Source: Deferrisoma camini S3R1 (GTDB lineage: Bacteria; Desulfobacterota; Deferrisomatia; Deferrisomatales; Deferrisomataceae). From it: a DNA stretch of 64,000 nt. The position numbers and the translations under genes are program-made. The DNA lies in NCBI RefSeq assembly GCF_000526155.1, contig NZ_JAFN01000001.1:934501-998500 (forward strand), read 5' to 3'. The notes under the pieces were generated by a model. That model made no database searches, was not told where the DNA came from, and saw nothing but the letters and a program-made list of their open reading frames with translations. Of the stretch, positions 1 through 64,000 are shown one piece after another; positions within the stretch are counted from its first letter, which is position 1; every line of letters begins with the position of its first letter.

Positions 1-509
1 CCGTAGCGCTCCAGCGCCTCGTAGGTGGCCTCGGGCGTGGGGCTGGTGACCCGCTGGTGGCCCCGCACGGCCACCAGGGCCTCCATGAACCGCTCGGCCG
101 TGACGCCGTACTCCGCAAAGATCCGGCCGGCCTCGGTCTCGGTACCCTCGCGGATCATGGCGAGCACCAGGTGCTCCACCGACACGTACTCGTCCTTGAG
201 CCGCTTCGCCTCCTCCTCGGCCCGAACCAGGAGCCGGTTCAGACGCTGGGTCACGTAGATCTTTCCGCCTTCGACCCCCGGGCCGGACACCTGGGGCCGC
301 GTGTCCAGGGCCCGGATCACCTTGGCGCGGAAGTCGGCCACCACCACGTCGAGCCGCTCCAGCAGTCGGGGAATCAGGCCGTCGGCCTGGTCCACCAGGG
401 CGAGGAGCAGGTGCTCCCCGTCCACCTCCACGTGGCCGCGCTTCATGGCGATCTTCTGGGCCTCGGCAAGGGCCTCCTGGGACTTCTGGGTCAGTCGGTT
501 CAGGTCCAT
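1..509 (-). CDS. clpB: ClpB disaggregase, N-terminal part (runs off the left edge)
   Basis: The minus-strand reading frame starts at 509 and runs out of the window, giving about 169 residues. It begins MDLNRLTQKSQEALAEAQ and continues with GEHLLLALVDQ and, about 80 residues later, VSVEHLVLAMIRE: the two half-repeats of the Clp N-terminal (double Clp-N) domain. ClpB is the ATP-driven cytosolic disaggregase that works with DnaK/DnaJ/GrpE. No ATPase domain is inside the window, so ClpC or ClpA is not formally excluded, but the starting MDLNRLTQKSQEAL is typical of ClpB. A GGAGAAGGAG-type ribosome site precedes the start. Confidence 0.88.
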   Translation of the reverse strand, partial: MDLNRLTQKSQEALAEAQKIAMKRGHVEVDGEHLLLALVDQADGLIPRLLERLDVVVADFRAKVIRALDTRPQVSGPGVEGGKIYVTQRLNRLLVRAEEEAKRLKDEYVSVEHLVLAMIREGTETEAGRIFAEYGVTAERFMEALVAVRGHQRVTSPTPEATYEALERY

Positions 510-575
510 GGTCTCCTTCTCCTTCTCGGCCCCGATCGGGCCGGTTGGTCTTCTGCGAGTTCGTACGCGGCCACA

Positions 576-603
576 AAGGTAAGGCCGAAAGGGGGGAACG
601 CAA
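576..603 (-). promoter_or_regulatory. Putative sigma-70-type promoter of clpB
   Basis: Read on the minus strand, TTGCGT (603-598) is followed after 16 bases by TACCTT (581-576), about 65 bases upstream of the clpB start. No CIRCE inverted repeat and no clear sigma-32 element were seen, so heat control is not evident from sequence. Assigned by eye only. Confidence 0.35.
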
Positions 604-738
604 GTCGCCCTCGCCGGGTTTGGTGCCGAGCTGCGCCGAAACCGAGAGCCCTTGAGGGCGGGGCAAGGGGCCCTGCCGGAGAGCCGGGTGCGAAGCCGGG
701 CCTTGGGACCCGCCGCGCAGACGGGGGAGGGGGGCCGG

Positions 739-769
739 AAAAAACGGCGCATCCTCGGTGGATGCGCCG
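739..769 (-). terminator. Intrinsic terminator of the acyl-CoA synthetase gene
   Basis: A perfect 10-bp stem (745-754 with 760-769, five-base loop) is followed on the minus strand by six T residues (744-739). It lies 25 bases beyond the stop of the minus-strand acyl-CoA synthetase gene. Confidence 0.85.
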
Positions 770-794
770 GGGCCTGCCGGGGGCGGGGAGGGGC

Positions 795-2405
795 TCAGCC
801 GCGGATCCGGGCCGCGGCGTCGGACCACTCCTGCTGGCGCAGCACGTTCTTGCGGATCTTACCGGTGCTGGTCTTGGGCAGCTCGCAGAACTCGAAGTGC
901 TTGGGGCACTTGAAGTGGGCCAGCCGCTCCCGACAGAAGGCCCGCAGCTCCTCGGCCGTGGCGGTGGCTCCGGGTTTCAGGGTTACGAACGCCTTGGGCA
1001 CCTCGCCCCACTTCTCGTCGGGAACACCCACCACCGCGCACTCGGCCACGGCCGGGTGCTTGTACAGGGTGTTCTCCACCTCGATGGTGGAGATGTTCTC
1101 CCCGCCCGAAATGATGATGTCCTTCTTGCGGTCCTTGAGCTCGATGTAACCGTCGGGGTGCACCACGGCCAGGTCCCCGCTGTGGAACCACCCGCCCCGG
1201 AACGCCTGGGCCGTGGCCTCGGGCTGGCGGTAGTACCCGAGCATCACGTTGTTGCCGCGCATGACCACCTCCCCCAGGGTCTGGCCGTCCGCGGGCACGT
1301 CTTGCATGTTCTCGTCCACCACCCGCAGGAAGGCGGCGTGGGTGTAGGCCACCCCCTGCCGGGCCTTGAGCCGGGCCCGCTCCTCCAGGGGCAGGGCGTC
1401 CCATTCCGGGTGCCAGGCGCACACCGTGTGGGGGCCGTACACCTCGGTCAGGCCGTACACGTGGGTGAGCCGGGCGCCCATGTCCTCCACCTGGGCGATC
1501 AGGGTGGGGCTCGGCGGCGCGGCCGCCGTGACGATGTGCACGGGCCGGGCGAACCGATAGTCCGGGGCAGGCCGGGCGGCCAGGAACATGCGCAGCACGG
1601 TGGGGGCCCCGCACAGGTGGGTCACCCCCCAGCGCTCGATCAACCGGTACGCCTCGGCCGGGTCGAACCGGCGCAGGCACACGTGGGTCGCGCCCACGGC
1701 CGTGACCGCCCAGGGGAAGCACCACCCGTTGCAGTGGAACATGGGAAGGGTCCACAGGTACACGCTGGCCGTGGAAAGCCCGGTCTCGATGATCTCGCCC
1801 ATCGCGTTCAGGGCCGCGCCGCGGTGGGAGTACACGACGCCCTTGGGGTTGCCCGTGGTGCCCGAGGTGTAGTTGATCGAGATGGGGGTGGCCTCGTCCT
1901 CGACCCGAAAGGTCACCTCGGTGCCGGACCCTCCGGCCAGAAACTCCTCGTAGCCGGGGCCCGGGGGCACCCAGCCGTCCTCGGCGGCGGGGTCGGAGAC
2001 GTGCACGACCAGGCCGGGGAACGACTCCACGGCCTTTCTCACGCCGGCCGCCAGCTCCGTGTCCACCACGAGCACCTTGGCGCCGGAGTGCTCGAGGATG
2101 TACGAGACCTCGCCCGGGGAGAGGCGGGTGTTGATGGCCACGAGCAGGGCGCCGGTCATGGGCACCCCGAAGTGGGCCTCGAGCATGGCCGGCACGTTGG
2201 GCAGCAGCGCGGCCACCCGGTCCCCCGGTTCCACGCCGGCGCGGCACAGGGCGCCGGCCAGGGCCCGGCAGCGTTTGGCGAACTCCCCGTAGGTCCAGGT
2301 GTCCTCCCCGTACACCACGGCCGGCCGGTTGCGGAACACCACGCGGCTGCGGTTGAGGAAGTCCATGGGGGTCAGGGGGGCGAAGTTGGCGCTCTGAAAC
2401 GGCAT
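795..2405 (-). CDS. AMP-forming acyl-CoA synthetase (DmdB/fatty-acyl-CoA ligase-like)
   Basis: A 536-residue member of the adenylate-forming (ANL) superfamily, which activates a carboxylic acid to acyl-AMP and then acyl-CoA. The phosphate-binding loop YTSGTTGNPKGVV, the adenine-binding VYGLTEVYGP, the hinge region HSGDLAVVHPDGYIELKDRK and the C-terminal lysine segment PKTSTGKIRKNVLR are all present. The segment LPMFHCNGWCFPWAV is shared with methylmercaptopropionate-CoA ligases and medium/long-chain ligases, so the natural substrate cannot be named. The start at 2405 is chosen because AGGAGGTC sits five bases upstream. An in-frame extension to 2606 runs through the end of the next gene and is not used. 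It is followed by its own terminator, so probably one gene of its own or the tail of a longer transcript. Confidence 0.9.
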   Translation of the reverse strand: MPFQSANFAPLTPMDFLNRSRVVFRNRPAVVYGEDTWTYGEFAKRCRALAGALCRAGVEPGDRVAALLPNVPAMLEAHFGVPMTGALLVAINTRLSPGEVSYILEHSGAKVLVVDTELAAGVRKAVESFPGLVVHVSDPAAEDGWVPPGPGYEEFLAGGSGTEVTFRVEDEATPISINYTSGTTGNPKGVVYSHRGAALNAMGEIIETGLSTASVYLWTLPMFHCNGWCFPWAVTAVGATHVCLRRFDPAEAYRLIERWGVTHLCGAPTVLRMFLAARPAPDYRFARPVHIVTAAAPPSPTLIAQVEDMGARLTHVYGLTEVYGPHTVCAWHPEWDALPLEERARLKARQGVAYTHAAFLRVVDENMQDVPADGQTLGEVVMRGNNVMLGYYRQPEATAQAFRGGWFHSGDLAVVHPDGYIELKDRKKDIIISGGENISTIEVENTLYKHPAVAECAVVGVPDEKWGEVPKAFVTLKPGATATAEELRAFCRERLAHFKCPKHFEFCELPKTSTGKIRKNVLRQQEWSDAAARIRG

Positions 2406-2463
2406 GGATGACCTCCTGATGTCCTGATGGGATGCCCGGGAGGAAACGTGGTCGCCGCCCGGG

Positions 2464-5400
2464 TCACGCCTCCGTGCCCACCCCGTTCGGCCGCCGCCAC
2501 CGGCTGCGAAACCCCACCAGGCCCCACAGCCGCCGGCTCTGGTGATGGCGGAAGATCTCCTCCAGCGACAGGTGGGGATCCCGATCCGGGGTCTGGAGGT
2601 AGGCACGGATCGCGTCGATCCGGCGGACCAGCTCGTCCTCGGCCGCGGCCCTCAACTCGGCCTTGGCCTCCAGGATCTGCTGCTTCATGTCGGCCGGGGG
2701 TCGTTCGCCCCGGTACTTGCGGAGCTTGTACGCTACCCGCATGCGGATCAGGCGTTCCAGGGTCTCGTGGTAGTCGTCCCCCAGCCACAGGACCTCGGGT
2801 ACCAGGTCTCCGAAGTGGGTGACCCCCAGGATGTCCTTGCCCTGCTCCCAGTAGGCCATCAGGTAGTCGATGTCGAGGTCCCTGTAGTTCTGGAGGGGCA
2901 TATACATGCGTCTTAAATATTGAAGCACCTTCTCAGCTTTTTTCTTGTGGCCTCCGATGATCACGGAGCTTCCCACCTCGCCCCGCTTGACCCCCTTGGT
3001 CCAGGGCGCGCCCGTGATCCCGAAATCGTTGGCCACCGGCAGGTGCAGCAGGGCCGAGAGGGTGTTCAGGGCCAGGGCGTAGCCGGCCGAGGGCCCGCCC
3101 ACCGTGTAGGAGGCGGACAGGAGCTGGTGGTGGATCGTGTAGCGGTCGAGGAACTCCCCCAGCACCCGGGGCACGTTGATCTTGGGGGTGAGGCTCTGGA
3201 GGTAGTTCTCCACCAGGGTGAACGCCTCCTTGGCCGACTGCTGGGTCATCTGCACGGCCATGTCCAGCTCGGCCGCGTTGGGGGCCGAGCTGGACACGGC
3301 CCCCGTCACCAGCACCTTCTCGGGCGCGAAGTTGTACATGAGGCTCGTGGCGATGGGCAGGAGCATGCCGGTCACGTCGTTCGCGCCCACGCCGATGATG
3401 AACCCCACCTGGGGTTCCTGGCTCAGCTCCGCCCCGAGGAACTCGTCGAGCTGAACCTTGCCCTTCTTCGTGGGGCTGCGGCCGAGCTCCTGGCGGGCGG
3501 CCTGGAGGTGGGCCCGGGTCAGGGGGTAGTCCTCCGGTCGGTCCACCGGGTCCACCAGCCGGAGGAGCTCATAGTAATGGTGGAGGAACTCCAGGGGCCG
3601 GGCCTTGATGTCGGAGCGCAGGGTCTGAGGCGCGTCCAGCGCCTCGAGGATGCCGGCCAGGGTCTTCAGGTTGAACTTGACGAAGTTCTCCTTGGCCTCG
3701 TCAGGCGCCTCCACCAGGGCCCGGAGCCGGAGGATCACCTCGTACTCGGTCTTGCGCAGGCCGGCGGCCTTTTCCACGAACGCCGCGAAGTCGGCCGGGG
3801 TCTGGGAGACCTGGGAGGCGGCCTCGAAGATCGCGGTCGTGTCGATGCCCGGCGCCAGGGGCACGCCGTCGAGCCTGCGCTCGAGGATGCCGACGATGTC
3901 GGCCTTGCGCAGGTGGCCGCTGATCTCCAGGGCCTTGAGGCGTTTGGACCGGACCAGGGCCGGGTCCAGGATGTCGAGCCGGTTCGTGGTGAGCACGGTG
4001 AACACGCGGTTCAGGGGCACCTCGCCGTCGATGATGTTTAGAAACTTGTTGGTGACCTTGTCCTGGGGGCTGCCGCCCGAGGGGCTGCGGCGGGGGGCCA
4101 CGGCGTCGGCCTCGTCGAAGAACACCACGGTGGGGGCGATCATCTTGGCGATGTCGTACACCCGCTCGAGGTTCTGTACGGTGCCGTCGATGGGGTTGGA
4201 CGGGTCCATCAGGTCGGTGGGGCGTACCGAGATGTCGTGCACGTCGCGGTTCTCGCTGAGCCACGCCCGCACCAGGAAGGTCTTGCCGCTGCCCGGGGGG
4301 CCGCTGAGCACCACCCCCTTCTCCTCGGCCGCCCCGTAGTAGAGGCAGTTGTTGGCCATCTCGGAGAACAGGTTCTTGATCTCGCCCACGTACTCGTCCC
4401 AGCCGACCCGGCGGTCCATGCGGTCCACGACCCGTTTGTACAGGTCCCCGTACGCGTTGCGGGCCACGGCCTCGAACGCGGTGCGCATCAGCATGGCGTC
4501 GTCCAGGTACTCGGGCCGGAAGTCCCCCTTGATCTCGATCACCGAGTGGACCAGCTTGCGCACGTACGCCGGGGTGAGCTTCAGCGCCCGTTCCGCGAAC
4601 AGGGGGCCCAGCCGGTCGACCGCGGCGGCCAGGTCCGAGGGGGTGAGCTCCCGGCCGCCGGCCGCGCCCGGGGCAGGCTCCACCGGGATGTCGTTTCTCC
4701 GGAGCTCCAGTCGGATCACCTCCCGGAGGTTCTCCGGGTCCTTCCAGAACTCGGACACGTCCACGATCCGGCCCTTCTCCACGAACCGCCGGTAGATGGC
4801 CGCGTCGATTCTCTCGGGCTGGTCCGTGGTGGCCACCAGCAGGCAGTCCCGCCGGCCCTGGATGATCTCGTCCAACACGATGTTGGCCGTGTCCACCAGG
4901 GTCTGCTGCTGACTCTCCACGGCCGAGCCGCGGCCGTCGGCCCGGCCAAAGGCCGCGTGGGCCTCCTCCACGTGGCGGATCGAGGTGCGCCGGGGGTCGC
5001 CCATGGCCTTGCGGAAGAAGTTGCCGGGCTCCCCGGCCAGGGCGGTCTGGTAGTCGTTGGGCGTGACCACGCTGTAGTCCACCCAGACCCCCTGCTCTTC
5101 CAGCTCGGCCAGGTGCCGGCCGATGCGCTTCTGGAACACCCGCCGAACCACCGGCGTCCGGGCCAGGGTGCGGTAGAACCGAAGCTTGCGCCGCCGGGCG
5201 ATCTCGAGGGCCAGGGTGGGGTCCACCGCCTCCAGGGTCCTCCAGAACGGCTCGTCCCGGAGCCGCTCCTCCTTCTTGAGCTTCAGGTCCACCTCGGGCC
5301 GCACCTCGTTGCGGAAGATCACCTCTTCGATGGCCTGGGTCACGGTGGCGGACTTGCCGCTGCCGCTGGGGCCCACCACCAGCACGATCGGGGCCTTGGG

Positions 5401-5859
5401 CACCGCGGGGTCGTTCATGTACTCCTTGCGGATGAACGCCCGGTAGAGCTTCTCGAACAGACGGCGCACCGGCTCCGGCACGAACACGTCCGACAGCTCC
5501 CGGTCCAGCAGCCACAGCAGGTACTCGTAGTCGTTGGCGCTCACCTCCTTCTCGAGGATCCGGTTCCAGGCCTGACGCGGGTTGGTCTCCCCGGACAGCT
5601 CGAACCGGCGCTGCCAGTCGGTGAGGATGGCGGGGTCCTTGAGGGTGCGGAACGTGCGGGGGGGCTGCGGAAAGAACAGGGAGAGCAGCCCTTCGATGGT
5701 CCCGTTCACCAGACCGGTGGGGGGCTTGTACTGGTGGAGCCGGGCCCGCATGAACGCTTTGGTCTCCTGGGGCCACGAGGCGACCAGGTCCTCGATCTCC
5801 CGGATCCGGGCCTCGGGGAGCCGGACCGTGCGGACCTGGCGGGTCAGGCGGCGGGCCAT
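2464..5859 (-). CDS. Double-AAA+ ATPase with C-terminal Lon-like serine protease domain
   Basis: A 1131-residue protein of unusual architecture. Residues 1-150 are helical and unassigned. A first P-loop GPSGSGKS (163-170) belongs to an AAA module whose Walker B is weak (IRHVEEAH, 294-301) but whose sensor-like ATTDQPERIDAAIYRRF is clear. A second AAA+ module has GPPGSGKT (520-527), Walker B VVFFDEAD (578-585) and TTNRLDILDPALVRSKR. Residues 800-1060 resemble the Lon (S16) protease domain: GGPSAGYALALN gives the nucleophile Ser924 and IIGGHKKK the paired lysine (972-974). It lacks the LonA N-terminal substrate domain and the LonB membrane insert. The start is one base after the stop of the SPFH gene, so the two are expected to be translated together. 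Likely a membrane-recruited ATP-dependent protease; substrate unknown. Confidence 0.8.
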   Translation of the reverse strand: MARRLTRQVRTVRLPEARIREIEDLVASWPQETKAFMRARLHQYKPPTGLVNGTIEGLLSLFFPQPPRTFRTLKDPAILTDWQRRFELSGETNPRQAWNRILEKEVSANDYEYLLWLLDRELSDVFVPEPVRRLFEKLYRAFIRKEYMNDPAVPKAPIVLVVGPSGSGKSATVTQAIEEVIFRNEVRPEVDLKLKKEERLRDEPFWRTLEAVDPTLALEIARRRKLRFYRTLARTPVVRRVFQKRIGRHLAELEEQGVWVDYSVVTPNDYQTALAGEPGNFFRKAMGDPRRTSIRHVEEAHAAFGRADGRGSAVESQQQTLVDTANIVLDEIIQGRRDCLLVATTDQPERIDAAIYRRFVEKGRIVDVSEFWKDPENLREVIRLELRRNDIPVEPAPGAAGGRELTPSDLAAAVDRLGPLFAERALKLTPAYVRKLVHSVIEIKGDFRPEYLDDAMLMRTAFEAVARNAYGDLYKRVVDRMDRRVGWDEYVGEIKNLFSEMANNCLYYGAAEEKGVVLSGPPGSGKTFLVRAWLSENRDVHDISVRPTDLMDPSNPIDGTVQNLERVYDIAKMIAPTVVFFDEADAVAPRRSPSGGSPQDKVTNKFLNIIDGEVPLNRVFTVLTTNRLDILDPALVRSKRLKALEISGHLRKADIVGILERRLDGVPLAPGIDTTAIFEAASQVSQTPADFAAFVEKAAGLRKTEYEVILRLRALVEAPDEAKENFVKFNLKTLAGILEALDAPQTLRSDIKARPLEFLHHYYELLRLVDPVDRPEDYPLTRAHLQAARQELGRSPTKKGKVQLDEFLGAELSQEPQVGFIIGVGANDVTGMLLPIATSLMYNFAPEKVLVTGAVSSSAPNAAELDMAVQMTQQSAKEAFTLVENYLQSLTPKINVPRVLGEFLDRYTIHHQLLSASYTVGGPSAGYALALNTLSALLHLPVANDFGITGAPWTKGVKRGEVGSSVIIGGHKKKAEKVLQYLRRMYMPLQNYRDLDIDYLMAYWEQGKDILGVTHFGDLVPEVLWLGDDYHETLERLIRMRVAYKLRKYRGERPPADMKQQILEAKAELRAAAEDELVRRIDAIRAYLQTPDRDPHLSLEEIFRHHQSRRLWGLVGFRSRWRRPNGVGTEA

Positions 5860-5860
5860 C

Positions 5861-6781
5861 TCACGGCTCCTGGGCCTGGGGCAGGGTCAGGGCGGGGGGC
5901 ACCTCGGTGTTCTGGATGACCACGGTGCTGCGGCCCCCGGGGTTCTTCTCGTACGCCGTGGCCCACTTCTGCTGGGCCAGAAAGTTCAGCAAGGCCACGT
6001 CAGTGGAGCCGTCGGGCCGCCCCACGGTGCGCTGGAGCTCCCGGATGCTCTCGGTGTAGGCCCGGTAGAGCTTGCGGATCCGGCTGGCCTCCTGGTCGGC
6101 CGCGTAGTTCTCGGCCTCGGCGATCAGCTCGCGGCGCTTCTTCTCCTCGGTGGCGGCCACCAGCTTGTCGCCGAACCGGGTCTCCTTGAGCACGAAGCTC
6201 ACCACCTCGATCCCGTACTTCTGCTCCAGGGTCGGGCCCCCCTCGTTCACCGGCCGGCTCTTCAGGGCCCGGTAGATCTCCTCCTTGATCCGTTCCCGGC
6301 CGCTCACCAGGCGGTCGACCTCCTGGGCCTGGAGGATGTCCTTCACGATCCCGTCGTAGTCGGCCTGGAGCAGCCGGTGGGCGTCCAGGTTCTCGATGGC
6401 CCACTGGTGGAGATCGCGGATCCGGTAGGTCATGACCCCCGAGGTCCACAGGGCCACGTTCTCCTTCGAGATGATCCGCATCGGCTCCGCCTGCCCGCCG
6501 AGGTGCATCTGCTGGTTCATCAGCGGCACCTCCTGCTCGATGCGGGTGAAGTACGGCAGCCGGAAGTGCCACCCCACCTCGGTGATCGCCTGGCGTTGCC
6601 CCCCCAGCTTCTCGAGGACCACGGCATAGTTGAGCTTGACCTTGTAGATGGTGCGGCTCGCGTACACCAACGCCACCAGGCCGTAGACGAGACCGATGAG
6701 CAGGCCGATCCCGATCGTCCGGCGAAGCGCGGTCCGGACGAACGCCCGGCGGACGAACTTTGCGCTGGGTTCCGTGGTCAT
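5861..6781 (-). CDS. SPFH/band-7 (HflC/stomatin-like) membrane protein
   Basis: A 306-residue protein with a basic N-terminus, one membrane segment (about residues 20-42, GIGLLIGLVYGLVALVYA) and an SPFH domain: NYAVVLEKLGGQ, then GWHFRLPYFTRIEQEVP, later a charged helical region EEKKRRELIAEAENYAADQEA typical of band-7 proteins. The C-terminus is proline-rich. The family forms cage- or ring-like membrane assemblies; HflK/HflC surround the protease FtsH. The start at 6781 is preceded by AGGAG nine bases upstream. Its stop is one base before the start of the double-AAA Lon-like gene, which suggests a comparable scaffold-protease pair. The partner function is inferred from context. Confidence 0.85.
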   Translation of the reverse strand: MTTEPSAKFVRRAFVRTALRRTIGIGLLIGLVYGLVALVYASRTIYKVKLNYAVVLEKLGGQRQAITEVGWHFRLPYFTRIEQEVPLMNQQMHLGGQAEPMRIISKENVALWTSGVMTYRIRDLHQWAIENLDAHRLLQADYDGIVKDILQAQEVDRLVSGRERIKEEIYRALKSRPVNEGGPTLEQKYGIEVVSFVLKETRFGDKLVAATEEKKRRELIAEAENYAADQEASRIRKLYRAYTESIRELQRTVGRPDGSTDVALLNFLAQQKWATAYEKNPGGRSTVVIQNTEVPPALTLPQAQEP

Positions 6782-6850
6782 CCGGGAGGCTCCTGGGTGA
6801 AAAGGGGTTTGATCCGGAAACGGGGTGACGCCACGGGCGGAAGCAGAAGA

Positions 6851-6878
6851 AGGATACTGGATCTTCCCCGAATTGCAA
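6851..6878 (-). promoter_or_regulatory. Putative sigma-70-type promoter of the SPFH/AAA-Lon operon
   Basis: On the minus strand TTGCAA (6878-6873) and TATCCT (6856-6851) are separated by 16 bases, with transcription expected near 6844, about 60 bases before the SPFH start. The rest of the 6782-7240 intergenic stretch holds a copy of the dispersed repeat (6943-6997) and, on the plus strand, a sigma-54 promoter. Confidence 0.45.
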
Positions 6879-6942
6879 AACGAGAACCTGCTCTCCGCCG
6901 GGCCCCAAGGCCCATGCCGGCGGCAGGGTACGGGCCCCGTTC

Positions 6943-6997
6943 CGGCCGCAGGGGGCTCTCCAGCAGACCCGATGCCCCCCGGACCATGAGGTGGAGG
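6943..6997 (+). repeat. Dispersed intergenic repeat, module A, copy 1
   Basis: The core GGCTCTC, CAGCAGACCC, GATGCCCCCC, then TGAGGTG recurs at 22,625-22,672 and, more diverged, at 34,621-34,668. All three copies lie between genes and have the same orientation. No coding frame is shared by the copies. Confidence 0.6.
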
Positions 6998-7163
6998 CAA
7001 AGAGGCGTGCTGATGCCTGGAACGCACGGAAATCCGGGAAGTTTTCAAGCTTCCGGGTGCCCTTGCGGAAGTTCCTGGGAAAAGGGGAACCGAGGAGTGG
7101 AAAAAGATTGCCCACATCGCCCCGCAAAGGCGTCCGAAGTTCCCTTTTTCGGCCTTTTTAAGC

Positions 7164-7179
7164 TGGCACGAAGGATGCA
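7164..7179 (+). promoter_or_regulatory. Sigma-54 (RpoN) promoter ahead of two tiny genes
   Basis: TGGCACGAAGGATGCA matches the -24/-12 consensus, with GG (7165-7166) and GC (7177-7178) exactly ten bases apart. Transcription would start near 7190, about 50 bases before the small membrane-protein gene. An enhancer-binding activator is required for such promoters; none is encoded next to it. Confidence 0.7.
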
Positions 7180-7240
7180 GGAGTCAGGTGTGGGAAACGG
7201 GTTACCCATGCCGGAGAGGGAGGCGAGACGGAGGGTTCCA

Positions 7241-7423
7241 ATGACACGGATGCTCATGGGAGTGGGGGCGCTCGGCGGGGTGGCGATGGTGCTGGCGGAG
7301 CAGCCGCTGGCGTTGAGCGCCAGCCAGGCCATGCTGCTCCTGGGGGCGGCCCTGGTGGTCGGCGCAGCCGCCGTTCGGAATTGGGCCGCGGATCCCGGTG
7401 GAACCGGAAGGGACGGGGAATGA
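7241..7423 (+). CDS. Small membrane protein of unknown function (60 aa)
   Basis: A 60-residue product with two hydrophobic stretches (MLMGVGALGGVAMVLA and AMLLLGAALVVGAAAV) separated by a short loop, and a charged C-terminus. I do not recognise the family. The ATG at 7241 is chosen because GGAGGG lies about six bases upstream; an in-frame ATG at 7208 has no ribosome site. Its stop overlaps the start of the next gene as ATGA, so the two are translationally coupled and should act together. Expression is probably sigma-54 dependent. Confidence 0.6.
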   Translation: MTRMLMGVGALGGVAMVLAEQPLALSASQAMLLLGAALVVGAAAVRNWAADPGGTGRDGE

Positions 7424-7638
7424 GTCGGCTCCTCCTGTGCCGCCGGTGCTATGCCCTGTGGGGCTGCGACAACGGCAGGGTGCGCCGGTGCCGGGCGTGC
7501 ACGAGCCACGACTGCCCCCTGTTGCCGGCACCGAGCGCGGCCCGGGGGGAATGCGACACATGCCGGGAGTGCCGAGAGGCTCACCCCCCCGCCCCCTCGC
7601 CGGAGGCGTTCCCCGCGGCCCGGCCGGGCCGGGCCTGA
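7420..7638 (+). CDS. Cysteine-rich mini-protein, probable metal-binding (72 aa)
   Basis: A 72-residue peptide with CRRCYALWGC, CRACTSHDC and CDTCREC, eight or more cysteines in CxxC spacing over 45 residues, suggesting one or two zinc-ribbon-like knuckles or an iron-sulphur site. The C-terminal 20 residues are Pro/Ala-rich and look disordered. It starts inside the stop codon of the membrane mini-gene (ATGA overlap). No family is recognised. A strong bidirectional terminator follows 18 bases after the stop. Confidence 0.6.
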   Translation: MSRLLLCRRCYALWGCDNGRVRRCRACTSHDCPLLPAPSAARGECDTCRECREAHPPAPSPEAFPAARPGRA

Positions 7639-7655
7639 GGGGAGGGCGGAGAGGC

Positions 7656-7698
7656 CGAACGAAACGCGGGGCCCTGCAAGGGCCCCGCGTTTCGTTCG
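7656..7698. terminator. Bidirectional terminator between convergent genes
   Basis: A perfect 19-bp stem (7656-7674 with 7680-7698) with a five-base loop lies between the Cys-rich mini-gene (+) and the octahaem cytochrome gene (-), and can serve both. Confidence 0.85.
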
Positions 7699-7702
7699 GG
7701 GA

Positions 7703-9043
7703 TCACTCGACCTTTTGGTTGTATCTCTCCTGATAGTACTTGCGGATCGCCTCGACCCGCTTGGGGTCGAACCCCTTCACGTACCACTCGTGGCGGGGGT
7801 CGTTCTCGATGTACTTGGACAGGATCCGCTGGTACAGCTCCGGCTTCCCGGCCTTCTCACACGCCCGCTTCGCCTCGGGGAGGAACTCCGTGTAGAAGAT
7901 CTTGGCCACGTCGTAGATCCCGTTCCAGAAGGCGTAGTCCGGGCCGGACATGGCTGCGCCGTGGCGCCCCCTGCGGCCCGCGTGGTGCCAGAGGGTCCAG
8001 TACATCCAGTCGATCTGGTCGTCGAAGTTGGCCTTGGTGATCACGCCCTCCTGGATCAGCAGCGAGCGGATCTCCTTGGCCGGGATCGCGAACTTGGTGT
8101 TGTACAGGTCCACGAAGTCGTCGAACTGCTTGTAGAACCCGTCCACGAACTGGGCGCCGTGGCAGGCGGTGCACACGTCCTTCATGTTGGCGAGCTTCTT
8201 TTCCCAGTCCTTGGTGCGCGTGGAGACCGGGGCCCGCAGGTTCCAGCTCAGCCGCGCCCCCACGTCGTGGGTCACCGGCTGGTTGGGGGTGGCGCTCATG
8301 TGGCAGGTGGCGCAGGTGGGGGCGTCGAAGTAGTCCTCGCCCGCCACCCACTTGGGGTTGTCCATGTTCAGCTCGTCCTCAAAGGCGCGGAACAGGATGC
8401 CGTGCTTGGACTCCTCGTAGACCTCCTTCTGTGGGTGGTCGGGGCCCAGGTGGCACTTGCCGCACACGTCCGGCTTCCGGGCCTGGGCCTTGCTGAACCG
8501 GTGGCGGGTGTGGCAGGCGCTGCAGGTGCCCTTGGAGCCGTCGGGGTTGACCCGGCCGATGCCCGTGTTGGGCCAGGTGGACTGGCTCAGGGTGCCGTCG
8601 GGGTTGGTCTGGACGATGGAGCCGTGGCACTGCCGGCATCCCACGGCCACGGCGGGCTCCCCCGCGACGGTCTGGCCCAGCAGGGCGTCCTTGGAGTTGA
8701 GGATGTTGCCGGCCTCGGCGTGGTGGCTGGCCTCCTGCTCGGCCGCCTCCTTGGAGTGGCACCGACCGCAGTCCTTGGGCGACACGATGATGGCCACGGT
8801 CCACCCGTTGTGGTCCATGGCGTCCGGTTCACCCGGCTCGGCCCGGTGACACTCGTAGCACCCCACCCCTGAGTTCCAGTGGGAGCTCGTCTCCCACTGG
8901 GTCACGAGGCCGGGCATCTGCTCCTTGTGGCACTCCACGCACTCCTTGGTCTCGGCGCTGAGCTGAGCCGCCCACGCCGTCCCCGCAAGCGCCAGGGAAA
9001 CGCCAACGAGCCCCAGTAGGTACTTCCGGACCTTTCTTCCCAT
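7703..9043 (-). CDS. Octahaem c-type cytochrome, hydroxylamine oxidoreductase (HAO)-like
   Basis: A 446-residue exported protein with signal peptide (KYLLGLVGVSLALAGTAWA) and eight CxxCH haem sites at about residues 35, 62, 92, 136, 174, 194, 244 and 291. The fourth (CRQCHG) corresponds to the catalytic haem in HAO-type enzymes, and VTHDVGARLSWN and HHAGRRGRHGAAM are typical of the family. Relatives oxidise hydroxylamine or hydrazine, or run in reverse as nitrite/hydroxylamine reductases; the latter is common in anaerobes lacking ammonia oxidation. A tyrosine occurs in SGPDYAFW, but whether it is the haem-crosslinking tyrosine of true HAO needs alignment. No partner quinol oxidase is adjacent. 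GGAGGAGG precedes the ATG. An FNR/HcpR-like operator lies upstream. Confidence 0.85.
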   Translation of the reverse strand: MGRKVRKYLLGLVGVSLALAGTAWAAQLSAETKECVECHKEQMPGLVTQWETSSHWNSGVGCYECHRAEPGEPDAMDHNGWTVAIIVSPKDCGRCHSKEAAEQEASHHAEAGNILNSKDALLGQTVAGEPAVAVGCRQCHGSIVQTNPDGTLSQSTWPNTGIGRVNPDGSKGTCSACHTRHRFSKAQARKPDVCGKCHLGPDHPQKEVYEESKHGILFRAFEDELNMDNPKWVAGEDYFDAPTCATCHMSATPNQPVTHDVGARLSWNLRAPVSTRTKDWEKKLANMKDVCTACHGAQFVDGFYKQFDDFVDLYNTKFAIPAKEIRSLLIQEGVITKANFDDQIDWMYWTLWHHAGRRGRHGAAMSGPDYAFWNGIYDVAKIFYTEFLPEAKRACEKAGKPELYQRILSKYIENDPRHEWYVKGFDPKRVEAIRKYYQERYNQKVE

Positions 9044-9104
9044 GGTTCCTCCTCCCGTGGGATGGGTTCGCCTCGCTGTGTGCGAGGATTCACAAGTATC
9101 GCCT

Positions 9105-9146
9105 ACTGTACGGGTGGGAAACGTCGTGTTCCTTGACCTGGGTCAA
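9105..9146 (-). promoter_or_regulatory. FNR/HcpR/DNR-type operator and -10 element of the octahaem cytochrome gene
   Basis: The perfect palindrome TTGACCTGGGTCAA (9133-9146) matches the half-site pattern of CRP/FNR-family regulators. On the minus strand a -10 candidate TACAGT (9110-9105) implies a start near 9098, which places the palindrome centre at -41.5, the class II activator position. The regulator gene is not in the window. Confidence 0.65.
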
Positions 9147-9314
9147 AGAACCGCTCGGCCGGAAAGGGTGCCACGCCGGGCCGGAAGGTCAAGTGCCCGC
9201 AGACCGGACCCCCGTGGAGCCCCGGGGCCCCGCGGTGCCCCCCAGGGTCCGTTCCGTTCCCCCCGGGGGAGGGGGGCAACCACGTAACCTGCCGGTATTT
9301 GAAGTGTTTCGGAG

Positions 9315-9331
9315 CTGGCACCGGCCTTGCT
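9315..9331 (+). promoter_or_regulatory. Sigma-54 promoter of the flagellar rod/ring operon
   Basis: CTGGCACCGGCCTTGCT has GG (9317-9318) and GC (9329-9330) ten bases apart and fits the RpoN consensus almost perfectly. The flgF start lies about 18 bases after the expected transcription start. Class II flagellar genes are commonly RpoN-driven with a FlrC/FleQ-type activator. Confidence 0.85.
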
Positions 9332-9358
9332 TTCCAGGCCGGCCGAAGGAGGAGCCCG

Positions 9359-10078
9359 ATGATCCGAGCCCTGTACACAGCGACCAGCGGCATGCTCGTG
9401 GAGAGCCGGCGCCTCGACCTGGCCGCGCGCAACCTCTACTACGGCCAGGTTCCCGGCTACAAAGGCGCCGGAGAGCTCCGGGCCGCACTGCCGGCCACAG
9501 GGGGGGACCTGCCCCTGGACGTCCAGACCGACTACGCGGGCGAGTTCGTGAACCCGGCCCCGGGCCCGGTGCGGCCCACGAACCGGCCCCTGGACCTGGC
9601 CCTGTCCGGGGAGGGGTTGTTCGTGCTCCAGGGTCCAAACGGTCTCGTGTACACCCGGGACGGTCGGTTCTACCGGGGACCCGACGGAACGGTGCGAAAC
9701 GGCTCCGGCTACCCCCTTCTCGGGGAGAACGGGCCCGTGGTGATCCCCCCCGACGCGGACGTCGAGGTGGACGAAATGGGCCGAGTTTGGGCCGGCGGCA
9801 AGCAGGTGGACCGGCTGCGCCTCGAGGCGTTCCCGGGCTACCGGGGGCTCCTGCGGCTCGGGGGAAACCTGTTCGTCTCCACCGGCGCGGTGAAGGCGGT
9901 CGCTGCGGAGGCCCAGGTGATCCAGGGAGCCCTGGAGGAGTCGAACGTGCAGCAGGTCGAGCAGATGACCCGCATGATCGAGTCGGTCCGGGCGTTCGAG
10001 GCGTACCAGAAGGTGGTGCAGACCGTGATGGAAGACGTCACCGGTGAGGCGGTGCGCCGCATCGGACGGGTGGCGTAG
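9359..10078 (+). CDS. flgF: FlgF-like flagellar proximal rod protein
   Basis: A 239-residue rod/hook-family protein. It begins MIRALYTATSGMLVES and ends with the helical FEAYQKVVQTVMEDVTGEAVRR that pairs with the N-terminal helix in rod assembly. The beta region has RPTNRPLDLALSGEGLFVLQ, typical of FlgF/FlgG. The usual NNLAN(V/A)NTTGFK signature is replaced by ARNLYYGQVPGYKGAG, so the N-terminal export/polymerisation segment is diverged. The ATG at 9359 follows AAGGAGGAG. First gene of the sigma-54 operon, directly before flgG; position plus sequence support FlgF rather than a duplicate FlgG. Confidence 0.85.
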   Translation: MIRALYTATSGMLVESRRLDLAARNLYYGQVPGYKGAGELRAALPATGGDLPLDVQTDYAGEFVNPAPGPVRPTNRPLDLALSGEGLFVLQGPNGLVYTRDGRFYRGPDGTVRNGSGYPLLGENGPVVIPPDADVEVDEMGRVWAGGKQVDRLRLEAFPGYRGLLRLGGNLFVSTGAVKAVAAEAQVIQGALEESNVQQVEQMTRMIESVRAFEAYQKVVQTVMEDVTGEAVRRIGRVA

Positions 10079-10099
10079 ATCCCGACAGGAGGTTGAGGC

Positions 10100-10891
10100 A
10101 TGATCCGAGCCCTGTGGACCGCGGCAGCCGGAATGAACTGCCAGCAGATGAACGTGGACGTGATCGCCAACAACCTGGCCAACGTGAACACCACCGGCTT
10201 CAAGCGGAGCCGGGTGGACTTCCAGGACCTCTTGTACCAGACCCTCCTCACCCCGGGCTCGGTTTCGAGCGCGGGGGCCCAGTACCCGGTGGGTATGGAG
10301 GTGGGCCTGGGGGCCCGGGTGGTGACCACGGAGAAGCTGTTCTCCCAGGGCGACTTCCGGGAGACCGGCAACCCCCTGGATCTACTGATCGAGGGGGACG
10401 GGTTCTTCCAGGTGACCCTGCCCAACGGGGGCACGGCCTACACCCGCTCCGGCTCGTTCAAGCTCGACTCCCAGGGCCGGCTGTGCACCAGCGAGGGGTG
10501 GATCGTGTACCCCGAGATCACGATCCCGCCCAACGCCGTGGAGATCACGGTGGGCAGCGACGGGTCGGTGTCGATCCTCAACGGCGACACCGGCCAGGTG
10601 GAGGACCTGGGCGTGACCCTGGAGTTGGCCCGGTTCTCCAACCCCGGGGGGCTCAAATCCATGGGGCACTCGATGTACGTGGCCACCCCCGCCTCCGGGG
10701 ACCCCATCACCGGCACCCCCGGCACCCTGGGCCTGGGAAGCCTCAACCAGGGGTTTCTGGAGATGAGCAACGTGAGCGTGGTGGAGGAGATGGTGAACCT
10801 GATCGCCGGCCAGCGGGCCTACGAGGTGAGCTCCAAGGCGATCCAGGCCGCCGATGAGATGCTGCAGATGTCGAACAACGTGAAGAGGTAG
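10100..10891 (+). CDS. flgG: FlgG flagellar distal rod protein
   Basis: A 263-residue protein of normal FlgG length with the canonical N-terminus MIRALWTAAAGMNCQQ and NNLANVNTTGFKRSR, the mid-domain LLIEGDGFFQVTLPNGGTAYTR, and the C-terminal EMSNVSVVEEMVNLIAGQRA and YEVSSKAIQAADEMLQ. It polymerises into the distal rod that passes through the P and L rings. AGGAGGTTGAGGC precedes the ATG. The next gene, flgA, begins four bases after its stop. Confidence 0.97.
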   Translation: MIRALWTAAAGMNCQQMNVDVIANNLANVNTTGFKRSRVDFQDLLYQTLLTPGSVSSAGAQYPVGMEVGLGARVVTTEKLFSQGDFRETGNPLDLLIEGDGFFQVTLPNGGTAYTRSGSFKLDSQGRLCTSEGWIVYPEITIPPNAVEITVGSDGSVSILNGDTGQVEDLGVTLELARFSNPGGLKSMGHSMYVATPASGDPITGTPGTLGLGSLNQGFLEMSNVSVVEEMVNLIAGQRAYEVSSKAIQAADEMLQMSNNVKR

Positions 10892-10895
10892 TGCG

Positions 10896-11810
10896 ATGCG
10901 CGCCCTGACCCTCGGCCTCACGCTTCTTCTGCTCGCCGCGGCCCCGTCCGGAGCCGCCGTGCGGGTGCCGCCGCGGGTGGAGGTCGACACGGACACGGTC
11001 ACCCTGGCGGACCTGGTGCCGGGGGCGCCCGCGGGCTGGGCCGCGGTCCGGTTGGGGCCGGCCCCGAGGCCCGGACGCACCCGGACCCTCGAGGCGGCGT
11101 GGATCCGCCAGCGGGCCCGGGCCGTGGGGGCCGCGGACCGGTTGGCTCTTCCGGACCGGGTGGTGGTGGAGCGGCCCGGAGCCCGGGTGGGGCGCGAGGC
11201 CCTGGTGGAGGCGGTGAGGGCGGCCGTGCGCTCCCGGGTGGGCCCGGACGAGGAGGTGCGGGTGCTGTCGGTGGGGCTCCCCGGGCCGGTGGCCCGGGGC
11301 GACCGGGAGCTGCGGCCGCGGCTCCCGGAAGGGGGCCTGCCCTCGACCTTCACGGTACCGGTGGACGTGTGGGTGAAGGGGACCAGGGCCGCCACCGGCT
11401 GGGTGCGGGTCGAGGTGTTCCGGGGCCGGCCGGCCGTGGTGCTCGTGCGGGACGCCCGCCGGGGCGAGGTGCTCGGCCTGGACGACGTGGAGGTACGCAC
11501 CGCCCGATCCGGGGCGTCGACCCTGTCCGACCCCCAACAGGTCGTGGGGAAGCGCCTGCGGCGGAGCCTGCGGGCCGGCACGGCCCTGCGGCGGCAGGAC
11601 CTGGAGGCCGTGCCGGTGGTGAGCCGGGGAGACGTGGTCCGGCTGGTGGCCCGGGTGGGAGGCGTGACCGCGAGCACCCTGGGGAAGGCCCTGGGCAGCG
11701 CCGGCATCGGCGAGGTGGTGCAGGTGGAGAACCTGGGAAGCGGCCGGACCGTGGCCGGCATCGTCCGGGGCGGGGGGCTCGTGGAAGTGGCCACGGCGCT
11801 GGGGAGGTGA
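10896..11810 (+). CDS. flgA: FlgA, P-ring assembly chaperone
   Basis: A 304-residue periplasmic protein with an N-terminal signal (LTLGLTLLLLAAAPSGAA). The C-terminal half is an SAF domain (VVLVRDARRGEVLGLDDVEV, later GTALRRQDLEAVPVVSRGD and VRLVARVGGVTAS), which is diagnostic for FlgA. FlgA helps FlgI assemble around the rod in the periplasm. It is longer than enterobacterial FlgA (about 220) because of an extra N-terminal domain, as in other members with an SAF C-terminus. Lies between flgG and flgH with four- and three-base gaps. Confidence 0.92.
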   Translation: MRALTLGLTLLLLAAAPSGAAVRVPPRVEVDTDTVTLADLVPGAPAGWAAVRLGPAPRPGRTRTLEAAWIRQRARAVGAADRLALPDRVVVERPGARVGREALVEAVRAAVRSRVGPDEEVRVLSVGLPGPVARGDRELRPRLPEGGLPSTFTVPVDVWVKGTRAATGWVRVEVFRGRPAVVLVRDARRGEVLGLDDVEVRTARSGASTLSDPQQVVGKRLRRSLRAGTALRRQDLEAVPVVSRGDVVRLVARVGGVTASTLGKALGSAGIGEVVQVENLGSGRTVAGIVRGGGLVEVATALGR

Positions 11811-11813
11811 GGG

Positions 11814-12518
11814 ATGAGAGGCTTCACGCTCGTGTTGGGAGCGGTGCTGGTTGCCGCGGCCGGGTGTTCCCGCCCGTACCTGGAGGAGCCGCCGTGGCCG
11901 CCCCCCACCCCTTTGAACCGCTCGGCCTCGTCGGCGAGGCACCCCGGCCAGCCGACCAGCCTGTGGAGCGACCAGGCTCCGCTGACCCGGGTGTACCGGG
12001 ACCACCGGGCGTTCGCGGTGGGGGATCTGGTCACCGTGATCGTGGTGGAAACGGCCGAGGCCAAGCGGGAGTCCTCCACCGACCTGAGCCGGAAGACCGA
12101 CGTGTCGGCCGGGGTCACGAACTTTCTGGGCATGCCGCCCCACTACGGGCTGCCCGACCTGTACCGCTCCGGGGGGTTTCGGCCCAGCGTGGGGGCCACC
12201 ACCGAGAACAGCTTCCAGGGCACCGGCTCCACGAAGCAGAAGGACGTGCTCCGGATGAGGGTCACCGCCCGGGTGGTGGACGTGCTCGAGGACGGCAACC
12301 TCGTGATCGAGGGGCGGCGGCAGGTGCAGGTGAACCGGGACACCCAGTATCTGTACGTGCGGGGCATCGTGCGTCCCAAGGACATCTCGGCCGAGAACAC
12401 CGTGAGCTCGATCGCCCTGGCCGACGCCCAGATCCTGTACGGCGGCAAGGGCCTGCTGGCGAGCCAGCAGCGGCCGGGGTGGATGTACCGGGTCCTCGAC
12501 GCCGTGTGGCCGTTCTGA
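11814..12518 (+). CDS. flgH: FlgH, flagellar L-ring lipoprotein
   Basis: A 234-residue lipoprotein with lipobox VAAAGC (cysteine about residue 18). It shows SLWSDQAPLTRVYRDHRA, FAVGDLVTVIVVETAEAKRE, the central RMRVTARVVDVLEDGNLVIE and GRRQVQVNRDTQYLYVRGIV, then PKDISAENTVSSIALADAQI: all FlgH hallmarks. It forms the ring in the outer membrane through which the rod passes, direct evidence for a Gram-negative envelope. Preceded by GGGGAGG. Confidence 0.97.
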   Translation: MRGFTLVLGAVLVAAAGCSRPYLEEPPWPPPTPLNRSASSARHPGQPTSLWSDQAPLTRVYRDHRAFAVGDLVTVIVVETAEAKRESSTDLSRKTDVSAGVTNFLGMPPHYGLPDLYRSGGFRPSVGATTENSFQGTGSTKQKDVLRMRVTARVVDVLEDGNLVIEGRRQVQVNRDTQYLYVRGIVRPKDISAENTVSSIALADAQILYGGKGLLASQQRPGWMYRVLDAVWPF

Positions 12519-12541
12519 TGGGCCGGCCGGGAGGTTGGACG

Positions 12542-13642
12542 ATGAGACGTGTGCTGGCGGCGATCGTGGTGGGGCTGATGGGGTTGGCCCCGGCCGGCTC
12601 GGGCGCGGCGGTGCGGGTCAAGGACATCGCCAAGGTGGACGGGGTCCGGAGGAACCAGCTGATCGGGTACGGCCTGGTGGTGGGATTGAACGGCACGGGC
12701 GACAAGACCGGCGTGGCGTTCACCACCCAGTCCACGGCGAACCTGCTGGAGCGGCTCGGCCTGTCCGTGTCCCCCGACGACATCAAGTTGAAGAACGTGG
12801 CCGCCGTGATCGTGACGGCCGACCTGCCCCCCTTCGCCCGGGCCGGGCAGCGGCTGGACGTGACGGTGTCGTCGGTGGGGGACGCCAAGAGCCTGCAGGG
12901 CGGCACGCTGCTGCTCACCCCGCTTCGGGCGCCCAACGGCGACGTGTACGCCGTGGCCCAGGGGCCCTTGTCCATCGGGGGGTTCGGGGCCAGCGCCGCG
13001 GGCGGAGGGGTCCAGCAGAACCACCCCACGGTGGGCCGGATCCCCAGCGGAGCGGTCCTGGAGCGGGACGCGCCCCTGCCCGATCTCAACCGAGGCTACG
13101 TGGACCTGGTGCTGCGCCAACCGGACTTCACCACCGCGGCCCGCCTGGCGGGGGCGGTGAACGAGGCGTTCGGGGCCGGCTCGGCCCGGGCACTGGACGC
13201 GGGGCGGATCCGCGTGGCGGTGCCGGACTCCCAGGCGGACGATCCCGTGGGGTTCCTGGCCCGGTTGGAGGCGGTGGCGGTGGAGCCCGACGCCGTGGCC
13301 CGGGTGGTGGTGGACGAGCGCACGGGCACGGTGGTGATGGGCCAGGACGTCCGGATCCGGCCGGTCGCGCTGAGCCACGGAAACCTCACGGTGCAGATCA
13401 CGCCGTACCTGGAGGTCAGTCAGCCCGAAGCGCTCTCGGCGGGGCAGACCGTGGCCCGCACCGGCGCCGAGGTGACCGTGACCGAGGAGGAGGCCCGGGT
13501 GATGCTGCTCGAGCCGGGGGAGACCCTGGCCGGCCTGGTCCAGGCCCTGAACGCCCTCGGGGTGAGCCCCCGGGATCTGGTGGCCATCTTCCAGGCCCTG
13601 AAGGCGGCCGGGGCCCTGGAAGCCGAGCTGGAGATCCTGTGA
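12542..13642 (+). CDS. flgI: FlgI, flagellar P-ring protein
   Basis: A 366-residue exported protein (signal VLAAIVVGLMGLAPAGSGAA) with the FlgI signatures RVKDIAKVDGVRRNQLIGYG and LVVGLNGTGDKTG, NVAAVIVTADLPPFARAGQ, and SVGDAKSLQGGTLLLTPLRA. The C-terminus ALNALGVSPRDLVAIFQALK is conserved. It forms the peptidoglycan-layer bushing. The ATG at 12542 (after GGGAGGTTGG) is preferred to longer in-frame extensions that run through flgA and flgH. Its stop overlaps the next start by one base (TGATG). Confidence 0.97.
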   Translation: MRRVLAAIVVGLMGLAPAGSGAAVRVKDIAKVDGVRRNQLIGYGLVVGLNGTGDKTGVAFTTQSTANLLERLGLSVSPDDIKLKNVAAVIVTADLPPFARAGQRLDVTVSSVGDAKSLQGGTLLLTPLRAPNGDVYAVAQGPLSIGGFGASAAGGGVQQNHPTVGRIPSGAVLERDAPLPDLNRGYVDLVLRQPDFTTAARLAGAVNEAFGAGSARALDAGRIRVAVPDSQADDPVGFLARLEAVAVEPDAVARVVVDERTGTVVMGQDVRIRPVALSHGNLTVQITPYLEVSQPEALSAGQTVARTGAEVTVTEEEARVMLLEPGETLAGLVQALNALGVSPRDLVAIFQALKAAGALEAELEIL

Positions 13643-14079
13643 TGGTGGGTGCCGTGACGGGGCCGATGGGGCTGGGCACGGCCGTGGCCGCAGTGGGCAA
13701 CGAGCCCCTGCCCAAGGACCTGGAGGGGGCGTGCCGGGCGCTGGAGAAGGAGTTCGCGCTGCTGGTCTTCCGGTCCATGAGGAAGGCCATGGTGCCGGAG
13801 TCGTCCGACGGGGCAACGGGTTTCGCCAAGGAGACCGCCTACGCCCTGCTCGACGAGCAGTGGGCCGAGCTGGCCACCCAGGGCGAGGGGTTGGGGCTCT
13901 GGCGGGCCATGATGCGTCAGTTGGAAGGCGTAAAGAAAAGCCGGGACGGGGTCGATCAGGAGAGCAGGGGCGCGTCCGCCCACGTGGACGCGGTGCGCGC
14001 CCGGAGTCCCAGGGCCGGCGCAGCCGGCCGGTCCGTCGAGGGGATGTGGCGCGGGCAGCGGCTCGACCGCTCGGCCTGA
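13642..14079 (+). CDS. flgJ: FlgJ-type rod cap protein, rod-binding domain only
   Basis: A 145-residue protein whose residues 25-95 (LEGACRALEKEFALLVFRSM, FAKETAYALLDEQWAE) match the N-terminal rod-binding domain of FlgJ. The muramidase domain found in enterobacterial FlgJ is absent, so peptidoglycan opening must come from another enzyme. This short form is usual in delta- and epsilon-type bacteria. The C-terminal 50 residues are Arg/Ser-rich and look disordered. Start codon overlaps the flgI stop (TGATG), implying coupled translation. Confidence 0.9.
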   Translation: MVGAVTGPMGLGTAVAAVGNEPLPKDLEGACRALEKEFALLVFRSMRKAMVPESSDGATGFAKETAYALLDEQWAELATQGEGLGLWRAMMRQLEGVKKSRDGVDQESRGASAHVDAVRARSPRAGAAGRSVEGMWRGQRLDRSA

Positions 14080-14145
14080 GCCCCGTCGGGGCCGACGCGG
14101 TCGGTCGCCGGGCGCCGCGGACCAAGGCATCCCGCAAGGAGAACC

Positions 14146-14457
14146 ATGAAGATCCGTGGCCGTTACACCCGTGGCATCGGCGGGCTGGGGGCGCCGGCGG
14201 TGCCGGTTCGCAAACGGCAGGCCGAGGACGCGACGCCGAGCTCGGTGGACCCCTCGGACCAGGTCAGCATCTCGGACCGGGGGCGCGAGATCCAGCGGGC
14301 CCGGGGCCTGGCGCTGGCGGCCCCCGAGATCCGGCAGGAGCTGGTGGACGAGATCGTGGGCCAGATGGAGCGCGGGGAGTACCGGGTGGCCGGGTCGGAC
14401 GTGGTCCCCCGGATGATCCGCGAGCACTGGATGCTGACCGCAGGGGCGGTGCGGTGA
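14146..14457 (+). CDS. flgM: FlgM-like anti-sigma-28 factor
   Basis: A 103-residue protein. The conserved centre DQVSISDRGREIQRARGLAL and C-terminal helices IRQELVDEIVGQMERGEYRV fit FlgM, which holds FliA (sigma-28) inactive until it is exported through the finished hook. AAGGAGAACC precedes the ATG. The 66-base gap after flgJ shows no sigma-28 consensus to my eye. Its stop overlaps the next start (GTGA). Confidence 0.85.
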   Translation: MKIRGRYTRGIGGLGAPAVPVRKRQAEDATPSSVDPSDQVSISDRGREIQRARGLALAAPEIRQELVDEIVGQMERGEYRVAGSDVVPRMIREHWMLTAGAVR

Positions 14458-14915
14458 GCCAGGCTCAGGTGCGGGCGCGCGCGGACCTGGTGAGCGCGTT
14501 GGAGCGCGAGGCCGACGCGGCCCGTGCGCTGGCCGGGGTCGTGGACGAGGCCCTGGCCGCGGTGCACGACCCCCGGCGGTTGGAAGAGGCGATCCGGCGC
14601 GGGGCCGATGCCGCCCGCCGCCTGGAACGCGCGGCCCGGCTGCGCCAGGCTGCGGCGGCCCGTTGGGCGCGGTCGGCCCGCCAGACGGCGACCCCCCGGC
14701 CCGGTGGGCCCGAGGCCCACCCGGATTCCGGGGTGGCGGACGCGGCTCGGCGGGTGGCCGCCGCGATCGACGGGGTCCGCTCCGGGCTCGCGGCCCTGGG
14801 GCTCGCGGCCCGGTTCGGGCTGACCGTGACCGAGCATCTGGTGCGCACGGCCACCGGCGCCGGGTACGGGCCCGGCGGCCCGTCCGTGCCCTGCCGGACC
14901 GTGTGCCAGGCGTAA
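14454..14915 (+). CDS. flgN: FlgN-like flagellar export chaperone
   Basis: About 153 residues from a GTG start that overlaps the flgM stop by four bases. The product is almost entirely helical and Ala/Arg-rich (ADLVSALEREADAARALAGV, RLEEAIRRGADAARRLERAA), as expected for FlgN, the cytosolic chaperone of the hook-filament junction proteins FlgK and FlgL encoded just downstream. Sequence conservation is weak; the call rests mainly on size, helical character and its flgM-flgN-flgK position. The GTG is chosen for the overlap; a longer in-frame extension runs through flgJ and flgM. Confidence 0.7.
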   Translation: MSQAQVRARADLVSALEREADAARALAGVVDEALAAVHDPRRLEEAIRRGADAARRLERAARLRQAAAARWARSARQTATPRPGGPEAHPDSGVADAARRVAAAIDGVRSGLAALGLAARFGLTVTEHLVRTATGAGYGPGGPSVPCRTVCQA

Positions 14916-14930
14916 CGGGGAAGGCAGCCC

Positions 14931-16898
14931 ATGGCCAACATCTTCTACGGTCTGAACATCGGGCGCTCGGCCATGCTGGCCCACCAGACCGCCCTGGACG
15001 TCACGGGCCACAACCTGGCCAACGTGAACACCGAGGGGTACTCGCGCCAACGGGTCCAGATGGCGCCGGGAATGCCCACGATCACCTCCCAGGGGAGCAT
15101 CGGCTCCGGGGTCGACGCGAGGGACGTCCAGCGGGTGCAGGTCTCGTACCTGGAGCGGCAGATCGCCCGGGCCACGGTGGGGCGCGGGCACGACCGGGTG
15201 CTGGCCCAAGGCCTCGACGAGGTCCAGTCCGTGCTGGACGAGCCTTCCGAGTCGGGGCTCAACGCGGCGCTGACGGAGCTGTGGAGCAGCTTCGACGCCC
15301 TGGCGGCCCGTCCCCAGGACCTGGCCCTGCGGGCCCAGGTGCTCGACCGGGCCCAGAACCTGGCCACCGTGTACAACCAGAAGGTGTCCGGGCTGGCGGA
15401 GCTCGGGGACCGGTTCGACGAGGCCGTGGACGAGGCGTTGGCCGACGTGAACACCGCCATCCAGGAGCTGCGGGACCTGAACGCGGCCGTGGCCAAGGCC
15501 GAGGCCTCCGGCCACCAGGCCAACGACCTCAGGGATCAGCGCGACGGGGTGATCCGGGAGATCAGCGGCAAGCTGGGGGTGGAGGTGGAGACCGACGGCT
15601 CCTACCTGAACCTTCGGGTGGCCGGAGGGGGGCCGTACCTGGTGTACGAGACCGAGGGCTTCGAGATCCAGGCTCAACGGGACGACAGCGGGCGGCTGGC
15701 GTCGTTTCACGTGGGCTCGGCGCCGATCGCGCCCGCCGGAGGCGAGATCGGCGCCTACCTGGAGCTTCGTGACCAGGTGATCCCGGGCCTCCAGGAGGAG
15801 CTGTCCCGGTGGATGGCCACGGTGACGGACCGCGTCAACGCCCTGCACCGGGGGGGAACCGACCGCGACGGCAACCCGGGCCGCAACCTGTTCGTGTGGG
15901 ACGGCGGCACGACCCGGGTGGAGGCCGCGCCCAGCACGGGGGTGTCGAAGGTGACGGCGGGCACCGGCCTGGAGCCCGGCACCCACCGGATGGACGTGAG
16001 CGTGCCCACGGACCCGGCGAGCCTGTTCTCGACCGCCGACCGGGGCACCGGCACGGCGGACTCCGGGATCGCCCTTCGGCCCACCGGCGGGACCTACCAG
16101 GGCGAGGCCGTCATCGGCCTGGACTACCACGTTCGGGTCACCGCCGCGACCGACTCCACCGTGTCGGTCGCGCTGTACCGCGGCGACGAGCGGATCGGCG
16201 AGGTGGTGGAGGTGAGCACCTCGGGCGGGACGGCGTCGTGGACCGCGGACGGGGTGGACTTCGAGGCGACGGTGGAGGCCGGTATCTACTCGGTGGGGGA
16301 GCGCAGCGACGGGCTGCTGACCACGGGCAGCGTCAGCCTCGACGGAGGGCCAGCCCAGGACGTGGATCTGGCGCGGGACGCGGGCGTGACCCTGGTCGGC
16401 GGGGTGGACCTGGGGTTCCTGCCCGGGGGCACGGCCGAGGTGTTCTTCGGGGGTGCCCCGTTCTCCGGGGGCACCTTCACGGTGTATGCACCGGACGCCC
16501 GGTTGGGGCTCGACCCCAAGGTGGCGGCCGACACCGACCGGATCGCGGCGGGGTTGGGAAGCGCGGCGGGGGACGGCGAGACCGCACGCCGCATCGCGGA
16601 CCTGGCCGCCCAGAACCTGTTCGAGGACGTGGGCGAGACCCCGGCGGGGTATCTGGGCCGGATCGTCCAGGACCTGGGGGCCACGGCGCGGGACGCCCGG
16701 GTGTTCGATCGGGCGAGCCAGGCCGTGCTGACCCAGCTGGAGTCCCAGCGCGAGGCGGTGTCGGGGGTGAACGTGGACGAGGAGATGGTCCAGCTCCTCC
16801 AGTACCAGCGCGGCTTCGAGGCGGCGGCGCGGTTCGTGAACGTGATGGACAGCCTGATCGACACCTTGATCAACCGTGTCGGGTTGGCCGGCCGGTAG
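14931..16898 (+). CDS. flgK: FlgK, hook-filament junction protein 1
   Basis: A 655-residue protein with the N-terminal rod-family helix and signature HQTALDVTGHNLANVNTEGY and SRQRVQM, the helical D1 region (LDEVQSVLDEPSESGLNAAL, LWSSFDALAARPQDLALRAQ) and the C-terminal GVNVDEEMVQLLQYQRGFEA plus FVNVMDSLIDTLINRVG. The centre (about residues 330-520) is a Gly/Thr-rich beta domain of low conservation. It joins hook and filament. GGAAGGCAGCCC precedes the ATG; flgL follows after 12 bases. Confidence 0.95.
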   Translation: MANIFYGLNIGRSAMLAHQTALDVTGHNLANVNTEGYSRQRVQMAPGMPTITSQGSIGSGVDARDVQRVQVSYLERQIARATVGRGHDRVLAQGLDEVQSVLDEPSESGLNAALTELWSSFDALAARPQDLALRAQVLDRAQNLATVYNQKVSGLAELGDRFDEAVDEALADVNTAIQELRDLNAAVAKAEASGHQANDLRDQRDGVIREISGKLGVEVETDGSYLNLRVAGGGPYLVYETEGFEIQAQRDDSGRLASFHVGSAPIAPAGGEIGAYLELRDQVIPGLQEELSRWMATVTDRVNALHRGGTDRDGNPGRNLFVWDGGTTRVEAAPSTGVSKVTAGTGLEPGTHRMDVSVPTDPASLFSTADRGTGTADSGIALRPTGGTYQGEAVIGLDYHVRVTAATDSTVSVALYRGDERIGEVVEVSTSGGTASWTADGVDFEATVEAGIYSVGERSDGLLTTGSVSLDGGPAQDVDLARDAGVTLVGGVDLGFLPGGTAEVFFGGAPFSGGTFTVYAPDARLGLDPKVAADTDRIAAGLGSAAGDGETARRIADLAAQNLFEDVGETPAGYLGRIVQDLGATARDARVFDRASQAVLTQLESQREAVSGVNVDEEMVQLLQYQRGFEAAARFVNVMDSLIDTLINRVGLAGR

Positions 16899-16910
16899 GA
16901 GCACTGAGCC

Positions 16911-18107
16911 ATGCGCGTAACCCACAAGAGCCTCCAGCAGACCTGGGTGCAGGACCTCCAGAGGCGTCTGGGAAACCTCGACCGGCTCAACCGCCAGATC
17001 GGGTCGGGAAAGCGCATGACCCGGCCGGCCGACGACCCGGCCGGGGCCAGCCGGCTGGTGCGGCTCCAGGAGGTGGTGGCCCGGAACCGGCAGTACGTCC
17101 GGAACATCGACGAGGCCCAGGCCGTGCACCGGTCCACCGAGTCGGCCCTGGAGCAGGCCTACAACCACCTGGTACGGGCCAAGTCCATCGCCGTGGAGGG
17201 GGCGAACATCGCGAGCGCCCCCCTTTCGGGCAGCTACGCCGCCCTGGCCGACGAGGTGGCCGGGATCCGCGAGGGGTTGCTGCAGATCGCCCAGGGCCGC
17301 CACGAGGACAAGTACCTGTTCAACGGAACGGCCGGCGAGAAGGCCCCGTTCCAGAGCGAAGGGGGAGCGGTCCGGTACCAGGGGAACTCCGAGCGGCTGC
17401 GGGTGAACATGGGCAACGGCCAGAGCGTGGCCGTGAACCTGCCGGGGGACATCGCGTTCCGGGAGACCGAGGCCCGGAGCCGGGACGACGTGTCGTACCC
17501 CCTGGACTTCGGAGGCGCACCGCTGACCTTCACGGTCTCGGACGGCACGTATGACGTGGAGGTGACCCTGGACGGGACCTACGCGAGCGCGACCGACCTG
17601 GCCGCCGCGGTGGATTCGGCCATCCGGGACTACGAGGACGCCAACGGCGTCACGGTGAACCTGGAGGCCCGGGCCAACGACGACGGCACCTGGTCGATCC
17701 GGATCGCGGACTCGGAGAAGGGCGGTGAGATCACGGTCTCCGGTGCCGAGGCCCTGGGCCTGTCGGACGGAACCCGAAACGTGTTCGGGCTCCTCAGCGA
17801 CCTGGAGGCCGCGCTTCGCTCCGAAGACCCCGAGCAGGTGGCCGGGCTCCTCGACCGCATGGATCGGGGCCTGCACGACCTGGTGACCCAGCGGGGCCTG
17901 GTGGGCGCCCGGAGCCGGAACCTGGAGCTGGCCAAGAACCGCCTGGAGGCGTTCAACGCGGCGGCCGAGGAGGTTCAGGCCGCGGTGGAGGGGGTCGACG
18001 TGCCCGAGACCGTGATGCGCCTCACCAGCGAGGAGCAGGCCTACCAGACGGCGCTGGCCGCCGGCGCCCGACTGTTCAACATCTCGATTCTCGACTATCT
18101 GACCTGA
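16911..18107 (+). CDS. flgL: FlgL, hook-filament junction protein 3
   Basis: A 398-residue flagellin-family protein: N-terminal helix NLDRLNRQIGSGKRMTRPAD and DPAGASRLVRLQEV, KYLFNGTAGEKAPFQ typical of FlgL, and the C-terminal LAKNRLEAFNAAAEEVQAAV with ARLFNISILDYLT. It sits distal to FlgK at the hook end. The central insert (about residues 190-290) is a variable surface domain. Lies between flgK and fliW. Confidence 0.93.
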   Translation: MRVTHKSLQQTWVQDLQRRLGNLDRLNRQIGSGKRMTRPADDPAGASRLVRLQEVVARNRQYVRNIDEAQAVHRSTESALEQAYNHLVRAKSIAVEGANIASAPLSGSYAALADEVAGIREGLLQIAQGRHEDKYLFNGTAGEKAPFQSEGGAVRYQGNSERLRVNMGNGQSVAVNLPGDIAFRETEARSRDDVSYPLDFGGAPLTFTVSDGTYDVEVTLDGTYASATDLAAAVDSAIRDYEDANGVTVNLEARANDDGTWSIRIADSEKGGEITVSGAEALGLSDGTRNVFGLLSDLEAALRSEDPEQVAGLLDRMDRGLHDLVTQRGLVGARSRNLELAKNRLEAFNAAAEEVQAAVEGVDVPETVMRLTSEEQAYQTALAAGARLFNISILDYLT

Positions 18108-18138
18108 GCGCGGTACAGCGCGCGAGGAGGTGACCGCC

Positions 18139-18591
18139 GTGGAGATCCGTACCCCCGCCTTTGGCCCCGTGGAGATCGACGAAGCCCAGATCGTGACGTT
18201 CACGCAACCCATGCTCGGGTTCCCGGACGACCTGCGGTTCGTGGTGCTGGACCCGGATCCCGAGGTTCCGTTCCAGTGGCTGCAGTCGGTGGACCATCCG
18301 GAGGTGTGCTTCCTGATCACGGACCCGCGGCCGTTTTTCCCGGACTACCGGATCGAGGCCAAGGAGGCCGAGCTTCGGGACCTCCGGATCACCGACCCGG
18401 ACCAGGCCGCCGTGGCTGTGGTGGTGAACCTGTCCGAGGGCATCGAGGGGGCCACGGCCAACCTGCTGGCGCCGATCGTGTTCAACACGGAGCGCAAGTT
18501 GGCCCGCCAAGTAGTTCTCGAAGGCTCGGGCTACCCCCTGCGGGCGCCGCTGTTTCCGCCGGAGGAGCGGGCCTGCGAAGCCGGCGGATGA
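18139..18591 (+). CDS. fliW: FliW flagellar assembly factor
   Basis: A 150-residue protein showing ITFTQPMLGFPDDLRFVVLD-like FliW features, FQWLQSVDHPEVCFLITDPR and ANLLAPIVFNTERKLARQVV. FliW binds flagellin and antagonises the translational repressor CsrA allosterically. The GTG at 18139 is chosen because GAGGAGG ends eight bases upstream; a GTG at 18130 would overlap that ribosome site. The usual downstream partner csrA is absent: a terminator and an unrelated gene follow. Confidence 0.9.
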   Translation: MEIRTPAFGPVEIDEAQIVTFTQPMLGFPDDLRFVVLDPDPEVPFQWLQSVDHPEVCFLITDPRPFFPDYRIEAKEAELRDLRITDPDQAAVAVVVNLSEGIEGATANLLAPIVFNTERKLARQVVLEGSGYPLRAPLFPPEERACEAGG

Positions 18592-18620
18592 GCCGGCAGA
18601 CCCCTGCCCCTGGGCTCCAC

Positions 18621-18652
18621 GCCCGCCGGGTCCCGCCCCGGCGGGCGTTTTT
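18621..18652 (+). terminator. Terminator of the flagellar operon
   Basis: A 10-bp GC stem (18621-18630 with 18637-18646) followed by GTTTTT, 30 bases beyond the fliW stop. Confidence 0.9.
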
Positions 18653-18738
18653 GGTGGTGGGGCGCGTGGGCTGGACCGCGGGGGGAGGCTGCTGCTATAC
18701 GGAGCGCAGGAGGGAAGATTCCTGCCGGAGGCCGCACG

Positions 18739-19209
18739 GTGATCCTTGTGGATGGGCACAACCTGATCGGTCGGGGGCTTCGCATGCCCCTGAGCCGCGA
18801 GGAGGAAGGGCGCCGACGCGTGATCGAGCGGCTCGCGGCGTGGGCCTCCTCCCGGCGGGAGCCCGTGACCGTGGTCTTCGACGGCGACCGGGCCGGCGGC
18901 GCGCACTCGGGCCGGGTGGGGGCGCTCGGCGTGGTCTACGCCCCGTGCGCCCGAACGGCCGACGACGAAATCCTGCGGTTGCTGCGGAAGTCCAACCCCC
19001 GCTCGGTCCTGGTGGTCACCTCGGACCGAGGACTGGCCGTGTGCGTGCGCGGCCTGGGGGGTCGGGTGGAGGCCGCGGAGGCGTTCTGGGCGCGGATCCG
19101 GCCCCCGAGGCCGGGGGGTGCCGAGCCGGAGAAGCCGGAGCCGGCGGAGGAGGAGGTGGAGGAGTGGCTCCGGATCTTCCGGGAAGGCAAGAACCCGCGG
19201 GGGAAATGA
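18739..19209 (+). CDS. YacP-like NYN (PIN-fold) domain protein
   Basis: A 156-residue protein from a GTG start. MILVDGHNLIGRG gives the first acidic residue, FDGDRAGGAHSGRVG the second, ADDEILRLLRKSNPRSVLVV and TSDRGLA the others: the pattern of NYN/PIN nucleases of the YacP (Rae1-like) family, which cleave RNA, in some bacteria on the ribosome. The C-terminus is a Glu/Pro-rich tail. The gene stands alone after the flagellar terminator, with GGAGG upstream. Confidence 0.75.
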   Translation: MILVDGHNLIGRGLRMPLSREEEGRRRVIERLAAWASSRREPVTVVFDGDRAGGAHSGRVGALGVVYAPCARTADDEILRLLRKSNPRSVLVVTSDRGLAVCVRGLGGRVEAAEAFWARIRPPRPGGAEPEKPEPAEEEVEEWLRIFREGKNPRGK

Positions 19210-19260
19210 GGAAGCCGTTTGGGCCGCAGACGGGCGGACAAACGGTCTGGGAGGCCCCCG

Positions 19261-19290
19261 ATCTGTGCCAATCTGTGTGCATCTGTGGCT
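19261..19290 (+). repeat. Three ATCTGTG units with a 10-bp period
   Basis: ATCTGTG occurs at 19261, 19271 and 19281, inside the 98-bp gap between two convergent genes. The surrounding bases differ between units. No coding or hairpin role is visible. Confidence 0.7.
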
Positions 19291-19307
19291 CCAACCCCCG
19301 ATCGCCG

Positions 19308-19739
19308 TCAGTGGTTCAGGGGAAACAGCCGGTTCGCCACGCACCGCTTGCCGTGGGCCAAGGTGGGATAGTCCCGGCACATCCGGGGTTTGGTGGCGTG
19401 GATGCGGCACCGGGCCCGGCCCGGTGCGATCCGCACCAGATAGGGGCACCGGGACAGGCGCGCTCCCGTGGCCGGATCGATCCACAGGCGACCCAGGGGA
19501 CTGACCCGGGCCAGCAGCTCGGAGCGGCCCTCCCGGGCCCATCGGGCCACGTCCTCCGGGGTGGCCGTGAGGTTGGCCCCGAACAGCTCGCAACACCTCC
19601 CGCACGACCGGCACCCGGCTCGTTTGGAGACCCGGCGGGCCCACTGCCCGAACCGGCGGGACATCCGGACGACCGCGGAACCCTCCCACCGTTCCCACAC
19701 CTCGTTGGTCGATAGGGCAGGCCGAAACAGGGCGGCCAC
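19308..19739 (-). CDS. YkgJ-family cysteine-cluster protein
   Basis: A 143-residue product with CRSCGRCCELFGANLT, then CPYLVR, CRIHATKPRMCRDYP and a final cysteine near the C-terminus. This is the (CxxC)xCC...C...C pattern of the YkgJ/zinc- or iron-chelate-binding family, whose function is still poorly defined. GTG start at 19739, directly behind GGAGGTGAG. Another member of the same family is at 21,882-22,391. Monocistronic as far as can be seen. Confidence 0.8.
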   Translation of the reverse strand: MAALFRPALSTNEVWERWEGSAVVRMSRRFGQWARRVSKRAGCRSCGRCCELFGANLTATPEDVARWAREGRSELLARVSPLGRLWIDPATGARLSRCPYLVRIAPGRARCRIHATKPRMCRDYPTLAHGKRCVANRLFPLNH

Positions 19740-19856
19740 GGCTCACCTCCCTTCCCCCGGGGCAAGGGGTCGTGGAGCCCAACCTACCAGAGGCCCGGGC
19801 AAAGACAACCCCCGGCGGCTTGACGTCTCGGCCACGGCCCCGTACCCTGCGCCGCC

Positions 19857-20981
19857 ATGATCACCCCAAGGGATCGCCTCGTTTGGTTTTGCCGGCCCGG
19901 GTTCGAAAACGACCTGGCCGCGGAGATCGTGCGGTGGGCCGGCGCGTCCGTGCGGCCGCACGCGCCCGACGGCGCCGGCTGGGTGCTGCTCGACGTTCCC
20001 GCACCAGAAGCGGTGCGGGACCTGGCCGCTTCGATCCGTCCCTTCACCTTCGTGTTCGCCCGCCAGTGGTTCCGGGTCCTGGGGGAGGGGGCGGGCCCTC
20101 CGGAGCCCGGCGAGGTGATCGCGGCCCTCGAGGAGACGGCGCGCAGGGCCGGGGGAAGGCCCCGGGCCCGCGACCTGGTGGTGGAGGCGCCGGACTCCGA
20201 GGCCGGCCGGCGGCTGTGGCCCCGGTGCGAGACTCTGGCCCGGCGCCTTCGGCCGGAGCTGGAGGCCAGGGGATGGCTGTCGGCCCGGCACCGCCATGCC
20301 CCGCGGCTCCACGTGGCCCTCGCGCCGGAGGGGCGCTTCTGGGTCGGGGTGTCCGACCCGAGGAACTCGTCGTCGTGGCCGGGGGGCATCGCCCGTCTCA
20401 TGGTGCCGCCCGGCGCGCCGAGCCGGTCGGCCCGGAAGGTGGAGGAGGCCCTTCACGTGCTCCTGACGGAGCACGAGCGGCAGAAGGCCCTGAAGCCCGG
20501 CCGCCGGGTGGTGGACCTGGGCGCGGCGCCGGGGGGGTGGTCCTGGCAGTTCGCGCGCCGGGGCCTGTTGGTCACGGCGGTGGACAACGCCCGGCTGGCC
20601 CCGCAGGTCCTGGAGACCGGGCTCGTGGACCACGTGCAGGCCGACGGGTTCCGGTTCCGACCCGACAAACCCGTGGACTGGATGGTGTGCGACATGGTCA
20701 AACCGGGCGAGCGGGTGGCCCGGCTGGTGGGGCTGTGGGCCGCCCAGGGCCGGGCCCGGTGGCTCCTGTTCAACTGGAAGCTGCCGGGCGGCCGGCGGTT
20801 CGAGGCGGTGCAGCGGTGCCGGGCCATCGTGGACCGGGAGATGGGGCGGGCGGGCAAGGGGTACACGTTGCGCCTGCGCCACCTGTACCACGACCGGGAC
20901 GAGGTGACGGGCTACCTGGCCGTGGCGGAGCGAAGGAGCGCCCCGACCCGGAAATCGCGCCGGCCGGGCCGGCGGAGGTAG
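19857..20981 (+). CDS. rlmM: RlmM, 23S rRNA 2'-O-ribose methyltransferase (C2498)
   Basis: A 374-residue protein. The N-terminal THUMP-like part begins LVWFCRPGFENDLAAEIVRW. The C-terminal Rossmann-fold methyltransferase has the SAM-binding DLGAAPGGWSWQFARRG, VDWMVCDMVKPGERVARLVG with the catalytic aspartate, and WLLFNWKLPGGRRFE with the lysine of the K-D-K-E tetrad. This two-domain layout is RlmM (YgdE), which methylates C2498 of 23S rRNA. The last 15 residues are basic. The neighbouring gene is convergent with a 13-bp gap. Confidence 0.88.
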   Translation: MITPRDRLVWFCRPGFENDLAAEIVRWAGASVRPHAPDGAGWVLLDVPAPEAVRDLAASIRPFTFVFARQWFRVLGEGAGPPEPGEVIAALEETARRAGGRPRARDLVVEAPDSEAGRRLWPRCETLARRLRPELEARGWLSARHRHAPRLHVALAPEGRFWVGVSDPRNSSSWPGGIARLMVPPGAPSRSARKVEEALHVLLTEHERQKALKPGRRVVDLGAAPGGWSWQFARRGLLVTAVDNARLAPQVLETGLVDHVQADGFRFRPDKPVDWMVCDMVKPGERVARLVGLWAAQGRARWLLFNWKLPGGRRFEAVQRCRAIVDREMGRAGKGYTLRLRHLYHDRDEVTGYLAVAERRSAPTRKSRRPGRRR

Positions 20982-20994
20982 GGAAAGGGGGGCC

Positions 20995-21864
20995 TTAGCC
21001 CTCCTTGTTCAAGATGCCGTCGGCGAGGTCCGGGTAGAGCTTGTGCAGACACTCGTCGCACAGGCCGTGGCTGAACGCCACGCTCTGGCGCTCCTCGAAG
21101 TACTGCTCCACGCTGACCCACTCCTGGGGCCTGCCCTCCTCCTCCACCCGGATCTTCTTGCAACTGGCGCAGATCGGCAGAAACTGCTCCAGCGCGTGCA
21201 CGGTGTGCTCGAGCTCCTGGGCCCGCCGGTGGAGGCGCCACAGCACCACCATGGCCGCTGCGAGCAGCACCGCCGTGGAGAACCCCGTCAAGAGGAACGC
21301 GCGCACGTACCCGGCGGCCACCGGCACGAAGTCCTGGTAGGCCTCGAACACGTAGTGGCGGTCCTGGTCGTCCCGTTCCTCCAGGGGGATGTAGGACTCG
21401 ATGTACTCCGTGGGGGCGGGCAGGCCGTAGCGCGAACGGAACCGGGCCTGCGAGATCACCTCGGACACGGTGTGGCCCTGGCTTGCGCGGGCGACCTCCT
21501 CGTGATCAGCGATCCGGCGGCCCACCAACCGGGCGTCCGTGGCGTAGAGCACCGTGCCGTCCGGCGAGTAGATCCGGGCCCGCAGCAGGCCCAGCAGGGC
21601 CAGCTTGTCCCGGATCAGGTGGTCGAAGTATTCGTAGAGTTCCGGGTCGCCCAGGCCTTCGAGGATGGTGGGGAGGGGGAAGGTGTTCTCGAGCTCCCGC
21701 CGCAGGAACTCCGTCATGGTCTGGGCGGTCTCCTCCGCATGGCGCACCGCCTCGCGCCGGAAGAACAGCCACTCCACGGCCAACAGACCGCAGAAGAGAA
21801 CGAGGAACACGGCCGCGGTCACAGCCGGAAATCGTCGTTTCAGCAGGGAGTCGGTCTGGGCCAT
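20995..21864 (-). CDS. Orphan membrane sensor with periplasmic domain and Cys4 tail
   Basis: A 289-residue protein: membrane segment 1 (about 13-33, PAVTAAVFLVLFCGLLAVEW), a periplasmic domain of about 160 residues (LLRARIYSPDGTVLYATDAR, Cache-like), membrane segment 2 (about 203-222), a short coiled coil, and a cytosolic LPICASCKKIR plus FSHGLCDECLHKLYP module. That Cys pair-Cys pair module is commonly found beside PAS, receiver or kinase domains in sensor proteins, probably binding metal. Here no kinase, cyclase or methyl-accepting domain is attached. The start at 21,864 is chosen because the longer frame runs back through the neighbouring gene. A partner protein must relay the signal. Confidence 0.65.
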   Translation of the reverse strand: MAQTDSLLKRRFPAVTAAVFLVLFCGLLAVEWLFFRREAVRHAEETAQTMTEFLRRELENTFPLPTILEGLGDPELYEYFDHLIRDKLALLGLLRARIYSPDGTVLYATDARLVGRRIADHEEVARASQGHTVSEVISQARFRSRYGLPAPTEYIESYIPLEERDDQDRHYVFEAYQDFVPVAAGYVRAFLLTGFSTAVLLAAAMVVLWRLHRRAQELEHTVHALEQFLPICASCKKIRVEEEGRPQEWVSVEQYFEERQSVAFSHGLCDECLHKLYPDLADGILNKEG

Positions 21865-21881
21865 GGGGCTCCACGGAAGCG

Positions 21882-22391
21882 TCAGAGGGACCCGGCTCGG
21901 GCCAAGACTCTCGTATCGTCCCCCAGGGCGCGGAGCATGAGGGCCCGCTCGGAGGCCGTGAACACCCGGCGGAGCACGGTTTCCTGGGCCGAGATCATCG
22001 TCGGGGCCTCGGTAGACTGGCCCGGGAAGCACCGGAGCATGTCCCGGTCGAACCGGCACCACCCCAGCCGGAAGAAATCCAGGTTTTTCACCGTGGTCAC
22101 GACCCGGATGCCTCGGACGACCACCAGGTCCAGGGGGAACAGGGCGCAGGCGAACGGTTTCGTGTCGTGGATCCGGCATCCCTTCCCGTCGAAGTGCCGG
22201 CACCGCCGCTCCACCTTGCAGCACAGGTTCGGGCCCAGCCGGGGCCGGCACCGGGCCGGATCGCAGGACCAGGGCTCGCTCAGCATGGGATCCACGTACA
22301 GGTCGGGCCGCACCCGGACGAGCTGGTCCAGGAACGCCTGCACGTCCGGGTCCCACGGGACCTCGGTGAAGATCGGTTCAGGGTCGGACAT
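21882..22391 (-). CDS. YkgJ-family cysteine-cluster protein
   Basis: A 169-residue product with CDPARCRPRLGPNLCC, CRHFDGKGCRIHDTKPFACA and a later pair of cysteines: the zinc/iron-chelate-binding (YkgJ) pattern. The start MSDPEPIFTEVP at 22,391 is chosen on length and context; an in-frame extension to 22,631 runs through a repeat-bearing intergenic region. The sensor gene follows 17 bases downstream on the same strand, so the two may be cotranscribed. Function is unknown. Confidence 0.75.
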   Translation of the reverse strand: MSDPEPIFTEVPWDPDVQAFLDQLVRVRPDLYVDPMLSEPWSCDPARCRPRLGPNLCCKVERRCRHFDGKGCRIHDTKPFACALFPLDLVVVRGIRVVTTVKNLDFFRLGWCRFDRDMLRCFPGQSTEAPTMISAQETVLRRVFTASERALMLRALGDDTRVLARAGSL

Positions 22392-22624
22392 CCGCAAGCT
22401 CCGATAGGCCACGGGGTGGCCTGTTTGCGGGGTACGGACTTTGCGCAAGTCTCGGTCCGAGCGTTGCGTGCGGGGCATGGAGTCTGCCTCCGGCCGGGCG
22501 CGAAGCCAAGCGTTGAGATTCGCCGCGCAGGCACGAAACACCGGAACTGGTTTCATCACAGCTGCATGCAATGGGTACCATTTCGCGGTCCGGACGCCGG
22601 AGGCACTGCGCGGCGAGCATAGGA

Positions 22625-22672
22625 GCCGCACCCGGCTCTCCGGCAGACCCCATGCCCCCCGGGGTGTGAGGT
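22625..22672 (+). repeat. Dispersed intergenic repeat, module A, copy 2
   Basis: GCCGCACCCGGCTCTC, then GGCAGACCCCATGCCCCCC and TGAGGTG. Matches the copy at 6943 closely. Module B follows directly (22,691-22,765). The whole 22,392-22,799 gap shows no coding frame. Confidence 0.65.
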
Positions 22673-22690
22673 GCTGGCGCAGACACTTTA

Positions 22691-22765
22691 GCCTCCCAGC
22701 ATCCTAGCGTCCCAGCCTCCCAGCGGGCCGGAGGCCCGAACTTACGAAGATCGGTCGTTGGTCTC
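22691..22765. repeat. Dispersed intergenic repeat, module B, copy 1
   Basis: CCTCCCAGCGGGCCGGAGG, then CCCGAACTTACGAAG and TCGGTCGTTGGTC. Related words recur at 34,685-34,756 and 37,799-37,900 in altered order or orientation. Short tandem words CCTCCCAGC/CGTCCCAGC precede the core. Confidence 0.55.
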
Positions 22766-22799
22766 TTGCCCCACAACCCACTCGACGAGGAGGTGCACC

Positions 22800-23345
22800 A
22801 TGGAGCGGCAGATCGGGAACACGAGGCTCGTGCTCGTCCGGGGCGACATCACCCGGCAGGCGGTGGACGCCGTGGTCAACGCGGCGAACCCGTCCCTCAT
22901 GGGCGGGGGCGGGGTGGACGGCGCCATCCACCGGGCCGGCGGGCCGGCCATTCTCGACGAGTGCAAGAAGATCGTCAAGAAGATCGGCCGGCTGGAGCCC
23001 GGGGGGGCGGTGGTCACCACGGCCGGGAACCTTCCGGCCCGCCACGTGATCCACACCGTCGGCCCGGTCTGGAAGGGCGGAGCCCGGGGGGAGCCGGAGG
23101 TGCTCAGCAGCGCCTACGTAGAGAGTCTGAAGAGGGCGGAGGAGCTTGGCTGCCGGAGCGTGGCGTTTCCCTCCATTTCGACGGGAGCCTACGGATACCC
23201 CCTCGAAGAGGCGGCCCGGGTGGCCCTGGAAGCGGTGATCGCCCACCTGGAGGAGGGAAGCCCGCTGGAAGAGGTGCGGTTCGTGCTGTTCAGCGACCCC
23301 GTGCTGGCGGCCTACGAAACGGCGCTGGAAAGACTCAAACCCTGA
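22800..23345 (+). CDS. Macrodomain protein (ADP-ribose / O-acetyl-ADP-ribose hydrolase)
   Basis: A 181-residue protein with GDITRQAVDAVVNAANPSLM, GGGGVDGAIHRAGG, GGAVVTTAGNLPARHVIHTV and SISTGAYGYPLEEAA: the complete MacroD/YmdB signature including the catalytic-loop Asn and Asp. Such enzymes remove mono-ADP-ribose from acidic residues or deacetylate O-acetyl-ADP-ribose in the cytosol. GAGGAGG precedes the ATG at 22,800. It stands alone; a second ADP-ribose-related gene (61,663) lies far away in the island. Confidence 0.93.
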   Translation: MERQIGNTRLVLVRGDITRQAVDAVVNAANPSLMGGGGVDGAIHRAGGPAILDECKKIVKKIGRLEPGGAVVTTAGNLPARHVIHTVGPVWKGGARGEPEVLSSAYVESLKRAEELGCRSVAFPSISTGAYGYPLEEAARVALEAVIAHLEEGSPLEEVRFVLFSDPVLAAYETALERLKP

Positions 23346-23479
23346 CAGGGGCTCAAGCCTCACGCCTTGCGTTCCGTTGAAGAAGGAGGGCCCTCCTTGG
23401 GCCCACGGGCCACCCGGCGGGAGCCGGGCTCGGGGGTCACGAAGGGGGTACGAACGGGGCAAGGATTGGTGAGGTCCGC

Positions 23480-25612
23480 ATGGGAAACCGCAGGCGCCGG
23501 AGGCGCCAGTTGCTCGCCGGTCTGGGGGTGGGGCTGTTGTTGTCGGGGGCCGGGGTCGGGATGTGGGGGCTCGGCGCCTTCGTTCGAGCCGAGGGGTGGA
23601 CCCTGGACCTGAGAATGAGGTGGACCCGGAAGGACGCCCGCCTGCCGGAGGAGGTGGCGGTAGTCCTGGTGGACGAGGCCTCCCTCGGGTTCATGGACAG
23701 CCGGGTGGGACGTTGGCCTTGGCCTCGCCGGGTATGGGCCGACGTGACGGAGTTCCTGTTCCTGGGGGGCGCACGCAGGGTCGTCTGGGACATCCTGTTC
23801 ACCGAGGCCCAGGGAGCCGCTCCGGAGGACCGGGCGGACGACCGGGCGTTGGCCGAAGCGACCGCTGCGGGGCCCGTGGTGCATGCGGCCCAGTTCGTGA
23901 CCGAGACCCCTGACGAGGGAACGGGACCGGTCGAAGTCCGGGAGCCGCCTCCTGGCTTCCGGGAGCGCTTCTCCCTGGGGCCGGTGCCGGCCGGCGCACC
24001 CAAGCCGGGGGCGACCACGGCCTACCTCCCCCTGCCGCCCCTGTGGGGGGGCGCCGCCGGGGTGGGGGCGGTGGACCTCGAACCGGATGCGGACGGCGTG
24101 TACCGCCGCGTCCCCGTCTACCGGGTGTGGGGAGGATGGGCCTACCCAGGGCTGGGCACGGCCGCCGTGGGGACGGTCGAGATGATCCGGGGCGTGCCCG
24201 TGGTCGGGGATGCACCGATCCCGGTCGACATGGCGGGGCAGTGCCTGCTGCGGCCCTACGGCGTGGTGAACGCCTATTCTGTTGGGGGTATCCTGGCGTC
24301 GGTGGAGCAGCTTCGGAGGGGCGAAGAACGGCTCTTGGTGGATCCGGCCGAGTTCCAAGGCCGGATCGTCTTTATCGGGGCGAGCGCCGCAGGGTTGGAG
24401 GACCTGAAGGCCTCGCCCCTCTCTCGTCTGACCCCTGGGGTGTTCCTTCACGCCTCCCTCGCCGGCAACCTCGTGGAGGGCGAGTTCCTGCGCGAGGCTC
24501 CGTCCTGGGTCGCTCCCCTTCTCCTCGTGCTGGGGACGCTCGGCGTGTGCTCGTGGGCCCTGTGGGCCCCCAGCCCCTTCTGGGCCGCGGTGGCGCCGGG
24601 TCTGGGGGGGCTGGCCTACGGTGCGGTGGGGGCGTGGGCGTTCGGTCAGGGCCTGGTGCTGCCGGTGGCCGCTCCGCTGGGGGGAGTGTTTCTCGGTGCT
24701 CTGGGAGGGCTGGCGCACCGGGCGGTCACCGAGGACCGGCGCAGGCGGCGGGTCCGCCGGATGTTCGCCCAGTACGTCTCGCCGGCCGTCCTCGATGCGG
24801 TGGTGGACGAGTTCTCCGAACGGGCATCCCCGGGAGCCGGCCGCAAAGAAGAGCTTACCATCCTCTTCTCCGACATCCGGGGGTTCACCAGCCTGTCGGA
24901 GAGCCTGGACCCCCAGAGCGTGGTGCGACTGCTCAACCTCTATCTCGGGGCCATGGCGGACGTGATCTTCGAGCACAGGGGCACCATCGACAAGTTCATC
25001 GGGGATGCCATCATGTGCTTCTGGGGGGCTCCTCTTCGGTGTGAGGACCACGCCGAGTCGGCGGTGACGTGTGGCCTCGAGATGTTGGCGCGGCTCGAGG
25101 ACCTGAACCCTAGGCTCACGGCACAGGGGCTTCCGCCGGTCCGGATCGGCGTGGGCATCCATACGGGTACGGCCGTGCTCGGGAACGTGGGTTCGGAGCG
25201 ACGCCTGGACTACACGGCCATCGGGGACGCCGTGAACCTGGCGTCCCGGCTCGAGGGGCTGACCAAAGTGTACGGGTGTCCCCTTCTGTTCACCGAGGAC
25301 ACCCGCGCCAGGCTGGGGCTGGATCGGGTGTGTGCTGTCGTCGACCGGGTTCGGGTGAAGGGAAAACACCAGCCGGTGTTGCTCTATCGACCCCTGGTCT
25401 CGGAAGAAGCGGAGGACGCGGCCGACACCGCCCGAGTTTTCGAGGCGGCGTTCGAAGCATACTCGAACCAAGAGTGGGACAAGGCCGAGGCGCACTACCG
25501 GGCGCTCGCCGGGGACCCGGTGGCCGATCTGTTCCTGGAGCGGTGCCGCGCGTACCGGCGGTCCCCACCCGGTCCGGGCTGGGACGGCGTGTACACCCTG
25601 CTCGAAAAATAA
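23480..25612 (+). CDS. CHASE2-domain class III adenylate/guanylate cyclase
   Basis: A 710-residue membrane protein. After a basic N-terminus and one membrane helix (about 11-33), a CHASE2 sensory domain follows (LDLRMRWTR, VLVDEASLGF, WPWPRRVWADV, later IVFIGASAAGLEDLKASPLS). Two or three membrane helices span about 335-405. The cyclase domain (about 455-640) has LFSDIRGFTSLSE, the substrate-lysine segment TIDKFIGDAIMCFWGAP and YTAIGDAVNLASRLEG, so metal-binding aspartates, purine-selecting lysine and transition-state Asn/Arg are all present. This predicts an active adenylate cyclase. A C-terminal TPR-like tail follows. A single-domain cyclic-nucleotide-binding protein at 29,708 could read its product. 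Confidence 0.92.
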   Translation: MGNRRRRRRQLLAGLGVGLLLSGAGVGMWGLGAFVRAEGWTLDLRMRWTRKDARLPEEVAVVLVDEASLGFMDSRVGRWPWPRRVWADVTEFLFLGGARRVVWDILFTEAQGAAPEDRADDRALAEATAAGPVVHAAQFVTETPDEGTGPVEVREPPPGFRERFSLGPVPAGAPKPGATTAYLPLPPLWGGAAGVGAVDLEPDADGVYRRVPVYRVWGGWAYPGLGTAAVGTVEMIRGVPVVGDAPIPVDMAGQCLLRPYGVVNAYSVGGILASVEQLRRGEERLLVDPAEFQGRIVFIGASAAGLEDLKASPLSRLTPGVFLHASLAGNLVEGEFLREAPSWVAPLLLVLGTLGVCSWALWAPSPFWAAVAPGLGGLAYGAVGAWAFGQGLVLPVAAPLGGVFLGALGGLAHRAVTEDRRRRRVRRMFAQYVSPAVLDAVVDEFSERASPGAGRKEELTILFSDIRGFTSLSESLDPQSVVRLLNLYLGAMADVIFEHRGTIDKFIGDAIMCFWGAPLRCEDHAESAVTCGLEMLARLEDLNPRLTAQGLPPVRIGVGIHTGTAVLGNVGSERRLDYTAIGDAVNLASRLEGLTKVYGCPLLFTEDTRARLGLDRVCAVVDRVRVKGKHQPVLLYRPLVSEEAEDAADTARVFEAAFEAYSNQEWDKAEAHYRALAGDPVADLFLERCRAYRRSPPGPGWDGVYTLLEK

Positions 25613-25684
25613 CCTTGGGCACTTGAGCAATTCCGGCCGCCGGCCGATCCGGAACCCGATACCGTGAGCTTTGGAGGTGAGGCG

Positions 25685-26182
25685 ATGTTCAGGAAGCTGG
25701 GCTCGGTGGCGTTGGGGGTGATGGGGGTCGTGCTGGTGGCGTGGGCCGCCGGCCCGCGGTACGTGCAGAGCCGGAAGGTGAACCTCTGGGCGGCACCCCG
25801 TTTCGGATCCGAGGTGGTGGGACGGCTGGAACGGGGAGCGGCCGTGGAGGTGCTGGAAGAGGGCGGCCGCTGGGTCCGGGTGCGAGCGTCAGAGGTCAAG
25901 GGTTGGGTCCCCAGGATGGTGTTGGGTCCGCAGCCGCCCTCGGGGCGGCCGGTGGAGCCGGTCGAGGGCGGTGGGAAGTGGGTGCCCGGGGCGAGGCGGC
26001 GGGCCTCGGCCGTGGTGGGCGCGGGTGCCACGCGCGGAGTGCGGGGGGCGGGGGCCAGGGAACGGCTGGACAGCGCGGGAGCCCCGGACTACCGGGCCGT
26101 GGAGGAGTGGGAGCGCCAGATGGCAGCGCCCGAGGAGGTGGAAGCGTTCCAGCGAGAGCTCATGGAGGGTGGCGCCGAATGA
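25685..26182 (+). CDS. Exported SH3-domain protein
   Basis: A 165-residue protein with a signal-like helix (VALGVMGVVLVAWAAG) and a bacterial SH3 domain (VNLWAAPRFGSEVVGRLERG, GGRWVRVRASEVKGWVPRMV), a fold that often binds cell wall or protein ligands in the envelope. The C-terminal 80 residues are low-complexity and then helical. Start at 25,685 because GGAGGTGAGGCG precedes it. Its stop overlaps the start of the M48 peptidase gene (ATGA), so both are made together. Confidence 0.8.
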   Translation: MFRKLGSVALGVMGVVLVAWAAGPRYVQSRKVNLWAAPRFGSEVVGRLERGAAVEVLEEGGRWVRVRASEVKGWVPRMVLGPQPPSGRPVEPVEGGGKWVPGARRRASAVVGAGATRGVRGAGARERLDSAGAPDYRAVEEWERQMAAPEEVEAFQRELMEGGAE

Positions 26183-27003
26183 GGAGCGGGCTGCTCGCCC
26201 TGGTGATCCTCCTGGCCACGGTGTGGAGCGGCGGGGCCGCCGCGGGGCCCGCCGACTGCCGGCAGAGGGCCTGCGCCCAGATCGTGGACGCCCCGACCGC
26301 AGAGGACGTGGCCGTGGAGGTTCGGGTCGGGCGTGAGGTGGTGGGCCGGATCCTGAGACGATATCCCCTCGTGGAGGACCCCGGGCTCCAACGGTACGTG
26401 GACTTGGTGGGTCAGAGCCTGGCGCTGGCAGCCCCCCGGGGGGACCTGGTGTTTCGGTTCGCGGTGATCGACGCGCGGGGGGTGAACGCCTACTCGACCC
26501 CGGGGGGGTACGTCATGGTGACCCGGGAGGCCCTCTGGGTGATGCGCGACGAAGCAGAGCTCGCGGGGGTCCTTGCACACGAGATCGGGCACGTGGTGGC
26601 CGGGCACGTCGTAAAGGACCTGAGGCTCGCCGGAAGGTCCCAGGGCCTGTGGACGAGCCTCCTGCGGCTGGTGGGAGGCGGGGCGAGCGCAGGAGAGGTG
26701 GGGCTGCGTGAGGCCACCGACACCGTGATGGAACGGCTCTTCAACCGGGGATACCGGGTAGAGGAGGAGTTGGAGGCCGATCGTTTCGCGGTGACCTTGG
26801 CGTTGGCCGCGGGGTACGAGGCGGAGGGGCTGGGGCGTTTCCTGGAACGGGTGGCGGAAACCCGGGGAGCCAAGTCCCCGACCCATCCCCCCACCGCCGA
26901 ACGCCTCGCGTGGCTGAGGGGCCTGATTGAGGAGAGTGGGTGTGGTGGACACGGTCACCGCGGCAGCGGCAGGTTTGCGAGAAATGTACACGCTTCTCCG
27001 TAG
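26179..27003 (+). CDS. M48-family periplasmic metalloprotease
   Basis: A 274-residue exported peptidase. Signal peptide (LLALVILLATVWSGGAAAG); then VNAYSTPGGYVMVTREALW, the zinc-binding HEIGH helix (about residues 134-138) in LAGVLAHEIGHVVAGHVVK, and the downstream EEELEADRFAV glutamate ligand. SPTHPPTAERLAWL is the usual C-terminal motif. Resembles BepA/LoiP-type proteases that maintain outer-membrane proteins. Coupled by ATGA to the SH3 gene and overlapping the outer-membrane protein gene downstream, which suggests a role in envelope quality control. Confidence 0.9.
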   Translation: MRSGLLALVILLATVWSGGAAAGPADCRQRACAQIVDAPTAEDVAVEVRVGREVVGRILRRYPLVEDPGLQRYVDLVGQSLALAAPRGDLVFRFAVIDARGVNAYSTPGGYVMVTREALWVMRDEAELAGVLAHEIGHVVAGHVVKDLRLAGRSQGLWTSLLRLVGGGASAGEVGLREATDTVMERLFNRGYRVEEELEADRFAVTLALAAGYEAEGLGRFLERVAETRGAKSPTHPPTAERLAWLRGLIEESGCGGHGHRGSGRFARNVHASP

Positions 27004-28225
27004 GGTGCTCGGGTGCCTCGCGGCGCTCTTGGTCACAGCGCCCCTGGCCTGGGCCGATGCGAATCACTACGTGAATGTGTTGGTCGGAGAGCGGGCCGCG
27101 GGCATGGCCGGGGCATACACCGCGGTGTCGGACGACGCGTCCGGCATGTTCTATAACCCTGCCGGGATCTCTTTCGCCCGGGAAACGTCGCTGTCCGCCA
27201 GCATGAACGCCTATCGCCTGGTCCGGGACGAGTACGACGGCCGGGTGCTGGGGGGGCAGGGGTGGGAGCGGACCTCCTCCTCCCTGTTACCGAACTACTT
27301 CGGGCTGACCCACCCCCTGGGCCACGGGGTGCTGGGATTCTCCTACGCGGTTCCGGACTCGGTGAGCACGGACCAGGACCAGGTGTTCGAGAACCTGCCG
27401 TCCTCGATTCCCGGAGTGACGGTGGATCGGCACCGGATCAACTTCAACGAGCAGGATACCCTGTACCTATTCGGCCCCTCGTACGGCCTGGCGCTGGGCC
27501 CACAGGTATCGGTGGGCCTCACGCTCTATGCCCACCGACGAACCACGGAGTTCATCCTAAGCCAGATGGTGGAGCTGAGCGATGGGCGGTTCCAGCTGAG
27601 CAGCCGGTACCTGGACGTGGACGAGTGGGGGGTGAGGCCCCTGGTGGGGATCATGGTGTCGCCCACGGACCGGGTGGCGCTGGGCTTCACCGTGGCGCGC
27701 ACCTGGGTCCTTCACTCCGACGCCAGGTCGCAGGTGACCCTGAAGCCCCACGACACGAATGAGGTGTTCGAGGAGGTGCTGGACGCGGGCGACCACCGAC
27801 GCTACCCGTACGAGGTACGGTTCGGCGTGGCGGTGTTCCCCAACCAAAACTGGCTGGTCTCGGCGGACGCCGTGTACGACTCGGCGACCCGGGATCCGGC
27901 GTTCGGAGATCGGCGGGTGACCTGGAACGGGGCGGTCGGCGTTGAGTACTACTGGAGTCCGGCCTGGGCGGTTCGGGCCGGAGTGTTCTCGGACCGGGCC
28001 AATACCCCGGACGTACGGGACGGCGGAACGGACCAGATGGAGCACGTGGACCGGTACGGTGCGTCCCTGAGCCTGACCCGATTCCGCCGGGGAGCGTCTC
28101 TCACGTTCGGGGTGATCTATGCCAGGGGAAAAGGGGAGGCGCAGTTGGTGGGCGGCTCCACGGACATCCAAGACGTGACCGAGACGTCGATCACCGCCTT
28201 TCTGGCGGCATCGTACCGGAACTAG
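26984..28225 (+). CDS. FadL-like / PorV-type outer-membrane beta-barrel protein
   Basis: About 413 residues. Signal peptide (RVLGCLAALLVTAPLAWA), then GERAAGMAGAYTAVSDDASG and MFYNPAGIS, the hallmark N-terminus of the FadL/UPF0164 barrel superfamily. Alternating beta-strands run to a terminal AFLAASYRN. Members carry hydrophobic compounds across the outer membrane or serve as barrel partners in secretion. The start at 26,984 overlaps the protease gene by 20 bases and has only a weak ribosome site; GTG codons 30-45 bases upstream are alternatives. The HD-GYP gene starts five bases after its stop. Confidence 0.8.
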   Translation: MYTLLRRVLGCLAALLVTAPLAWADANHYVNVLVGERAAGMAGAYTAVSDDASGMFYNPAGISFARETSLSASMNAYRLVRDEYDGRVLGGQGWERTSSSLLPNYFGLTHPLGHGVLGFSYAVPDSVSTDQDQVFENLPSSIPGVTVDRHRINFNEQDTLYLFGPSYGLALGPQVSVGLTLYAHRRTTEFILSQMVELSDGRFQLSSRYLDVDEWGVRPLVGIMVSPTDRVALGFTVARTWVLHSDARSQVTLKPHDTNEVFEEVLDAGDHRRYPYEVRFGVAVFPNQNWLVSADAVYDSATRDPAFGDRRVTWNGAVGVEYYWSPAWAVRAGVFSDRANTPDVRDGGTDQMEHVDRYGASLSLTRFRRGASLTFGVIYARGKGEAQLVGGSTDIQDVTETSITAFLAASYRN

Positions 28226-28229
28226 GGCG

Positions 28230-29711
28230 ATGGTGGCGGACGAACACGCCCGGTTGCGGCGCCTGATCGAGGTGACGACGGCCCTGTCGGTCGAACGGGA
28301 CCTGGAGGTGCTGCTCGATCGGATTCTGGCGTGCGCCCGGGAGCTGACGGGGGCCGACGCAGGCACGGTGTACACCCGGGAAGGGGATCGGCTTCATCCC
28401 CGGGTGATCCACAACGATACGCTGGGGCTGCGGCTGCGGGCCGCCCAGGCGGAGGATCGACTGGGGACGGTGGCGGTCGAGCCGGGGAACGTCTCCGGGT
28501 ACGCGGCGCTCCACGGAAAGACGGTCCACGTGGCCGACGTGTACCGCTCGGACGAGTTCGACTTCCAAGGGCCGCGCCGGTACGACGCCCAGACCGGCTA
28601 CCGCTCCCGGTCCATGCTGGTGGTGCCGTTGACCGAGCCGGGGGGAAGGGTCATCGGGGTGCTGCAGCTTCTCAACGCCCGACAAGCGGAAACCGGTCAG
28701 CCGGGGCCGTTCCGTGACGAGGACGTGGAGCTAGTGGAGGCCTTCGCGTCGGGTGCGGCGGCAGCCCTCCGCAACGCCCGGCTGGTGGAGGACCTGCGAG
28801 CAACCCTGGAGGGCCTGGTGCGGGCCCTTGGGGTGGCGATCGACGCCAAATCCCGGTACACGGGGAACCACGTACAGCGGGTGGCCGAGCTCAACGTGGG
28901 GCTGGCCCAGGCGATCCACCGGTGTGAGAAGGGACCCTTGGCAGGCGTTCGGTTCGGGGAGGAGGAGCTGGAGGAGATCCGTCTGGCGGGGTGGCTCCAC
29001 GACATCGGAAAGGTCACCACCCCGGTGTACGTGATGGACAAGGCCAACCGTCTACAGGGGTTCTTCGACCGGATCGAGGTGATCCGCGAGAGGTTCCGGC
29101 GGGTGGAGGCCGTGTTGCTCGAACGGATCCGTTCGGGCGACGATCCAGCGGAGAACGCCCGTCGGCTGGACGCGATGCGGGAAGATTGGGCGTTCGTCGA
29201 GGCGGCGAATCGCCCCGGTCCCCCCATGGGGCCGGAGCAAGAGCGTAGACTGAAACGGATCGCCTCGGAGGCCTACGGGGTGCTGGGGCCGGAGGAACGA
29301 GTCCTCGCCCCCGAGGAGTTGGAGACCTTGGCGCGCAGCCGGGGAAGCCTGACCCCGGAAGAGATGGAGCAGATGCGCGAGCACGTGGTCTGGACCGCCC
29401 GGATGCTCGGGCAGATTCCTTTTCCGCCCCACCTCTCCCGGGTGCCGGAGATCGCCTCGGCCCACCACGAGCGATTGGACGGAACCGGATACCCGGAGGG
29501 GCGAACGGCGGAAGACCTGCCCATGGCCGCCCGGATCCTGGCGGCGGTGGACGTGTTCGAGGCGCTGACCGCGGCCGACCGGCCGTACAAACCCCCCCTT
29601 CCCCCGGAGCGAGTCGTCCGCATCCTCCGGCAGGACGCAGCTCAAAGGAAGCTCGACCCCGACGTGGTCGAGGTGCTGCTGGAGTGGCAGGGGCTGGCGG
29701 AGGAGGGTTAG
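28230..29711 (+). CDS. GAF + HD-GYP cyclic-di-GMP phosphodiesterase
   Basis: A 493-residue cytosolic protein. Residues about 10-190 form a GAF domain (ALSVERDLEVLLDRILACAR, SMLVVPLTEPGGRVIGVLQL). The second half is HD-GYP: DAKSRYTGNHVQRV, the metal-binding HDIGK (about residue 257) and HHERLDGTGYPEG (about 412). HD-GYP enzymes degrade c-di-GMP. A charged helical insert of about 100 residues lies between HDIGK and the GYP motif, longer than usual. It follows the outer-membrane gene by five bases and overlaps the convergent cyclic-nucleotide-binding gene by four bases. Confidence 0.93.
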   Translation: MVADEHARLRRLIEVTTALSVERDLEVLLDRILACARELTGADAGTVYTREGDRLHPRVIHNDTLGLRLRAAQAEDRLGTVAVEPGNVSGYAALHGKTVHVADVYRSDEFDFQGPRRYDAQTGYRSRSMLVVPLTEPGGRVIGVLQLLNARQAETGQPGPFRDEDVELVEAFASGAAAALRNARLVEDLRATLEGLVRALGVAIDAKSRYTGNHVQRVAELNVGLAQAIHRCEKGPLAGVRFGEEELEEIRLAGWLHDIGKVTTPVYVMDKANRLQGFFDRIEVIRERFRRVEAVLLERIRSGDDPAENARRLDAMREDWAFVEAANRPGPPMGPEQERRLKRIASEAYGVLGPEERVLAPEELETLARSRGSLTPEEMEQMREHVVWTARMLGQIPFPPHLSRVPEIASAHHERLDGTGYPEGRTAEDLPMAARILAAVDVFEALTAADRPYKPPLPPERVVRILRQDAAQRKLDPDVVEVLLEWQGLAEEG

Positions 29712-30064
29712 CGCTCTACCAGGAGCTGGGTGGTGTCGGCCAGGCGACGTGCCAGCTCCCGGGCCATCCGCAGGGCCAGTTGGGGGGTGGTGCCGAAGAA
29801 ATCCTCCAGCCTTTCCGGGGGAACCACCAGGACCCGGACCTCGGAAAGGGCTGTGACCGTGGCGCTCCTCGGTTCGCCCAAAAGCGAGGACATCTCCCCG
29901 AAGTACGCGCCCGGCTCCGAGATCTCGGCCACTTCCCAGCCGGCACGGGTCACGCGGACAGCACCGGAGAGCAGCACGTAGAGATCGCGGGAGGCGTCTC
30001 CTTCCTCGAACAGAACGGTTCCCGGCTCGAACGCCCGTTCATGGACCTTAGCCTCTTGTTCCAT
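29708..30064 (-). CDS. Single-domain cyclic-nucleotide-binding protein
   Basis: A 118-residue protein that is only a CRP-type cyclic-nucleotide-binding fold: [27 protein letters not shown], and the phosphate-binding cassette [19 protein letters not shown], whose arginine and FGE match the cAMP-binding consensus. No DNA-binding or kinase domain is attached, so it should act by binding a partner. Its start lies inside the end of nadC (17-bp overlap), so it is the distal gene of the valS-nadC transcript. The CHASE2 cyclase 4 kb away is an obvious possible source of ligand. Confidence 0.88.
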
Positions 30065-30911
30065 TCTCCACCTCCTGAAAAAGGAGGGACATGTCCGCCG
30101 CCGGCGCGGAGTGGGTGAGGGCGCCGGCCGAGATCAGGTCCACCCCGGTCTGGGCGATGGCCCGGAGCCGGTCCCGGGTCACCCCGCCCGAGGCCTCCAG
30201 CACGGCCCTTCCAGCTGCCCGCTCCACGGCCCGGCTCAGGGTGTCCAGGTCCATGTTGTCCAGGAGCACGGCGTCGGCTCCGGCGCCCAACGCCTGGTCC
30301 AGCTCGGCCAGGGTGGTGACCTCCACCTCCACCTTCAGGGTGTGGGGGGCGTTGCGCCGGGCCGCGGCCACGGCCGCGGCGACCCCGCCGGCCGCTCGGA
30401 TGTGGTTGTCCTTGATCAGGATTCCGTCGAACAGCCCGAAGCGGTGATTGGCCGCGCCGCCCACCCGCACGGCGTACTTCTCCAGGGCCCGCAGACCCGG
30501 CGTGGTCTTTCGGGTGTCCACGAGCCGGGCCCCGGTGCCTTCGAGCTCCCGCACCCACTCGGAGGCCTGGGTGGCGATGCCGGAGAGCCTTTGCAGCAGG
30601 TTCAGGGCCGTGCGCTCGGCCGTGAGCAGCACGCGGGCGTCGCCGTGGGCCACGGCCACCACCGTGCCGGGGCCCACGCGGTCGCCGTCGGCCGCCCGCA
30701 GGGTCCAGGTCACCCCTCGGCCCACCAGCTCGAACGCTCGGACGAACCCGGGCAGCCCGGCCAGCACCAGCTCCTGCTTGGCCAGGAGCCGGGCCTCCAC
30801 CCGGGTTCCGGGGGGCACCACCGCCCGGGTGGTCACATCGCCGGGGCCGATGTCCTCCTCGAGGGCGGCCCGAAGGACCCGATCGGCGGCCGCCGCCGGG
30901 AACCCGGTCAT
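30048..30911 (-). CDS. nadC: NadC, quinolinate phosphoribosyltransferase
   Basis: A 287-residue enzyme converting quinolinate and PRPP to nicotinate mononucleotide in NAD synthesis. [75 protein letters not shown] and [15 protein letters not shown] are the family landmarks, including the PRPP/quinolinate-binding Arg, His and Lys residues. The start overlaps the valS stop as ATGA. nadE, the last step of the pathway, is at 41,214-42,968 in the same window but not in the same operon. Confidence 0.96.
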
Positions 30912-33586
30912 GCGGCGCTCCGCACCGTGGCCAGGTTCGCCCGGAGCTTGGAGAGCTTCTCGGACAGCTCGGCCGCCTTGGCCCGTTCCTTCTCCACCAC
31001 CTCGGCCGGGGCCTTGCCGGTGAAGTTGGGGTTGGCGAGCTTCTTCTCCACGCGGGTCAGGTCCGCCTCCACCCGGCCGATCTCCTTCTCCAACCGCTTC
31101 GCCTCGGCCGCCAGGTCCACCACCCCGGCCAGGGGCACGTAGATCTCCAGCCCGGCCACCACGGCGGCCGCGGACTGGGCGGGCCTGGGGGCGTCGTCCG
31201 GGAGCGCGGCGAGCCTCTCGAGCCCGGCCAGGGCGGCCACGGTACGGCTCTCGGCCAGCACCACCTCTCGGGCCGCGGCCTCGCCCCGGATCCACGCCTC
31301 GACCTTGCGGGAAGGCGGGACGTTCATCTCACCCCGGATGTTGCGGATGGCCGACACCACGGCCTTGACCCGTTCCATCCGCTCTCGGGCCGCCGCGTCC
31401 TCCGGCAGGTCGTCGGGCCGGGGGAACGGCGCCACCACCACGCTGCGGGGCCGCTCGCCCAGGAACGCCGGCCACGGCAGCCGCTGCCACAGCTCCTCGG
31501 TGAGGAACGGCATGAACGGATGCAGGAGCCGCAGCACCGCGTCAAAGGCCCGGACCAGGGTCTGCTGGGTGGCGAGCCGGGCCCTGGGGGCGTCGTCGGC
31601 GTACAGGGGGCCCTTGGCCATCTCGATATACCAGTCGCACAGCTCGTGCCACAGGAACTGGTACACGCTGCCGGCGGCCTTGTCGAACTCGTAGGCGTCC
31701 AGGTGCCCGCGCACCTCGGCCACGGCCTCCCGCAGGCGGGTCAGGATCCACCGGTCCTGGGGGGGGCGATCGGCGAACGGCACCTCGGGGGCGGCCGGAT
31801 CGAAGTCCCCCAGGTTCATCAGGGTGAACCGCACCGCGTTCCACACCTTGTTGGCGAACCGCTGGTACCCCTCGATCCGGTCCACGGACAGCCGGATGTC
31901 CCGACCCTGGGCCGCGAACGCCACCAGCGTGAACCGGAACGGGTCGGCCCCGAACCGGTCGATCACCTCGAGGGGATCGATCACGTTGCCCCGGGACTTG
32001 GACATCTTCTGGCCCTTCTCGTCCCGGACCAGGGCGTGGATGTACACGTCCCGGAACGGCACCTCGTCCCGGAACCACAGCCCCATCATCATCATCCGGG
32101 CCACCCAGAAAAAGAGGATGTCGAACCCGGTCACGAGCACGCTGGTGGGGTAGAACTTCTTGAGCTCCGGGGTCTCCTCGGGCCAGCCCAGGGTGGAGAA
32201 CGGCCACAGGGCCGAGGAGAACCAGGTGTCCAGCACGTCCTCCTCCTGGACCAGGTCGGCGGACCCGCAGGCGGGGCACCGGTCCGGGTCGGTGCGCGCC
32301 ACCGTGAGCTCGCCGCAGCCCCGGCAGGTGAACGCGGGGATACGGTGGCCCCACCAGATCTGTCGCGAGATGCACCAGTCCCGGATGTTCTCCATCCAGT
32401 GGAAGTAGGTCTTCTCCCACTGGGGCGGCACGATGCGGGTGCGGCCCTGGCGCACCGCGTCGATGGCCTTCTGGGCCAGGGGCTGGATCTTCACGAACCA
32501 CTGGCGCGAGACCAGGGGCTCGATCACGGTGCGGCACCGGTAGCAGTGGCCCACGGCGTGGCGGTGCTCGTCCACCTTGACCAGGAACCCCTGGGCCTCC
32601 AGATCCTGCACCAGGCGCTTGCGGCACTCGTACCGGTCCAGGCCGGCGTAGCCCCCCGCCTGGGCGGTCATGGTGCCGTCCTCGCCGATCACCTGCACCC
32701 GGTCGAGCCCGTGGCGCTCGCCCATGGCGAAGTCGTTGGGGTCGTGGGCCGGGGTCACCTTCACGGCGCCCGTGCCGAACTCGGGGTCCACCGCCGGGTC
32801 CGCGATGACCGGGATCTCCCGCCCCACCAGGGGCAGGATCAGGGTCTCCCCGACCAGGTCGCGGTACCGGGGGTCGTCGGGGTGCACGGCCACGGCGGTG
32901 TCGCCCAGCATGGTCTCGGGCCGGGTCGTGGCCACCACCACCCCGGACGAGCCGTCCCGGGCCGGGTACCGGATGTGCCACAGACGGCCGGCCTCGTCCT
33001 CGTGCTCCACCTCCAGGTCGGACAGGGCGGTGTGGCACCGAGGGCACCAGTTGATGATGTAGTCCCCCCGGTAGATCAGGCCCTGCTCGTACAGCCGGCA
33101 GAACACCTCCCGGACGGCCCGGGAGAGGCCTTCGTCCATGGTGAACCGTTCCCGGTCCCAGTCGCACGACGCCCCCAGGCGCTTCAGCTGCCGGAGGATC
33201 GTGCCGCCCGACTCCTCCCGCCACCTCCACACCCTCTGGACGAACGCCTCGCGGCCCAGGTCCTGGCGGGTCTTGCCCTCGGCCGCCAACATCCGCTCGA
33301 CCACGTTCTGGGTGGCGATGCCCGCGTGGTCGGTGCCGGGCACCCACAGGGCCTCGTACCCGTCCATCCGCTTGTACCGCACGAGCACGTCCTGCAGGGT
33401 GTTGTTGAGGGCGTGACCCATGTGGAGGCTGCCGGTCACGTTGGGCGGGGGGATCACGATGGAGAAGTGGGGCCTGGACGAGAAGGGGTCGGCGTGGAAC
33501 AGTTTCTCCTGCTCCCACCACCGGTACCACTTCTCCTCGAACGAGTGGGGATCGTAGGTGCCGAGCTCGGCGCGCGGATCGGTCAT
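30908..33586 (-). CDS. valS: ValS, valyl-tRNA synthetase
   Basis: An 892-residue class I synthetase. It contains the HIGH-type [19 protein letters not shown], the editing-domain [19 protein letters not shown], the [15 protein letters not shown] and zinc-like CRGC/CPAC segments, the KMSKS loop [16 protein letters not shown] and a C-terminal coiled coil ([20 protein letters not shown]). It charges tRNA-Val in the cytosol and edits Thr-tRNA. The start at 33,586 ([13 protein letters not shown]) is preferred to an in-frame ATG 51 bases upstream. Its stop overlaps nadC by four bases. Confidence 0.98.
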
Positions 33587-33811
33587 GGCGTACACCCTCG
33601 AAAAAGCCCGAAAAGGGGGAAGCACGGGGGATCGCAAGAAAAACGGAAGGCCCCACAGTGTACGGGTCTCCGGCGGCCCGAGGCAAGGGCAAGGGCCGAC
33701 CCCGGTTTGGGAAAAGCAAACCCCACCCTCATGGGCCGGGCCGGCCGGGCCGATAGGAGAGCCGGCTACGTGTACTCGATCCCATCAACCCAGAACGAAA
33801 GGAGAAGGTCC

Positions 33812-34456
33812 ATGGTCGTGCGCAAATGGATGAGCCCGAGTCCCGTCACCGTGGGGAAGGACGATCCGGTGTCCGAGGCGATTCACCTGATGAAGGAGCA
33901 CAAGATCCGACACCTGCCGGTGATGGACGGCGACCGGTTGGTCGGCATCGTGAGCGACCGGGACCTCAAGGAGTACATGCCCAGCCGGGCCACCACCCTG
34001 GACGTGTACGAGCTGCACTACGCCCTGAGCCGGGCCAAGGTATCCGAGGCCATGCGGCGCGACCCGCTCCGGGTGGGCCCCGACGACACCATCGAGAAGG
34101 CCGCGCTGCTGCTGCACGACAACAAGATCGGCTGCCTGCCCGTGGTGGACGACGGCGGAGCCCTGGTGGGCATTCTGGCCCACGAGGACGTGTTCGAGGC
34201 CCTGATCCAGGTCACCGGGGCCCGCACGGACACGGTGCGGCTCCAGATGACCATCCCCGACGAGCCCGGGTCGATCCGGGTGGTGGCGGACAAGGTGCGG
34301 GCCCACGGCCTGAAGATCCGTTCCATCCTGACCACCTACCAGGACGTGCCCGAGGGGCGGCGGGAGCTGATCCTGCGGGTGGAGGGGGACACCCTCCCCC
34401 TGGAGAGCGAGCTGAAGGAGGAGCACCCGGACCTGGTCGTGCACCGGGGCGTGTGA
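33812..34456 (+). CDS. CBS-pair and ACT-like domain protein (AcuB type)
   Basis: A 214-residue protein with two CBS repeats (MSPSPVTVGKDDPVSEAIHL and LVGIVSDRDLKEYMPSRA; then MRRDPLRVGPDDTIEKAALL and LVGILAHEDVFEALIQVTG) followed by an ACT-like domain (RLQMTIPDEPGSIRVVADKV). This is the AcuB layout; CBS pairs sense adenine nucleotides, ACT domains small ligands such as amino acids. GGAGAAGG precedes the ATG at 33,812. It stands alone, with its own terminator. The process it controls is not evident. Confidence 0.88.
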   Translation: MVVRKWMSPSPVTVGKDDPVSEAIHLMKEHKIRHLPVMDGDRLVGIVSDRDLKEYMPSRATTLDVYELHYALSRAKVSEAMRRDPLRVGPDDTIEKAALLLHDNKIGCLPVVDDGGALVGILAHEDVFEALIQVTGARTDTVRLQMTIPDEPGSIRVVADKVRAHGLKIRSILTTYQDVPEGRRELILRVEGDTLPLESELKEEHPDLVVHRGV

Positions 34457-34488
34457 GCGACCCCCTCGCAAGAAAGGACCGTGCACCG

Positions 34489-34521
34489 CCCCACGCCTCG
34501 CCGTACCGGCGGGGCGTGGGG
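34489..34521 (+). terminator. Hairpin downstream of the CBS-domain gene
   Basis: A 9-bp stem CCCCACGCC / GGCGTGGGG (34489-34497, 34513-34521), 33 bases after the stop, followed by TCTGCATTT with only a weak T-run. Confidence 0.7.
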
Positions 34522-34539
34522 TCTGCATTTCAGGAATCA

Positions 34540-34620
34540 GGAGTCGGTGGACAGAAGACGGGGGAAAACCTCTTCGGCGGTTCTCCTGTCCACTGTCTTC
34601 TGAATTCTGGTCCCTGATAC
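34540..34620. repeat. Intergenic repeat words around inverted GTGGACAG
   Basis: GTGGACAGAAGAC is answered about 40 bases later by CTGTCCACTGTCTTCTG, giving an imperfect inverted repeat flanked by CAGGAATCAGGAG and GAATTCTGGTCCCTGATA. It precedes modules A and B in the 34,522-34,765 gap. No coding frame is seen. Confidence 0.5.
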
Positions 34621-34668
34621 GGCCGCACGCGGCTCTCTAACAGATCTCATGCCCCCGGCGGGCCTGGT
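34621..34668 (+). repeat. Dispersed intergenic repeat, module A, copy 3 (diverged)
   Basis: GGCCGCACGCGGCTCTC, then AACAGATCTCATGCCCCCGG. Aligns with the copies at 6943 and 22,625. Confidence 0.55.
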
Positions 34669-34684
34669 GGTGGCTCGGGAGCCG

Positions 34685-34756
34685 CCTGGCCGCCTGGCCG
34701 CCTAGCTGCCTAGCGGGCCGAAGGCCCCAGACCGGCGACCAACGACCGAAGTTGCT
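34685..34756. repeat. Dispersed intergenic repeat, module B, copy 2
   Basis: Tandem CGCCTGGC words, then CTAGCGGGCCGAAGGCCCC and GGCGACCAACGACCGAAGTT. The last word is the reverse complement of the GGTCGTTGGTC word in copy 1. Confidence 0.5.
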
Positions 34757-34765
34757 GGGAAGCTC

Positions 34766-34793
34766 TTTACTTTCGCGAAACATTCGGTATGGT
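34766..34793 (+). promoter_or_regulatory. Putative promoter of the aldehyde oxidoreductase gene
   Basis: TTTACT (34766-34771) and TATGGT (34788-34793) are 16 bases apart, 44 bases before the start codon, in a locally AT-rich stretch. Confidence 0.5.
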
Positions 34794-34836
34794 GTTTGGC
34801 CGTTGACGGGAATCGTTCTTTCGGAAGGAGGACACC

Positions 34837-36582
34837 ATGAGCGACCGGATCGTGCGGGTGAACATGCGGACCCTGGAGATCAAGGAGGAGCCGGTACCGG
34901 AGAAGTGGAAGCTGTTCGGGGGGCGGGCCATGACCTCGGCGATCGTGGCCGAGGAGGTGCCGCCCACCTGCACGGCCCTGGGGCCGGCGAACAAACTGGT
35001 GTTTGCGCCGGGGCTCCTGGGCGGGTCGGCCGCGCCGATCTCGGGCCGGCTGTCGGTGGGGGCGAAGAGCCCGCTGACCGGCACCATCAAGGAGTCGAAC
35101 GCGGGGGGCCAGGCCGGGCAGATCCTGGCTCGCCTGGGCATCCGGGCGCTGGTCATCGAGGACCAGCCGGCGGACCCGGACAAGCGCTACACCCTGGAGG
35201 TGCGCAAGGACTCGGTGAGGCTGGTGGAGAGCCCGGAGCTCAAGGGGCTGGGCAACTACGACACCGTGACCAGGCTGGTGGAGAGGTACGGGGAGAAGAA
35301 GGTGGGGTTCATCACCATCGGCACGGCCGGGGAGATGGGGCTGACGGCGGCGTCGGTGGCGTGCACGGACCGGGAGCTGCGGCCGACCCGCCACGCGGGC
35401 CGGGGCGGCCTGGGCGCAGTGATGGGGTCAAAGGGGCTCAAGGCGGTGTTCCTGGACGACTCCGAGACCCAGATGCGCCAGCCCGGGGACAAGGAGGCGT
35501 TTCGGGAGGCGTCGAAGAAGTTCGCCAAAGCCCTGAAGGAGCACCCGGTCACGGGTGAGGGGCTTCCCACGTACGGGACGAACGTGCTGCAGAACATCAT
35601 CAACGAGGCCGGGGGGCTTCCGACCCGCAACTTCCGGGAGGGGCGGTTCGAGGGGGCATCGAAGATCTCGGGGGAGGCCCAGCACGACGTGATCCTGGAG
35701 CGGGGTGGGAAGATCGCGCACGGGTGCCACTCGGGGTGCGTGATCCAGTGCTCTCGGATCTACATGGACAAGGACGGCAACTACAAGACCAAGGGGCCGG
35801 AGTACGAGACGATCTGGAGCTTCGGGACGGACTGCTGCATCGACGACCTGGACGCGATCGCGGAGATGGACCGTTTGTCGGACGACATCGGTCTGGACAC
35901 GATCGAGATGGGGGCGACCCTGGCCGTGGCGATGGAGGCGGGGCTGGCGAAGTTCGGGGACGCGAACGCGGCGATCGAGCTGATGAAGGAGGTGGGTCGG
36001 GGCACGCCCTTGGGGCGGATCCTGGGGTGTGGGGCCAAGGTGACGGGCCAGTGCTTTGGGGTGGCGCACGTGCCGGTGGTGAAGGGTCAGGCCATGCCGG
36101 CGTACGAGCCGCGGGCGATCCAGGGGATCGGGGTGACCTACGCGACCTCCACGATGGGGGCGGACCACACGGCGGGCTACGCGATCGCGACGAACATCCT
36201 GAAGGTGGGCGGGTATGTGGACCCGCTGAAGCCGGAGGGGCAGGTGGAGCTGAGCCGGAACCTGCAGATCGCCACGGCAGCGATCGACTCCACGGGGCTG
36301 TGCCTGTTCGTGGCGTTTGCGGTGATGGACAAGCCGGAGGCGTTCGAGGCGGTCTACGAGATGATCAACGCGTTCTACGGCACGAGCCTGGGTCCGGACG
36401 ACGTGACCGAGCTGGGCAAGACGGTGCTCACGATCGAGCGCAAGTGGAACCAGGCGGCGGGGTTCACCAACGCGGACGACCGGCTGCCGGACTGGATGTA
36501 CCGGGAGCCGCTGCCGCCCCACAACACGGTGTTCTCGGTGCCGGACGAGGAGCTCGATCAGGTGTTCAACTTCGTCGAGTAG
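34837..36582 (+). CDS. Tungsten/molybdenum aldehyde:ferredoxin oxidoreductase family enzyme
   Basis: A 581-residue member of the AOR family, cytosolic oxygen-sensitive enzymes with a bis-pterin W or Mo centre and a 4Fe-4S cluster. The pterin-binding N-domain has LFGGRAMTS, NKLVFAPGLLGGSAAP and GAKSPLTGTIKESNAGGQAG. The cluster ligands lie in CHSGCVIQC (about residues 297-305, spacing CX3CX3C rather than the CX2CX3C of archaeal AOR) with a later cysteine in DSTGLCLF (about 489). The CHxGCVIQC spacing suggests a separate subgroup from classical AOR, so the substrate is uncertain. GGAAGGAGG precedes the ATG. No small ferredoxin-type subunit (AorA/YdhY) is adjacent; the gene is isolated between promoter and terminator. 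Confidence 0.9.
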   Translation: MSDRIVRVNMRTLEIKEEPVPEKWKLFGGRAMTSAIVAEEVPPTCTALGPANKLVFAPGLLGGSAAPISGRLSVGAKSPLTGTIKESNAGGQAGQILARLGIRALVIEDQPADPDKRYTLEVRKDSVRLVESPELKGLGNYDTVTRLVERYGEKKVGFITIGTAGEMGLTAASVACTDRELRPTRHAGRGGLGAVMGSKGLKAVFLDDSETQMRQPGDKEAFREASKKFAKALKEHPVTGEGLPTYGTNVLQNIINEAGGLPTRNFREGRFEGASKISGEAQHDVILERGGKIAHGCHSGCVIQCSRIYMDKDGNYKTKGPEYETIWSFGTDCCIDDLDAIAEMDRLSDDIGLDTIEMGATLAVAMEAGLAKFGDANAAIELMKEVGRGTPLGRILGCGAKVTGQCFGVAHVPVVKGQAMPAYEPRAIQGIGVTYATSTMGADHTAGYAIATNILKVGGYVDPLKPEGQVELSRNLQIATAAIDSTGLCLFVAFAVMDKPEAFEAVYEMINAFYGTSLGPDDVTELGKTVLTIERKWNQAAGFTNADDRLPDWMYREPLPPHNTVFSVPDEELDQVFNFVE

Positions 36583-36597
36583 GCCGTCCCCAGGGAC

Positions 36598-36641
36598 AAA
36601 CCGCAAAGGGCGGAGCCTCCGGGCTCCGCCCTTTGCGGTTT
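36598..36641. terminator. Strong bidirectional terminator
   Basis: A perfect 20-bp stem (36598-36617 with 36622-36641) with tetraloop TCCG; A-run at one foot and T-run at the other. It lies between the aldehyde oxidoreductase gene (+) and the metallo-beta-lactamase gene (-). Confidence 0.93.
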
Positions 36642-36657
36642 TCCGAACCGGAACGGA

Positions 36658-37566
36658 TCAGCCTTCCTTCTCCACCCAGCCGCGCAGGCCCTTGAGGGTG
36701 TTCGAGAGGAAGTAGCGCTCGCGGTTGCGCACGTCGGCCGGCAGGTCGGGGAACCGTCCGAACCGGGGGTCCTCGGCCCGCAGATCCGCCAGCACCGCAT
36801 CTTCGAACTCGTCGCCGCTCGTGCGGCGGTGGCGCCGGACCGCCGCGACCCACAGGTCGAGCTGCTCCGAGGCCTGGGCCAACACCCCCTCGGCGTCGTC
36901 CACGGCGCCGTAGTGCCCCAGGCAACACAGGCCGCCCGCCCGGCCCTTCACGGCCTCCAGCGACTCCCGGAACACGTCGTGCCGAAACGGCGGGGGCGTG
37001 GCGGGCCGCCAGTAGTCCCCGGCGGGCAGGGGGTACCGCACCCCGCCGAGCTCGCCCGCGAAGAACCACGCCCCGGCCCGGAACGCCAGGTGGTGGGGGG
37101 CGTGCCCCGGCGTGGGAAAGGCCGCGACTTCGCAGCCGGCCGCCTGGAGGGTCGGGCAGAACCCCACCCGCTCCGGCGGCACCGGCGCGATCGGGCCGTA
37201 GGCCTCGGCCAGGGCCCCCAGGACCTTGCGGGACCCCTCCCACAGGGCCGAGGGGTCCACCAGATGGGCAACGGCCCGGGGATGGCACACCACCCTCGCG
37301 CAGGGGTGGCGCTCGAGGAGCAGGCCGGTGCCGCCGGCGTGGTCGATGTGGACGTGGGTGAGGAGCACGGCCTCGACCCGGGTGACCCCCAGCTCGTCGA
37401 GGCCGGCCAGGAGCGCGGACAGGGTCGCTGCCGGGCCGGGGTCCACCACCACGGCGGCCGGGCCGTCCCGGATCACCCAGGCACTCAGGAACCGCCGAAA
37501 CCCCTCGGGTTCCGTCAGGTCCAGGTCCACCAGGAACAGTCCGTCGGCGATGCGATGGGTTGCCAT
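36658..37566 (-). CDS. Metallo-beta-lactamase-fold hydrolase
   Basis: A 302-residue protein with the zinc-binding LLTHVHIDHAGGTGLLLERH (HxHxDH), PTPGHAPHHLAF, GELGG and GHYGAVDDAEG as later metal ligands and fold elements. It resembles glyoxalase II-like or lactonase-like members; the C-terminal 80 residues (EQLDLWVAAVRRHRRTSGDE) are helical and not specific. The substrate is not predictable. Start MATHRIADGLFLVDLD at 37,566. It lies downstream of tRNA-Asn on the same strand. Confidence 0.85.
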   Translation of the reverse strand: MATHRIADGLFLVDLDLTEPEGFRRFLSAWVIRDGPAAVVVDPGPAATLSALLAGLDELGVTRVEAVLLTHVHIDHAGGTGLLLERHPCARVVCHPRAVAHLVDPSALWEGSRKVLGALAEAYGPIAPVPPERVGFCPTLQAAGCEVAAFPTPGHAPHHLAFRAGAWFFAGELGGVRYPLPAGDYWRPATPPPFRHDVFRESLEAVKGRAGGLCCLGHYGAVDDAEGVLAQASEQLDLWVAAVRRHRRTSGDEFEDAVLADLRAEDPRFGRFPDLPADVRNRERYFLSNTLKGLRGWVEKEG

Positions 37567-37663
37567 CGGCTCCTCCGGTCCCCAGTCACGAAGACCCCGC
37601 CGGGGGCATCCCGACGGGGTCTTCGCAAACCGTTCAAACCGCCAGGGACGGCGGGGGACTTTC

Positions 37664-37739
37664 TGGCTCCCCGGGACGGACTCGAACCGCCAACCTAGTG
37701 GTTAACAGCCACCCGCTCTGCCGATTGAGCTACCGGGGA
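37664..37739 (-). tRNA. tRNA-Asn (anticodon GTT)
   Basis: On the minus strand the 76-nt sequence starts TCCCCGGTAGCTCAATCGG, has a CTGTTAACC anticodon loop (GTT), the T-loop GGTTCGAGTCC and ends GGGGAGCCA with an encoded CCA. The seven-pair acceptor stem TCCCCGG/CCGGGGA is perfect. Confidence 0.97.
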
Positions 37740-37798
37740 ACGAAGGCGCCTTTTATACGGACCTCGCTCCCCGGTGTCAAGGGAAACCTTTTCAACCT

Positions 37799-37905
37799 CG
37801 GTCGCCGGTGGTCGGTCGTCGGTCGAAAACCGTGAGCCCGGGCTCGGTTCGAGAGTTGCCCAGCCTCCTGGCGTCCCAGCGGGCCGAAAGCCCGAGAAGG
37901 TACGG
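37799..37905. repeat. Dispersed intergenic repeat, module B, copy 3
   Basis: GGTCGCCGGTGGTCGGTCGT, then CAGCCTCCTGGCGTCCCAGC and GGGCCGAAAGCCCGAGAAGG. The same words as at 22,691 and 34,685 but in a different order. Confidence 0.5.
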
Positions 37906-37909
37906 AGAA

Positions 37910-37932
37910 AGGAGCCCCCGGCAAGGGCTCCT
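37910..37932 (-). terminator. Probable terminator of the rpoS-like gene
   Basis: An 8-bp stem AGGAGCCC / GGGCTCCT (37910-37917, 37925-37932), followed on the minus strand by TTCTCC, 24 bases beyond the stop. Confidence 0.6.
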
Positions 37933-37955
37933 CGCCCCAACACGCCCCGGCCGGT

Positions 37956-38846
37956 TCAAGCCAGGTCGTGGAACCCGGCGCCGTCGGCCTCGATGGCTTG
38001 CCGGAGCTTCGCCAGGGCCTCCACCTGGATCTGGCGGATCCGCTCCCGGGTGACCCCGAAGATCCTGCCGATCCGCTCCAGGGTCATGGGCTCACCTCCG
38101 TCCAGGCCGAACCGAAGCACCAGGATCTTCTTCTCCCGCTCGGTGAGCACCGAGATCTTCGACCGAACCAGCCGGGTCACCTTCTCGCGCAGCAGGTTGT
38201 CCGTGGGGTTCGGGGCGTGGGGGTCCTCCAGCTTGTCCTGGAGGGTGAAGTCGCCGTCCACGTCCAACGCCTGGTCCATGCTGAGCACCCGCCGCTGGAT
38301 CTTGAGCAAACGGTCCACGTACTCGGGCTTGAACCCGGTCTCCGCGGCCAGCTCCTCCTCGGTGGGGGGCCGCCGTAGGCTTCGGGTGAGGTGCTCGGTC
38401 ACCCGTCTCAAACGGTCCAGGTCGTCGGACACGTGGACCGGCAGCCGAATCGTGCGCACCTGGTTCGTCAGGGCCCGCTCGATGGACTGGCGGATCCACC
38501 AGGTGGCGTAGGTGGAGAACCGGCACCCCTTCGAGGCCTTGAACCGTTCCACCGCCTTGATCAGGCCCACGTTCCCCTCCTCGATCAGGTCCAGGAATGG
38601 CAGGCCCCGGTTGACGTAACGCTTGGCGATCTTGACGACCAGCCTCAGGTTCGACTCGATCATGCGCCGCCGGGCGGCCTCGTCCCCCTTCTCGATGCGA
38701 AGCGCCAGCTCGATCTCCTCCTGGGGGGTGAGGAGCCGGGTCTTGCGGATGTCCCGGAGGTACAGAGCCATGGGGCTCGCCGAGACCGCGGGGTCCTTCC
38801 GTGGAGACGTGGTGGCGTGCGAAACGGGCTGGGCTTGCGGACTCAT
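37956..38846 (-). CDS. rpoS: RpoS-like sigma-70-family (group 2) sigma factor
   Basis: A 296-residue sigma factor without the large RpoD N-terminal region. Region 1.2 ([20 protein letters not shown]), 2.1-2.4 ([54 protein letters not shown]), region 3 ([17 protein letters not shown]) and the 4.2 helix-turn-helix ([20 protein letters not shown]) are complete. Size and region 1.2 resemble RpoS of deltaproteobacteria, the stationary-phase/stress sigma factor; another group 2 sigma cannot be excluded. The start at 38,846 follows AAAGGAG. It is downstream of panE-like/nth/DUF2062 on the same strand but with its own 89-bp leader. Confidence 0.85.
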
Positions 38847-38935
38847 CGACGCGCTCCTTTCCAGGAAAAAGCGATACGAGCGAGTCCGCAATATAGCCGC
38901 GGGCCGCGAAACGGCCCAGGGGGGAAGACGTCGTT

Positions 38936-39955
38936 TTACCCGGTTGGGTCCGAAAGATACCCGTTCGGTCCACAATCGGGCACCCGTTCGGGGTGGGCGG
39001 GCCCGAAGGCCTCCTCCAGGGCCCGGACCAGAAGGGCCACGGCCCGGTGGGCCGGGCAGGGCAGCCCCAGCCGCTCGCCCTCGGCCACCAGCGCCTCGTT
39101 GAGGGTTCCGATCTCGGTGGGCCTTCGGGCCTCCACGTCCTGGAGCATCGAGATCCGGTTGTCGCCGACGCCCTCCAGGGCCCAGCGGCTGAACCCGCCG
39201 GGGTCGTCCAGTTCGGAGAACCTCAGGCCCCGCGCCCGGGCCACGGCGGCGGCCTCCTCGGCCAGCAGGTCGATCAGCCGGCACAGGGATGGGCTGGCGA
39301 GCATCTGCCGGCCGGTGCGGCCCGTGAGGGCGGCCACGGGGTTGGTGGCCACGTTGGCGATGAACTTCTTCCACCGCACGGGCTCCACGTCGTCCACCGG
39401 CTCCACGTGGTATCCGCAGCCTCCCAGTGCGGCCTTCAGGGTCTGGGTGACGGTGAGCACGCAAGGCCGGGGCGGGCCAAACGGGCCCACGGCGAGCAGG
39501 GGCCCCCGGCCTCCGCGGTAGCGTACGGTTCCGTCGGGCAGCGTCTCGGCGCTGTGGGCCGTGATGCCTCCCAGCACCCGGTCGGCCCCCCACCGGGCGG
39601 CCAGGGCCTCGAGGTTGCCCAGGCCGTTCTGCACCGACAGGACCACCGAGTCCTCCCCGACCAGGGGCGCCAGGTCCTCGGCCGCCCGGGCCGTGTCGTA
39701 CCCCTTGACCGAGACGTGGATCAGGTCGAACGCGCCGGGCTCTCCCAGGGGGTATCCCGTGACCTCGGGGTACGGGCGCAGGGTGCCGTCGGGAAACCGC
39801 ACACCCAAGCTCGGGTCCCGGAGCCGGCGAAGCCGCTCGGGGTCCCGCTCCACCCCCACCACCCGAAACCCGGCCTCCTCGTACACCGCGGCGAACACGG
39901 ACCCCAGCGCGCCCATGCCCACCACGGCCACGCGCAAGGGGGTTCCGGTCGTCAC
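38936..39955 (-). CDS. 2-dehydropantoate 2-reductase (ketopantoate reductase)-like protein
   Basis: A 339-residue ApbA/PanE-family NADPH-dependent reductase. [20 protein letters not shown] is the Rossmann nucleotide-binding motif; [32 protein letters not shown] and [15 protein letters not shown] carry the catalytic lysine, and [20 protein letters not shown] the C-terminal substrate helix. PanE acts in pantothenate synthesis; many paralogues act on other 2-keto acids. The GTG at 39,955 is chosen because it overlaps the nth stop as GTGA; a longer ATG frame to 40,006 lies inside nth. Confidence 0.85.
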
Positions 39956-40584
39956 GGCCCCACCCCCATCCTCGGACACAGCGACTCCACGGGACATGCC
40001 TCGCACCTCGGTTTGCGGGCCTTGCAGATCTCGCGGCCCAGGTGGGTCAGGAGGTTCGAGAACGCCACCCGCCGCTCCGGGGGGACGAGCCGCTCCAGGT
40101 CGGCCTCGATCCGGTCGGGATCGGTGTGGCGGGTGAGACCCAGGCGGGCCGACACCCTTTTCACGTGGGTGTCCACGAACACCCCAGGAATCCCCAGGCT
40201 GTTACCCAGCACCAGGTTCGCGGTCTTCCGGCCCACGCCCGGCAGGGTGACCATCTGCTCCACGCTTTCGGGCACCCGGCCCCCGAACCGTTCCACCAGC
40301 TCCCGGCAGCAGGTCTGCAGGGTGCGGGCCTTCTGACGGTAGTACCCGGTCGGCCGGACCGCCTGCTCGATCTCCGCCAGGTCTGCCCGGGCGAACGCCT
40401 CGGGGGTGGGGAACCGGTCGAACAGGGTCTCGGTGACCCGGTTCACCCGCTCGTCGGTGCACTGGGCCGCCAGGATCGCCGCCACCAGCAGGGTGAACGG
40501 GTCGCGAAACCGCAACGCCGTGGTCTCCGGGTACCGGGCCCGGAGGATCCGATCGATCTCGGCCGCCCGCTCGCGGTCATCCAT
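39952..40584 (-). CDS. nth: Nth, endonuclease III
   Basis: A 210-residue base-excision repair glycosylase/AP lyase for oxidised pyrimidines. [20 protein letters not shown], the helix-hairpin-helix [14 protein letters not shown] with the catalytic lysine in ERFGG...LPGVGRKTA order, [14 protein letters not shown] with the catalytic aspartate, and the C-terminal 4Fe-4S ligands [17 protein letters not shown] are complete. It overlaps the DUF2062 gene by eight bases upstream and the ketopantoate-reductase-like gene by four downstream, so three genes are coupled. Confidence 0.96.
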
Positions 40585-41206
40585 GCTTGCCTCCGGTGCC
40601 GGCGGCCGGCTCCTCGGGGGGAGGACGAGGGCCGCCGGAGTCCGACGACGGCTCGGGCCGGGCCAGGGAGACCCGGTGCCACCCGTGCTGTGGGCTCCAC
40701 TTCCACTTGTGCATCCGGTTCGCCTTGCGGTGCCGAATCTTCAGGCGGTAGGCGATCACCGCCTCGTACGTGAGCCACCAGCCGAGCGCGGCCGCGGGCA
40801 CCCCGAGCACCAGGCCTCCGAGCCACAGGGGCGCGAAGATGTGATGGGTCAGGTCGCTGAGGTGGGTGAAGGCCCGCCAGAACCCCTCGGGCGGCCGCAG
40901 GGGCATCCCCAGGAGCCAGGCCCCCAGGGCGTAGGTCATGGAGTAGATGGGCGGGGCCGTCAGGGGGTTCGTGATCCACGCCCCCAGGGCGGCGGCCAGC
41001 TTGTTCTGGCCGAGCACGGCGGCCAAGGCCACCGCGATGATCATCTGCACCCCCATGGTGGGGGTGAACCCCACGAACAGCCCGATGGCCATGCCCAGGG
41101 CCACCTCCCTGGGGCGGCCGTGGATCCTCACGCACCGGTAGTAGAAGTACCGGGCGGTCTTCTCCCACCCGGGGCGAACGCGCTTCCCTCGCTGCGGACG
41201 CCCCAT
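40577..41206 (-). CDS. DUF2062 membrane protein
   Basis: A 209-residue protein with HGRPREVALGMAIGLFVGFT, PTMGVQMIIAVALAAVLGQN, ALGAWITNPLTAPPIY and two further hydrophobic segments: the DUF2062 family, small inner-membrane proteins of unknown function. About three membrane helices are predicted by eye. The C-terminus is Pro/Gly-rich and cytosolic. It overlaps nth by eight bases; nadE ends seven bases upstream on the same strand, so nadE-DUF2062-nth-panE-like forms one run. Confidence 0.85.
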   Translation of the reverse strand: MGRPQRGKRVRPGWEKTARYFYYRCVRIHGRPREVALGMAIGLFVGFTPTMGVQMIIAVALAAVLGQNKLAAALGAWITNPLTAPPIYSMTYALGAWLLGMPLRPPEGFWRAFTHLSDLTHHIFAPLWLGGLVLGVPAAALGWWLTYEAVIAYRLKIRHRKANRMHKWKWSPQHGWHRVSLARPEPSSDSGGPRPPPEEPAAGTGGKHG

Positions 41207-41213
41207 GCCCCCG

Positions 41214-42968
41214 CTACCTCCCGGCCTTGCCGCCGGCCGGGTGGGACCAGGGCCGGAACCCGTTGGTGATGGGAAACCGGCGGTCCTTCCCGAAGGCCCG
41301 GGGCGTGATCTTCACGCCGGGCGGAGCCTGGCGGCGCTTGTACTCGTTGCGGTCCACCATGGCCACCACCTGCCGCACCACCTCGGGCCCGAACTCGGCC
41401 TCCAGCCCCTCCACGGGCCGGTCGTCCTCCACGTACCCCTGCAGGATCGGGTCGAGGAGGTCGTAGGGGGGCAGGGTGTCCGTGTCCTTCTGGCCGGGCC
41501 GGAGCTCGGCGCTGGGCTCCTTGACCAGGATCTCCTCGGGGATCCAGGGGCGCCGGGCCTCGGCGTTTCTCCACCGGGCCAGCCGGTACACCCAGGTCTT
41601 GGTCACGTCCTTCAGCACCGCGAACCCGCCGGCCATGTCCCCGTACAAGGTGCAGTACCCCACCGAGGTCTCGCTCTTGTTGCCGGTGCTCAGCACCAGC
41701 CACCCGAACTTGTTCGACAGCGCCATGAGCAGGGTGCCCCGGATGCGGGCCTGGATGTTCTCTTCGGCCACGTCGGGGTCCCGGCCCGCGAACGGCTCCG
41801 CCAGGGTCTCGAGGAACCCCTCGTACACCCGGCCGATCGGGATCTCGAGGAACGCGATCCCCAGGTTCTCGGCCAGGGCTCGGCTGTCCTCCACGCTGCC
41901 CCGGCTCGAGTGGGGCGAGGGCATGGTCACGCCGGTGACCCGGTCGGCGCCGAGAGCGTCCACCGCGATCGAGGCGGTCAGGGCCGAGTCGATGCCCCCG
42001 CTCAGCCCCAGCACCACCCTGGAGAACCCGTTCTTCTCCACGTAGTCCCGGCACCCCAGCACCAGGGCCCGGTACACCTCCTCCTCGGGGCCGGGGGGCT
42101 CCACGGTGCGTCGGGGCAGGGGAGGGCCGTCCCGGTGGGCCACGGGCGGCAGGTCCAGGACGCCGGCCAGGGGTACGGCCGGCGTCTCCCTGCGCACGGC
42201 CACCCGGCGGCGGGGGTCCCGGAGCCGCTGGTGGAGCACCTCGGCCGGGTCCAGGTCCACCACCAGGTAGTCCTCCTCGAAGGGGAGCCCCCGGGCGATG
42301 GGCTGGCCCCGGGGGGAGAAGACCAGGGAGTTGCCGTCGAACACCAGCTCGTCCTGGCCCCCCACCAGGTTGCAGAAGGCCAGCACGGCCGCGTTGTCCG
42401 AGGCCCGGGTCGAGAGCATGGTCTCCCGGTACTCCACCTTGCCCGCGTGGTAGGGGGAGGCCGAGATGTTCACCAGGAGCTGGGCGCCCCCGGCCAGGGC
42501 CTGGGTGCGGGCCGGGCCGGCGGGGTACCAGATGTCCTCGCAGATGGTCACCCCGAACACGCATCCGTCCAGCCGGAACACCACCGTGTGGTCGCCCCGC
42601 TGGAAGTACCGGTGCTCGTCGAACACCCCGTAGTTGGGCAGGATGCACTTCTTCACCACGGCCCGGACCTCGCCGTTGTGCAGGACGGCCGCGGCGTTGT
42701 ACAGGTCGTCGTCCCGGTGGACGAACCCCACCACCGCGGTGATGCCCCGGGTGGCCTCGGCCAGGTCCTCGAGGGCCTGGAGGTTCTGGGCGACGAACGA
42801 GGGTTTGAACAGGAGGTCTTCTGCCGGGTAGCCCACCAGGGCCCCCTCGGGGAACACGGCCAGGTCGGCCCCCAGTCGCTTGGCGTGCTCGATGCCGTCG
42901 CGCACCTTCCGGGCGTTGCCGTCGATGTCCCCGACGGTGGCGTTCATCTGGCAAAGGAACAACCGCAT
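41214..42968 (-). CDS. nadE: NadE, glutamine-hydrolysing NAD+ synthetase
   Basis: A 584-residue two-domain enzyme. The N-terminal nitrilase-type glutaminase (about 1-260) has FPEGALVGYPAEDLLFK, a lysine in VKKCILPNYG and the cysteine of FGVTICEDIWYP. The C-terminal synthetase (about 290-560) has the PP-loop LGLSGGIDSALTASIAVDAL, SNKFGWLVLSTGNKSETSVG and the C-terminal EYKRRQAPPGVKITPRAFGK. It makes NAD from deamido-NAD with ammonia channelled from glutamine. Start MRLFLCQMNATVGDIDGN. First gene of a minus-strand run. Confidence 0.97.
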   Translation of the reverse strand: MRLFLCQMNATVGDIDGNARKVRDGIEHAKRLGADLAVFPEGALVGYPAEDLLFKPSFVAQNLQALEDLAEATRGITAVVGFVHRDDDLYNAAAVLHNGEVRAVVKKCILPNYGVFDEHRYFQRGDHTVVFRLDGCVFGVTICEDIWYPAGPARTQALAGGAQLLVNISASPYHAGKVEYRETMLSTRASDNAAVLAFCNLVGGQDELVFDGNSLVFSPRGQPIARGLPFEEDYLVVDLDPAEVLHQRLRDPRRRVAVRRETPAVPLAGVLDLPPVAHRDGPPLPRRTVEPPGPEEEVYRALVLGCRDYVEKNGFSRVVLGLSGGIDSALTASIAVDALGADRVTGVTMPSPHSSRGSVEDSRALAENLGIAFLEIPIGRVYEGFLETLAEPFAGRDPDVAEENIQARIRGTLLMALSNKFGWLVLSTGNKSETSVGYCTLYGDMAGGFAVLKDVTKTWVYRLARWRNAEARRPWIPEEILVKEPSAELRPGQKDTDTLPPYDLLDPILQGYVEDDRPVEGLEAEFGPEVVRQVVAMVDRNEYKRRQAPPGVKITPRAFGKDRRFPITNGFRPWSHPAGGKAGR

Positions 42969-43156
42969 CGGACCGACCCTTTCCGCCCCGCGTGGGGGGT
43001 GGCTCGAGGAGAACGGCTAACAGTACGAAAAACCGCCGGTCGGATGCAACAACCCCCCAGCCGAAGCCGGCCGGGTCGTCTTTTCGCGGGGCGGAGGAGT
43101 GGGGTAGGGTAGGGGGCCGTCGGAGCGAACGGCCGCGACACGAGGAACAAAGGAGC

Positions 43157-44638
43157 ATGGCGGTGGCGACAACGGGCTGGTTCTTCCTGCGGACCCTTTC
43201 TGCCGAAGACGGATCGGATGGCTGCCCCGGTCCCCCCCGGGCCCTCCGGGGGGCCTCGGCCCTCGGAAGGGGGCGGCCCGCCCGGATCGGGGTGGTGGCG
43301 ATCCTGGCCGCCGTCCTGACCCTGCTGGCCGGCGGGAACGCCGCGGCCGGCAACCCCCGCGAGACGCCGGTGGTGCGGGCGGTGCGCAAGGCCAGCCCGG
43401 CGGTGGTGAACATCTCCACCGAGATCGTGAGCCGCGAGAGCCCGTTCGTGGGCCTGAACCCCTTCTTCGAGGAGTTCTTCCGCGACTTCTTCGGCGAGCT
43501 GCCCGAGACCGCCCGCCGGGCCCGCAGCCTCGGCTCGGGGGTGATCATCCGGCCGGACGGCACCATCCTGACCAACGAGCACGTGATCGCCAACGCCACC
43601 CGCATCACCGTGACCCGGGTCAACGGCGAGACGTACGAGGCCGAGCTGGTGGGGGCCGACGGCCAGACGGACCTGGCGGTGCTGCGGGTGAAGGCCGAGG
43701 GGAAGCTGCCTTACCTGGAGATGGGCACCTCGGGCGACCTGATGATCGGCGAGACCGTGATCGCCATCGGCAACCCCTTCGGCCTGTCCCACACCGTGAC
43801 CACCGGGGTGGTCAGCGCCGTGAACCGCACGATCCGGGGCGACAACGACCGGGTGTACACCGACTTCATCCAGACCGACGCCTCGATCAACCCGGGCAAC
43901 TCCGGCGGCCCGCTGCTCAACATCCTGGGCGAGCTGGTGGGCATCAACACGGCCATCTACCAGAAGGCCCAGGGGATCGGGTTCGCGATCCCCATCGACA
44001 AGGCCCGGCGCATCGTGGAGAGCCTGCTGACCTACGGCACGGTGCACCGGGCGTGGCTGGGCATCCACGTCCAGGACCTGAACCCGGACCTGGCCCGGTA
44101 CTTCGGCGTGAAAAAGGGCGTGGTGATCACCCGGGTGTTCGAGGACAGCCCGGCGGCCCAGGCCGGCCTGGAGCGGGGCGACGTGATCGTGGCCATGGGC
44201 GGCCGGCCGGTGGAGGACCGGGAGACGTTCTTCCAGCGCTTGGCGGGGTACACGGCGGGCAACCGGATCCGGCTCCGGGTGCTCCGGCGGGGCAAGGAAG
44301 AGGAGCACACCGTCGCCACTCGCGAGATCCCGGACGAATACGTGGAGTACCTGGCCAAGGAGTGGCTGGGCCTGGAGGTGACCCCCAACTCCCGCGCCCT
44401 GGCCAGGAAGTACGGCCTGTTCACCGATCGGGGAATGGTGATCGTGCGGGTGACGCCCCGCTCGGCTGCGGCGCGGGCCGGCATCGAGCCGGGCGATGTG
44501 CTGCGCCAGGTCAACGACCAGCGGGTGGACAGCGCGTCCTCGTTCCGGGAGGCCGTGCTGGCGGCCAGCCAGAGGGAGACCGTGGTGCTGGTCGTCCAGC
44601 GGGGCCGGGTCGCCTACTACGTGACCCTGACTCCGTGA
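43157..44638 (+). CDS. HtrA/Deg-family periplasmic serine protease
   Basis: About 493 residues. After a 50-residue N-terminal extension comes a signal or anchor helix (IGVVAILAAVLTLLAGGNAA). The trypsin-like domain has the triad in LTNEHVIANATRITV (His), TDLAVLRVKAEG (Asp) and INPGNSGGPLLNILGE (Ser). Two PDZ domains follow (RAWLGIHVQDLNPDLARYFG; GMVIVRVTPRSAAARAGIEP). Members degrade misfolded envelope proteins. GGAG is only one base from the ATG at 43,157, so the in-frame GTG at 43,163, seven bases from GGAG, may be the true start. Divergent from nadE; convergent with the superoxide reductase gene. Confidence 0.93.
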   Translation: MAVATTGWFFLRTLSAEDGSDGCPGPPRALRGASALGRGRPARIGVVAILAAVLTLLAGGNAAAGNPRETPVVRAVRKASPAVVNISTEIVSRESPFVGLNPFFEEFFRDFFGELPETARRARSLGSGVIIRPDGTILTNEHVIANATRITVTRVNGETYEAELVGADGQTDLAVLRVKAEGKLPYLEMGTSGDLMIGETVIAIGNPFGLSHTVTTGVVSAVNRTIRGDNDRVYTDFIQTDASINPGNSGGPLLNILGELVGINTAIYQKAQGIGFAIPIDKARRIVESLLTYGTVHRAWLGIHVQDLNPDLARYFGVKKGVVITRVFEDSPAAQAGLERGDVIVAMGGRPVEDRETFFQRLAGYTAGNRIRLRVLRRGKEEEHTVATREIPDEYVEYLAKEWLGLEVTPNSRALARKYGLFTDRGMVIVRVTPRSAAARAGIEPGDVLRQVNDQRVDSASSFREAVLAASQRETVVLVVQRGRVAYYVTLTP

Positions 44639-44647
44639 ACCGGCAAA

Positions 44648-44685
44648 GCCGCGGCCGGGGCAGGTGTGCGTCGCCCCGGCCGCGG
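44648..44685. terminator. Hairpin between htrA and the superoxide reductase gene
   Basis: A 13-bp GC-rich stem (44649-44661 with 44673-44685) in the gap of convergent genes; no long T-run on either side. Confidence 0.7.
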
Positions 44686-44695
44686 GAAGTCGGGA

Positions 44696-45091
44696 TCAGC
44701 CGACCCGGACGTCCTTGGCGCTCTCCCACAACCCGTGGATGTTGCAGTAGCTGGTGGCGATCAGCCTGCCCGAGGTTTTGAGCTTCAGGAACGCGCTCGC
44801 CTGGTGGTGGGTGTAGGCCGGGCCGGCGTTTGCGCCCTCGGCCGACTCCCCGTGGGCCGTGAACTCCAGGTTCGCCACCTCGAACGGGGCCTTCCCCCCC
44901 TCGGGCAGGAAGTAGAGCCGGATCCACCGGATATGGTGCTCGGTGGTGTTCGGGTGGGCGATCTCCTTGCCCACGCACACCTTGACCTCGAAGGCCTCGT
45001 CGGCCGCCACCGTGTCGGGGCACTCGATCACGGGCACGTGCTTCTCGGCCTTCCAGTCGGCTTGCTTGTACAGGTCTCCGATCGCGCTCAT
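44696..45091 (-). CDS. Superoxide reductase (desulfoferrodoxin/neelaredoxin type)
   Basis: A 131-residue cytosolic non-haem iron enzyme that reduces superoxide to peroxide without forming oxygen. EKHVPVIECPD and NTTEHHIRWIRLYFLPEG provide the equatorial histidines, and SYCNIHGLWES the axial Cys and the last His of the Fe(His)4Cys centre. The desulforedoxin-type Cys4 N-terminal domain is absent, so this is the one-iron (class II) form. Typical of anaerobes. A promoter-like pair lies upstream and the comEA-like gene diverges. Confidence 0.93.
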   Translation of the reverse strand: MSAIGDLYKQADWKAEKHVPVIECPDTVAADEAFEVKVCVGKEIAHPNTTEHHIRWIRLYFLPEGGKAPFEVANLEFTAHGESAEGANAGPAYTHHQASAFLKLKTSGRLIATSYCNIHGLWESAKDVRVG

Positions 45092-45155
45092 GGTCTTTCC
45101 TCCTGATCGAATGGGTGGGTGGAACAACGGGCCCCCCAAGGGGCGGCGCGGCCAT

Positions 45156-45183
45156 AAGATATCACCCGGACCGCCGGTGTCCA
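45156..45183 (-). promoter_or_regulatory. Putative promoter of the superoxide reductase gene
   Basis: On the minus strand TGGACA (45183-45178) and TATCTT (45161-45156) are 16 bases apart, about 60 bases before the start codon. Confidence 0.4.
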
Positions 45184-45230
45184 GAAAAAAAGATGTAACC
45201 GGTCAGAATTGCCGTACGGGGTTTCCTCCC

Positions 45231-45258
45231 TTGACGGCAGTGGGGCCGGTGCTAGGGT
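45231..45258 (+). promoter_or_regulatory. Putative promoter of the comEA-like gene
   Basis: TTGACG (45231-45236) and TAGGGT (45253-45258) are 16 bases apart; the start codon is 48 bases further on, preceded by AGGAGGAGA. Confidence 0.5.
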
Positions 45259-45305
45259 GGCCGCCGGAGGCGGGCAGGGGAGGCCGATCACCAGGAGGAG
45301 ACGAA

Positions 45306-45611
45306 ATGTCGAGTCGCGCCCTGAGAGCGGCGGTGCTCGGCGTCGCGATTTCGCTCGCCACGGTTCCGGTGGCAGCGACCGCGGCCCAGGAGGCGGGCAC
45401 CCAGCAGGCGGCGACGGAGCGCATCGATCTGAACACGGCGACCGTAGAGCAGTTCATGGGACTCAAGGGAGTGGGCGAGGTCACGGCCCGGGCCATCGTG
45501 GACTACCGGGAGCAGAACGGCCCCTTCCGATCGGTGGACGACCTGATCCGGGTCAGAGGCATCGGCGAGAAGAAGCTCGAAGCGCTGCGCCCGTTTGTCA
45601 AAGTCGAGTAG
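45306..45611 (+). CDS. ComEA-like exported helix-hairpin-helix protein
   Basis: A 101-residue protein with a signal peptide (AAVLGVAISLATVPVAATAA) and two helix-hairpin-helix motifs: IDLNTATVEQFMGLKGVGEV and TARAIVDYRE, then DDLIRVRGIGEKKLEAL. The layout is that of ComEA, which binds DNA non-specifically in the periplasm during natural uptake. No other competence genes are nearby, and similar small proteins occur in non-competent bacteria. AGGAGGAGA precedes the ATG. Confidence 0.88.
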   Translation: MSSRALRAAVLGVAISLATVPVAATAAQEAGTQQAATERIDLNTATVEQFMGLKGVGEVTARAIVDYREQNGPFRSVDDLIRVRGIGEKKLEALRPFVKVE

Positions 45612-45641
45612 CCCCCCGAAACCACCCTCCCCGCCCCTCCC

Positions 45642-45666
45642 GGGCCCGGGCGATCCCCGGGCCCGT
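45642..45666 (+). terminator. GC hairpin downstream of the comEA-like gene
   Basis: CGGGCCCGGG and CCCGGGCCCG form a 10-bp stem with a short loop, followed by TTCTCC. Weak T-run. Confidence 0.55.
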
Positions 45667-45818
45667 TCTCCGTCGTGGGGCCCTGAGCCCACCGGAGAGC
45701 CCGGTGCCCCACCGGAAGCCCGGCCCAGCCGAACATCCCCCTTGAAACCGGCAGAAGAACCGTGCTTCTCTTGTCACCCCGCCGCCCAAGCGTCCCAACG
45801 TCCCAACGTGCCCCTGCC

Positions 45819-46202
45819 ATGCCCCGGTTCGTCGTCCACGAGCACCACGCCCGCCGCCTCCACTGGGACCTGCGCCTGGAGCACGAGGGGGTGCTGGTGA
45901 GCTTCGCCGTGCCCAAGGGCGTGCCCCTGCGGCCGGGCGAGCGGAGGCTCGCGGTGCGCACCCCGGATCACGCCCTCGGGTACATCGACTTCGAGGGCGA
46001 GATCCCCGAGGGGCACTACGGGGCCGGAACCGTGGCCATCTGGGACCGGGGAGCCTACGAAACGGTCGAGGGCGGGCCGGGCGGGCACTGGGCCGTTCGG
46101 CTCGGGGGGCAGCGACTCCGGGGGCGCTGGGCCCTCATCCCGTTCCCCAAGGCAGGGGAGGGCGCCCACCTCCTGGTGCGCGCCAGGGAGCCCGAAGCAT
46201 GA
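45819..46202 (+). CDS. Stand-alone LigD-type 3'-phosphoesterase
   Basis: A 127-residue protein that is only the phosphoesterase (PE) domain of bacterial ligase D. FVVHEHHARRLHWDLRLEHE gives the metal-binding His and Asp residues; SFAVPKGVPLRPGERRLAV, DFEGEIPEGHYGAGTVAIWD and GRWALIPFPKAG complete the fold. PE removes 3'-ribonucleotides or 3'-phosphates at DNA ends in non-homologous end joining. No Ku or LigD ligase/polymerase gene is in the window. It lies just upstream of ssrA. Confidence 0.88.
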   Translation: MPRFVVHEHHARRLHWDLRLEHEGVLVSFAVPKGVPLRPGERRLAVRTPDHALGYIDFEGEIPEGHYGAGTVAIWDRGAYETVEGGPGGHWAVRLGGQRLRGRWALIPFPKAGEGAHLLVRAREPEA

Positions 46203-46297
46203 AGCCGAAGCTTGACCCCGACGCCCCCGGGGCCCATACTGAACGCGCTTCCACCGGTTCCCGCCCCGTCGGGAACCCCCTGATCGCAACGAATCCT

Positions 46298-46659
46298 GGG
46301 GGCGATCTGGGTTCGACGGGGACACTGAAGCCGGATGCTGCGTGCCGAGGTCGCCGGTTGGCCTCGTAAAACAACCGGCAAACACACAACTGCCGACAAC
46401 TACGAGTTGGCCCTCGCGGCCTAAGTAGGCCGCGACGCCCGCCCCGCCCCGCCTGCTGGACGGAAGCGGGTGTCAGCGAAGCAGGCTAGTTCCGGCGCTT
46501 TGCCCCTTGGCGCCGGGGCGAAACCTTAACAGGGGCTCGCGGTCCCGGAATCCTGTCCGTGGGAGCCCGTGGCCGCTAAACCCAGAACACGGACTACGCA
46601 CGTAGAGGCTCCGAGCGGATGGTCTTCGGACGCGGGTTCGATTCCCGCCGCCTCCACCA
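46298..46659 (+). ncRNA. ssrA: tmRNA (SsrA), tag ADNYELALAA
   Basis: Transfer-messenger RNA that rescues stalled ribosomes with SmpB. The 5' end GGGGGCGATCTGGGTTCGAC and the 3' end GGTTCGATTCCCGCC...GCCTCCACCA form the tRNA-like domain with an encoded CCA. The tag frame runs GCC (46,392) to TAA (46,424) and reads ADNYELALAA, the usual hydrophobic degradation tag ending ALAA. Pseudoknot-rich G+C segments fill 46,440-46,560. Its 3' side abuts a sequence repeated at 63,880-63,990, so ssrA appears to be an integration site. Confidence 0.97.
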
Positions 46660-46763
46660 GTTCCAGAAGAGGGCCCGCCCCGGCAACGACCCGGGGCGGG
46701 CCTTCGTGTTTCTCGGACCTAACGTCCCGACCCCGGACAGGATCTGACCGCTTTCCGTGGTAC
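46646..46763 (+). repeat. Left copy of the tmRNA-flanking direct repeat (putative attL)
   Basis: From the CCA end of ssrA (CACCAGTTCCAGAAGAGG) through the terminator hairpin (12-bp stem 46,672-46,683 with 46,691-46,702) to CCCGACCCCGGACAGGATC and TGACCG, this segment matches 63,877-63,993 at a constant offset of 17,230 bases (one-base shift at the CCA side). Confidence 0.8.
46672..46712 (+). terminator. Terminator of ssrA
   Basis: Stem GGCCCGCCCCGG / CCGGGGCGGGCC with a seven-base loop, followed by TTCGTGTTTCT. Confidence 0.85.
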
Positions 46764-46852
46764 CCTCAGCGGGCTTCGGAGGCTCCGGCGTTGCCTCGCC
46801 AGCCCCGGGTGGGCTACCATCCCGAACCGTTGTTTCCACGGAGGGGGATCGT

Positions 46853-46894
46853 ATGAACACGGTCGGCACCGTGACACTCGAAACGGCCACCTAG
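46853..46894 (+). CDS. 13-codon leader-like ORF running into a hairpin
   Basis: ATG at 46,853 with a strong ribosome site (GGAGGGGG, 46,840-46,847) encodes MNTVGTVTLETAT, stopping at TAG inside the 5' arm region of the next hairpin. Five of 13 residues are threonine. It could be a leader peptide, or the stump of a gene cut by island insertion. No comparative evidence is available. Confidence 0.35.
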   Translation: MNTVGTVTLETAT

Positions 46895-46931
46895 GGCGAA
46901 GAGACCGAACTTCGCCGGGGTGGCCGTTTTT
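46881..46931 (+). terminator. Nested hairpin with T-run
   Basis: Outer stem AAACGGCCACC / GGTGGCCGTTT (46,881-46,891 with 46,919-46,929) and inner stem GGCGAA / TTCGCC (46,895-46,900 with 46,911-46,916), followed by T residues. Then 46,932-47,137 is a less GC-rich stretch with no gene that I can support. Confidence 0.75.
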
Positions 46932-47137
46932 GATGGGATTGGAGCAGGGAAAATGTGCGAGAGGTTCTTGATTGGCTCGCGAGGACTTCGAGGAGGGGGG
47001 CACGAGGCACGAGGAACTCCGCCACGACGCCGTTTTCAGGGGCATTTCCCGGATGTTGACGATGTTCGGTCAGGATCAAACTCGAGCCCAACGCTGACCA
47101 AAGAGCGATTCTGTTCTCCTCGTCCGGGGTCTTACGG

Positions 47138-50041
47138 ATGCAGCACCAACTGACGATCACGCCTCACCAAGCCGCATACTTCGCTCACGATCTTACCCGT
47201 CGTGCGGCGGGTGGGCTGGACCGGCTGACCATGTCGCTTTTCGATGCCGCTGTGGATCTGAATCCCCACCAGATCGAGGCGGCTCTCTTCGCGTTGGAGT
47301 CGCCGCTGTCCAAGGGGGTGGTGCTTGCCGACGAGGTAGGGCTCGGTAAGACGATCGAGGCCGGAATCGTCCTCTGCCAACTCTGGGCCGAGCGCAAGCG
47401 GCGGTTGTTGGTGTTATGCCCGGCCTCGCTCCGCAAACAGTGGGCGCTGGAACTCGAAGAGAAACTCCACCTCCCAACGTTCGTTCTCGATGCGCGGTCG
47501 CACCGCGAAGCACTCAGGCAAGGGCGCTCGCCACTGGCGGAAAAGGCTGTCCTCATCCTCTCCTTTCACTACGCCTATCGACTGCGCGAGGAGCTGAAGT
47601 CGATCGCCTGGGATCTCGTCGTCATTGACGAGGCCCACAAGTTGCGCAACGCCTACCGGCCCAGCAACAAAGTGGGCCAAGGGATCCGCTGGGCGACGGA
47701 GAGGTGCCGAAAGCTTCTGCTCACGGCCACACCGCTGCAGAACTCGCTCCTCGAACTCTACGGACTGGCGTCGCTCATCGACGAGCATCTGTTTGGGGAT
47801 GTGAGCTCGTTTCGTGCCCAGTACGCGAGCGCCGGTGCCAACCTGAACGAGCTGCGCGAGCGTCTGCGGAACTTCTGCAAACGCACCCTGCGCAATCATG
47901 TGACGGAGTACATCCGCTACACAGAGCGGAGAGCCATCACCCGCCCGTTCCGCCCCACGGACGAGGAGCACGCTCTCTACGAGGCCGTTTCTGCCTTTCT
48001 GCGGCGCCCAGAGAGCTACGCGCTGCCTGCGCGCCAGCGCCATCTGACGGCGCTCATCCTGCGAAAACTCCTGGCCTCTTCGCCGCTGGCCATAGCGGCA
48101 ACGCTGGAGACGCTGGCCGCACGGCTGGAGACGCTGCGTGACGAGCGCGTGCGCGACGACCCCGAGCTGGCGCAGTCTCTGATCGAGGGCGAGGAAATAG
48201 AGGACGAGCTGCTCGACGAGATCCTCGCCGAGAACGGGAACACCACAGAGGACGCCGGGCACGGACCGGTAGGGATCGACCGGCGCCAGCTCCAGGCCGA
48301 GATCGACGAGCTCAAACGTCTCGCCGCCTGGGCGCGCAGCGTCGGCACGGATACCAAGGCCAGGGCCCTGCTCAAGGCGTTGGAGATCGGCTTCGAACAG
48401 ATGAGCGCTATCGGCGCCCGGCGCAAGGCCCTGGTGTTCACCGAGTCGCGCCGCACCCAGGAATACCTCAGGACCTTTCTGGAGGAGAACGGCTACCGGG
48501 GCCAGGTAGTGCTGTTCAACGGCACCAACAGGGGGCCGGAGGCCACGGCCATCTACGAGCGCTGGCGCGAGCGCAACGCCGGCACGGGCCGCGTCACCGG
48601 ATCGCGCCCGGTGGACATCCGCACGGCGCTCATCGAACACTTCCGCGACGAGGCGACGATCATGATCGCCACCGAGGCCGGCGCCGAGGGGGTAAACCTC
48701 CAGTTCTGCTCCCTGGTGGTCAACTACGACCTGCCTTGGAACCCTCAACGCATCGAGCAGCGCATCGGCCGCTGCCACCGGTACGGGCAGAAGCACGACG
48801 TGGTGGTGATCAATTTCCTGAATGAGCGTAACGAAGCCGACCGGCGGGTGCTCGAGCTCCTGGAGCAGAAGTTCCAGCTCTTCAGCGGTATTTTCGGAGC
48901 CTCGGACGAGGTGCTCGGCACCATCGAGTCGGGGGTTGACTTCGAAAAGCGCATTCTCGCCATCTACCAGGAGTGCCGCACACCCGAAGAGATCGACGTG
49001 GCCTTCGAGCAGCTACAGGCCGAGCTCGACGAGCAGATCCGCACGCGGCTCGACGAGGCGCGCCGGACCCTGTTCGAACACTTCGACGAGGACGTGCACG
49101 AGCGCCTGCGCCTCCGGCTGGCCGACGCCCAGGCCCAGCTCGACCGTGTGGGCAAGCGTTTCTGGGCGCTCACGCGGTACATGCTCGCCGACCGCGCGCG
49201 GTTCGAGGACGCGGCGCTCACCTTCGAACTCCACCGCCCGCCCCGCGAGGACATTCGCCCCGGCCGCTACCATCTGATCTCCAAGACCGCGCAGCGCGAC
49301 GAGGGCGATGTGGGCGACGGGCACGATGCCTTCCTCTACAGGCTCTCGCACCCACTCGGCGAGTACGTCCTCGATGCCGCCAAGGCCCTGCCGACCCCTC
49401 CGGCGACCGTCGTCTTCGACATCACCGGCCATCCGACGCGGGTGCTGGCCGTGGAAGCGCTGCGCGGCCGAAGCGGCTACCTCACCCTCGCCCGACTTGT
49501 GATTGAATCCTACGAGCGCGAGGAGTATCTGCTGTTCTCTGGGTTCGACGACGACGGCCGGGCGCTCGACCAGGAGACCATGGAGAAGCTCTTCGGGTTG
49601 TCTGGCCGCATTGATGGCAATACCCAGATCCCTGCGGCGGTGGAACAACGGCTGGCTGCGGAGATCGAGCGCCACGCCGCCGCCACCCTCAGCCGATCGC
49701 TCGAAGAGAACAACCGCCACTTCCACGAGGCCCGTGAGAAGCTCGAACGCTGGGCCGATGATATGATCCTCGCCGCCGAAAAGGCGCTCAGGGACACGAA
49801 GGAACAGATCAAGGCGCTCCGCCGCGAGGCCCGGCAGGCGACCACGCTCGAAGAGCAGCACGCCATCCAGGAGCGGATGCGCCGGCTTGAGCGGCAACAG
49901 CGCCGCCAGCGCCAGGAGATCTTTCGGGTCGAGGACGAGATCATGGAAAAGCGCGACCGTCTCATCGACCAACTGGAGAAGCGACTGGCGCAGAAGCAGG
50001 AACTCGAACGCCTGTTCACGATCCGGTGGCGGGTTGAGTAG
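47138..50041 (+). CDS. SNF2/RapA-type DNA translocase (helicase) of an R-M/defence operon
   Basis: A 967-residue superfamily 2 ATPase. [13 protein letters not shown] and [20 protein letters not shown] precede the Walker A box [17 protein letters not shown] (about residues 60-75). [13 protein letters not shown] (about 162) and [20 protein letters not shown] follow, and the second RecA domain has [20 protein letters not shown] and [20 protein letters not shown] (about 530-550). Residues about 620-967 are a long charged coiled coil ([20 protein letters not shown]). Such proteins accompany adenine methyltransferases in DISARM-like and type III-like systems, probably moving along DNA or stripping bound proteins. 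The ribosome site before 47,138 is poor. Genes downstream are on the same strand with gaps below 120 bp. Confidence 0.9.
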
Positions 50042-50081
50042 GAACCAAGAAGTATCCATTGACCGGGAGGAAGAGACCGGG

Positions 50082-53407
<3,326 letters not shown>

Positions 53408-53408
<1 letters not shown>

Positions 53409-54520
53409 TGGCGGCGGTTCGTTACCACGAGGGCCGCTTCCCGCCCAAGAGTCTGGACTGGCCCCGGCTGATCCCGCTTCTCGGGCCGGCCGCGGCGGCG
53501 GTGGCCCGGTACGACGGCATGCTGGCAGCGATTCCCAACCCGGACGTCCTGCTTTCGCCCCTCACCACCGAGGAAGCGGTGCTTTCCTCGCGCATCGAGG
53601 GGACCCAGGCCACCATGGGCGAGGTGCTGGAGTACGAAGCCGGAAAGGAGCCGGTCTCTCCGGAGCGCCGGGAAGATATCCGCGAGATCCTCAACTATCG
53701 CGCTGCCATGCGGGAGGCCGAACGCCTTCTTCAAACACTGCCCCTTTCCCAGCGGGTGATCCGCGAGGCACATCGGGTGCTTTTGTCGGGGGTGCGGGGA
53801 CAGGAGCGGTCCCCTGGCGAATACCGCCGGGTGCCCAACTGGATCGGGCCGCCGGGCTGCACCGTGGAGGAGGCCCGATTCGTCCCCATAGACGCGGCCA
53901 AGCTGCCGGAGGCCATGGGCGCCTGGGAGCGCTATGCCCACGAGGACGCGCCGGACCGGCTGGTGCAGCTCGCGATCCTTCACGCAGAGTTCGAGGCGTT
54001 GCACCCGTTCCTCGACGGAAACGGCCGGATCGGCCGCATGCTGATTCCCCTTTTCCTGTGGCAGCGGGGGCTGATCCGGAAGCCGAGGTTCTACATCAGC
54101 GCGTACTTCGAGGCGCGGCGGGATGCCTACTATGACGCCTTGCTCGCGGTCTCCCGGGACGATGACTGGACCGGATGGTGCCGCTTCTTCCTCGAAGCGG
54201 CACGGGTTCAGGCCGAGGACAACCTGGCCAAGGCCGAGGCGATCCTGCGGCTCTACGAGGAGATGAAGCGCCGGATTCCTAGGCTGACCCGGTCTCAGTA
54301 TGCGATCCATGCCCTCGACTGGATCTTCGAGCGACCGATTTTCCGGAGTACGGATTTCGTGGTGGCGGCGAGGATTCCGGAGCCCACAGCCAGACGTTTT
54401 CTGGGAGTGTTGCGAAAAGAGGGTGTGATCGAAGAGATCGCCCAAGGCCGGGGCCGGCGGCCTGCGATCCTGGCCTTTCCTGCCCTGATCAACATCGCCG
54501 AGGGGAGGAGCGTGCTTTGA
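53408..54520 (+). CDS. Fic-domain AMP-transferase embedded in the R-M operon
   Basis: A 370-residue class II Fic protein. The inhibitory helix SSRIEGTQ (S60 to G65, matching S/T-x3-E-G/N) lies before the Fic core; the catalytic motif [12 protein letters not shown] (from about residue 199) is complete with His, Asn and Arg. A winged-helix-like C-terminus ([20 protein letters not shown]) is present. Fic enzymes attach AMP to a target hydroxyl; the glutamate of the inhibitory helix keeps them off until released. Start and mod stop overlap as TGATG, so it is translated with the methyltransferase. This placement between Mod and Res is unusual. It may AMPylate a partner or act as a toxin when the system is challenged; this is inference. 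Confidence 0.93.
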
Positions 54521-54522
54521 TG

Positions 54523-54577
54523 ATCACCGGTGATTGTCAATCTTGCTTGCCGATCACTTCGGACCTAGAAGTGATCG
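54523..54577. promoter_or_regulatory. Two inverted repeats between fic and res
   Basis: ATCACCGGTGAT (54,523-54,534) is a perfect 12-bp palindrome. A second inverted repeat has arms CGATCACTTC and GAAGTGATCG-like (54,551-54,560 with 54,568-54,577) around a seven-base loop. Both contain GATCAC/GTGATC. They could be operator sites or a hairpin limiting res translation in the only sizeable gap of the four-gene run. Confidence 0.55.
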
Positions 54578-54629
54578 ACAAACGGTTCGGGTGCGCGGCC
54601 GTGACCGAGAAGGCCGGGAGGCCGGCGGC

Positions 54630-57600
54630 ATGAGCCGACCACGCCGACGCCGGAACCGCAGGCCCCAACTCCCCTTCAATCGGAAGCTGTTGCTGAACCG
54701 GTGGCTGCTCGGGCTTTTCGGCGTGGAGCGGTTCGATCAGCTCGCCGAGCACCTGCGCGATGAGAGCCTGGAGGGGCTGGACGAGAACAACATCCACCGC
54801 TTCCACCGCGCCCTCTGCCTGCACCTGCCGCAGGAGAAGCGCCCCGAGTTGTCCGACGAGGTGCTGCTCCGCTACGACCAGGCGATCGTCTCGGTGACCC
54901 AGAAGCTCAACGAGCGGCGCACTACCCGCGGCGAGCCGCCGATCGTGTGGAAGTATTTCCAGTACCTGGCCCTGCTGTTCACCGAGATCTATCTCGATAG
55001 CTATTTTCAGGATCCGGGGGAGCTGCTCGCGGCCTTGAATGCACACCTTGAGGCGTTCAACAAGGACGTGGACGAGCCGGATCGGATCGCGCCGTTCGAC
55101 CCCGGCGGCGACGCCCGAGGCCAGCTCAATAAGCTCGCCTTCTGGATGGCCACCGGCAGCGGCAAAACCCTGCTCATGCACGCCCACATCCTCCAGTACC
55201 GCCGGTACCTGGAGACGCACGGCCGGGCTCGGGAGCTCAACCGCATCATCCTGCTGACGCCCAACGAGGGGCTTTCGCAACAGCATCTGCGGGAGTTCGA
55301 GAAGTCCGGCATTCAGGCCGAGATCTTCAACAAAAACGGCCGCGGACTCTTCGCCGGCCACGCAGTCGAGATCCTCGAAGTCACCAAGCTCAAGGAGGAG
55401 ATGGGCGAGAAAACGGTGGCTATCGAGGCGTTCGAGGGCAACAACCTGGTGCTGGTGGATGAGGGACATCGGGGGGCCTCTTCCGGACGGGAAGGGGCGT
55501 GGATGAAGGCCCGGAACGCGCTGTGCGAGAGGGGCTTTTCCTTCGAATACTCGGCCACCTTCGGACAGGCGGTGAAGGGCAACCAGGAACTGGGGCACCT
55601 CTACGCCAAAAGTGTTCTGTTCGACTACTCCTACCGCTGGTTCTACGGCGACGGCTTCGGCAAGGACTACCAGATCCTCAACCTGGAGGACGACAGTGAC
55701 AGCGAATGGATGCAGACGTATTTGACCGCCTGCCTCCTCGCCTTCTACCAGCAGCAACGGCTTTACCGGGACCAAGAGACGGCGCTTCGGCCCTTCAACA
55801 TCGAGAAGCCGCTCTGGATTTTCGTGGGCGGCAGTGTCACGGCCACGCTTGCGACTCGCGACGCGTCGGACATCGTGGAGATCCTGCGGTTTCTGGATGG
55901 CTACGTTCGGGATCGAGCCGGCAGCATCCGCCGCATCGAGAAGGTGCTGAGCCAGGGGCTGGTCACGGCCTCCAGCCGTAACCTCTTCTCGGGCCACTTC
56001 ACTTACCTCAACACCAGCGGACTCACGCCGCAGCAGGTGTTCGACGAGACGCTGGCCTTGCTTTTCAACGCGCCGGGCGGCGGCGCGCTGCACGTGGAAA
56101 ACCTGAAAGGAGCCACCGGCGAGATCGCCCTGCGCCTCGGCGACAACGACCCGTTCGGTGTGATCAACGTCGGGGACGACAACAAGCTGATCAAGATCTG
56201 CGAGCAGAAGGGGATCAGCACCACCGAACGTGAGTTCGCCGGCTCACTCTTCCACGAGCTCGATCGGCCAGATTCGACGATCAACGTCCTGATCGGCTCG
56301 AAGAAGTTCACCGAAGGTTGGTCGAGCTGGCGTGTCTCGACCATGGGCCTCATGAACGTCGGCCGCGGCGAGGGCGCCCAGATTATCCAGCTTTTTGGCC
56401 GCGGGGTGCGCCTCAAAGGCGTTGGGATGAGCCTCAAGCGCAGTAGCCGCGCCACTCTGCCCGAAGGGCTCGAGCGCCCCAGGCACATCGAGACCCTGGA
56501 GACGCTCTCCATCTTCGGCATCCGTGCTGACTACATGGCCCAGTTCCGTGACTTCCTCAAGGAGGAAGGGGTTTCTGCCAACCAGGAGCGAATCAAAATA
56601 CTGCTCCCAATCATCAAGAACCTGGGCAAGCGGCCGCTCAAGACCATTCGCCTCAAAAAAAAGATTCATGGCGTCAGCACCGAGTTTGGGGACGCCTTCC
56701 GAAAACTGGGGCCGATCCCATCGGTACGGCCGCCCGACCCTGCAGTCGATCCGGGCACCGAGTGGCTCCGCACGAATCCCGTGGTGGTCAATTGGCACCC
56801 CAAGATCCGGGCGATGAAGTCAGAGGGCGTCTCAGGCGGTGATGCCGAGGGCACGCTGCAGGAAGCGCAGCTCTCACCGCGCCACGTCGCCCTCCTGGAC
56901 ATTGAGCGCCTGTACTTCGAGCTGGAGCGTTTCAAAGCCGAGCGCGGCTGGTACAACCTGAACCTGACCCTGGACGGCATCCGGGCACTCTTACTGGATA
57001 CGAGCTGGTACCGCCTCCTCATCCCCGAGGCCGAGCTTGCCTTCGATTCGGTGGAAACCTTCGATTTGGTGGAAAAGCTCCACCGCTGGCACGAGATCGC
57101 ACTCGCCCTGCTGCGAAAATACACCGAGCGCTACTACACCTTCCGCAAGCGGGAATGGGAGTTGCCGCATCTCGAGTACCGGGATCTCACCGAAGACGAC
57201 CCGAACTTCTTCGTCGTCAAGGAAGATGCGCCGGCGTACGGCTACCACATCCTGATCGAGGAATCCCAGGCAGAAATCGTGGCCAAATTGGAGGAGCTCA
57301 AGGCCGCGATTGAGGCCGGTGACCTCAGGCCATGGGAGTTCCGGGGCCTCAAGGCCATTTTCTTCGATCGGCACCTGTACCAGCCTCTCCTCTATGCCGA
57401 GGGAGGGGCCGTGGAGATCTCACCGGTGCCGCTCAATAAAGGAGAACGGCGCTTCGTCGAGGACCTGAAGGCGTTCTGCGACGGCAAACCGCCGATTTTA
57501 GAAGGCAGGGAGCTCTATCTGCTTCGTAACCTGAGCAAAGGGTGCGGCGTTGGCTTTTTTGAAGCGGGGAATTTCTACCCCGACTTCATCCTTTGGATCT

Positions 57601-58190
57601 TGGCTGGCTCCCGCCAGCATGTGGTCTTTGTGGACCCGAAGGGCATCCGCAATGTGCCCAAAAACGACCCAAAGATCGAATTTTACAAAACTATCAAGGA
57701 GATCGAAAGGAGAATGGGGGATCCTAGCGTAGTGTTGGAGTCCTTCATCATCTCGAACACACGGTCGCATGAGATGGAAAGGCAATGGGGTGTCGATAAA
57801 CGAGCCATGACAGAGCGGCATATCCTGTTTCAGATCGACGACAGAGACGCCTACATTGAATCAATGCTTCAACAAATCATTGAGTCCTCGGGACCGGCGG
57901 ACGAGAACATCCCGGGGGGGGTGACAGGTGATGCGATCGTGAGGGATCTGGAGCGGCCGGCCCCGCGGCGAGCCAGCCCCAATGCCCTGCTCGAGGCCGC
58001 GCTGGACTACCTGCGCGCCCACCCCGGCCCGCGCTCCCGCGCCGAGATCACGAACGCCTTAGGTATCACCTCCTCTCAGTGGCTACCCCTCGCCCGCCAA
58101 CTGGCGGAACACGATGAAGTGGAAAGGACTGGGGAAAAAAGGGGAACACGCTACCGATGGCGCGGCGGCAATAATATGAGCGAGAGATGA
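54630..58190 (+). CDS. Type III-like restriction subunit (SF2 helicase + PD-(D/E)XK nuclease)
   Basis: An 1186-residue protein. [17 protein letters not shown] (Walker A, about residue 173), [16 protein letters not shown] (DEGH box, about 275), [10 protein letters not shown] and the late helicase motif [16 protein letters not shown] form the motor. Near residue 984, [20 protein letters not shown] followed by VDPKG gives a PD...(D)xK nuclease site, placed as in type III Res subunits. A C-terminal winged-helix-like tail ([20 protein letters not shown]) is extra. Start ATG at 54,630 follows GGGAGG; a TTG at 54,534 in the palindromes is less likely. The preceding Mod, Fic and SNF2 genes suggest a single system. 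Confidence 0.88.
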
Positions 58191-58449
58191 TAAATCGCCA
58201 CGGCCAGGGGAGTGGACAACTCTCTGTAGAATTCCACCGGAGTTGAAGACGTCCGTCTAAAGCGGAGCTTTCCTGCGACCATGGACGGCGCGAGGGGATG
58301 GGAAGGGAAGCGGTGCTCCGGTGATGCGGGCACCGGCACCCATCAACAAAGCTAAGCTCATGCATCGCAGCCGGTGGTCGTGGCTGGCGCGCGGTGCGGT
58401 GGGCGACGCGAATGGTGGAAGCTGCCGCGCACTGTCTGGAGGTGATGTG

Positions 58450-59772
58450 ATGCGAGAAGGGAATTCTCGTTCGGCAGCAGTGGGGGTGACCAAAATCGAA
58501 GCGCTCCGCTACCGGAGCCTTCGGTACATCCGCCAGGCCGTGCGGCCGTTCCAGCTTCTGGTCGGGCCCAACGCGAGCGGGAAGTCCACCTTTCTCGACG
58601 TGATCGGGTTGCTGGGGGATCTGGTCCGCACCGACCTCGACACGGCGATCCGGGGCGACAGCCGGCTCGAGATCATGATGCGCGCGCCGGATCCGCGCCA
58701 TCTCACGTGGCTGCGCAGTGGCGATGCCTTCGAGTTGGCCGTCGAACTGGCGATTCCGCCCGACCTGCAGACGGCAAAGGGCGGTGCATACGGTCGGGTG
58801 CGTTACGAAATGCGCATCGAGGTGGCCGGCGAGCCCCGGATCGGCGCGGAGAACCTATGGTTGATCGCTGAAACCGGGCAGGAGGGGGCTGCGACGAACA
58901 GGGCCCCGCCCCAACCGATCCTGTTCCCCGGGTTGCGGGAGGCGCCGGAACACATCGTGCGCCTGCCCAGGAAAAGGTCGCCGAAAGGCTGGAAAAAGGT
59001 CGTGACGCGGGGCGACGCGGGCCAGGCGTACTTCATCTCCGAGACCACGGGATGGAACGCGCCGTTCGCGCTCTCCACCCAGAAGACGGCCTTGGCCAGC
59101 CTGCCCGAGGACCGAGAGCGTTTCCCGGTGGCGCTGTGGCTCCGCGACGTTCTACAGACCGGTGTTCAACGGCTGGCCCTGGCGGCCGAGGCCATGCGCC
59201 GTCCCTCGCCGCCCACGCGCCAGGCCGGGTACCTCTCCGATGGGTCCAACCTTCCGTACGTGGTAGCACGTCTGGAAAAGCGGCACCCGGACCGGTTGAA
59301 GCGGTGGGTGGCGCACCTGCGGGAAGCGCTGCCCGACATCGAATCGGTCTCCACGGCCGAGAGGGAGGAGGATCGGCACCGTTACCTCGTGGTCCGTTAC
59401 CGAAACGGGCTCGATGCACCGTCATGGATCGTTTCGGACGGCACCCTGCGCACCCTCGCCCTGACGCTACTCGCATACACGCCCGACGTGGAGGGCGGCA
59501 TCCTGCTGATCGAGGAGCCCGAGAACGGCATCCACCCGAGGGCGGTCGAGACGGTGTTCCAGGCGCTTTCCTCGGTCTATGGCGCCCAGGTGTTTTTGGC
59601 CACCCACTCCCCGGTCGTCCTGGGGATGGCGCGGCTCGACGATCTGCTGTGCTTCGGCCGCACGCAGGAGGGGGCCACCGACATCGTCGCGGGGCGCGAC
59701 CACCCCAGGCTCACGCAGTGGAAGGGTGCGCTCGATCTCTCGAGCCTGTTCGCCGCGGGGGTGCTGGGATGA
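58450..59772 (+). CDS. AAA ATPase (SMC/OLD-like), probable defence ATPase
   Basis: A 440-residue ABC-type AAA ATPase: TKIEALRYRSLRYIRQAVRP starts the fold, GPNASGKSTFLDVIGLLG is Walker A (about residue 39), SDGTLRTLALTLLAYTPD the signature region, GGILLIEEPENGIHPRAVE Walker B and VFLATHSPVVLGMARLDDLL the His switch. There is no nuclease domain in the chain. The ATG at 58,450 follows GGAGGTGATGTG; a longer frame from 58,321 has no ribosome site. It overlaps the next gene as ATGA. Such ATPase plus small partner pairs occur in several defence systems (RloA/RloB, the MAD3/MAD4 pair). Which applies here is not certain. The 58,191-58,449 gap before it shows no gene. Confidence 0.8.
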   Translation: MREGNSRSAAVGVTKIEALRYRSLRYIRQAVRPFQLLVGPNASGKSTFLDVIGLLGDLVRTDLDTAIRGDSRLEIMMRAPDPRHLTWLRSGDAFELAVELAIPPDLQTAKGGAYGRVRYEMRIEVAGEPRIGAENLWLIAETGQEGAATNRAPPQPILFPGLREAPEHIVRLPRKRSPKGWKKVVTRGDAGQAYFISETTGWNAPFALSTQKTALASLPEDRERFPVALWLRDVLQTGVQRLALAAEAMRRPSPPTRQAGYLSDGSNLPYVVARLEKRHPDRLKRWVAHLREALPDIESVSTAEREEDRHRYLVVRYRNGLDAPSWIVSDGTLRTLALTLLAYTPDVEGGILLIEEPENGIHPRAVETVFQALSSVYGAQVFLATHSPVVLGMARLDDLLCFGRTQEGATDIVAGRDHPRLTQWKGALDLSSLFAAGVLG

Positions 59773-60389
59773 ACCCGGACCTCGTTTGCGTGGTGGCCGA
59801 CAAGAACATCGAGGCCGTGATCTCGACGTTGGTGGGCGAACGCAGGCGGTCCATCGGTCTCAGGGAGTTTTCGGTCGAGGTCCACGTTCACCCCTTGCGA
59901 GACCCCGGCTGCTACCGGGACGGGCCGGAGTTCTTGCGCGGACTCCTGGGGGACACTCCCTCGCGGGGCCTCTTGGTGTTCGATCAGGCGTGGGAAGGGA
60001 ACCCCCACCCCAGCGCCGCGGATACCGAACGGGCCGTGCGCGAGCAGTTCGCCGCCCTGGGCATTGCCGACCGCGCCGAGGTGGTGGTGGTCGAGCCCGA
60101 GATCGAAGCGTGGGTGTGGAGCCGGTCGCCCCACGTGGAGCGGGTGTTGGGCTGGGCAGGGGCCCGGCCGCCGCTGCGTGAGTGGCTGAAGACCCGGGGT
60201 CTATGGCCTGAGGACCGCGCAAAGCCGGAGGACCCGAAGGCGACCGTGGAAGACGCATTGCGGGAAAAGCGCATCCCCCGGTCTTCGGCTCTCTACCGGG
60301 AGCTGGCCGAAAAGGTCACCCTGCGGGGCTGCCAGGACGCCGCTTTCGGGCGGCTGTGCGATGTGCTCCGGCGCTGGTTCCCGGCCTGA
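59769..60389 (+). CDS. Small TOPRIM/RloB-like partner of the AAA ATPase
   Basis: A 206-residue protein. DLVCVVADKNIEAVISTLVG, a central SRGLLVFDQAWEGNPHPSA and EVVVVEPEIEAWVWSRSPHV resemble the acidic pattern of RloB/DUF4276-type TOPRIM-like proteins, where the second motif ends in an E-x-W segment. The same layout is recalled from proteins called MAD4 in methylation-associated defence systems; I cannot check this here. Translationally coupled by ATGA to the ATPase, so likely the effector or regulator of a two-gene module. Confidence 0.6.
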   Translation: MNPDLVCVVADKNIEAVISTLVGERRRSIGLREFSVEVHVHPLRDPGCYRDGPEFLRGLLGDTPSRGLLVFDQAWEGNPHPSAADTERAVREQFAALGIADRAEVVVVEPEIEAWVWSRSPHVERVLGWAGARPPLREWLKTRGLWPEDRAKPEDPKATVEDALREKRIPRSSALYRELAEKVTLRGCQDAAFGRLCDVLRRWFPA

Positions 60390-60391
60390 CT

Positions 60392-60684
60392 GTCAAGGTG
60401 GGGGTGCCCATTCAAAACGAGGCGTCCCTGCGAGCCATGACAGACTCATGACAGGAATCGGTGTGGCCTTCTTCGTGGCCGCCTACTCGGTGCTGCGCAA
60501 AGCCTCGGCCCAGCCGGGGCTCCTGGTCCTCGGGGGCCTGAGCATCCAGGGCAACATCAAACCCGTGCGCTCGCTGATGGAGCCCCTGCAGGTGGCCATG
60601 GATAACGGCGCCAAGTGCGCCCTCATCCCCATCGAGAATAAGCGGAACTTCTTGAGCGGGGGAGGGGACGCTGACAGGTTTTAA
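60392..60684 (+). pseudogene. Remnant of a BrxL/Lon-like gene (frameshifted, truncated)
   Basis: Three bases after the TOPRIM-like gene stop, one frame reads VKVGVPIQNEASLRAMTDS and then hits TGA; the next frame takes over at 60,448 with TGIGVAFFVAAYSVLRK, LVLGGLSIQGNIKPVRSL and LQVAMDNGAKCALIPIENKR. The joined sequence looks like the C-terminal Lon-protease-like part of BREX BrxL-type proteins, with one frameshift and both ends missing. The rest of the gap to 60,828 shows nothing I recognise. Confidence 0.55.
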
Positions 60685-60828
60685 AGTTGTTCTCACCCCT
60701 TCGCCATCAATTCGATCCTCGGGGTCTCCGGGACGTCGTGCCCGCTCAAGTGCAGGCGACGAAAACCCTGTCAGCGTTAGCCCTTACCATCCCTTACCAC
60801 GTGGCGCCTATTCGCAGCGGCCGGGGTT

Positions 60829-61233
60829 TCACCGGACGCACTCGATCCGGATCGGCAGTTCGAGTTTTGTCCATGCCCGGTCGGCGGTGAGCACGGGTCG
60901 GCCCAGCACGAGCCCGGTGGCGAGGCACGCCCGGTCGCCCAGGGAGAGCCCGAGGCCCCGGGTTTTCAGTTTCAGGTCGGCCGCCCGCCAGGCGGTCTCG
61001 TCGCCGAAGGGAACGGTCTCAAGCCCGAGGGCCCCGACCACGTGGGAAATCTCGACCTCTGGCATGCCCACGTCGAGGAGCTTCCCGACGACCTCCGAGA
61101 GATTTACGGTGGAGATGGCGGCGCGGGGGAGCACGTCGAGCACGCGGTTGGCTCCCGGTTCCTCCTGAAGGAGGGCCAGCACGGTCGAGGCGTCGAGCAC
61201 CCACGACGTTCCCGCCGCGCGAACGCTATTCAC
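60829..61233 (-). CDS. vapC: VapC-type PIN-domain toxin
   Basis: A 134-residue PIN ribonuclease. SWVLDASTVLALLQEEPGAN carries the first acidic residue, TVNLSEVVGKLLDVG the glutamate, GLSLGDRACLATGLVLGRPV the third acid and LTADRAW the fourth, so the site is complete. VapC toxins cut tRNA or rRNA. The start overlaps the antitoxin stop by eight bases. Confidence 0.9.
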   Translation of the reverse strand: MNSVRAAGTSWVLDASTVLALLQEEPGANRVLDVLPRAAISTVNLSEVVGKLLDVGMPEVEISHVVGALGLETVPFGDETAWRAADLKLKTRGLGLSLGDRACLATGLVLGRPVLTADRAWTKLELPIRIECVR

Positions 61234-61474
61234 GCTCGGCCTCCCCGCGGCGCTCCCGAAGGAGTTCGTCCACCAGATTCCGGCCGCCCGCGTAGCGGCT
61301 CGCCACGTTTCGCGCGCGCTCGACCGCCGCGCGGAGCGGCTCGATCTCGATGCGGCCCTCCCGCACCCGGAGCAAGGCGTCGCCGCCGTTCGCGAGACCG
61401 ATCGCCCTACGGAGCGCCGCGGGAAGGACGAGCCGTCCGTTCTTCGCGATGGTCACCCGTGCTTCTTGTCCCAT
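61226..61474 (-). CDS. vapB: AbrB/MazE-like antitoxin (VapB)
   Basis: An 82-residue protein with an N-terminal SpoVT/AbrB DNA-binding fold (ARVTIAKNGRLVLPAALRRA) and a C-terminal charged tail (GGRNLVDELLRERRGEAERE) fit for neutralising VapC. First gene of the pair, with AGGTAGGTC upstream. It probably binds the palindrome at 61,503-61,529 to repress its own promoter. Confidence 0.88.
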   Translation of the reverse strand: MGQEARVTIAKNGRLVLPAALRRAIGLANGGDALLRVREGRIEIEPLRAAVERARNVASRYAGGRNLVDELLRERRGEAERE

Positions 61475-61502
61475 GACCTACCTCCTTGGCCAGGCTCGCA
61501 GC

Positions 61503-61529
61503 TATGCCATTTCTGGATAATATGGCATA
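61503..61529 (-). promoter_or_regulatory. Operator/promoter of vapBC
   Basis: TATGCCAT and ATGGCATA form a perfect 8-bp inverted repeat with an 11-base spacer. On the minus strand a TATTAT -10 element lies inside it, 29 bases upstream of the vapB start, the usual layout for autorepression. Confidence 0.7.
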
Positions 61530-61662
61530 CGAGAGGGCGTGGGCAATGGGCGCTTCCGAGGCGGGGTTCGGGGGGAGATGCACGATGACGGGGAGCCGGG
61601 TTTGGAGCGACGTTTCCGTTTCGGGCAGGCTCGGCCGGGGGAGAGACAGTCGGAGGCGTGGT

Positions 61663-62205
61663 ATGATCGGCGCGATCGCGGGGGACATCATCGGGGCGTC
61701 GTACGAGCGGCACAACATCACGGCGGAGACTGACTGGCCCCTGTTCGACGCGGGCGCTCGCTCGCGGTTCACCGACGACACGGTGCTCACGGTGGCCACG
61801 GCCGACGCGATCCTGACGGGGGCCGACTATGGCGCGAAGTACCGGGAGTGGTACCGCCGGTATCCGGACCGGGGGTTCGGGCCCGGGTTTCGGCGGTGGG
61901 CAGGGTCGAACCGGGACGAGCCCTACGGGAGCCTGGGAAACGGGTCGGCCATGCGGGTGTCGCCGGTGGCCTGGGCATCCGACACGTTGGAGACGGTCCT
62001 GCGGGAGGCCCGCCGCAGCGCCGAGGTGACCCACAACCACCCGGAGGGGATCAAGGGGGCCCAGGCCGTGGCCGCGGCGTTCTACGGCGGGGTTCCGCCC
62101 CAAATCAGGGACGAGGCGCTCGGTCGGCTGGACGGGCCCCTGCTCCGGGTGGTTCGGGCCTTTTGCAGGGCAGTCGGGTTGCCGTTGGGGGAGGGCGGCG
62201 GCTGA
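61663..62205 (+). pseudogene. ADP-ribosylglycohydrolase with an internal deletion
   Basis: A 180-residue frame. Residues 1-145 match the N-terminal half of the DraG/ARH family: MIGAIAGDIIGASYERHNIT, SRFTDDTVLTVATADAILTG (first metal site), LGNGSAMRVSPVAWASD and AEVTHNHPEGIKGAQAVAAA. Directly after this comes FYGGVPPQIRDEALGRLDGP, which in full-length relatives lies about 90-100 residues later, behind the second metal motif GGDSDT. That motif is absent, so the middle has been lost in frame and the product is probably inactive. CGGAGG precedes the ATG. Confidence 0.75.
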
Positions 62206-62252
62206 GGGGAGGTCGAACCGTTCACGAACGGGGGGCGAACGCGGGAGGGACG

Positions 62253-62576
62253 ATGCAACCGTTGTACTGGCTTGTCGCCGACCAGATCGCCGCGGGGCCG
62301 TACCCGGGTTCGCCGGAGCCGGGTACGGCCCTGGAGAAGGTGCGCTGGCTCGCGGGGAAGGGGATCGGGGCGTTCGTGGACCCGACCGAGCTCGGGGAGA
62401 TCACCCGGTTCGGGTCCCTCGTGCCGTACGACGAGGCGATCGCGGCCGAGGCGCCGGAGCGGGCGCTCCGGGCGATCGTGGAGCGCCGGAGGGCCTTCGG
62501 CATGCCCTTTGCCGGCGACTCCCCCCAGAGCGAGGCCCAGTTCCGGATGGTGTGGTCGTGGGAGATCGGGCGGTGA
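62253..62576 (+). CDS. Short protein with a dual-specificity-phosphatase-like N-terminus
   Basis: A 107-residue product. YWLVADQIAAGPYPGSPEPG and KVRWLAGKGIGAFVDPTELG resemble the start of bacterial dual-specificity/tyrosine phosphatases (a 'xGxYPG ... GI..FvDLTE' pattern), but the chain ends with GMPFAGDSPQSEAQFRMVWS and has no HCxxGxxR active site. It may be a truncated or fused remnant, or an unknown small family. GGGAGGG precedes the ATG. It follows the damaged glycohydrolase on the same strand. Confidence 0.45.
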   Translation: MQPLYWLVADQIAAGPYPGSPEPGTALEKVRWLAGKGIGAFVDPTELGEITRFGSLVPYDEAIAAEAPERALRAIVERRRAFGMPFAGDSPQSEAQFRMVWSWEIGR

Positions 62577-62705
62577 TCTCCACTGCCTCTTCGGACTGCG
62601 TTTTGCCCCAGGCGAGTTCTCGCGGGACTATTAAAGCTTAGCGCGATAAATGTTAATATCCGATCCGCCTATTCAACGTTCTTCAGCAAAGGCTGCGACC
62701 CTACG

Positions 62706-63875
62706 ATGAAACGAGGACCCACCGGCCGCTACACGGTCACGACCGTTGGGGGCGAGCCCGTTCGGGCGTTCGTGCCGCACCCGCTGCCGCCGGACCCGCC
62801 GTTGGACTTCAGGGGGCCCCTCCAGGCGGCCCTGGAGCGGGCGAGCCTGGCCCTGGGGCGGCTCGACGGCGTTTCGACCCTGCTGCCGGATACGTCGCTG
62901 TTCCTCTACGCGTATGTCCGCAAGGAAGCCGTGCTCTCCTCGCAGATCGAGGGGACGCAGTCCTCCCTGTCGGACCTGCTCCTCTTCGAGTTGGAGGAGG
63001 CCCCCGGCGTCGCCATCGACGACGTGGTGGAGGTGTCGAACTACGTGGCCGCGCTCGACCATGGTTTGACGCGGCTGCGCGGGGGCTTTCCGCTCTCGAA
63101 CCGGTTGATCCGCGAGATCCACGGGGTGCTGCTGTCGCGCGGGCGGGGGAGCACCAAGGCCCCCGGCGAGTTTCGGCGTTCCCAGAACTGGATCGGCGGC
63201 ACCCGGCCGGGCAACGCCGTCTTCGTTCCGCCGCCTCCCACGGCCGTGCCCGACTGCATGGGGGCGCTCGAGCGGTTCCTCCACGCCGAGGACGACGGGC
63301 TTCCGGTGCTGGTACGGGCGGGGCTGGCGCACGTGCAGTTCGAGACCATCCACCCGTTCCTCGACGGCAACGGGCGGCTGGGGCGGTTGATCATCACCTT
63401 TCTTCTCTGCTCCAGGGGGTTGTTGCGGGAGCCCCTGCTGTACTTGAGCCTCTATCTCAAGGAGCATCGAGCCGAGTACTACGAGCTGCTGGAGCGTGCA
63501 CGGCGCGACGGGGACTGGGAGGCGTGGCTCGCGTTCTTTCTGGAAGGCGTGCGCGTCACGGCGGAGGGGGCGGTGGAGACCGCCCGACGCCTGGAGGCGC
63601 TCTTCGGGGACGATCGCGCACGGATCGAAACGACCGGACGCCGGGCGGGTTCGGCGCTGCGGGTGCACGAGGCGCTCAAGGCCCGCCCCATCCTGTCGCT
63701 GCCGGCCGCCTGCGAACGGACCGGCCTGTCGTTCCCGGCCGTCTCGTCGGCCATGGATCTGCTGATGGATCTGGGCGTGGCTCGCGAGCTGACGGGCCGG
63801 CGCCGCAACCGGCTGTTCGCCTACGACCGCTATCTCGCCATCCTGAACGAGGGGACGGTGCGGGAAGGGGCATAA
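62706..63875 (+). CDS. Second Fic-domain AMP-transferase
   Basis: A 389-residue class II Fic protein: inhibitory motif SSQIEGTQ (S78 to G83), catalytic [12 protein letters not shown] (from about residue 216) and a C-terminal winged-helix-like region (ACERTGLSFPAVSSAMDLLM). It belongs to the same architecture as the Fic at 53,408 but is clearly diverged (for example DLLLFELEEAPGVAIDDVVE in the linker). The upstream 62,577-62,705 stretch is AT-richer and may hold its promoter; the ribosome site is weak. Last gene before the right repeat. Such three-part Fic proteins often act alone and are spread by transfer. Confidence 0.93.
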   Translation: MKRGPTGRYTVTTVGGEPVRAFVPHPLPPDPPLDFRGPLQAALERASLALGRLDGVSTLLPDTSLFLYAYVRKEAVLSSQIEGTQSSLSDLLLFELEEAPGVAIDDVVEVSNYVAALDHGLTRLRGGFPLSNRLIREIHGVLLSRGRGSTKAPGEFRRSQNWIGGTRPGNAVFVPPPPTAVPDCMGALERFLHAEDDGLPVLVRAGLAHVQFETIHPFLDGNGRLGRLIITFLLCSRGLLREPLLYLSLYLKEHRAEYYELLERARRDGDWEAWLAFFLEGVRVTAEGAVETARRLEALFGDDRARIETTGRRAGSALRVHEALKARPILSLPAACERTGLSFPAVSSAMDLLMDLGVARELTGRRRNRLFAYDRYLAILNEGTVREGA

Positions 63876-63876
63876 G

Positions 63877-63993
63877 TCCCCGCCCCACCCGTTCGAGACA
63901 AGGCCTGCCCCGGCAATGACCCGGGGCGGGCCTTCGCGTTTTCCGGGCACGTCGCCCCGACCCCGGACAGGATCTGACCGCCTTCGGAGGTAT
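63877..63993 (+). repeat. Right copy of the tmRNA-flanking direct repeat (putative attR)
   Basis: Matches 46,646-46,763: a degenerate CCA-side segment (CACCCGTTCGAGACAAGG), the hairpin GGCCTGCCCCGG / CCGGGGCGGGCC (63,902-63,913 with 63,921-63,932), then CCCGACCCCGGACAGGATC and TGACCG at 63,955-63,980. The tRNA-like part of ssrA itself is not present here. Confidence 0.8.
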
Positions 63994-64000
63994 GATCTCC

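Follow-up and report, generated by a model that had tools for sequence, protein, structure and literature searches.

A strictly paired SPFH protein and tandem-AAA, Lon-like protease of Desulfobacterota as a candidate membrane-associated proteolytic machine

INTRODUCTION

The complex of FtsH with HflKC is an established example of an AAA protease with an SPFH partner (PMC12048511), and so is the partnership of prohibitin and the m-AAA protease, cited in a 2009 survey of prokaryotic SPFH proteins (PMC2636767). In both cases, a classic AAA motor and a protease domain lie in one chain and the SPFH protein is its membrane partner. Two roles have been put forward for HflKC, inhibition and assistance with membrane substrates (PMC12048511). 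It is unsettled why membrane AAA proteases have SPFH scaffolds at their side, a question on which the gene pair described here bears.

Three other groups of described systems resemble this pair in part. The LonA, LonB, LonBA and LonC proteases (S16) share with its protease a homologous C-terminal protease domain, a Ser-Lys dyad and, in the A-type, a Pro before the Ser. Cdc48/p97, like the actinobacterial Cpa, has an N-region followed by tandem AAA modules; Cdc48 passes its substrates to a separate proteasome. In the SPFH-NfeD operons (PH1511-PH1510, QmcA-YbbJ and FloA-NfeD), an SPFH gene also belongs to a conserved operon, which in some cases includes a protease, but that protease, NfeD1b, is ClpP-like and has no AAA motor. 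The 2009 survey listed NfeD and FtsH as partners of SPFH proteins, together with several small families that had no documented members (PMC2636767), and the SPFH family studied here may be among those it counted, though without the partner.

RESULTS

An SPFH gene and a Lon-like protease gene form a conserved two-gene unit

We analysed a window of 64,000 nucleotides from Deferrisoma camini S3R1, whose genome of 4.24 Mb is a single contig. An initial annotation, made from the sequence, had reported two genes one base apart, and both open reading frames were confirmed on the minus strand. The first of the pair (P0002, 5861..6781) encodes an SPFH protein of 306 aa, identified by its Band_7 match, its fold and a conserved start, its ATG being kept among relatives. 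The second (P0001, 2464..5859) encodes a tandem-AAA, Lon-like protease of 1131 aa, and 1 nt separates the SPFH stop from the protease ATG.

A scan of 84,980 species returned 133 places encoding relatives of the protease. The best 80 of these 133 were examined, and all belong to Desulfobacterota, judging from their record titles; adding 5 loci from the window's own class gave a set of 85. Protease homologues in Desulfobacterota are 54–98% identical. The co-occurrence check proposed in the initial annotation turned up no protease locus that had room for an upstream SPFH gene and yet lacked it: in 79/79 loci with room, the SPFH gene is the immediate upstream neighbour and has the same orientation, the other 6 loci being at contig ends. 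A few loci represent one species present in two collections; the non-redundant set (n = 73) has a median gap of 2 nt, with overlap in 29 of the 73 pairs. Profile searches of 395 Desulfobacterota genomes, which were sampled by species, are partly drafts and, owing to shared ancestry, are not independent trials, found both genes in the same 11, next to each other in every case, and a lone copy of either in none. Given the 79/79 loci and the matched presence and absence in whole genomes, the two genes constitute a conserved unit, and their pairing is not a product of chance. This strict genetic linkage distinguishes it from FtsH-HflKC.

One order, that of genome G295, was followed in 194 genomes. 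The Lon-like protein was found in 37 of them and the SPFH protein in 34. As for the three genomes without SPFH, two have their protease at a contig end and the third (G440) holds a remnant (locus L153, 4398-4733), which consists of ~100 protease residues around the AAA2 Walker A, at most 70% identical, with no SPFH gene. This remnant looks like the scar of a joint loss. Pairwise divergences of the SPFH protein and the protease correlate (r = 0.88), as expected for genes inherited together. The patchy distribution of the pair and its joint loss point to an accessory function. The host also encodes HflK, HflC, a stomatin-like SPFH protein, two FtsH and two LonA; since it thus has the usual machines, the pair is an addition to them and not a substitute.

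Several other readings of the locus were rejected. Clustering of neighbouring genes revealed no third gene common to most loci, which dismissed a larger operon. The copy in genome G133, flagged for a stop and suspected to be a pseudogene, encodes a protease that matches over its whole length, at 100%, the intact 1101-aa protein of locus L106. A mobile-element or viral origin was likewise set aside: no relatives were found in IMG/VR, and what plasmids and phages yielded were AAA or Cdc48/FtsH-type matches over part of the query, always below 80% coverage.

The protease carries two classic AAA modules of the Cdc48/FtsH type

The protease starts with a helical region defined by alignment and model (residues 1-125; 5485..5859, minus strand), the first ~45 residues of which are conserved (W29, F36, L41, Q43). 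That two ATPase modules and a Lon-type domain follow, as initially annotated, was borne out by AAA and Lon_C matches above the Pfam cut-offs. The AAA match (PF00004) reached 101.1 bits in two stretches, and the Walker A, Walker B and Arg-finger motifs of classic AAA proteins are present. AAA1 (residues 157-373; 4741..5391, minus strand), delimited by conserved motifs and fold, has a Walker A of the form GxSGxGK[ST] (163-170), a Walker B RHxEEAH (295-301) and Arg fingers R357/R358. Its Walker A is followed by a helical insertion of ~70 residues, which Cdc48 does not have, and then by a pore-like ALAGEPGN (273-280) that aligns with the pore region of Cdc48 D1. AAA2 (residues 500-700; 3760..4362, minus strand), delimited by Cdc48 D2/FtsH profile matches and fold, has a Walker A GPPGSGKT (520-527), a Walker B FFDEAD (580-585) and R637/R640, all invariant or nearly so.

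The first Walker B had been described as degenerate, and this description did not hold. RHxEEAH occurs in 85/85 loci, with Glu in place of the metal-ligand Asp and with the catalytic Glu retained; the Walker A lysine, the catalytic glutamate and the Arg fingers of each module are invariant in the family. Judging from these residues, AAA1 is probably an active, or at least a nucleotide-binding, ring.

We compared the modules with known ATPases. An AAA2 profile of the family scored 79-81 bits with Cdc48 D2, 64–68 with Cdc48 D1 and 67-75 with FtsH, and the LonA motors of the host were absent among the matches listed (i-E < 0.5). Searches of solved structures ranked Cdc48/p97 first. With both modules, a structure aligner returned Rix7, NVL and Cdc48 (455–491 residues, Z ~20–21, rmsd 9–10), and with AAA2 alone, proteasomal Rpt subunits (Z ~22, rmsd 3). 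The score with the Cdc48 NCBIfam model TIGR01243 was 85.9 bits, against a cut-off of 802.65. The ATPase modules are tandem classic AAA modules of the Cdc48/FtsH type and probably not of Lon's AAA type, a feature missed by the initial annotation. A PrkA-like AAA1, suspected by eye, was rejected, as no PrkA was among the Pfam families listed for 30 members and the fold is Cdc48-type.

The aligned pore position of AAA2 has no aromatic residue, Pro556 being invariant, and that of AAA1 is a Leu, sometimes a Trp or Tyr. In yeast Cdc48, one ring lacks the pore aromatic, which restrains uncontrolled degradation (PMC5511170). By analogy, the AAA2 pore position might exert a similar restraint on degradation.

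The C-terminal domain belongs to the Lon family but to no described subfamily

The Lon-type (S16) protease domain spans residues ~800-1030 (2770..3462, minus strand). Lon_C scored 26.4 bits in the window protease, for a cut-off of 21.1, and was present in 35/35 family P-domains scanned; a profile search with the P-domain also matched solved Lon structures. The model is poor in this domain, with pLDDT values of mostly 25-55 near the active site, so that a fold search listing no Lon chains for it was uninformative. In an alignment with the host's own LonA proteins, Ser924 (GGPSAG; codon at 3088..3090, minus strand) and Lys974 (GGHKKK; codon at 2938..2940, minus strand) fall on the LonA dyad. The serine is kept in 85/85 and the lysine in 84/84. 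The dyad initially assigned to Ser924 and to Lys972-974 was therefore right for Ser924 and Lys974, while Lys972 and Lys973 are variable and are not the catalytic lysine. Loss of the dyad in most members had been named as grounds against a membrane proteolysis system, and we found no member without it. His910–His911 and Thr949 are also invariant. Such conservation of the dyad argues for an active enzyme.

In LonA and LonB, exactly 42 residues lie between the catalytic Ser and Lys, a separation of 43 (PMC9569914), whereas in the alignment with the host LonA every member of the present family has 49, that is, a separation of 50. The difference is a family-specific insertion of 7 residues before the catalytic lysine. 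Around the active site, the family has GGPSAG where LonA has DGPSAG (Asp to Gly) and TGA where LonA has TGE; the Pro before the catalytic Ser, a LonA trait, is found in all members. The LonA equivalog TIGR00763 scored 33.8 bits against a cut-off of 608, over residues 807-1018 only. The absence of a LonA substrate domain and of a LonB membrane insert, both noted initially, was confirmed: no Lon N-terminal domain was among the matches listed, and the best 19-residue mean hydropathy in the window protease was 1.54, at a position within the P-domain. By hydropathy, the protease has no transmembrane segment.

Spacing, motor type and N-terminal parts are unlike those of LonA and LonB. It also differs from FtsH, a membrane-anchored zinc (M41) enzyme with one AAA ring, by its Ser/Lys (S16) chemistry, its two AAA modules and its lack of an anchor, and from Cdc48 by having a protease domain of its own. 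The protease of the pair is neither FtsH nor a member of any described Lon subfamily, and its P-domain is of the Lon family.

The SPFH partner is a distant member of its superfamily with a basic N-terminal tail

The SPFH assignment of the upstream gene proved sound. Pfam Band_7 matched at 61.8 bits (cut-off 23.6), over residues 48-232 (6086..6640, minus strand), and a fold search, run on a model of moderate confidence (mean pLDDT 73), returned FtsH-HflKC, HflK/C, QmcA, prohibitin and stomatin chains. The protein has the N-terminal membrane segment and the long C-terminal helix of the superfamily. The former is a single transmembrane helix (residues 23-41; 6659..6715, minus strand), supported by hydropathy and conservation, with invariant Tyr33 and Tyr40, and lies within a model helix spanning residues 8-42. 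The latter (residues 207-253; 6023..6163, minus strand), a helix in the model, includes the part of the protein that is best conserved in the family: conservation reaches 0.90-0.93 across residues 196-240. The protein also has a conserved C-terminal region. The NCBIfam equivalogs for HflK and HflC scored far below their cut-offs (22.2 against 134.4 bits and 18.5 against 159.4 bits), which marks the protein as distant within the SPFH superfamily.

The membrane helix is preceded by a basic tail (residues 1-22; 6716..6781, minus strand) with the motif F-L-x-R12-A-F-V...R20-R21, in which R12 is present in 66/66 sequences and R20 in 63/66. The mean net charge is +4.1 in this tail and +2.5 after the transmembrane helix, and the N-terminal side is the more positive in 53/66 sequences. 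Under the positive-inside rule, this modest difference in charge favours a periplasmic SPFH domain and a cytoplasmic tail, which is the arrangement of HflK/C. With a periplasmic SPFH domain, only ~22 residues would be left in the cytoplasm to contact the protease, making the tail a candidate docking element.

DISCUSSION

The data support the view that a divergent SPFH protein and a Lon-like AAA+ protease, whose dyad is intact, are obligate partners. We propose, with a probability of about 0.62, that the pair encodes one membrane-associated or membrane-tethered, selective AAA+ protease machine with a dedicated SPFH partner. We infer its hexameric state, threading, physical interaction, membrane location and substrate class along the following lines. 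The protease would form a hexamer with two stacked ATPase rings of the Cdc48/FtsH type, which would unfold substrates and thread them into a chamber made by the C-terminal Lon-type domains, where the Ser924/Lys974 dyad would cut them. The single-pass SPFH protein, probably by way of its basic cytoplasmic tail, would recruit the protease to the inner membrane or organise it there, and may help select substrates in, or associated with, the membrane. That the AAA2 pore loop has no aromatic points to a selective rather than a general protease.

FtsH contacts HflKC via its membrane and periplasmic parts. The initial annotation had envisaged an assembly analogous to the one in which HflKC encloses FtsH, and here we depart from it: the protease has neither a transmembrane nor a periplasmic domain and the SPFH domain is predicted to be periplasmic, which makes a simple copy of the HflKC cage doubtful. 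More tentatively, and with the odds somewhat against it, the pair may represent an undescribed class of membrane AAA+ proteases, which would combine a Cdc48-type two-ring unfoldase with its own Lon-type peptidase, function solely with a dedicated SPFH protein and have arisen independently of FtsH-HflKC. We found no paper in the open-access literature describing an SPFH/AAA–Lon pair.

A different use of the same parts would make the SPFH protein a substrate, which the Lon-like enzyme clips or turns over, thereby controlling a membrane scaffold. In the PH1511/PH1510 operon, the NfeD-type protease PH1510 does cut the stomatin PH1511 (PMC13086221, PMC3795559); such a relation would account for the strict pairing, and the conserved C-terminal region of the SPFH protein is in keeping with it. 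However, the charge bias probably puts the SPFH domain in the periplasm, beyond reach, and a double-ring ATPase seems too much for one clip, so that we regard this as rather unlikely. The departures of the active site from LonA (Asp to Gly, TGE to TGA, the 7-residue insertion) and the AAA2 pore position without an aromatic could also belong to a non-proteolytic remodeller that extracts or disassembles membrane complexes, as Cdc48 functions without a protease of its own, with the P-domain serving as a ring scaffold. Yet Ser924, Lys974, His910-His911 and Thr949 are invariant down to 54% identity, which would be unexpected in a dead enzyme, and we consider a remodeller unlikely.

The distribution of the pair (11/395 genomes in the phylum, 37/194 in one order) and its joint loss in G440 are patterns that would also be left by a module for anti-phage defence or stress conflict which genomes acquire and lose as a cassette, and the AAA modules gave weak matches to IetA and TRIP13 models. 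Against this stand the lack of copies on plasmids, phages and IMG/VR contigs, the housekeeping-type genes among the neighbours and the PADLOC results, in which only generic AAA matches were obtained and none for SPFH. The generic nature of those matches led us to reject a known defence system, and a defence role of any kind appears very improbable.

The strict pairing and the lack of a membrane anchor in the enzyme would allow a clean test of what the scaffold does, by single-gene deletion. A Cdc48-type double ring with its own peptidase would parallel the Cdc48–proteasome pathway in a compact, single-chain form. Were independence from FtsH-HflKC true, SPFH scaffolding of AAA proteases would have arisen more than once.

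Genes around the pair

In the window, an AMP-binding acyl-CoA ligase-type gene (795-2410, minus strand) starts ~55 nt past the protease stop and, in the window's genus, may lie on the transcript of the pair. The start of a ClpB-type disaggregase gene (3-510, minus strand) follows on the same strand, two genes downstream of the pair, and a multihaem cytochrome c gene (PF13447; 7703-9043, minus strand) lies upstream. As for a shared promoter or heat-shock element, simple, crude patterns for sigma-54, sigma-32, CIRCE and sigma-70 were absent or rare upstream of the pair.

Among relatives, a convergent FloA gene is found ~0.6 kb downstream of the protease in ten loci (L072, L077, L080, L081, L082, L084, L085, L087, L088 and L113; PF12127, 530 bits in L088), most of which also carry short NfeD and NfeD1b/ClpP-like genes; FloA with such a partner is a further membrane scaffold accompanied by a ClpP-like protease. 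This neighbourhood is confined to one subgroup, in Desulfobacteraceae-type genomes. The FloA neighbours and the ClpB neighbour of the window fit protein and membrane quality control, though neither is conserved family-wide. Elsewhere, an alpha/beta hydrolase gene lies directly upstream of the SPFH gene on the same strand (L037, L038, L039, L043, L045, L049, L050, L051, L060, L067, with PF12146, and L070), often within 65 nt of the pair. The window also holds a tmRNA gene (46298-46659), whose tag peptide is ADNYELALAA.
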